A DNA stretch of 27,923 bases from an uncultured Bacteroidales bacterium. Its GTDB lineage: Bacteria > Bacteroidota > Bacteroidia > Bacteroidales > UBA932. Shown here in pieces: positions 1-27,923 of this stretch. The notes beneath the pieces are model-generated. The model saw only the letters and a program-made list of their open reading frames with translations, ran no database searches and had not been told where the DNA came from. The position numbers were made by a program, and so were the translations under genes. Every line of letters starts with the position of its first letter. Position 1 is the stretch's first letter. Location of the stretch: positions 1 through 27,923 of the forward strand of contig CAMOGR010000233.1 of NCBI GenBank assembly GCA_946614205.1. The letters are read 5' to 3'.

Positions 1-1684
1 CGTAGGTGAAGCGGCAGGTGGAGTTGGCGTCTGGGTAGGAAGGTTCGCCCTTCTTCCATTCGAGCAGGGCAGCGGCAAAGTCCTTGGAGGCGCCGCGCAG
101 GTTCTCGCGTCCGGACATCAGGGCTCCGCGCAGGGGGCCGTACGCCTCGACGAGGGCGCGGGAAAGCGCGACTGCCGGGTCGGAGTCGAGCATCTTGGCG
201 GTAACGGGCTTGGCACCAAGCTTTTCCGCGCTTGTGAAGATGCTCTTGCGGTACATGTTGTCCACCAGCTTGCGGGTGTCCAGGCTCAGCAGGCTCTTGC
301 CGCCGAGCTTAATGGCCTCAGCAGGGTTTGCATTCTTCTTGTAGAAGTCTATCATGGCAATGGCGGCGTCGTGGTCGACGGTGGCGTCGAAGTCCTTGTA
401 GTAGTCCTTAAGGACCTCTACGCTCGCGTTTACGGCCTCCTGCACATTGGTCTCGGGATTCTTCTTCGCGGCCTCGAGCGCGGCTTTGTGCGCCTGGTCC
501 AAGGCAGCGGCGAAGCCCACCAGATCTATGCGGCCGATGCTCTCGCTGAGCAGAGTCGCCGTATGGTTGGCGTGTGCGCTTGCGGCAACGGCATCGCCTA
601 TGCGGGAAATGGCGTCGCCCCAGACAGCCTTGCGCCCGGCGTCGCTGTCAATCCAGGCCTGGAGTTCCTTCTCCTTCTGCAGCTCGCGTCCGATGATGTC
701 GAGGGCCTCGAAGGCTTCTTCCTCGCCGATCCACTTCTTCCAGCCGTTGGAGGAGCCGGCGTACTTGCTCGCATACTGCAGGCCCACCTTGTCGTTGGAA
801 CGCATGGCCTTCCAGATGACGTCCTGCCATGCGGTGCGGGCTGCGATGCGGATGTTGTTGGTGGCGAGCATTTCCTCGAGCTGTGCGGCTGTCTGGAAAC
901 GCTGCGTGCGTCCGGGATAGCCCATAATCATTGCGAAATCACCCTCCTGTACGCCCTTGAGCGATACTCCGAGGAACTGACGGGGTACCATGGGGACGTT
1001 CTCGGGGGAGTAGTCGGCGGGCTCGTTGCCGGGGCCTGCGTACACGCGGAACATGGAGAAGTCGCAGGTGTGGCGGGGCCACATCCAGTTGTCGGTCTCG
1101 CCGCCGAACTTGCCGCACGATGCCGGGGGAGCGCCCACGAAGCGCACGTCGCGGTAGATTTTGGAAACGATGAGATAATATACGTTTTCGTTGTAGAAAC
1201 TGGTGACGGTACACTGGCATCCGGGATTGGCCTCGCGGGCTTCCTTGATGAGCTCTTCACGGGATTTGCCGCCGGCAATTGCATCGGTGACGTCGGTCAT
1301 GCTCTGCAGGAAACGCACGGACAGTCCGGGGACGGGAATCTCCTCGCTCAGGCTCATCGCCCAGAAGCCGTCCTCCAGGTAGTTGTGCTCCGGAGTCGAG
1401 AGCGACTGGATGCTGCCGTAGCCGCAGTGATGGTTGGTGACGAGCAGGCCGCTGCCGGAGATAATCTCGCCGGTGCATCCTCCGCCGAACTGCACGACGG
1501 CGTCCTTGATGGAGGAGTGGTTGATGCTGTAAATCTGGTCAGGAGTCAGGCGGGAGCCGAGATTGCGCATAGCCTCGGCGTTCATCTGCTCCAGGAGGGG
1601 CAGGAGCCACATGCCCTCGTCGGCCTTCAGGGAGGCGGGGAGAAGCAGCAGGGCTGCTGCAAGAGTGGAGACAATACGTTTCAT
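1..1684 (-). CDS. S46 family dipeptidyl-peptidase (DPP7/DPP11 type), C-terminus outside window
   Basis: Exported serine exopeptidase that releases dipeptides from peptide N-termini, normally in the periplasm. 561 residues are visible; the family usually runs about 700-720, so roughly 150 are missing at the left edge. A signal peptide is seen at residues 1-21 (ending LKA before DEGMW). The catalytic His is H86 in TNHHCGYGSIQ, and the catalytic Asp is probably D208 in NWMWPRHTCDF, where the usual HTGDF has become HTCDF. The nucleophile (GNSGSP region) and the residue that separates Asp/Glu specificity (DPP11) from hydrophobic specificity (DPP7) lie in the missing part, so specificity cannot be called. 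The ATG at 1684 lies one base after the rnhB stop, so the two genes are probably co-transcribed and translationally coupled. Family assignment is firm. Confidence 0.95.
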   Translation of the reverse strand, partial: MKRIVSTLAAALLLLPASLKADEGMWLLPLLEQMNAEAMRNLGSRLTPDQIYSINHSSIKDAVVQFGGGCTGEIISGSGLLVTNHHCGYGSIQSLSTPEHNYLEDGFWAMSLSEEIPVPGLSVRFLQSMTDVTDAIAGGKSREELIKEAREANPGCQCTVTSFYNENVYYLIVSKIYRDVRFVGAPPASCGKFGGETDNWMWPRHTCDFSMFRVYAGPGNEPADYSPENVPMVPRQFLGVSLKGVQEGDFAMIMGYPGRTQRFQTAAQLEEMLATNNIRIAARTAWQDVIWKAMRSNDKVGLQYASKYAGSSNGWKKWIGEEEAFEALDIIGRELQKEKELQAWIDSDAGRKAVWGDAISRIGDAVAASAHANHTATLLSESIGRIDLVGFAAALDQAHKAALEAAKKNPETNVQEAVNASVEVLKDYYKDFDATVDHDAAIAMIDFYKKNANPAEAIKLGGKSLLSLDTRKLVDNMYRKSIFTSAEKLGAKPVTAKMLDSDPAVALSRALVEAYGPLRGALMSGRENLRGASKDFAAALLEWKKGEPSYPDANSTCRFTY

Positions 1685-1685
1685 A

Positions 1686-2300
1686 TCAATCGAATAGTGT
1701 TGGTTCGAGTTCTTTCGGATGGAAGCTCCTGCGGTGCTCCGGAGTCCAGCCCAGGCGCCTTATTGCGTCTATGTGTTCCCTGGTAGGATAACCGAAATTG
1801 TGCTCCCAGCCGTATCCGGGATACTGCTCTGCGAGCTTCTTCATGTGTGCGTCCCGTGCAGTCTTGGCGAGGACGGAAGCGGCTGCTATGCTTGCGTAGG
1901 TCGCATCTCCGTGGACTACGGTGGCGTACGGAATGCCTCCGTGGGGACGGAAGCGGTTGCCGTCGACAAGCAGGAAATCAGGCTTGATCTGCAGCCTGTC
2001 CACCGCCCGCTGCATGCCGGCGATGCTTGCTCCAAGGATGTTGAGGCGGTCGATTTCTTCAGCGCTTACGGCGACGACGGCCCATGCAAGCGCCTCTTTC
2101 CGGATGATTTCCTGCAGTTCGTCACGCCCACGCGCGGTCATCTGCTTGGAGTCGTTGAGGAGCGGGTGTCGGAAACCCTGCGGCAGGATGACGGCGGCGG
2201 CGAATACGGGGCCGGCCAGAGGACCGCGTCCCGCCTCGTCGAGTCCGGCCTCCAGACGGCCGGGGGCCATGAATTCCTTGAGGTGTAGCAGGTGCTTCAC
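1686..2300 (-). CDS. rnhB: Ribonuclease HII
   Basis: Cytoplasmic endonuclease that cuts the RNA strand of RNA/DNA hybrids and single ribonucleotides in DNA. All four metal-binding acidic residues can be placed against E. coli RNase HII: D21 and E22 in DEAGRGPLAGPV, D113 in LLVDGNRF, and D132 in VVHGDATYASIAAASVLAK. NDSK (49-52) and the C-terminal HRRSFHP motif are also present. Length of 204 residues is normal. The start is uncertain: the frame opens with GTG at 2300, only 5 nt from a -7 box; an ATG at 2270 (MAPGRLEAG) is the alternative and would leave a short leader. Homology to the family N-terminus upstream of LEAG slightly favours the GTG. It lies 17 nt after the XRE gene and 1 nt before the S46 peptidase gene. 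Confidence 0.93.
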   Translation of the reverse strand: MKHLLHLKEFMAPGRLEAGLDEAGRGPLAGPVFAAAVILPQGFRHPLLNDSKQMTARGRDELQEIIRKEALAWAVVAVSAEEIDRLNILGASIAGMQRAVDRLQIKPDFLLVDGNRFRPHGGIPYATVVHGDATYASIAAASVLAKTARDAHMKKLAEQYPGYGWEHNFGYPTREHIDAIRRLGWTPEHRRSFHPKELEPTLFD

Positions 2301-2304
2301 ACCG

Positions 2305-2312
2305 CAAAGTTA
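2305..2312 (-). promoter_or_regulatory. -7 box upstream of rnhB
   Basis: Read on the minus strand the eight bases are TAACTTTG, a full match to the Bacteroidota -7 consensus TAnnTTTG. It fills the short gap between the XRE gene and rnhB. No convincing TTG lies 19-21 nt upstream, so strength is doubtful and rnhB may also be read from the XRE promoter. Confidence 0.45.
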
Positions 2313-2317
2313 ATCAA

Positions 2318-2650
2318 TTATTTTTTACTCAGTTTATCGATTTTGGCGGACAGGAGTTCAATGACATTCCGCAGGTCTTTCACCTCCTCCGAGAGTTCGT
2401 ATACCTTGTCTTCCACGCCGGCCTCCCTGAGTATGCCGGACCTCAGGTCTCCGTCCAGGTCCAGGATGTCTTCCGGGGAGAAACCGGTGGCCCGCATGAA
2501 TTTTCTCGCGTTGGGGGTGAACATGTGCGTGTCACCCCTTTCGAAGCGCCCGTATGTGGAGCGCTGTATGCCCATCATGTCGGCCATCTCTTCCTGGTTC
2601 TTGCCCAGTCTTTTTCTCAGCAGCCGTATGTTGACGTGATACTTGTCCAT
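2318..2650 (-). CDS. Small XRE-family helix-turn-helix regulator with C-terminal coiled coil
   Basis: 110-residue probable DNA-binding protein. Residues about 6-60 have the Cro/C1 HTH pattern: IRLLRKRLGKNQEEMADMMG, then QRSTYGRFERGDT, the recognition-helix region. Residues about 80-108 form a charged heptad-like helix (VYELSEEVKDLRNVIELL), suggesting a dimerising coiled coil. The frame is open back to 2926, but the ATG at 2650 is preferred: it begins where the HTH fold begins, and a perfect -7 box lies 21 nt upstream. Targets are unknown; rnhB and the S46 gene follow directly, so autoregulation of this group is possible but not shown. Confidence 0.85.
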   Translation of the reverse strand: MDKYHVNIRLLRKRLGKNQEEMADMMGIQRSTYGRFERGDTHMFTPNARKFMRATGFSPEDILDLDGDLRSGILREAGVEDKVYELSEEVKDLRNVIELLSAKIDKLSKK

Positions 2651-2670
2651 TGTCCGTTTTTTGGTGTCAT

Positions 2671-2678
2671 CAAAGTTA
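2671..2678 (-). promoter_or_regulatory. -7 box of the XRE gene
   Basis: Minus-strand TAACTTTG, identical to TAnnTTTG, ends 20 nt before the ATG at 2650 and gives a leader of about 14 nt. No clear TTG is seen at the expected upstream distance. This placement supports the chosen start codon. Confidence 0.5.
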
Positions 2679-2786
2679 CGCCATCCCGGCGGGCTGCGCC
2701 ACGTCATTTTTGAGCACATCTGGCTATAAAAATCAGACAATTTCTTAAAAAATCGTAAAAATCTTGTCCGTACCCCCGGCGTTTTC

Positions 2787-2817
2787 TTGCTCTTTGGCCG
2801 CGGGATGTCCATATTTG
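2787..2817 (+). promoter_or_regulatory. Promoter of the 58-residue gene
   Basis: TTG at 2787-2789, a 20-nt spacer, and CATATTTG at 2810-2817, seven of eight matches to the Bacteroidota -7 consensus TAnnTTTG. The ATG follows 22 nt downstream, which fits a short leader. Confidence 0.55.
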
Positions 2818-2839
2818 CAGCACATAAAACCGTCCCCCC

Positions 2840-3016
2840 ATGAGAACAGAAATCTACACCCGTTTTTCCTCCCTTGTCCAGACAGGGCTCTATGTCAGTT
2901 ACGAAGAAATCTGCCGCGTCCTGCACGTCTGCCCGGACGACCTCGACGAACTGCTGGAGGCCGAGTTGGGCTGCTCAGGCTCTCAGCTTGTGGATTATTT
3001 TGGCAATCAGCAATAA
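2840..3016 (+). CDS. Small protein of unknown function, 58 residues
   Basis: ATG at 2840, TAA at 3014-3016. The protein begins MRTEIYTRFSSLVQTG and ends QLVDYFGNQQ; it is mostly predicted helix, with no signal peptide or membrane segment. The middle (VSYEEICRVLHVCPDDLDEL) looks like two packed helices of HTH-like size, but no family can be named. Reasons to call it real: its own well-spaced promoter, a 23-nt leader, and sensible amino-acid composition with no unusual codons. It lies just upstream of the EF-G paralog, and that gene's promoter overlaps its last codons. It may be a small regulator or a conserved hypothetical protein; no function is claimed. Confidence 0.7.
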   Translation: MRTEIYTRFSSLVQTGLYVSYEEICRVLHVCPDDLDELLEAELGCSGSQLVDYFGNQQ

Positions 3017-3030
3017 AATTATTAGATTTG
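3000..3030 (+). promoter_or_regulatory. Promoter of the EF-G paralog
   Basis: TTG at 3000-3002, exactly 20 nt, then TAGATTTG at 3023-3030, a perfect TAnnTTTG. The leader to the ATG at 3062 would be about 25 nt. The upstream element lies within the 3' end of the 58-residue gene, so the GTPase can be expressed independently of it. Confidence 0.7.
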
Positions 3031-3047
3031 CAAGCTTTGATAATCTA
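3023..3047. promoter_or_regulatory. Inverted repeat over the EF-G paralog start site
   Basis: TAGATT (3023-3028) and AATCTA (3042-3047) are perfect inverted copies around a nearly concentric AAGCTT (3032-3037). The repeat overlaps the -7 box and the expected transcription start, a position typical of an operator. Only 6 bp per arm, so chance is possible. Confidence 0.3.
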
Positions 3048-3061
3048 CAACACCATATAAG

Positions 3062-5155
3062 ATGAAAGAATACACTACCAAAGACGTACGCAACGTAGTC
3101 CTTCTCGGCGCCACCAAGTCCGGCAAGACTACGCTCGCCGAGGCTATGCTCTTCGAGGGAAAGGTCATCCCCCGCATGGGTACTATCGAGGACAAGAACA
3201 CCCTGTCCGACAGCAACGAGCTGGAGAAGCTCAACCAGCGTTCCATCTATGCAACCCCCCTGTACGCTGAGTACCAGGGCTGCAAGATCAACTTCATCGA
3301 CGCTCCCGGTTCCGACGACTTCATCGGCGGAGCCTATTCTGCTTTCCGCGTATGCGAGAGCGGTGTGCTTCTCGTCAACGCACAGCAGGGCGTAGAGGTC
3401 GGAACCGATGCATTTGTCCGCCGCGCAGAGGAGCAGAAACTCCCCATGATCATTGCGGTCAGCCAGCTCGACGCCGACAAGGCCGACTGGGACAACGTTC
3501 AGAACTCCCTCAAGGAGACCTTCGGCGGCAAGATGGTGAACGTCCAGTTCCCCGACGCCACCGGAGCTGCATTCGGCGGCATCATCGACGTCCTCACCAT
3601 GAAGTACTACAAGGGCGGCGAGGTTCTCGACATCCCCGCACAGTTCGCCGACCAGGCCGAGGAATACCGCCAGGAACTCATCGAGAAGGCTGCCGAGTTC
3701 GACGACGCCCTCATGGAGAAGTTCTTCGAGGAAGGCACCCTCAGCGAGGAGGAAATCCACGGTGGTCTCAATAAAGGTATCGTCAGCGGTGATGTCTATC
3801 CCGTCTTCTGCGTCTGTGGCAAGAAGGACGTCGGCGTCGGCCGCCTCCTCGAGTTCATCCGCGACGTGGCACCCGCACCTGCAGTCAAGGAGGACGGCCC
3901 CACTTCCATCTTCATCTACAAGAACGACGTCGAGCAGCACCTCGGAGAGGTTTCCTACTTCAAGGTGATGAGCGGCACCCTCACCGCAGGCATGGACCTC
4001 GAGGATCCCGTCTCCGGCGGCAAGGACCGTCTGAGCGCCATCTACGCCGTTGCCGGTTCCAAGAAGGAGTCCGTCACCAGCCTCCACGCCGGTGACTTCG
4101 GCTGCGCCGTCAAGCTCAAGAACAGCAAGTCCAGCACCACTCTCGCCGCTCCAGGTTCAGACATCGTCTACGACCGCATCCAGTATCCCGCTCCCAAGTA
4201 CCGCTGCGCCATCAAGGCCAAGGTCCAGCAGGACGACCAGAAGCTCGGCGACGCCCTCAAGAAGATTTCTTCCCAGGATCCCACCGTGGTCGTGGAGTAC
4301 TCCAAGGAGCTCCGCCAGACCATCCTCAGCGGCAACGGCGAGCAGCACATCAACATCGTCAAGTGGCGTCTGAACAACGAGTTCGGCCTCGAGGTCGAGC
4401 TCTTCGCCCCCAAGGTTCCCTACCGTGAGACCATCACCAAGGTCGCATGCGCGCAGTACCGTCACAAGAAGCAGTCCGGCGGCGCCGGCCAGTTCGGTGA
4501 GGTTCACCTCCTCGTCTGCCCTGCAGAGGGTGAGCTCAACACCAAGTTCATGATCAACGGCAAGGAGACCCAGCTGAACATCAAGACCCAGGATATCACC
4601 GAGCTCGAATGGGGCGGCAAACTGGAGTTCTACAACTGCGTCGTCGGCGGTTCCATCGACCTCGGCTTCATGCCCGCCATCCTCAAGGGTATCAAGGAGA
4701 GAATGGTCGAGGGTCCTCTTACCGGTTCCTACGCCCGCGACATCCGCGTCTTCGTGTACGACGGCAAGATGCACCCTGTCGATTCCAAGGAAATCGCCTT
4801 CATCATCGCCGGCCGCAACGCATTCAGGGAGGCCTTCCGCAACGCCGGACCCAAGATTCTCGAGCCTATCTACAACGTCGAGGTCATGACCCCGAGCGAG
4901 TATCAGGGCGCCGTCATGAGCGACCTGCAGAACCGCCGCGGCATGCTGGGCGACATGGGCGCAGACAAGGGCTTCGCCATCCTCAAGGCCCGCGTGCCTC
5001 TGGCAGAGCTCTACCGCTACTCCACCACCCTGAGCTCCCTCACCGCAGGAAGCGCCACCTTCACCATGGAGTTCGCCGACTACCAGCCGGTTCCCGGAGA
5101 TGTCCAGACCAAGCTCCTCGCAGACTACGCTGCCCAGGAGAAGGACGAAGACTAA
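3062..5155 (+). CDS. EF-G family translational GTPase paralog (EF-G2-like) with altered GTPase motifs
   Basis: 697 residues, full length for EF-G, with GTPase, EF-Tu domain-2-like and EF-G domains III-V. The P-loop is GATKSGKTT (16-24). The switch II motif is DAPGS (80-84), whereas canonical EF-G has DTPGH: the catalytic His is Ser here. The guanine-recognition motif NKxD is SQLD (134-137). Domain IV/V sequences such as GGAGQFGEV and NRRGMLGDMG are well preserved, so ribosome binding is likely retained. Bacteroides thetaiotaomicron has an EF-G2 reported to support translation without GTPase activity under carbon starvation; this protein fits that class, by inference. It has its own promoter and probable operator, and ends at a hairpin terminator. 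It is unlikely to be the main EF-G (fusA) or the tetracycline-resistance TetQ/TetM type. Confidence 0.92.
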   Translation: MKEYTTKDVRNVVLLGATKSGKTTLAEAMLFEGKVIPRMGTIEDKNTLSDSNELEKLNQRSIYATPLYAEYQGCKINFIDAPGSDDFIGGAYSAFRVCESGVLLVNAQQGVEVGTDAFVRRAEEQKLPMIIAVSQLDADKADWDNVQNSLKETFGGKMVNVQFPDATGAAFGGIIDVLTMKYYKGGEVLDIPAQFADQAEEYRQELIEKAAEFDDALMEKFFEEGTLSEEEIHGGLNKGIVSGDVYPVFCVCGKKDVGVGRLLEFIRDVAPAPAVKEDGPTSIFIYKNDVEQHLGEVSYFKVMSGTLTAGMDLEDPVSGGKDRLSAIYAVAGSKKESVTSLHAGDFGCAVKLKNSKSSTTLAAPGSDIVYDRIQYPAPKYRCAIKAKVQQDDQKLGDALKKISSQDPTVVVEYSKELRQTILSGNGEQHINIVKWRLNNEFGLEVELFAPKVPYRETITKVACAQYRHKKQSGGAGQFGEVHLLVCPAEGELNTKFMINGKETQLNIKTQDITELEWGGKLEFYNCVVGGSIDLGFMPAILKGIKERMVEGPLTGSYARDIRVFVYDGKMHPVDSKEIAFIIAGRNAFREAFRNAGPKILEPIYNVEVMTPSEYQGAVMSDLQNRRGMLGDMGADKGFAILKARVPLAELYRYSTTLSSLTAGSATFTMEFADYQPVPGDVQTKLLADYAAQEKDED

Positions 5156-5178
5156 TCCTTTTGAATACCATAAAGCAG

Positions 5179-5206
5179 CCGGGCCGCCCAGAAATGGACG
5201 GCCCGG
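5179..5206. terminator. Bidirectional hairpin terminator
   Basis: CCGGGCCG (5179-5186) and CGGCCCGG (5199-5206) form a perfect 8-bp GC stem with a 12-nt loop, extendable by two pairs past one mismatch. It lies between the convergent EF-G paralog and serpin genes. The T-run is weak on either side, so termination may be partly Rho-dependent. Confidence 0.7.
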
Positions 5207-5230
5207 TGTCGTTGTATGCGGAGCGCAGGT

Positions 5231-6532
5231 CTATTTGCCTGTGTACGCGCCCTCGAAGAGGATGGTGCCTGAGGTTTCTTCTCCTATGATGAAGACGAAC
5301 GGGTGGTCGGCATAGAAATAGACCCTCTTGGGCTCTTCCTGGGGCGGGCCCGGGGCCGTTTCTCCGGCCATCTGCACCACCGTTACGGCCGCGGCTTCGG
5401 TACCCCATTCCGCAACGGAAATCTTGGCTTTCTGGATGACGTTCTCTATCCAGAAGTACCAGCCTTCTTCCGAGGCGGTGAACATCTTGTCGAACTCTGC
5501 CTGACCGCGCTTGAATGCCTTTTTGACGCCAAGCCGGGCAAGGGATTCGGAGAGGTCGAACTTGTTCTCGATGTCGAATTTTGGGAGCTTGACGTAGACT
5601 TCGGCGTCTGACTTGAAGGAGGCGAGTATGTCGCTCCATGCCGTGCTGCCGAGTTTGTCGACGAGGTTTTTGAGGTCGTTGCCGTCGGGAAGGAGTATGT
5701 ACATGCGGAACTTGCCGCCGGCGTAGGGAAGCGACAGGACGCGGTAGCCGTCCATCTCTGCGTACTGGTGGTAACGCATGTTGTTCATGTACTTGACCAT
5801 TATGTCCGAGCCGTCGGAACGGGTGAACCTGTCTTTCTTGGTGGCAAGTTCTTCAAACATGGGATCGTATTCACTGCCGGACCATTTGGCTTTGAAATAC
5901 AGGGCGTTGAGAAGGAATGCGGCGGCGTCGGGAGAGATGTCCGAGGCGTCCAGCACGTTGTCGATGAATCCGTCGGTATTGCGTGACGCCCACCTGTTGA
6001 CGCGGGACGCTATGGTGCCCGGGGATGTGAAGGCCATGTTCTCGACGGCGGCGTAATAGTTTTCCTCTATGGTTTTCTTGAAGTCGGGGTAGAGGGTGAA
6101 TACGTCGTTGACCAGCATGGCGTCGGTGAGCTTGAGCGTTACGTCCAGGTCTACTGCCGGGAGCTGCTCAAGCATCTTCTTGCTGTATGCGTTGAGGGCG
6201 TCGATGCCCTCGCTGCCGAAGCCCAGGAAGTCTGTGATTTCCTGGAGGGTTTCGCCGCTGGCGCCGTTGGCGGTCATGGCCAGGGCGTACTGCAGGCTGA
6301 GGGGAGAGATTACGAGGTTGCTGCCGTCGAACATGTCGCCGAGAAAGCGGAAAGCCATCTGGTTGCCGGCGTTCACGTATCCTTGCTCGGTCTCGTTCAG
6401 GGCGACTTTGGTGATTTGTTCCGTGGGCACAGGGAACTTGACGGAAAAACTGCCGTCGGGGTTGTCTATGCTGAAATACTCGCATCCTGCAAGCAGTGAG
6501 AGGGCGGAAAAGAAGATGAAAAGTTTTTTCAT
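5231..6532 (-). CDS. Serpin lipoprotein (serine protease inhibitor)
   Basis: 433 residues. Lipobox LLAGC with lipidated C17, so it is anchored in a membrane and probably surface-exposed. The serpin fold (about 50-433) is recognisable by ISPLSLQYALAMTANGA, the shutter strand LLNALYFKAKW and the C-terminal HPFVFII. The reactive-centre hinge EWGTEAAAVT (375-384) matches the inhibitory consensus (Gly at P15, Thr at P14, small residues P12-P10), so it should be a working suicide inhibitor rather than a storage serpin. By counting from P17, P1 falls near E391 (MAG-E-T), but the loop is longer than in mammalian serpins and the scissile bond could instead be near M388. Promoter at 6554-6583. A likely role is protection against host or competitor proteases. 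Confidence 0.94.
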   Translation of the reverse strand: MKKLFIFFSALSLLAGCEYFSIDNPDGSFSVKFPVPTEQITKVALNETEQGYVNAGNQMAFRFLGDMFDGSNLVISPLSLQYALAMTANGASGETLQEITDFLGFGSEGIDALNAYSKKMLEQLPAVDLDVTLKLTDAMLVNDVFTLYPDFKKTIEENYYAAVENMAFTSPGTIASRVNRWASRNTDGFIDNVLDASDISPDAAAFLLNALYFKAKWSGSEYDPMFEELATKKDRFTRSDGSDIMVKYMNNMRYHQYAEMDGYRVLSLPYAGGKFRMYILLPDGNDLKNLVDKLGSTAWSDILASFKSDAEVYVKLPKFDIENKFDLSESLARLGVKKAFKRGQAEFDKMFTASEEGWYFWIENVIQKAKISVAEWGTEAAAVTVVQMAGETAPGPPQEEPKRVYFYADHPFVFIIGEETSGTILFEGAYTGK

Positions 6533-6553
6533 ATCACGAAAAATATGGATTGG

Positions 6554-6583
6554 TAAAGATACTCATTTATCAATATAATCCAA
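6554..6583 (-). promoter_or_regulatory. Promoter of the serpin gene
   Basis: On the minus strand: TTG (6583-6581), 19-nt spacer, TATCTTTA (6561-6554), seven of eight matches to TAnnTTTG, followed by the ATG 21 nt downstream of the box. It is divergent from the promoter of the fusion gene in the same 109-bp gap. Confidence 0.55.
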
Positions 6584-6625
6584 GAGCCCGGGTATTCTTG
6601 CACGACAGGTATGGATAATAATTCG

Positions 6626-6633
6626 TATCTTTG
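6626..6633 (+). promoter_or_regulatory. -7 box of the S51/ATP-grasp fusion gene, near-leaderless arrangement
   Basis: TATCTTTG is a perfect TAnnTTTG and ends only 8 nt before the ATG at 6642. With the usual start distance the message would begin at or within a few bases of the ATG. The nearest TTG (6598-6600) is 25 nt upstream, longer than normal. Confidence 0.5.
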
Positions 6634-6641
6634 CATCCCGT

Positions 6642-8552
6642 ATGACGTTGATCCTTACAGGAAGCCCCACCCGTTACGGCGAGGACAGGTTTACGGAAGA
6701 CAATGGCTTTCTCGCCACCGTCAAGGCCGAACTGCCTCCCAGGCCCCGCATACTCATGATAAGCGCCGCCCCCGACGACCGCGCCTTTACCGCCAGCGTA
6801 CTGGAGGGCATGACCACCTGCGTGCTCAATTCCGGCATCAAACCCTCAAAGATAGTCATGCTCGACCGCCGCAACGCCGGCAGGGCCGCGGAGCTCATCG
6901 CCCGCGCCGACTGGGTCGTCCTGTGCGGCGGGCACGTCCCCACACAGAACCGCTTCATCCACGAAATCGGCCTCCGGGCGCTCCTGGAGGGCTTCGGCGG
7001 CCTGGTGATGGGCTGCAGCGCCGGCAGCATGAACTGCGCGGACGTAGTGTATTCCCATCCCGAACTTGACGGCGAGGCGCAGGACCCGGGCTACAGCCGC
7101 TGGCTCCGCGGCCTCGGCCTCACGCACATCCGCATCATCCCTCATTACTATCAGGTAAGGGATTATGTGATAGACGGCCGCAGGCTTTTCGAGGACGTCA
7201 TATTTCCCGACAGTTTCAATCATTCCTTCTACACTTTCCCCGACGGCGGATACATCGTCTGCAAGGACGGCCGCAGCACCCTGCACGGCACCGCCTGGGA
7301 GATAGCAAACGGGAGGATGCGTCAGATATGTAGTGAAAATCAAGTGTATACCTTTATGAACGTCGTTTTCATTTCCCCCCATTTCCCGCAGACCTACAGT
7401 CACTTCTGCGCCGGCCTCAAGGCCGACGGCGTGAACGTGCTGGGCATTGCGGATGCGCCTCACGGCTCGCTTGCACCCGAGCTCAGGGACGCCCTTACCG
7501 ATTATTACCAGGTACGCAACCTCGAGGACTACGACGAGGTCTACCGCGCCGTGGCATGGTTCGCCCACCGTTACGGACGCATCGACTGGATTGAGTCCAA
7601 CAACGAATACTGGCTTGAGCAGGATGCTCGCCTTCGGACCGACTTCAACGTAACCACCGGCATCCATACCGACCGTATCGACTTCATCAAGGAAAAGTCC
7701 GAGATGAAGAAGTGCTACGCCGCCGGAGGCATTCCCACGGCCCGTCAGATCAAGGCCTCCGAGGGCCTGAAGGCCGTTCTAGCTTTCGCCGGCAAGACCG
7801 GATATCCCATCATTGCCAAGCCCGACAACGGCGTCGGCGCAAGCGGCACCTACAAGCTCTGCAGCGACGAGGAACTCCGCAGCTGGTTCTCGGAGCACGG
7901 ATCCGACTACGGCGCATTCGTCGTCGAAGAGTTCATCACAGGTCTGCTGACATCCTACGATGCGATATACAATTCCAAGGGAGAGCCCCTCTTCGAGTCG
8001 ATGGGAGTGTATCCCACGCCCATCATGGACATCGTTCACGGCAACCTCGACGCTTGTTATTACATAGAGCGCGACGTCCCCGCTGCGCTTGCCAGAATCG
8101 GCCGCCGCACCGTAAAGGCTTTCGGCATCACCAGCCGCTTTGTGCATCTGGAGTTCTTCAAGCTCGACCGCGACCGCGAAGGTCTTGGCAAGAAGGGCGA
8201 TTTCGTAGGACTCGAAGTCAACATGCGTCCCGCAGGAGGATATACTCCGGACATGATGAACTTCGCCCACAGCACCGACGTCTATCAGATTTGGGCTGAC
8301 ATGGTGGCCTTCGACGAGAGGCATAAGGATGCCGGGGAGCAGTACTGGTGCGCCTATGCAAGCCGCAGGGACTCACACCGTTATGTGCATTCGCACGACG
8401 AAGTGCTTGCCCGCTGGGGCTCGGTCATCTGCATGTGTACCCGCATGCCGGACGCCCTTTCCGACGCCCTCGGCAATCAGGTCTACATCGCCCGCCTGAG
8501 CTCGAAGAAGGAAATAGAACCGTTCTTCAAATTTGTCTGCGAGCAGGCTTAG
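6642..8552 (+). CDS. Fusion of S51 peptidase (dipeptidase E/cyanophycinase-like) and ATP-grasp ligase
   Basis: 636 residues in one uninterrupted frame. Residues 1-about 232 form an S51 hydrolase: GGHVPTQN (96-103), nucleophile S126 in GCSAGSMN, candidate His H168 in IIPHYY. Residues 239-636 form a complete ATP-grasp enzyme, beginning MNVVFISPHFPQTYSHFC exactly like stand-alone members: K393 in IAKPDNGVGASG, VVEEF (427-431), E504 in HLEFF, and the Mg-binding EVNMR (525-529). ATP-grasp enzymes join a carboxylate to an amine using ATP; S51 enzymes cut Asp-containing dipeptides or cyanophycin-like polymers. The likely logic is a make-and-break pair for a small amide or peptide, but the substrate is unknown. 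Each half has normal full length with only about 6 linker residues, so the fusion looks recent. No signal peptide: cytoplasmic. Confidence 0.9.
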   Translation: MTLILTGSPTRYGEDRFTEDNGFLATVKAELPPRPRILMISAAPDDRAFTASVLEGMTTCVLNSGIKPSKIVMLDRRNAGRAAELIARADWVVLCGGHVPTQNRFIHEIGLRALLEGFGGLVMGCSAGSMNCADVVYSHPELDGEAQDPGYSRWLRGLGLTHIRIIPHYYQVRDYVIDGRRLFEDVIFPDSFNHSFYTFPDGGYIVCKDGRSTLHGTAWEIANGRMRQICSENQVYTFMNVVFISPHFPQTYSHFCAGLKADGVNVLGIADAPHGSLAPELRDALTDYYQVRNLEDYDEVYRAVAWFAHRYGRIDWIESNNEYWLEQDARLRTDFNVTTGIHTDRIDFIKEKSEMKKCYAAGGIPTARQIKASEGLKAVLAFAGKTGYPIIAKPDNGVGASGTYKLCSDEELRSWFSEHGSDYGAFVVEEFITGLLTSYDAIYNSKGEPLFESMGVYPTPIMDIVHGNLDACYYIERDVPAALARIGRRTVKAFGITSRFVHLEFFKLDRDREGLGKKGDFVGLEVNMRPAGGYTPDMMNFAHSTDVYQIWADMVAFDERHKDAGEQYWCAYASRRDSHRYVHSHDEVLARWGSVICMCTRMPDALSDALGNQVYIARLSSKKEIEPFFKFVCEQA

Positions 8553-8573
8553 GGGTGCCGTTGTACAAAAGAC

Positions 8574-8708
8574 TCAGAACTGAACCGGGTCTTCGACTAC
8601 TATGTCTTCGATTCCTTCGCCGTCCCATGAAGAGCCGGAGAGAAGGCTCATAAGCAGCCTGCTCTCCAGCAGTGTCATGTCGGGTTCGTAATAATGAAGC
8701 TTAATCAT
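8574..8708 (-). CDS. Operon-embedded mini-protein C, 44 residues
   Basis: Begins MIKLHYYEPDM and ends VVEDPVQF. Its ATG shares bases with the TGA of the DUF5107/TPR gene (ATGA, 8708-8705), strong evidence of translation by coupling. It carries Y6-x2-P9-D10, then 11 residues, then LLSGSS (22-27), matching the Y-x2-P-D-x10-L-L-x2-S-[SN] pattern of mini-proteins A and B further up the same operon; the tail is acidic as in those. No signal peptide, membrane helix or known domain. Last gene of the operon, ending 21 bp before the convergent fusion gene's stop. Function unknown; short Bacteroidales proteins of this general look sit near surface-protein genes, but I know no role for them. Confidence 0.72.
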   Translation of the reverse strand: MIKLHYYEPDMTLLESRLLMSLLSGSSWDGEGIEDIVVEDPVQF

Positions 8709-11700
8709 TTCAGCAGTTCATTTGCCCATAAATGATCTGGCTTTAGTGACTGAACCTTGTGTAGCAAACGGCGGGCCTTTGCCTTGTGGCCGAGTCCCAT
8801 CTCACCCAGAGCCTGGGTAAAATAAGCAGCAGAGTTTTTTGCTTCTACAGTTGATCCAGTGGTTCCTTCGGCGCCGTAGAAGTTGATATATTCTGTAATT
8901 ATTGAGCCCTTGCCTTCGGAGACCATAGTCTTGAAGATGTCGCGTGCTTCTGCCTTTTTGCCAAGTTTTACGAGAGCAAGGCCGGTCCAGTAACGGAAAT
9001 CCTTGCTGCCCTTGAGGTTGAAGTCCTGATTGGCAGCGAGTTCATAATACTCGCGTGCTTTTCCTTCGTCTCCGAGCTTTTCGTATGCCAGGCCCAGCTC
9101 GTAATTAATCTGGGCGTCGTGCGTTGCGCGCTCGTTCACAAGGAAAACCTGATGATTCTCGGGGTATTCGAAGGCTTTGTTATACAGAGTAATGGCACCA
9201 TCAATATCTCCTTCTGCCATCTTTTTCCTTCCTGCAAGAATGCAAGCATCCACAAAATTGTCGTGGAAGTTGGCGACACCCTCACGAGTCGGGAAATAGC
9301 AGTTGTTGAGGAGGTCGAGGACATAGTCATAGTCGCCCTCGTAAGTGCCAAGGATTACTTCCTGAGCAAGAGGATAGTAGCGTTTGACTCCTGTGTCGTG
9401 ATGCGATTTAAGCAACTGGTAGCGCTCGCTCACCGGAGCCTGGAGGGCTTCCATCGCCTGGTCGCACTCTTCGAGATACAGAGGGGCAGGGTTGATGTCG
9501 ATAGCTTTCTTGTAGCACTTTGCGGCCTCTGCATAATCCTTGGTGTGCAGCCAGTTGGCCCATCCGAGATTACGCCATGCCAGATCGTCCCCGGGATTCA
9601 TCTCCACACACTTCCGCCACTCCGCCATCGCATTGTCAGGCTGGATGTTATACAGAAGGTTTCCAAGATAGTAATACGGCCTTTCGCTGTCTGGGCAAGC
9701 CTTCTTGGCCTGCTGCAGCACGTCTATGGTTTCCAGCCGGAAAGGTGCGCAGTAACCCACAGGGAGGTCGAGCGCCTCGCGGTAGAGGGCGTCGTTTCCG
9801 GTGAGATATGCGATATACATCTTTACGGTAGGGTAAGCGACCCTCACGTCGATATCCTTTAAAAGGGTCAGCGCCCTGTCCTTGAAGCCGTTGTGCAGGT
9901 AAAGGAGAGCAAGCTCGAGATAGCTTTCCGGCTGCTCCCGCATGAACTTGTGGAAATCAACAACCGAAGCAGTTTCGCACAGCGCCATCGCGTTGACGGG
10001 ATCTGCTTCAAGGACAGTTTTGAAGCAAGCGTCGGCCTCTGCGGAACGTCCGAGCTTGCGCAGCACCAACCCTTTGAAATCAAGAGCCTGGTAATTGCGG
10101 CCATTGTAGGCAATTGCCTCTTCCAGGCGGTCGAGCGCCATCTCCCAGTCACCCTTCTGCGCGTACATCTGGGCCAGCTGGGTATTCGCTCCGGAGTTGT
10201 AAGTATAGTTCCAGGTGGCACGGTACAGCGTATCCATGGCTGCATCGTACTTGCCCTGAGCCTTCAGGACGAGGCCGAGATTGTAAATGGCTTCGGCATC
10301 CTTGGGCCTGGTGTAGTCCTTAGTCTGGCGGCGTATAGCGGCGCGCAGGTAAGATGCCGCCTTGTCGTATTCGCCCCTTTTGCGGTACCATACTCCCATC
10401 TGGGTGTTGGCACGCGTGTCTCCCGGATCACGGCGCAGCACCTCAAGGAAATAGTCGGTAGGATCGATGAAAGGATTGTGGAACTGGAGGTTGCGCAGGC
10501 CTACCAGAAAGCACTCCTCGGTATTCTGAATGTCCTGGGGCTTCTTGGGGCGCTCGACGATGGGAGGCAGCGGGGATGTGGGATCCTTGACTACCGGAGT
10601 ATAACTGAGCATCTGCTTGCCGTTGCCGTCGCAAAGCACCATGGTCAGTTCGTGTTCCTGCACGCCGGCTTCCACGGGAACGGTCTTCACGTAAGGCTTG
10701 CCAGGGTCGATGTAAGCAATCACATCTTCGAATACGGGTTTGCCTGCGCGCATCAGGGATACGCGGAGCCCCTTCATCTTTTCGGTTGCATTCACTCCCA
10801 GAAGTACCTGGTTCCCATCCTGGAGGTCCATGTTGATGGCTGCGTGACGGTTTCCCGCTTTGACACCTTCTATGTCACGGAGGGCATACCAGTACTGGCT
10901 GAAGGTCTTGGTCTCGTAGGGGAAGTTCCAGTTGTAGTCGGGCTGGTTGTCAGAATAGGCGCCCACCATCAGCTCGATGTAGTGGCCGCTGTTGTCGGTC
11001 AGGATCTTGGTGTCCCACTCACTGTTGGGACCCCATAGCCAGAACTTGCCGCCCTTGATGATGTTGTGGTTGCCGGTCAGCATGGTGCCGGCGTGGCGTC
11101 CGTGGTCGTAACCGCCGACGAAATCAGCCTTCTGGTCATACACGAACATGGAGTTGCTCATGTAGTGATTCTTCCACCAGCTTGCATCGACGCCGTCTTT
11201 GTAGAAATCCATTCCGTTGAAGGGTTCGTGCGTTATTGGCCAGTGTGCAAACCAATTCTTGCAGTGGAAGGTCACGAATTCGGTACTCTGGGGAAGGCAG
11301 ATTTCGTAGTTCTCGTCCACGAGCGTGGAGACGTTGGACCAGTAGAGTATGGAGTTGTTGTCGGGAGTGCCGTTCATGAGGCGTCCGCTGATTTCCATGT
11401 AGCTCTTTCCAGGATGCAGCGTGATGCCGATGGCCCACTGCATGCGGTGGCGGTATTCAGTCTCGCCCAACCAGATGGTCTTGGAACCGTCGGGGCTCGT
11501 GGTTATCTGCCAGTCACAGGGGATATGGCTGGTCTGGCGGTGATGGTGGAACACGTTCCACTCCACGCCTCCGCTTATCCAGGCGCCGGTCATGCCAACG
11601 TTGGCGGGTTTGACCACATGGTTGTGGTAGAAAATATCGTATCCGTTTGTCTTGTCGATGGCATACATCAGGCGTCCTCCTATCTCGGGAATTACGCAGA

Positions 11701-11968
11701 GTTCCACATACTCGTTCTCCATGTACAGGCAGTCATAAGTGACGTCCTGGCGGTTGCGGGTCATGTTATCGTTGAGCGGATACGGATAGACGCTTCTCTT
11801 GGCGCGCTGGTAACTCCAGTCGCGCTCGAAGATGGGCGCCTGCTCTGCCGGGTCGAGCAGATAGGTGGGAAGAGTAATCTTGCCTTCGTAAGCTTTGACT
11901 CCCTGAGCCTTTGCACAGAAAGGCAAAAGTAAGGCCAGAGCCAGTACAATCAATACTGTTTTTTTCAT
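8705..11968 (-). CDS. DUF5107 domain protein with C-terminal tetratricopeptide repeats, secreted
   Basis: 1087 residues. Type I signal peptide with likely cleavage after AKA (21) before Q22; no lipobox. Residues about 45-370 are DUF5107-like: VELCVIPEIGGRLMYAIDK (88-106) and WISGGVEWNVFHHHR (130-144) recall the galactose-mutarotase/aldose-epimerase beta-sandwich seen in many glycan-active proteins. Residues about 370-480 look like a beta-rich linker domain. From about 520 to the end are TPR helices (for example AEAIYNLGLVLKAQGKYDAA and DDLAWRNLGWANWLHTKDYAEAAKCYKKA). Probably a periplasmic or surface glycan-binding or -cleaving protein with a scaffold tail; catalytic activity cannot be assigned. 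It lies 12 nt after the GLUG lipoprotein gene and overlaps mini-protein C by ATGA. Confidence 0.9.
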   Translation of the reverse strand: MKKTVLIVLALALLLPFCAKAQGVKAYEGKITLPTYLLDPAEQAPIFERDWSYQRAKRSVYPYPLNDNMTRNRQDVTYDCLYMENEYVELCVIPEIGGRLMYAIDKTNGYDIFYHNHVVKPANVGMTGAWISGGVEWNVFHHHRQTSHIPCDWQITTSPDGSKTIWLGETEYRHRMQWAIGITLHPGKSYMEISGRLMNGTPDNNSILYWSNVSTLVDENYEICLPQSTEFVTFHCKNWFAHWPITHEPFNGMDFYKDGVDASWWKNHYMSNSMFVYDQKADFVGGYDHGRHAGTMLTGNHNIIKGGKFWLWGPNSEWDTKILTDNSGHYIELMVGAYSDNQPDYNWNFPYETKTFSQYWYALRDIEGVKAGNRHAAINMDLQDGNQVLLGVNATEKMKGLRVSLMRAGKPVFEDVIAYIDPGKPYVKTVPVEAGVQEHELTMVLCDGNGKQMLSYTPVVKDPTSPLPPIVERPKKPQDIQNTEECFLVGLRNLQFHNPFIDPTDYFLEVLRRDPGDTRANTQMGVWYRKRGEYDKAASYLRAAIRRQTKDYTRPKDAEAIYNLGLVLKAQGKYDAAMDTLYRATWNYTYNSGANTQLAQMYAQKGDWEMALDRLEEAIAYNGRNYQALDFKGLVLRKLGRSAEADACFKTVLEADPVNAMALCETASVVDFHKFMREQPESYLELALLYLHNGFKDRALTLLKDIDVRVAYPTVKMYIAYLTGNDALYREALDLPVGYCAPFRLETIDVLQQAKKACPDSERPYYYLGNLLYNIQPDNAMAEWRKCVEMNPGDDLAWRNLGWANWLHTKDYAEAAKCYKKAIDINPAPLYLEECDQAMEALQAPVSERYQLLKSHHDTGVKRYYPLAQEVILGTYEGDYDYVLDLLNNCYFPTREGVANFHDNFVDACILAGRKKMAEGDIDGAITLYNKAFEYPENHQVFLVNERATHDAQINYELGLAYEKLGDEGKAREYYELAANQDFNLKGSKDFRYWTGLALVKLGKKAEARDIFKTMVSEGKGSIITEYINFYGAEGTTGSTVEAKNSAAYFTQALGEMGLGHKAKARRLLHKVQSLKPDHLWANELLK

Positions 11969-11980
11969 AGTCTGGATATG

Positions 11981-14260
11981 TTAATACCAGTTCACTTCCG
12001 ACATGTCAGGTGTGAATTTAGATGCAGTGGGGTATGATGAGACGCTAAAATTCTTGAAGTTGGAAGAATTCACGCCAAGCGAGGAAGCGTCCACGGAAAT
12101 GGAACCTCCGGCCTTGCAGGATGCAATGGATGCGGAAGTTACTACGTTTCCGACGAGCAGGCCCGGCATGCAATGGCGCTTCGTTTCACCCTTGAAGCCC
12201 TGGAAGATATCGATGGCAGGTTTGGCGTTGCAGCCGTCCAGAGACACGTCAGCTATAGCAAAGGCCACTATTCCGCCTGCGGCGCCCACGGCGTAGGTCC
12301 CGGTTGATTTAAGGCTGCTTTCAGACGTGCAGGAAGAGAATGCCGTCGCATTTGCGAGACCGGCGATTCCGCCGAGGCAAGTTGAATTCACATCCAGGGC
12401 AGTCCACCCACCTTCTATCGTACCGGTATTGGAGCACCCGGAAACGGTTGAAATATTGGAGCCCTTTCCGATGATAGCACCCACGATACCGGCGGCGAAG
12501 TCTCCGCGGGCTCCGGATCCGTTGTTGGTTACACCACCGCTGTGGCGACAGAAAACTTTGATGGTTCCGCTGTTGGAGCAGTTGAGTATCTGAGTGTTGT
12601 ACCCGTTGACACCGCCGTTGTCAAGCGCTCCGCTATCACCGGGAGAGGTCGTGTACCAAGAGCAACTGCGGCCTAATATTCCGCCGACGGTTGCAGCCTT
12701 GTTGGAAGAACCTTCACCATTGGATATGCGGCTGACGTCACCTGTATTGATGCATCCGTCAAAGACCACACCGTTCATGTAAACCTGTCCACAGATGCCA
12801 CCAACAGCGTTTTTAATCGCGAAAGAGGAACCTGCTCCTTCAATGTATATTTTGCCATGGTTCTCGCAGCCTTGGAACGTGCCTGGACAGCATTCCTCGT
12901 CCACGTCGATGATGGTTGCGGTGGAACCACCCTTGATTATATGGCCAACGGCAGCGATACCGCCACCATAAAGACCCGAATTGCCGGAAGGTGTGTGATG
13001 TATCGTGATGTCGCCATAGTTCTTGCAGTTTTTGATGGTGCCGCCGTTCTGGGCGCAGATGGTGCCGAAAATAACTCCTCCGCCTAAAGTAAGTTCGGTG
13101 CCGGAGTAATTGACGCAGTTTTCTATAAGCCCGTAATTCCTTTTTGCAATTGTAGCGTTACCCACTTCGGCCGGGTTTGCAAGAGAAGTGAATGATCCGT
13201 CTACGGTGACATTTTTTACTACTCCGTCAAGACCGATTTCAGAAAACAGCGGCCACATGTTGCCGTTTGCGGTGAGCTTGTGCCCATTACCGTCGAATGT
13301 GCCGTTGAACACACCCTTTGCGTATGCAAAGTAAGTTGCAACGTTAAGGTCTTTCATAAGTGTGAGAGTCTTGCCTGCAAAATCATCGCCTTCGGAGATC
13401 GCGTCTGCAACGGCAGTCCAATCGGCAATGGTGTATATACCCCCGTCGATAAGAGTTCCTGTAGGCGCGAACGTGATATTTGTCGGATAGATGACACCGG
13501 GCTCAGCGGTGAACTCTTTGCTGGAGGTTAGTATCTGATAGTGGTTCTTGACATCCTTGATACGTATGCTGAGTCCCTGCGTATACACTTTTGCCGGGAT
13601 TGCCACGATGACGGGCTCGCCAAGTGGTGCGCCGGAGCCACAGTCGACTACGATTGAATTGCCGTTGAACCTGTCTTCAACTATGGCACAGGTCTCAGGA
13701 TTGAATGTAAACGTACCGCTGAGGTTCTCGCTTGCCGTCGCACTCACTTGTATCTCGGCGATGGGGTCGCTATCAGTACTGCTTGTAATGACAAACTTGA
13801 GGTACGACATTGCGTGCTTGAAGGCAATGCCTTTCCCTTCTTCCTCCTGTATGCCGACCATGATTGCAGCGGCCGGATCAAAGGAGCCTTTGACCCAGGT
13901 CTGGTTCCCGGGTACGGTTATGCGGCCATATGCGCCATTGTCCGGGTCGAAAGATGCATTGACATATGCAGATGCGGGATAAATGCCATAATAAGGAGCA
14001 TCGATTATGGGGAATGAAAAATACGCGGCTTTTCCACCTGCAAGTATTTCTATGCCCGTTGACGTCTCACCGTTGACGACTACTGCGTCATCATTGTTCC
14101 AGGAGCAAATAAGACCGTCAAGAGAGGTCTTGGAATCAGATGCGATGGTCGCTTCCAGCCTGACGGTGCCTGACGGTGCTATATTCTGTTCTATCTTCTT
14201 TTCGCAGGAGACAAGTGCTGCGGTCAGGATAAGTCCTGCAATAATCACATTGTTTTTCAT
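11981..14260 (-). CDS. Lipoprotein with fimbrillin-like N-domain and GLUG-type beta-solenoid repeats
   Basis: 759 residues from the ATG at 14260; the frame also opens three codons earlier at a TTG, which is less likely. Lipobox ALVSC, lipidated C19. Residues about 25-270 are a fimbrillin (Mfa-like) domain with TSLDGLICSWNNDDAVVVNG and LIDAPYYGIYPASAY, ending at PTGTLIDGG; this is a close paralog of the N-domain of the SGNH lipoprotein upstream. Residues about 320-700 are repeats of the form GGIxG..-xxxCxNxGxI (for example VSGCSNTGTIEG, ILNCSNSGTIKV), which resemble GLUG repeats of surface adhesins and should fold as a beta-solenoid. Cysteine is unusually frequent in the repeats. Likely a surface binding protein; no catalytic motif seen. 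Located 13 nt after mini-protein B. Confidence 0.88.
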   Translation of the reverse strand: MKNNVIIAGLILTAALVSCEKKIEQNIAPSGTVRLEATIASDSKTSLDGLICSWNNDDAVVVNGETSTGIEILAGGKAAYFSFPIIDAPYYGIYPASAYVNASFDPDNGAYGRITVPGNQTWVKGSFDPAAAIMVGIQEEEGKGIAFKHAMSYLKFVITSSTDSDPIAEIQVSATASENLSGTFTFNPETCAIVEDRFNGNSIVVDCGSGAPLGEPVIVAIPAKVYTQGLSIRIKDVKNHYQILTSSKEFTAEPGVIYPTNITFAPTGTLIDGGIYTIADWTAVADAISEGDDFAGKTLTLMKDLNVATYFAYAKGVFNGTFDGNGHKLTANGNMWPLFSEIGLDGVVKNVTVDGSFTSLANPAEVGNATIAKRNYGLIENCVNYSGTELTLGGGVIFGTICAQNGGTIKNCKNYGDITIHHTPSGNSGLYGGGIAAVGHIIKGGSTATIIDVDEECCPGTFQGCENHGKIYIEGAGSSFAIKNAVGGICGQVYMNGVVFDGCINTGDVSRISNGEGSSNKAATVGGILGRSCSWYTTSPGDSGALDNGGVNGYNTQILNCSNSGTIKVFCRHSGGVTNNGSGARGDFAAGIVGAIIGKGSNISTVSGCSNTGTIEGGWTALDVNSTCLGGIAGLANATAFSSCTSESSLKSTGTYAVGAAGGIVAFAIADVSLDGCNAKPAIDIFQGFKGETKRHCMPGLLVGNVVTSASIASCKAGGSISVDASSLGVNSSNFKNFSVSSYPTASKFTPDMSEVNWY

Positions 14261-14273
14261 AACCAGCAAATAA

Positions 14274-14411
14274 TTAGATCCAGTCGAAATTATCTTCCCC
14301 TTCAGTAAGGTCGGGAAGAGTATTGGATTGACAGAGGAGAGTTTCCTCCTCTCCGATGGACCAGACTGTGTCCGGAGTTACATAGAAATGTGCAATTGTT
14401 TTTGTTTTCAT
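14274..14411 (-). CDS. Operon-embedded mini-protein B, 45 residues
   Basis: ATG at 14411, TAA at 14274-14276. It begins MKTKTIAHFYVTPDTVW and ends EGEDNFDWI. It aligns to mini-protein A without gaps, about 22 of 45 residues identical, including YxxPDTVW, LLCQS, and EGxxxFxW. It lies 18 nt after A and 13 nt before the GLUG lipoprotein gene. No signal peptide, no membrane segment, one cysteine, acidic second half. Function unknown. The conserved spacing, the tandem paralogy and a tight place in an operon argue for a real gene. Confidence 0.78.
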   Translation of the reverse strand: MKTKTIAHFYVTPDTVWSIGEEETLLCQSNTLPDLTEGEDNFDWI

Positions 14412-14429
14412 ATGCGGTCTTCTTTTACA

Positions 14430-14567
14430 TTAATTCCATTCAAAGTCATGCTGACCCTCATCAAGACCGGGGACAGTTGACGATTGGCACAGAAGTTCAA
14501 CTTCCTGTACAGCATACCAAACAGTATCTGGATTGCTATAGAGCTGTTTGAGCGTGTTCTTTTTCAT
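14430..14567 (-). CDS. Operon-embedded mini-protein A, 45 residues
   Basis: ATG at 14567, TAA at 14430-14432. It begins MKKNTLKQLYSNPDTVW and ends LDEGQHDFEWN. Same layout as mini-protein B: basic N-terminus, Y10-x2-P13-D14-T-V-W, LLCQSS (25-30), then an acidic tail ending F-x-W. The start lies 13 nt after the stop of the SGNH lipoprotein gene. Without it and B, the 320-bp gap between the two large lipoprotein genes would hold nothing. Function unknown; no modification enzyme or dedicated exporter is seen nearby. Confidence 0.78.
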   Translation of the reverse strand: MKKNTLKQLYSNPDTVWYAVQEVELLCQSSTVPGLDEGQHDFEWN

Positions 14568-14580
14568 ATCTGTTCAGCTG

Positions 14581-16971
14581 TTAATCGTAAATCATGGAGA
14601 AACTCAGGCTCTGGTCCCCGGTAAAGTAAAATGCGCAGGAATAAGCTCCGCTTGCGACATTCGGCGAAGGGCGCTGTACGGCGCCTGAATCGGAGGCCTG
14701 TATGCTTCCGTCGGCGCAGCGCAGACGGAAACGCAGGAAACCGTTCTGGATTCCGTGCTCGAAGGTGCAGTCTGCACTGATGGCGGAATTGCCGTATCCG
14801 ATGGCGAAGGTTGCATCATGCTTGAACGCTCCGTCCCAGGTGGAACACTCGCTGCTGTTGTGTTTCCATTCGTCTCCGTCAAGATAATCCAGATACCAGA
14901 AGCACGGGCCCTGGCGGGTGTAGAAGGGTGCGCTGAAGCGTATTGTGGATCCTTCCTTGAAATTCTTGACGGGAATAACGAACTCGAAATAATCCCCGGT
15001 CCAGATGGCGTTCAGCGTGATCGAGTATCCGCCGGAGGTATAGAAGCCTCTGCTGTAAATCAAGTTATCGACGGGCCTGCTGACGCTCACCCACTTGGCG
15101 AAGGCCTGCGGCTGTGCCGAGAACCAGATTCCGAGAGGGTTCCAGAGGAATTGGCATCCTATCCCTCCCCAGTCGCTGAGCGTGAAGCGTACAGGGAAAG
15201 CGACAGGCTTGACATCAACACCCTTGTCATTCAGACAGACGCTGCCCGGATTGTCAGCATAATCAGGAACTCCGGTATAGGAACTGAGGTCGGTGATGTG
15301 GTAGGGGTCGCTATATGCGGCGTTGACGGCGGCCAGAACGGCTGCCCGGTTGTCGTCCGTGAAAGGAGTGGTATATCTGTCGGGATAAGGATAAAACTCC
15401 GTGAAACGGAATGTTACTTCTTCGGGAGCTATGCCCGTAAGAGGCGTGATGAGCGTCTTCCAGATAAGCAGAGACGCCGCGGCGCGAGGCATTCCGTAGT
15501 CCAGATGGATATGGTCTCCGCGGCAAAGGTCATCGGGATGAACGGCGTTCAGACCGGTCGTGCGGAGATTCTGCAGCAGAGCACCGGTAGAAATGATACG
15601 CTTGAAAGGATAGCCCTCAGCAGGATCCATTACATGGGATGAATTCTCGCGGACCACGGTCTCGAACTGCGTTACATTGCTTCCGCCGAACTTGCTCTTG
15701 ATGGTCTCGTGATACTTCGACCAGCAATGGGACTGGAAATATATGAATTCTGCATCGGGGCTCGTAACTCTCAGTTTTTCAATCAGCCCGTGAATTGCAT
15801 TTTTCTCGGTATCGCTCCAGGTCCAGGCATGCTCGCCTCCGGAATACTCCTGCAGGACGATGATGTCGAAAGGACCGGTCGCCGCTATGTCCTGGAGAGA
15901 ATAATCGAGGTCGATGCTCCCGTTCCAGAAACGCTGTCCGGGAGTCCAGGTACACAGAGCTGCGTTTTTGGCCTTGTCGAAGTTGTTGTTGTATCCGACC
16001 AGATAGTATCCTCCGTGATAACTTCTCGTAAGTTCCACGTTGCGGACCCCTTCGTGATTCAGCATGAGAGGCAAAAGGTCGGTTGCGTCTAGTGTATGGC
16101 TGTTGCCGACGAACAGGATTCTGGTCTTTTTGCCTGAATCAGAACCCGGAGCCTCGCCGTCTATCAGGGTCCCGGTGGGATTGAATTCTATGCCGGTTTC
16201 GTAGATCTTGCCCGCCTCTGCAGTAAACTGCCTGGCAGACTTGATTACCTGATAGTGATTCTTGATGTCCTTGATTCTCATGGAGATGCCTGTTTGGTAC
16301 GTCCGGGCCGGCAAAGCTATTACGATGGGTGCACCCTGTGCAGCCCCTGCGCCGCAGGAGACGGTAATCTGCTTGCCGTTTTTTTCGTTGCCAGTAAGGC
16401 TGAGGCTCGAAGGGTCAAAGCTGAATTCACCGCTCAAGTCCTCGCCGGAATTGGCCCAGACGCTGATTTCTGCGATTGCATGGTTGTCGGAACCGCCGTT
16501 TACAGTCAGGCGGATATAAGACATGGCATGGACGAAATCCAGGCTGGAACCGGCCTCGGAGGCCGCCACCATGATCGCAGAAGAGGGATCAAAAGAGCCG
16601 GAGACATAAGACTGGGTCTCGGGAACTGTCACGGTACCGTAACGGCCTGATGCCGGAGCATAGGAACCGGCTTTGTACGCAGAGGCCGGATAGACTGCAT
16701 GGTACGGGGCATCGATAAGCGGGAGGGTAAAACGCGCCTTTTTTCCCGATTCAAGTATTTCGATGCCGGTGGAGGCCTTTCCGTTGACTGCGATGGCATC
16801 ACCGTCCGACCAAGTGCAGGTCAGACCGTCCAGAGCAGTACGGCTGCCGGCATAAAAGCCGGCCTCCAGTACGGTCGCGCTCTCTTGAACCTTTTCGGGT
16901 TCCACCGGTTTCTGGCATGCGGCCAACAGGCAGGGGAGCAAAATACTTGTCAACATTTGATATCTGATCAT
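14581..16971 (-). CDS. Lipoprotein: fimbrillin-like N-domain, SGNH (DUF4886-like) hydrolase, C-terminal beta domain
   Basis: 796 residues. Lipobox LLAAC, lipidated C19. Residues about 30-270 are a fimbrillin-like domain (TALDGLTCTWSDGDAIAVNG, ending NPTGTLIDG). Residues about 284-510 are an SGNH-type hydrolase: nucleophile S291 in ILFVGNSHT and the block V pair D486 and H489 in GDHIHLDYG, so the active site looks intact. Such enzymes are often esterases that remove acetyl or other acyl groups from glycans. Residues about 590-796 are a beta-rich module that recurs in the partial gene at the right window edge. The ATG shares bases with the previous gene's TGA (ATGA at 16971-16968). Likely a surface carbohydrate esterase; substrate unknown. 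Confidence 0.9.
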   Translation of the reverse strand: MIRYQMLTSILLPCLLAACQKPVEPEKVQESATVLEAGFYAGSRTALDGLTCTWSDGDAIAVNGKASTGIEILESGKKARFTLPLIDAPYHAVYPASAYKAGSYAPASGRYGTVTVPETQSYVSGSFDPSSAIMVAASEAGSSLDFVHAMSYIRLTVNGGSDNHAIAEISVWANSGEDLSGEFSFDPSSLSLTGNEKNGKQITVSCGAGAAQGAPIVIALPARTYQTGISMRIKDIKNHYQVIKSARQFTAEAGKIYETGIEFNPTGTLIDGEAPGSDSGKKTRILFVGNSHTLDATDLLPLMLNHEGVRNVELTRSYHGGYYLVGYNNNFDKAKNAALCTWTPGQRFWNGSIDLDYSLQDIAATGPFDIIVLQEYSGGEHAWTWSDTEKNAIHGLIEKLRVTSPDAEFIYFQSHCWSKYHETIKSKFGGSNVTQFETVVRENSSHVMDPAEGYPFKRIISTGALLQNLRTTGLNAVHPDDLCRGDHIHLDYGMPRAAASLLIWKTLITPLTGIAPEEVTFRFTEFYPYPDRYTTPFTDDNRAAVLAAVNAAYSDPYHITDLSSYTGVPDYADNPGSVCLNDKGVDVKPVAFPVRFTLSDWGGIGCQFLWNPLGIWFSAQPQAFAKWVSVSRPVDNLIYSRGFYTSGGYSITLNAIWTGDYFEFVIPVKNFKEGSTIRFSAPFYTRQGPCFWYLDYLDGDEWKHNSSECSTWDGAFKHDATFAIGYGNSAISADCTFEHGIQNGFLRFRLRCADGSIQASDSGAVQRPSPNVASGAYSCAFYFTGDQSLSFSMIYD

Positions 16972-19595
16972 AGATTCTTGATTTTAATCCAATTGGAAAG
17001 GTTGGAGTCTCGCAGGGCATCGGTCGCCGATACTGAACTCTCGTACAGGGTAAGGTTCAAAGCAAGTTCTCCACCGGCATGGACAGATGAACGCGGAACG
17101 CAAACTTCCGCTAGCCAGCCCTGGCCGTCTGCGACAGCCGTGGAAGCCGTTATGCCAAGCGAGCCGTCAGTCGTCCAGGAAGAACCGTTCCAGCGGCTGA
17201 CGGATCCGAGGGCATCCTTGTTTAGCTTGATGCGGCAGGCGTCGGAGCTGAGGGTGGTGCCAGGTGCCGACAAGTCGAGATAAACGTAGTCGGAAGAACT
17301 TATGGACTCGTCCATCACTTCTACCAGAAAGTACAGGTTATTCTGGTCGGAGGAGCACCTCAAAGTGGCTTGGGCCTGTGATTTGGAGCCGACGAAAACG
17401 GCCTCGTCACTTGCTTCCCATTCCGTATTGACTCCGTCGGCCTTCACCGTGCGTGATGTTGCCGAAATGCTATGGTTCAGCGCATAGCGCACAATGGCGA
17501 TGACGGGAGGATTCGATGTGCTGGTGTCACCCCCGCGTCCTATGCGGACCGCCGCCATCATCTCATGGCTGCCGCAAACGTCGAGTCCGCCCCATGAGCA
17601 TGCTCCCTCATCGAACAGCCTGATGGGAGTGGAATAATTACGCGCAGTCTCGTCTCCGATCATTGCATACTGGCGACCGCTGGAATAAGACACCACAGTC
17701 TCGCCCGAAGGGAACTGGATGATGTACGGGGCCGTTCCTGAATTTGCAATGGTGGGGTTATAAAATTCTGAATCAGTGGAATACACTTGTCCACCTGTGC
17801 CCCTCCAGCCGTCAGGGCCGTCTGTGAGGTCGGGCCAGTTTCCGTCTGCAGGAGACCACGACTGGGATATCTTGAAGGAGACGCTGCCCGTAGAGGCATT
17901 GTAACTCTTCACCGTCTCGAATACTCCGGTAAGCTGCTGCGAGCCATTGAGTTGTATAATTACCGGCATCTGGTCGGTATAACGCTCGGGGTATGCCGAA
18001 TCCGCAGGCCAGTTGTGCCTTATTGCATGAACGGGCGAGTAGGAGCTCCAGGGATTCGACCCGAGGGCGGGATACCATGTGGAACCGTTGTTGTCGGAAT
18101 ACACCATCGCGGTACCCGAGTTGCTGCTGCTTATGAGCGGATGGCTCTCGGAGAAGTAGCACTCCAGCCGTCCGTTGCTCTTCTGGACAAGATGGGCTTC
18201 CCAGTTGGGCCCGCGGTGGATGACCTTGGCCGTCGTTGTCCAGGTCTTGCCGTTGTCGGCGCTTCGCTTGAGCTCTATTCCGCTGTACAGCTGGCTCTCG
18301 GGCTTGTTGTAGTAGGAAAATGGACGGAACGATGCCACCGCGCATACGTATCCGTTGGCGAGCACTACGGAGTTGCCGTTGGTGTAAACCTTGGTGTTGT
18401 TGCCGTTGGGCGTGGAATAGCCCCTGACCCTCTGGAAGAGGAATCCCTTGTTTTCCCAGTTGATTCCGTCGGGGCTCAAGGCATAGTACACATCCATGCC
18501 GTTCGCGTCGCCATCTGTGTCGCTTTGCTGCCAGGTAAGGAGGAAACTGCCGTCGGCCATGCTGCGGACCCTGGGGTAGTTTGGGGCGTCCATGCCGAAC
18601 GACGGTCCGAGCTCCACATAGCTGCGCATGTTCTTCATCAGGCTGGCGTCACCGCACTCTCCTGCATGGGAGTTGATGCTTTGCTGCCCGGCGTTGAGCT
18701 CACAGAAAGGAGTAAGCGTTACGGAACCTTTGTAAGAAAGGGACCCGGCGCCTGCGAGGTCGACTCTGAACTGCTTGAGCGTGGCGCGATTGCAGCTGAA
18801 TGTACGGTCGGGGAACACGAAGTCGTAGTTGGTAGTGCTTACGGTCAGCGAACCGGTATATGTTCCCGGGATGACTGTAAGGAATACGTATCCGCTTTCC
18901 GATTGTCCCACTGTCACGGCATTGTCGAGCGTAACCTGGACGGAGCCCTTGGCCGCTGTGAAAGAAAATGCGTCCGCAGAGAAGTTCTCGGCGTCGGCGA
19001 TAAAGGTCCCGGCTACGGTACCCTTTGATGCAGAGAATTTTACGGACTTAATCTGCTCGGCGGCATAAGCCCCCGAAGAGTCGTATATCCCGAATGCGAG
19101 GATGCCTCCGGCAGGGCGGAACATGAGCTGAAGGCCCTCAGTTGACAGATCTTCTCCGAAAACGTATGGCTCAGCCACCATCGGGTTGACCCTGCCGTTG
19201 TATTGTCCGGCTGCAGTCTGGGTCTGAAGCTCCGGGACCGTGAGGGAGAAGCGGGAGGTCGTTCCCTTTACGGATTCCGAATAAGGATAGTATGCATACA
19301 GTTTGTTGCCGGAATGGGGCTCGGGGACCGAGGCGCTGAAAATCACGCCGCCAGCTGCCGTCCGCTGGGGCTCCGCCTTCACGTTACCGCTCGAGCGGCT
19401 CGGGATGCAAACGCCGATACGGTCGGTCGCATCTTCCCAGAGCATGGTATAATCAGGGCTGAGGGTGGTGCGGGTGGCCTCCGTCTGCGGGACGATGGTC
19501 AGGACTGTGTCGCCTGGAGCAGTCTCCAGGGTAGCGGCCTCCGAGCAGGACGCAAGAATGAATAATACCGATGCTATGTAACAGGCCCTTTTCAT
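16968..19595 (-). CDS. Lipoprotein: fimbrillin-like N-domain, sialidase-fold hydrolase, CBM9-like C-domain
   Basis: 875 residues. Lipobox ILASC, lipidated C17. Residues about 25-282 are a diverged fimbrillin-like domain (TRTTLSPDYTMLWEDATDRI). Residues about 295-700 are a six-bladed sialidase-type propeller with Asp boxes SADNGKTW (445-452) and SDNNGSTW (500-507), the Arg-containing segment NYPRVRSMADGS (339-350), and WEAHL (465-469). Residues about 720-875 resemble a CBM9/DOMON-like sandwich (LYFLVEVMDES). It is a paralog of the 616-residue protein two genes upstream, which lacks the fimbrillin domain. GH33 sialidase and GH93 exo-arabinanase both share this fold; the paired WEAHL and YFSES segments look a little more GH93-like, but I cannot decide. 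Overlaps both neighbours by ATGA. Confidence 0.88.
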   Translation of the reverse strand: MKRACYIASVLFILASCSEAATLETAPGDTVLTIVPQTEATRTTLSPDYTMLWEDATDRIGVCIPSRSSGNVKAEPQRTAAGGVIFSASVPEPHSGNKLYAYYPYSESVKGTTSRFSLTVPELQTQTAAGQYNGRVNPMVAEPYVFGEDLSTEGLQLMFRPAGGILAFGIYDSSGAYAAEQIKSVKFSASKGTVAGTFIADAENFSADAFSFTAAKGSVQVTLDNAVTVGQSESGYVFLTVIPGTYTGSLTVSTTNYDFVFPDRTFSCNRATLKQFRVDLAGAGSLSYKGSVTLTPFCELNAGQQSINSHAGECGDASLMKNMRSYVELGPSFGMDAPNYPRVRSMADGSFLLTWQQSDTDGDANGMDVYYALSPDGINWENKGFLFQRVRGYSTPNGNNTKVYTNGNSVVLANGYVCAVASFRPFSYYNKPESQLYSGIELKRSADNGKTWTTTAKVIHRGPNWEAHLVQKSNGRLECYFSESHPLISSSNSGTAMVYSDNNGSTWYPALGSNPWSSYSPVHAIRHNWPADSAYPERYTDQMPVIIQLNGSQQLTGVFETVKSYNASTGSVSFKISQSWSPADGNWPDLTDGPDGWRGTGGQVYSTDSEFYNPTIANSGTAPYIIQFPSGETVVSYSSGRQYAMIGDETARNYSTPIRLFDEGACSWGGLDVCGSHEMMAAVRIGRGGDTSTSNPPVIAIVRYALNHSISATSRTVKADGVNTEWEASDEAVFVGSKSQAQATLRCSSDQNNLYFLVEVMDESISSSDYVYLDLSAPGTTLSSDACRIKLNKDALGSVSRWNGSSWTTDGSLGITASTAVADGQGWLAEVCVPRSSVHAGGELALNLTLYESSVSATDALRDSNLSNWIKIKNL

Positions 19596-20692
19596 TTGGC
19601 GCCGGTCATTGATTTGATGAATTCTATCTCTTTCTCGCTGAACGGGGTTCCGTCTTCACGGAAGATATCATGGAACCAGACATCGGGTTCCTTGTCCCAG
19701 GGGATGGAGATGCCGTCCTTGTCCGTCTTGTTCCAGTGATAATGGCAATTGAGCTTGCCCGTCACGAGGCCGAAGCTGATGGCTCCCACATTGTATTTCT
19801 TGAATACCGGCATACATCCTTCGAAGGTGGACCCAAGCGTACGTGCCATATATTCAGTGCATACAAGAGGGCGTCCGTACGGAAGCAATGTCTGGATGAA
19901 GCGCTCTGTGACTTCGGGTGTCTTGTATGCATGGAATGATATCACGTCGCTGTTCTCCAGTACGAAACTCACCTCGGGAAGGGATGTGCCCTTTTCGCCG
20001 ACCGGACGCCAGAGGGGCGCCGTAAGCGGCTGGGAAGGATTGACTTCCCTGGCCCAGCGGAAGGTTGCGCTCATGAGAGGGACAGATGATTTGACTCCGC
20101 GGCGCAGGTTTTCAGGCTCGTTGTAAAGGCACCACATGAGGATGCGCTTGTCGTTGCGGTACGTACGCAGGATGTCCTTGACCATCCTCTCAAGCTTGGG
20201 CCAGGTGGTGGGGTCGTTTACCCATTCCGTGCCGGGCACCATGCACCATTCAGAGTTGTGGACGCCTTTGCGGCTCGGCGGCTGGGGGCCGAGCCTGGGC
20301 TCCTTGCACTTGCCGCCGTTTGTCCAAAACGTGGGCAGAGCGCGAATGCTATGCTTCTCGCAGATGTCCAGGAACTGACTGAAACGCTGCTTGAAACCCT
20401 TGGGGTCGTCCAGATACACGAGATGCGAGAAGAATACGCGTACGGTATTGAATCCTATGCTTTCGGCATAACCGAGTTCGCGGTCGATGATTTCAGGGGA
20501 GAATGTCTCTGCCTGCCACATCTCAATTTGGTTGATGGCATTGGATGTCACATAGTCGCATCCGACTATCCACCCCTTGTCGGCCGCCCACTCATTGGCT
20601 TTCTCTGCGCTCCAGCGAGGCTTGGGAGCGGCAAAGAGGGTGGTGAAGGCAAGAGCTGCGCCGATAAATATGCTGAGTGTCTTTTTGATCAT
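19592..20692 (-). CDS. Secreted GH5-like (cellulase-superfamily) glycoside hydrolase
   Basis: 366 residues from the ATG at 20692; the frame extends 33 codons further up, but that part lies in the previous gene and lacks a signal peptide. Signal peptide 1-21 (LFAA before PKPRW). TIM-barrel of clan GH-A: acid/base E192 in CLYNEPEN (strand 4) and nucleophile E280 in PLVCTEYMAR (strand 7), with ISFHAY (251-256) between. It retains beta-linked glycans with retention of configuration in known relatives; the bond here is unknown. The ATG overlaps the TGA of the previous gene (ATGA, 20692-20689), and its own stop overlaps the next start the same way. Periplasmic or secreted. Confidence 0.9.
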   Translation of the reverse strand: MIKKTLSIFIGAALAFTTLFAAPKPRWSAEKANEWAADKGWIVGCDYVTSNAINQIEMWQAETFSPEIIDRELGYAESIGFNTVRVFFSHLVYLDDPKGFKQRFSQFLDICEKHSIRALPTFWTNGGKCKEPRLGPQPPSRKGVHNSEWCMVPGTEWVNDPTTWPKLERMVKDILRTYRNDKRILMWCLYNEPENLRRGVKSSVPLMSATFRWAREVNPSQPLTAPLWRPVGEKGTSLPEVSFVLENSDVISFHAYKTPEVTERFIQTLLPYGRPLVCTEYMARTLGSTFEGCMPVFKKYNVGAISFGLVTGKLNCHYHWNKTDKDGISIPWDKEPDVWFHDIFREDGTPFSEKEIEFIKSMTGAK

Positions 20693-22539
20693 ATTCCTTT
20701 GATTTTTAGCCATCCGGCAGGAGTGTTGGTGTCCTTGACCGAATCTTCTGAATTTGCAACTGCATCGAAAATGGAGAAGTTGACGAGGCACTCACCTCCG
20801 TCTATGCTTACCTCGCTGCGGGGTACGCTGACCTCGACGAGATAACCGTTGTCGGTATCGGAAAGGGATGTGGGATTGCCGTCGTATGCCGCGCTGGCGG
20901 AAACGGGACAGTTATCAAGTTCCCGCCAGCTGCCTGCAAAGTTGCTGACGCTCTTGAGACCGTCGAGGTTTACCTTGATGCGCCTGGATGTCGCGCCGAA
21001 CTTCTCGCCGTTGCAGAGGTAAATGGTGCAGAAGTCGCTCTTCGAAATCTTTTCGTCTATCACCTCGACCAGGAAATACAGGTTGTCGGCATCAGCGCTG
21101 CAGCGCAGCGTGGCACGGGCCTCACCCTTGCTTCCTACGAACAGGGCGTCGTCTTCGACCGACCAGTCGCCATTGTCGGCATCCACCTTGACGGAATGCC
21201 TGGACGCCGTTATGTCGTGGTCGAGATTGAAACGGGCTATCTGAATGCAGGCTTCTTCTGCAGAGATGCGGGAATCCCTCATGTATCCTATCACCTGATG
21301 GGAAGACGACAGGTCGAATCCTCCCCAACTGCCACGGTAAGGCAATCCGTCGAAAGCGCTTCCCCATTCGCGTGCCGTAGGGCTGCCTATCATCAGATGC
21401 TGCTTGGCATCGGTACCTCCGTATGCAAGCAGACATTCTCCGGAGCGGAACTGTACGAGATAGGGAGCAGCGCCGCGAACGACAAGGGAGTCGATACGCT
21501 GCTCGCGTGGCAGCACTTCGTCATCGACGAGGTTGACCCACACGCCGTCAGGCTTGGAAAAAGCAAGAGCAATGGAGAACTGGTCATTAGTGCCGCCGGA
21601 ACTGTTGGCGACCCTCTGGTTGGCGCTTTCCATTGCAAACGCAAACTGCTTGGAGTTGTTGAGGATTACGCCGACAGGCATCTGATATGTATAGCAGTTC
21701 ATCGCACCGTATGAAGAATTGCTTGGCTTGAAGTTCCACCAATGCTTGCGCATTACGCGGAAATGGCTTCCCAGGGCGGGCTCCCATGTGGTTCCTCCGT
21801 CCTTGGACCATACCATGCCGGTTCCGGAATGGCTGGAACTTATCCATGGACGGCTCTCAGAATAGAAGCACTGGATTTCCCCGTCAGGAAGTTCGATGAG
21901 GTGAGCTTCCCAGCAGGGTCCATGATAGATTTCAGTTTCTCCGTACCAGGTCTTTCCGCCGTCTTTGCTCTTCTTGACGATGAGTCCCTGGTCGGTCTGG
22001 GCGTCAAAGTTACCATAGGCTCTCACGGCCCGGAACGCGGCCACGACCAGCAGTTCGCCGCTGGAGAGCACCAGGCCGTTGGGGTTGGTGAAGTAGCGCA
22101 CGTCCTTGGTCCCTATGGAGGTAGTCACTTCGTAACTCTTCCAGAGGTTGCCCATGTACGTCCAGTTCTTGAGGTCCTTGCTCAAGGCATAATGCGTATC
22201 CTTGCCGTTGGCGTCCGATACAGTGGAGTTATGCCAGAAGAGGATGTAGGATCCGTCGGGCAGGGTCCTCAGACGCGGATAATTGGGATACTGCACGTTG
22301 GAGGTGACCTCTACGAGCGAGCTGTAGTCCATCTTGAGCACCGACCTGTCCCAGCCGTCCGCATGGGAGTTCACCGGATCCTGTCTGGCGTTCAAGGAGG
22401 AGAACTCAGTCAGGACAAGCGTCTTCTGCTCGCCCTTGTTTCCCTGCTGTCCCGGGCCGTCAGGTACCTTGGGCTCGCATGAAGTGATGCAGCAGGCGGC
22501 CAGCGATGCCGACAATATGTATATGAACATGCTTTTCAT
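20689..22539 (-). CDS. Sialidase-fold lipoprotein with CBM9-like C-domain
   Basis: 616 residues from the ATG at 22539, which shares one base with the SusD stop (TGATG). Lipobox ITSC, probable lipidated C21. Residues about 45-440 form a sialidase-type propeller with Asp boxes SKDGGKTW (191-198) and SKDGGTTW (245-252), YPNYPRLRTLPDGSY (84-98) and WEAHLIELPDG (210-220) followed by YSES (226-229). Residues about 465-616 resemble a CBM9/DOMON-like carbohydrate-binding sandwich (ATLRCSADADNLYFLVEVID). Directly follows SusD, the usual place for a surface glycan-binding or -cleaving lipoprotein. GH33-like sialidase and GH93-like exo-arabinanase are both possible; a binding-only role is not excluded. 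Confidence 0.88.
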   Translation of the reverse strand: MKSMFIYILSASLAACCITSCEPKVPDGPGQQGNKGEQKTLVLTEFSSLNARQDPVNSHADGWDRSVLKMDYSSLVEVTSNVQYPNYPRLRTLPDGSYILFWHNSTVSDANGKDTHYALSKDLKNWTYMGNLWKSYEVTTSIGTKDVRYFTNPNGLVLSSGELLVVAAFRAVRAYGNFDAQTDQGLIVKKSKDGGKTWYGETEIYHGPCWEAHLIELPDGEIQCFYSESRPWISSSHSGTGMVWSKDGGTTWEPALGSHFRVMRKHWWNFKPSNSSYGAMNCYTYQMPVGVILNNSKQFAFAMESANQRVANSSGGTNDQFSIALAFSKPDGVWVNLVDDEVLPREQRIDSLVVRGAAPYLVQFRSGECLLAYGGTDAKQHLMIGSPTAREWGSAFDGLPYRGSWGGFDLSSSHQVIGYMRDSRISAEEACIQIARFNLDHDITASRHSVKVDADNGDWSVEDDALFVGSKGEARATLRCSADADNLYFLVEVIDEKISKSDFCTIYLCNGEKFGATSRRIKVNLDGLKSVSNFAGSWRELDNCPVSASAAYDGNPTSLSDTDNGYLVEVSVPRSEVSIDGGECLVNFSIFDAVANSEDSVKDTNTPAGWLKIKGI

Positions 22540-24302
22540 CAATCCCAATATTCGTTCTGCTCCAAGTTGGCATTCTTTTCTTTCTCGCTGCGAGGTATAG
22601 CCCACTTGTTGTAGGCGTTGCCGCCCCAGATGTACTCATACATAGGGGCTCCCCAGACCTGCAGCAGACCGTTGCCGGTGGCGAATTTGGTATCTTTCCA
22701 TGTTCCCCAGCGGAGTTCTTCAGTATAGAGCTGGTCTTCGCAGGCAAGTTCCCAGCGCTTCTCGGCGCGTATGCGGTCTCGCATCTCATCCTGGCCCGAA
22801 ACAGCGGTGAACTCATTACCCGGTGCATTCAGAAGGGCGACTCCCGCACGGTCGCGGACCATGTTCACATAGGTGACGGCCTCCTGCCATTTTCCTTGCT
22901 CGTTGAGGGCTTCCGCAAGGCAGAGGAGAACGTCGGCGAAGCGGATGATGGGGATATCCACAGGGTTGTAGAGTACGTTGAGGTATTCGCGGCCGGCGGT
23001 TACGAACTTGCGGATCGGGTAGAACATGTAGGCCGTAGTCCAGTTGTTGAGGTCGAAACTCGGAGAGGCCCAGTCACGGTAAGGGAAACGGTAGGTGTAA
23101 TCCACGGCCGCTCCGGATGCGCCGCCGCTGTAAACCGAATAGGGAGTGATCGCTATGGCCGCAAGGCGAGGGTCGCGGTTGGCGTATGCCTGGGCGATTC
23201 TGGCTTCGTTCCCCGTTGGATTGTACTGGGACAGGTCTGCGCCGTATTCCGACATGGTGGCTTTCTCCGAGTCCGTGAGGTTGTTGCGCAGGAAAAAGAC
23301 GCTTCTGGCCTTGGGATCCATGGAATAGTAGCCGGGGATGTAGTCCTCCCAATTGAAGGGCTTGCCGTTCTTCTCGGTGAACGATTCCACGAAGTTGGTG
23401 TTGAGCACCAAGCTGCAATAGGCGTAACCGGTGGTGCAGTAGTTTCCGTAAACACGGCTTAGCACGTTTCCGTTGCCTTCCTGCTCCACCATCTGGGCCG
23501 AGAATATCATCTCGTCGCAATGCTCATTGGCAAGCGTGAAGAGGTCTGCATAGGAGCCTCGGGTGTATAGGCTGTAGCCGCAGTCCATTACGGCACGGAA
23601 GTCATTCTCGGCAAGTTCCCACTCTTCTTTCCACAGATGGGCCTTGCCGCGGAGAGCATAGGCAGCGCCTTTTGTCACACGGCCGTAATCGGGGCTTCCG
23701 GATGCGTATTTTGTGGGAAGTGTTTCACATTCGATGCTCTTGGTGAGGTCGTCGATGATGAAGTCCCATACGGCATCCTCGGAATCGCGTCCCTTGGTGT
23801 ATTCGTCCGGAGCAAGGTTCTTTACGTAAATCGGAACGCCCCTCCAGAGGCTGTTGAGACGGTAGTAGTGATAGGCCCTGAGGAAACGGCACTCCGCAAC
23901 TCTCTGTGCCTTAAGACCGTCTTCCATGTCGGGAACCTTGTCGATGTTGTTGATGACATCATTGGCGCGGTTCACGCCCTCATAGAGCCTTTTCCAGTAC
24001 GTGGTGAACATTCCGTGATTGGACAGAACGGTGCCGCGCAGGTATGGATATCTGAGGTCGATATCGGTATAATTGGGGTCCATCACAGATGAAAAAGCGT
24101 CCGTGCTGAGGGCATCGGTGGTAATATAATCCCAGATTATGTTAGAATAGGCTCCGCTTACCACGCTCTCTGCCAGCAATGCCGACGAGAACATGGATGA
24201 GGAGCTGTTCTTGCTATATGGTGCACGGTCCAGGAAATCGTTGCATCCTACGAGTGCGGCAGCGGCCGCGGTGCAGAGCAAAAAGTTAAGAATCCTTTTC
24301 AT
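22539..24302 (-). CDS. SusD/RagB family glycan-binding lipoprotein
   Basis: 587 residues. Lipobox ALVGC, lipidated C20, then NDFLDRAPYS, the typical SusD N-terminus. The helical SusD core is recognisable in RVAECRFLRAYHYYRLNSLW (about 124-143) and in the C-terminal half with PIIRFADVLLCLAEALNEQG (about 475-494), where the family has its conserved ADxLLxxAEA segment, and KRWELACEDQLYTEELRW near the end. It acts as the lid of the SusC transporter at the cell surface and binds the imported oligosaccharide. It starts 6 nt after the SusC stop and ends in a TGATG overlap with the sialidase-fold lipoprotein. Confidence 0.97.
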   Translation of the reverse strand: MKRILNFLLCTAAAAALVGCNDFLDRAPYSKNSSSSMFSSALLAESVVSGAYSNIIWDYITTDALSTDAFSSVMDPNYTDIDLRYPYLRGTVLSNHGMFTTYWKRLYEGVNRANDVINNIDKVPDMEDGLKAQRVAECRFLRAYHYYRLNSLWRGVPIYVKNLAPDEYTKGRDSEDAVWDFIIDDLTKSIECETLPTKYASGSPDYGRVTKGAAYALRGKAHLWKEEWELAENDFRAVMDCGYSLYTRGSYADLFTLANEHCDEMIFSAQMVEQEGNGNVLSRVYGNYCTTGYAYCSLVLNTNFVESFTEKNGKPFNWEDYIPGYYSMDPKARSVFFLRNNLTDSEKATMSEYGADLSQYNPTGNEARIAQAYANRDPRLAAIAITPYSVYSGGASGAAVDYTYRFPYRDWASPSFDLNNWTTAYMFYPIRKFVTAGREYLNVLYNPVDIPIIRFADVLLCLAEALNEQGKWQEAVTYVNMVRDRAGVALLNAPGNEFTAVSGQDEMRDRIRAEKRWELACEDQLYTEELRWGTWKDTKFATGNGLLQVWGAPMYEYIWGGNAYNKWAIPRSEKEKNANLEQNEYWD

Positions 24303-24308
24303 AACCGC

Positions 24309-27300
24309 TTAGAATTTAAGGTTTACGCCGACAGTGTACTGACGGAGATTTGCATAGTAGTTCATGTTGTCCGTGAATTCCGGGTCCACACCGGGATAAT
24401 CGGTGAAGGTGTAGAGATTGTCGCCGGTGAGGAAGATTCTCAGGCCCTTGACCCCAATCTTCTGCATGAGTTTCTGGGGGAAGGTGTAACCGAGGGTCAC
24501 GTTCTTGAGCTTGAGGTAATCCGTCTTGTAGAGGAACAGGTTCGAATAGATGTTGGCGCCGTTCTGCTCGCCTCCGTAATTCATGGTCAAACGACCATTT
24601 CTGGAAGTGATGTTCGTGCGGGGATCGTCCGGTGTCTCGGGATCATAGAAGTAGTGGTCGTAAGCGATTGCCTTGGGAAGGGTGAACTTTGCGTCGGTGG
24701 AATACGCGTTGAAGCCCACATAGCGCCAGTAACGGGCACCGCCTCCAGCTCCTGCGAAGCGTGCGCTGAAGTCAATTCCCTTCCAGGAGGCCTCGAGGTT
24801 GAATCCGTAGAAGAACTTGGGTGTCTGGGAAACGCCCTGGAAAGTGTAGTCGTTGGCGTCGCCGTAAACACCGTCTCCGTTAATGTCGGCATAGATGTAG
24901 TCGCCGTACCAGATGCCCTTCTTGCCTATGGTCTTGTTGGGCAGGAAAGTATTACCTGCCTTCACCATGGCCTCGAGCCATGCCATGTCTTCGGGGGTTC
25001 GTATCATACCGTCCTCAGGACCGCCGGCAGGGTTGACGGAGCCGTCGGGGAAGAAGTAGGTCCCGTTGCCGTTGTAAACGCTGGCGACGAAGTATTCGTT
25101 GATGAGTTTACCCTCCAGGGTGCGGCGTGCGGCATCTACTACGGTCGTCACGTCTCCGATGTTGGTCTGATAGGTCCTTATGCCGTTGTCGTCGGCAACC
25201 CATCCGGCTTCGAGCGGGCCATTGTACTTGCTCACTACGTTCCAGTTGCGGGTAAAGTTGCCGCTGATGCCGTAGTGGAAACCGTTGACTGTATCCTGCC
25301 AGCCGAGGGTGATTTCGACACCTTTGTTAGTGACTTCGCAGAGGTTCTGATAAGGGGCGCTCTTGTTGCCTATCGTCGCAAAAACGGGTGCGCGGTACAG
25401 GATGTCGCCGGTGACGCGGTTGTACCAGTCGGCCTCGAGTGTCAGCCGGTTGCGGAAGGTGGCGAATTCAATGCCGAGGTCGGTTGAGGTCGTCGTCTCC
25501 CAGCGCAGCAGGTCGTTGGAAAGGGATGCAACTGTACCGGCACTCAGCTTGCCTCCGAATGGATAAGTGTATCCCGAAGCATAAGTGGACATATAGTCGT
25601 AATTGCCGATGGAGTTGTTTCCGAGGCGGCCCCAAGATGCACGGAGCTTGAGATTGTCGATTCCGCTGCCCTTCATCCAGTCTTCTTCGCTGACTCGCCA
25701 GCCGAGGGAGAACGAAGGAAAGAGTCCCCAGCGGCTTCTGGAAGCGAAGCGGGAGGATCCGTCGTAGCGGAGGTTGACTTCAGCAAGATATTTGGAAGCG
25801 TAAGCATAGGTTAGACGGCCGAAGAAGGATGCTGAAGCCCAGCTTTCCTGCGAACCGGTTATTGCCGAAGGATTCAGCACGTTTTCAAATTCGTCGAGTA
25901 CGTCGTTCTCGAAACCGGTCTTGGATGAGACATAGCTCTGCTGGTTGACTTCGTAAGCCTCGAATCCGGCGAGGGCGCCGAGTTCATGCTTGCCGAAGGT
26001 CTTGTTCCAGCTGAAGCTGGTCTGGAACGTCCAGCGGGAGGTGTGCGCCTGGGTATAGGTCAGGGTGAGCTTGCTCAGGTCGTCATAGAAATACGCCCAG
26101 CTGTCGCGGCTGAACGAGTAGGCGTCGCCGGTTGTGGGGTGCTGCTTCTTTAGCGATTCGGTGAGGGTATAGCCGAACGAAGCGTTGTACTTGATGCTGA
26201 AGGGCAGGTAGATGTTGATGTAGGGGTTTGCGCTGATGTAGTGCGACGTTACGTTGCCCTTGTAGCGATAGAAGAAGTACAGGTTGTTGCGGGACTCTGC
26301 ACTCTGCTCAGGATTCTCCATCCAGCCGTATTTCCCGTCATAATAAGGGTAGATTCCCGGAACGCCTCGCGACAACAGTGTCATGGAACCGGCGACATCG
26401 CTGAGGGTCCTGTCGTTGCGGTAACCGAAGATTCTTGCACCGACCTCCAGCCAGTTGTTGAGCTTCGACGACACGTTGGTGCGGAAGGTCGCCCTTTTGT
26501 TGCTGGTGTTGGCGATTACGCCCGGATTGTCCATCCAGGATGCGGAGATAAGGAACTTGGTCTGCTTGGTTGCGCCTGATGCAGATACGGAATGTTTCTG
26601 GTAGATACCTGGCTCGAACATGGCTTTCATCCAGTCTGTATTTGGATATGCCACATAGTTGGGATAGCCGGAATCAGAGATGCCGTTGGGATCCTTTGCC
26701 TTCTCGCGCCAAAGGTCGATCATGGTCTGGCTGAAAGGCTGGGCCTTGTCCACCTGCCATGCGGACTCGTTGATGATTTCCATATAGTCGGCATAATCGG
26801 AGATGACGCCGAAGTAATGTTCAGGCTCCTGATAGGCTGCCATTCCGGTATATTCGATGCTGAATCTGCCTTCCTTGGCTTCCCTGGTGGTAATGAGTAC
26901 GACGCCGTTAGCGCCCCTGTTGCCATAGATGGCACAGGAAGCAGCATCCTTGAGTACGCTTATGGAAGCGATGTCCTGCGGGTTGACGTTGTTGATTGTA
27001 CCCTCGAAACCGTCCACGATTACGAGAGGAGCCGCATTGTTGAGGGTGCCGACGCCACGGATTCGCATGTAAGCGTCTTCTGCACCAGGCATACCCGATG
27101 TCTGTGCGACATAAAGACCTGCGGAAGTTCCGGCCAGCATTGACTCGGTGGTTGTCGCAGGACGGGATTCCGAGAGCTTGGAATAATCCACGGTTGCAAC
27201 GGCTCCGGTGACGTTTACGCGCCTTTGGGTACCATATCCTACGACTACGACCTCATCGAGCTGGGAGGTGTCAGGGTCGAGTGAGACATCTATTCTCGAG

Positions 27301-27551
27301 CCGCTGACTTTCACCGACTTAGTGGCGTAGCCGAGGAAACTCACTTCGAGAGTGGCTCCCTGGGGTGCCTGGATTTCATATTGTCCGTCCAGGTTGGTAA
27401 CGACTCCGTTGCCGGTACCCGGAATGACCACGGAAGCTCCGGGAAGAGGCTCGCCGGCCTCGTCCCGGATGATTCCGGTAACTTTATTCTGGGCAAATGC
27501 AGCTATTGCAACAAATGCCAGCAATATGGTTGTAAGTATTCGCTTGCTCAT
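24309..27551 (-). CDS. SusC/RagA family TonB-dependent outer-membrane transporter
   Basis: 1080 residues from the ATG at 27551 (MSKRILTT); a frame start at 27569 would overlap the preceding gene, and AAAGGA lies just upstream of the chosen ATG. Signal peptide to AFA (20) before Q21. Carboxypeptidase-regulatory-like domain about 24-100 (GEPLPGASVVIPGTGNGVVT), TonB-box region DEVVVVGYGTQ, plug domain about 115-225 (MRIRGVGTLNNAAPLVIVDG, YGNRGANGVVLITT), then a 22-strand barrel ending VGVNLKF with the terminal Phe used in barrel insertion. It imports oligosaccharides with energy from TonB. No N-terminal STN domain, so it is not the kind that signals to an anti-sigma factor. Confidence 0.97.
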   Translation of the reverse strand: MSKRILTTILLAFVAIAAFAQNKVTGIIRDEAGEPLPGASVVIPGTGNGVVTNLDGQYEIQAPQGATLEVSFLGYATKSVKVSGSRIDVSLDPDTSQLDEVVVVGYGTQRRVNVTGAVATVDYSKLSESRPATTTESMLAGTSAGLYVAQTSGMPGAEDAYMRIRGVGTLNNAAPLVIVDGFEGTINNVNPQDIASISVLKDAASCAIYGNRGANGVVLITTREAKEGRFSIEYTGMAAYQEPEHYFGVISDYADYMEIINESAWQVDKAQPFSQTMIDLWREKAKDPNGISDSGYPNYVAYPNTDWMKAMFEPGIYQKHSVSASGATKQTKFLISASWMDNPGVIANTSNKRATFRTNVSSKLNNWLEVGARIFGYRNDRTLSDVAGSMTLLSRGVPGIYPYYDGKYGWMENPEQSAESRNNLYFFYRYKGNVTSHYISANPYINIYLPFSIKYNASFGYTLTESLKKQHPTTGDAYSFSRDSWAYFYDDLSKLTLTYTQAHTSRWTFQTSFSWNKTFGKHELGALAGFEAYEVNQQSYVSSKTGFENDVLDEFENVLNPSAITGSQESWASASFFGRLTYAYASKYLAEVNLRYDGSSRFASRSRWGLFPSFSLGWRVSEEDWMKGSGIDNLKLRASWGRLGNNSIGNYDYMSTYASGYTYPFGGKLSAGTVASLSNDLLRWETTTSTDLGIEFATFRNRLTLEADWYNRVTGDILYRAPVFATIGNKSAPYQNLCEVTNKGVEITLGWQDTVNGFHYGISGNFTRNWNVVSKYNGPLEAGWVADDNGIRTYQTNIGDVTTVVDAARRTLEGKLINEYFVASVYNGNGTYFFPDGSVNPAGGPEDGMIRTPEDMAWLEAMVKAGNTFLPNKTIGKKGIWYGDYIYADINGDGVYGDANDYTFQGVSQTPKFFYGFNLEASWKGIDFSARFAGAGGGARYWRYVGFNAYSTDAKFTLPKAIAYDHYFYDPETPDDPRTNITSRNGRLTMNYGGEQNGANIYSNLFLYKTDYLKLKNVTLGYTFPQKLMQKIGVKGLRIFLTGDNLYTFTDYPGVDPEFTDNMNYYANLRQYTVGVNLKF

Positions 27552-27562
27552 AGTTATTCCTT

Positions 27563-27923
27563 TTACCATTCTACAGATAACGCAGTGGTTTTACCGCTCT
27601 TGTTCACGAATGCGAACAGGAAGGCGCCCAGATCGCGGGCCGCGAATTCCTCTTCTGACATGTAACGGCACTCGGTGGAGTACGTTGCGGAAGGGAAGCA
27701 TACGTAATGCCCGTCGGCGACCTTGAGGTGGATGCGGATATGGCCGCTCTTTATGGCATTCTCGAGGGTGAACTGCACCTTGTAGGTAATGCCTTCGAAC
27801 GAGCCGTCACGGTTGCCGTGCTCAATCATCAGCGTGCAGTCCTTGGTGAACTGGCCGTCGGGGGAGGTGAAGGTCTCGCGGTTGCACTTCCACTCCTCTC
27901 CGTCAAGATATTCCACATCCCAG
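27563..27923 (-). CDS. Partial gene: C-terminal beta domain shared with the SGNH lipoprotein
   Basis: Only the last 119 codons are inside the window; the frame is open to the edge (it enters as W-D-V-E-Y-L-D-G) and stops at TAA 27563-27565. The residues align with the C-terminal module of the 796-residue SGNH lipoprotein: YLDGEEWKCN against YLDGDEWKHN, DGQFTKDCTLMI against DGAFKHDATFAI, and HIRIHLKVADG against FLRFRLRCADG. The complete protein may therefore be another SGNH/DUF4886-type or fimbrillin-linked lipoprotein, but its N-terminal domains are not visible. It ends 11 nt before the SusC ATG, so SusC is not the first gene of the operon. Confidence 0.82.
   Translation of the reverse strand, partial: WDVEYLDGEEWKCNRETFTSPDGQFTKDCTLMIEHGNRDGSFEGITYKVQFTLENAIKSGHIRIHLKVADGHYVCFPSATYSTECRYMSEEEFAARDLGAFLFAFVNKSGKTTALSVEW

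Follow-up and report, generated by a model that had tools for sequence, protein, structure and literature searches.

What are three proteins of 44 or 45 residues doing among the large surface-protein genes of a Bacteroidales operon? They are encoded in the window, by which we mean the whole stretch of 27,923 nucleotides analyzed (contig CAMOGR010000233.1); all coordinates given within it refer to the minus strand. The operon contains SusC/SusD, BNR and fimbrillin-like genes, and for this reason PUL is a fair label for it. We consider it probable, at roughly two chances in three, that the three mini-proteins are dispersed RiPP precursors matured in trans, and that they resemble the precursors of the linear polyphosphorylated peptides (LPP).

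Mini-proteins A (14430-14567) and B (14274-14411) have 45 residues each, with Y10-x2-P13 (predicted to be an RRE-binding leader motif), C27-Q28-S29 and an acidic tail. C (8574-8708) has 44 residues, with Y6-x2-P9, LLSGSS, a serine at +17 of the proline and an acidic tail. The three ORFs lie where the initial annotation had placed them, and the motif by which it grouped them, Y-x2-P-D-x(10,11)-L-L-x2-S-[SN], can be read in each. A and B align without gaps at 22 of 45 identical positions, as had been reported. C was held to be more diverged; this agrees with BLAST, which gives no alignment of C to A or B, although a profile from which C was held out still finds it. The proteins had been said to lack a known domain, and searches against Pfam (E 0.1) and NCBIfam (E 1) returned no family for any of them. 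The predicted structure of B has no notable helix or strand (mean pLDDT 71.5, pTM 0.21).

All three are tightly spaced with surface-protein genes, as first noted. A starts 13 nt past the end of the upstream fimbrillin-like lipoprotein gene (14581-16971), and the stop of B lies 13 nt ahead of the ATG of the next such gene (11981-14260), the product of which has the lipobox ...LVSC. The listed start of that gene, at 14269, is a TTG; the ATG is at 14260. C overlaps the upstream DUF5107/TPR protein gene (8705-11968) by 4 nt, and no fimbrillin gene follows it.

A family with acidic tails, and purifying selection on three of its members

In the nearest relative found, a rumen Bacteroidales MAG (L001), all three mini-proteins are kept in place. 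The orthologs of A (L001:9847-9984), B (L001:10001-10138) and C (L001:15704-15838) are 68.9, 73.3 and 70.5% identical to them, with no indels. The pN/pS ratios are 0.22 [0.14-0.37], 0.27 [0.14-0.48] and 0.23 [0.10-0.37] respectively. A, B and C are therefore real genes under strong purifying selection. Values of pS are 0.75, 0.60 and 0.90, compared with 0.37-0.73 for seven neighboring genes, so that A and C exceed all seven and B all but one. Such high synonymous change together with selection at the amino acid level gives no sign of constraint on the RNA.

The three belong to a large unnamed family of gut and rumen Bacteroidales. Its hallmarks are an acidic tail, Y-x2-P and a serine 15-17 residues past the proline, this serine often lying within [IL][IL]-C-x-S. 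Across 42 loci (770 kb), 62 family ORFs scored at least 18 bits, and no reversed control reached 10 bits. As 33 of those 62 ORFs had gone into profile A6, we also scored members with hold-out profiles. A profile made from 63 other members, without C and its ortholog, gave C 19.5 bits and the ortholog 15.3, the highest-scoring reversed sequence having 9.9. When A, B and their orthologs were left out instead, these scored 31.7-42.7 bits (reversed control 11.2). The genome of L001 alone has 26 family matches. The profile search for relatives proposed at the outset thus found members at many other loci with clean controls, and none of the three outcomes named beforehand as refuting (no homologs outside the locus, dN/dS near 1, or frameshifts in the orthologous gaps) occurred. 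Spurious ORFs are ruled out by the positional conservation, the purifying selection and the silent reversed controls. In a phylum-wide sample A6 at E 0.001 matched 1 of 296 genomes, that of G001 itself; A6 is therefore clade-specific and says little about wider spread.

Each of the 65 members retained contains [YFI]-x2-P, with a serine at +15, +16 or +17 of the proline (4, 53 and 8 members respectively, under a permissive rule, +16 having been tried first). The tyrosine and proline are invariant in alignments A6, A10 and A11. Two residues before the serine there is a cysteine in 46 of the 65, and immediately before it a glutamine in 22. From the LppA precedent (PMC13381572) and the +16 offset we place the predicted core regions of A and B from C27, at 14433-14489 and 14277-14333; in the family the residue ahead of the presumed core start is mostly leucine or isoleucine, not threonine. 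No match to the mini-protein profile was found in the PDB, nor an NCBIfam family at E 0.05 for the L327 and L329 members, and we found no description of these proteins in the open-licence PMC literature.

Partner genes and what they imply

The family had been associated with surface-lipoprotein genes, and the association is much stronger than the window itself reveals. In one clade a lipoprotein gene follows 61 of 65 members, nearly always with a fimbrillin-like N-module. Pfam calls Mfa_like_1 in 5 of 54 downstream genes, and the fimbrillin label rests also on a fold match. A first regular expression combining a lipobox with a fimbrillin signature was too strict, finding 16 of 54 downstream genes and 5 of 328 others. 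It was replaced by start-codon picking and an N-module profile, which was built from the same genes and so provides no independent test of the label. The passenger domains are diverse, among them GLUG, LRR_5, Big_2, pectate lyase and endonuclease. We rejected a component of a classical fimbrial operon, since the link is to the common N-module, and a function specific to the PUL of the window is not supported, because members occur at many other loci. A scan of viral contigs with the fimbrillin gene led nowhere.

The arrangement could point to leader peptides that act in cis. When the mini-ORF is translated, termination close to the lipoprotein start codon would couple or gate translation of the surface gene, with the peptide a by-product or a sensor acting as a nascent chain. 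A script found the downstream lipoprotein start for 58 of the 65 members; 28 of the 58 lie 11-14 nt after the stop, and 55 between -14 and +23 nt. Yet selection acts on the amino acids while synonymous change is high, and the conserved residues are in the middle of the peptide and not at its C-terminus. Moreover, most G661 mini-proteins are encoded 3' of their partner genes, which there encode exported proteins with a common C-terminal motif, and like C the member at L081:9907 has no fimbrillin gene downstream. Nor would cis-action explain the co-occurrence with an RRE gene and the members within an RRE cluster described below. We regard this explanation as unlikely.

A slightly less likely explanation is that each mini-protein is a cytosolic partner or chaperone, binding the signal peptide or N-module of the neighboring lipoprotein before export. 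The mini-proteins have no signal peptide, there is one per N-module gene in many loci, and similar mini-proteins pair with similar N-modules (Mantel r 0.14, p = 0.03, rising to p = 0.10 on distant pairs). However, partners differ between clades, being fimbrillin-like lipoproteins, exported proteins with the C-terminal motif, or the DUF5107/TPR protein. Of 29 N-module genes sampled beyond the mini-centered loci, only 14 have a recognized mini-protein upstream, and the mini-protein is predicted to be extended and unfolded. The high synonymous change weakens both explanations, as does the position of some members inside the RRE cluster or 3' of genes for unrelated exported proteins.

A kinase, peptidase, RRE and exporter cluster

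Genes for an HprK-like kinase, an SPI/S24-like peptidase, a PqqD-type RRE and an ABC exporter are adjacent in five genomes bearing mini-proteins (L281, L282, L284, L285 and L342), where the kinase and peptidase labels denote sub-cut-off matches or resemblance. The G001-type RRE is encoded at L281:8125-8394. All 6 mini-rich genomes examined have PqqD (PF05402) above cut-off, compared with 3 of 14 control genomes. In two genomes a mini-protein is encoded inside the cluster. The order in L327 is mini-protein, kinase, SPI-like, PqqD, NTP_transf_5 and ABC, and that in L329 is T9SS cargo, PqqD, mini-protein, kinase, SPI-like (TIGR02228 at E 2e-12, below cut-off) and ABC. In L339 a mini-protein lies near the cluster. 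No mini-like ORF was seen within 4.5 kb at 14 of the 19 RRE sites scanned, including those of G001, G016 and G540, and two of the five candidates near RRE sites look like noise. The RRE stands alone in G526, which has 21 mini-proteins, and in G053 we saw no ABC gene next to it. PF14907 is above cut-off in the clusters of L327, L335, L336, L338 and L340, and no NTP transferase was found beside clusters of the G001 and G661 types. The genome of the window probably has such a cluster, judging from its relative G001.

The RRE co-occurs with the mini-proteins, in comparisons where the p values treat kindred genomes as independent and a single clade weighs heavily in both profiles. In a sample of the order the RRE is present in 9 of 9 mini-positive genomes compared with 30 of 198 overall (p = 1e-8), with about two chance mini-protein matches expected in 198 genomes at E 0.01 per genome; 21 of the 189 mini-negative genomes also have it. 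Removing the four genomes that feed the mini-protein profile leaves 5 of 5 compared with 26 of 194 (p = 3e-5). The mini-protein matches in these five independent genomes are weak, at E 3.5e-4 to 0.008; one has an internal stop and another a basic tail. In a sample of the genus the RRE is found in 40 of the 44 mini-positive genomes and in 11 of the 17 mini-negative ones (p = 0.02), so 4 of the 44 lack it; tightening the RRE threshold post hoc to E < 1e-30 gives 37 of 44 and 5 of 17 (p = 9e-5).

The initial annotation had offered a chaperone-like partner, a regulatory peptide or the precursor of a processed peptide without choosing. The layout of YxxP and serine, the co-occurring kinase, peptidase, RRE and ABC genes, and the members within the cluster in two genomes favor the precursor, and the other two fit less well. 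We suggest that LPP-like maturation in trans would proceed as follows. The N-terminal half would be a leader, and a PqqD-type RRE protein, the gene for which lies at another place in the genome, would bind its Y-x2-P. The HprK-like kinase of the same cluster might then phosphorylate the near-invariant serine of [IL][IL]-C-x-S, the signal-peptidase-like protease would remove the leader, and the ABC transporter would export the short acidic core, about 19 residues in A and B. A single cluster could serve many precursors scattered through the genome. Most would be translated with a surface lipoprotein bearing the fimbrillin-like N-module, so that peptide and surface protein would be made together.

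We are evenly divided on a broader proposal. This is a genome-wide system in Bacteroidales in which dozens of short acidic peptides, each encoded and made with its own surface protein (a fimbrillin-like lipoprotein or exported cargo), are matured in trans by a single such cluster, and every such protein thus has a cognate modified peptide. If that is true, a type of phosphopeptide RiPP said to be confined to Bacillota (PMC13381572), and its chemistry, would extend to gut and rumen Bacteroidales. RiPPs and surface architecture would be newly linked, with peptide maturation tied to exported proteins as well as surface lipoproteins, and a large set of unnamed ORFs of 40-60 residues would become substrates of a defined enzyme set. 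The role of the kinase/SPI-like/PqqD/ABC cluster of Bacteroidales, and that of LPPs generally, would become directly testable.

Comparison with known systems

The type V pilus subunits and fimbrillin-like lipoproteins (Mfa_like_1, PF13149) correspond to the partner genes, with widely varying passenger domains, and not to the mini-proteins. Bacteroidetocins and GG-leader RiPPs are likewise made from small precursors in Bacteroidales, and are described as having GG leaders and peptidase-containing transporters (PMC6671954, PMC10352776). The mini-proteins lack a GG leader motif, and no match to a C39 peptidase was obtained for the ABC proteins scanned.

Paeninodin-type lasso peptides share the PqqD-type RRE, a YxxP/WxxP leader, an HprK-like kinase acting on serine and an NTP transferase, and the best match of the RRE profile is the lasso RRE 6jx3 (E 2.8e-4). 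Nevertheless lasso precursors are very improbable here, as neither an Asn-synthetase-type cyclase nor a B2 peptidase was recognized among the cluster genes scanned and ten further neighbors (L327, L329 and L281), the peptidase present is SPI/S24-like, and the serine lies near the predicted N-terminus of the core and not its C-terminus.

The closest parallel to the proposed trans-matured precursors is the LPP system lppA/K/B/S/D/N of Paenibacillus alginolyticus (Nat Commun 2026, PMC13381572), a type that the discussion of that paper restricts to Bacillota. The hosts here are Bacteroidales, many precursors are dispersed over the genome instead of one to three in an LPP cluster, and they are coupled to surface-protein genes. 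From the LPP leader consensus YxxPxVLxHQxIxFETxxS (PMC13381572) only YxxP and the serine recur, with no HQ or FET in our alignments. The sequence of the Bacteroidales RRE is not specially close to LppB (E 0.16). Yet N33 and D70 of LppB, the contacts of the proline and tyrosine (PMC13381572), have equivalents in the 16 Bacteroidales RREs aligned, 15 of which keep the N and all of which keep the D. LppA has Y-16, P-13 and a core beginning AQS in which S3 is phosphorylated, placing the serine at +15 of the proline (PMC13381572); in the mini-proteins it is mostly at +16. Both systems have a YxxP leader, with Y and P invariant in the mini-proteins, a serine at a similar distance past the proline and a variable C-terminus. 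Both also have a discrete RRE, an HprK-like kinase, a signal-peptidase-like protease and an ABC transporter, with an NTP transferase in some of the genomes and no recognized cyclase.

Selection on the mini-genes

Re-reading the sequence confirmed the three minus-strand ORFs of the initial annotation, A (14430-14567), B (14274-14411) and C (8574-8708), and their shared pattern Y-x2-P-D-x(10,11)-L-L-x2-S-[SN] with an acidic tail. A and B are identical at 22 of 45 residues, as claimed, and C is indeed more diverged, giving no BLAST alignment to either. A held-out family profile recovers C at 19.5 bits, with a best reversed control of 9.9. Searching a protein database with A and B returned eight entries, B itself among them; two carry the name 'hypothetical protein' and the remainder have none.

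A scan of genome contigs gave a single locus with orthologs, L001, from a water-deer rumen Bacteroidales MAG (genome G001). It has the gene order of the window and all three mini-genes in position (A, 9847-9984; B, 10001-10138; C, 15704-15838). The values of pN/pS between the two loci are 0.22, 0.27 and 0.23 for A, B and C (Fisher p = 2.5e-8, 1.0e-5 and 2.1e-11), indicating purifying selection, and there are no indels. The minis are 69-73% identical at the protein level, against 83-96% for seven compared neighbor genes; synonymous change in A and C exceeds that of all seven, and in B that of all but one. Given these identities, the low pN/pS and the absence of indels, A, B and C are constrained, translated proteins that evolve faster than the neighboring genes do.

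Elsewhere in the window a serpin gene (5231-6532, minus strand; PF00079, E = 1e-83) adjoins an EF-G-like gene (3062-5155). A 636-aa plus-strand ORF (6642-8552) has weak N-terminal Peptidase_S51 and C-terminal ATP-grasp_4 matches, and is a possible peptidase/ligase fusion.

Family size and gene neighbors

Profile searches found homologs beyond the window locus, many of them in G001, which has 18 matches at E 0.1 with a profile of 17 diverse members and 26 at E 0.001 with one of 33. In 42 loci (770 kb), taken from the window and six genomes and picked largely because they contained mini matches, ORFs scoring at least 18 bits number 62, and all reversed ORFs stay below 10. As 33 of those ORFs had gone into the profile itself, hold-out tests were run. 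Later counts use 65 members at ≥10 bits, including the identical locus pair L160 and L161 and leaving out L069:4454, judged a chance match. In the genus sample 44 of 61 genomes carry minis (E 0.001), in the order sample 5 of 198 (E 0.02; 9 at E 0.01 with a profile including Prevotella-like forms), and in the phylum sample 1 of 296 (E 0.001).

In genomes G606 and G637 lipoprotein genes follow the minis. Those of G661, such as MKKTYISPKTEVVSVNLQGIIANS..., sit 3' of exported-protein genes; the exception is L188, where the mini stands before a lipoprotein gene, and L189:7358 was given to neither arrangement. All 12 C-termini read upstream of G661 minis are variants of YDLxGRxx...GxYIxNGKKxxxK, the loosest at L189 and L192. 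We take this motif to resemble a T9SS-type sorting tail; NCBIfam called no sorting tail in the nine C-termini scanned.

Loci L167 and L175 contain repeating arrays of mini, fimbrillin-like lipoprotein, mini and lipoprotein. Here the mini and the fimbrillin-like N-terminal module look like a cassette to which differing passengers join. Genes with this module number at least 55 (G001), 61 (G526) and 68 (G540) per 2.5-2.7 Mb genome, amounting to a very large repertoire of surface lipoproteins. At several loci (L079:3333, L160:9804, L169:6008 and L074:9831) GGAGG- or GAGG-like stretches occur in the gap from the mini stop to the lipoprotein start, which is unusual because Bacteroidota rarely use Shine-Dalgarno sites.

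Association with RRE proteins

The lasso-peptide RRE, a PqqD-like protein, recognizes a YxxP leader motif, according to PMC12710340 and PMC13381572. A PqqD protein above the Pfam cut-off is present in 6/6 mini-rich genomes versus 3/14 controls. In G001, G016, G540, G517 and G661 its neighbors are an HprK-like kinase (weak TIGR04352/TIGR04249 matches), a signal-peptidase-like (SPI-like) protein (weak TIGR02228/TIGR02227 or PF00717 matches) and an ABC transporter; in G540 and G517 the first two are labeled by resemblance to G001. From G001 we infer that the window genome probably has such a cluster. In one ORF of G053, IspG is continued by a kinase-like C-terminus; a peptidase-like ORF and the RRE come next, with no ABC gene seen beside the RRE. 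At L283 the IspG-like ORF (5056-7242; 728 aa, by reading) runs into a kinase-like C-terminal part immediately before the peptidase-like and RRE genes, which may be a fusion or an assembly effect. In G526 the RRE alone was recognized, with no other cluster gene beside it.

Minis and RREs co-occur, with p values that are inflated by the shared ancestry of the genomes. RREs are found in 30 of 198 order-sample genomes (E 1e-5), including all nine mini-positive ones (hypergeometric p = 1.3e-8). Excluding G001, G661, G606 and G637, which contributed to the mini profile, the figures are 5/5 mini-positive versus 26/194 (p = 3e-5). The mini matches in these five genomes are weak, at E 3.5e-4 to 0.008, and chance alone should produce about two matches over 198 genomes at E 0.01. 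Genus-sample genomes with and without RRE number 40 and 4 (mini-positive) and 11 and 6 (mini-negative; p = 0.02), or 37 and 7 against 5 and 12 at E<1e-30, a threshold picked after the data were seen (p = 9e-5).

A pattern scan up to 4.5 kb around 19 RRE sites gave five mini candidates, and none at the other 14. Those of L327, L329 and L339 are regarded as real, and those of L330 and L336 as noise. L329 (G640) reads exported protein (T9SS sorting domain TIGR04183, above cut-off), RRE, mini, kinase, SPI-like, ABC; L327 (G570) reads mini, kinase, SPI-like, RRE, NTP_transf_5, ABC; L339 (G663) has its mini, a weak match of 8.6 bits, 3.5 kb away from the RRE. NTP_transf_5 (PF14907) is also above cut-off beside the RRE in L335, L336, L338 and L340. 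Among ten further neighbors in L327, L329 and L281 there is neither a cyclase nor a B2 peptidase.

Comparison with linear polyphosphorylated peptides

The minis are best explained as precursors like those of linear polyphosphorylated peptides (LPP), that is, candidate phosphopeptides matured in trans. Such precursors would have multiplied, dispersed over the genome and become coupled to surface-protein genes, with the Ser of the minis as the predicted phosphorylation site.

As PMC13381572 describes it, the LPP system has a gene set of the same kind as the Bacteroidales cluster and a YxxP...S leader. The core of its precursor LppA starts A-Q-S, with S3 phosphorylated by the kinase LppK; the SPI-like LppS performs cleavage, requiring the RRE in vitro. 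That paper terms LPPs 'restricted to the Bacillota', and the word stem 'bacteroid' is absent from it. The Ser lies at +16 from the Pro in 53 of 65 minis, versus +15 in LppA, and most commonly within C-x-S. Bacteroidales RREs match the RRE LppB itself weakly. Counted along the printed alignment, LppB N33 (construct residue 51) and D70 (construct residue 88) fall on their conserved N (15/16) and D (16/16); the 16 aligned sequences come from the 19 sites, some being near-identical and some from genomes without detected minis. A Chryseobacterium RiPP, reported in preprint PMC12636315 to use the lipoprotein pathway, is another RiPP-lipoprotein link in Bacteroidota, with a different chemistry.
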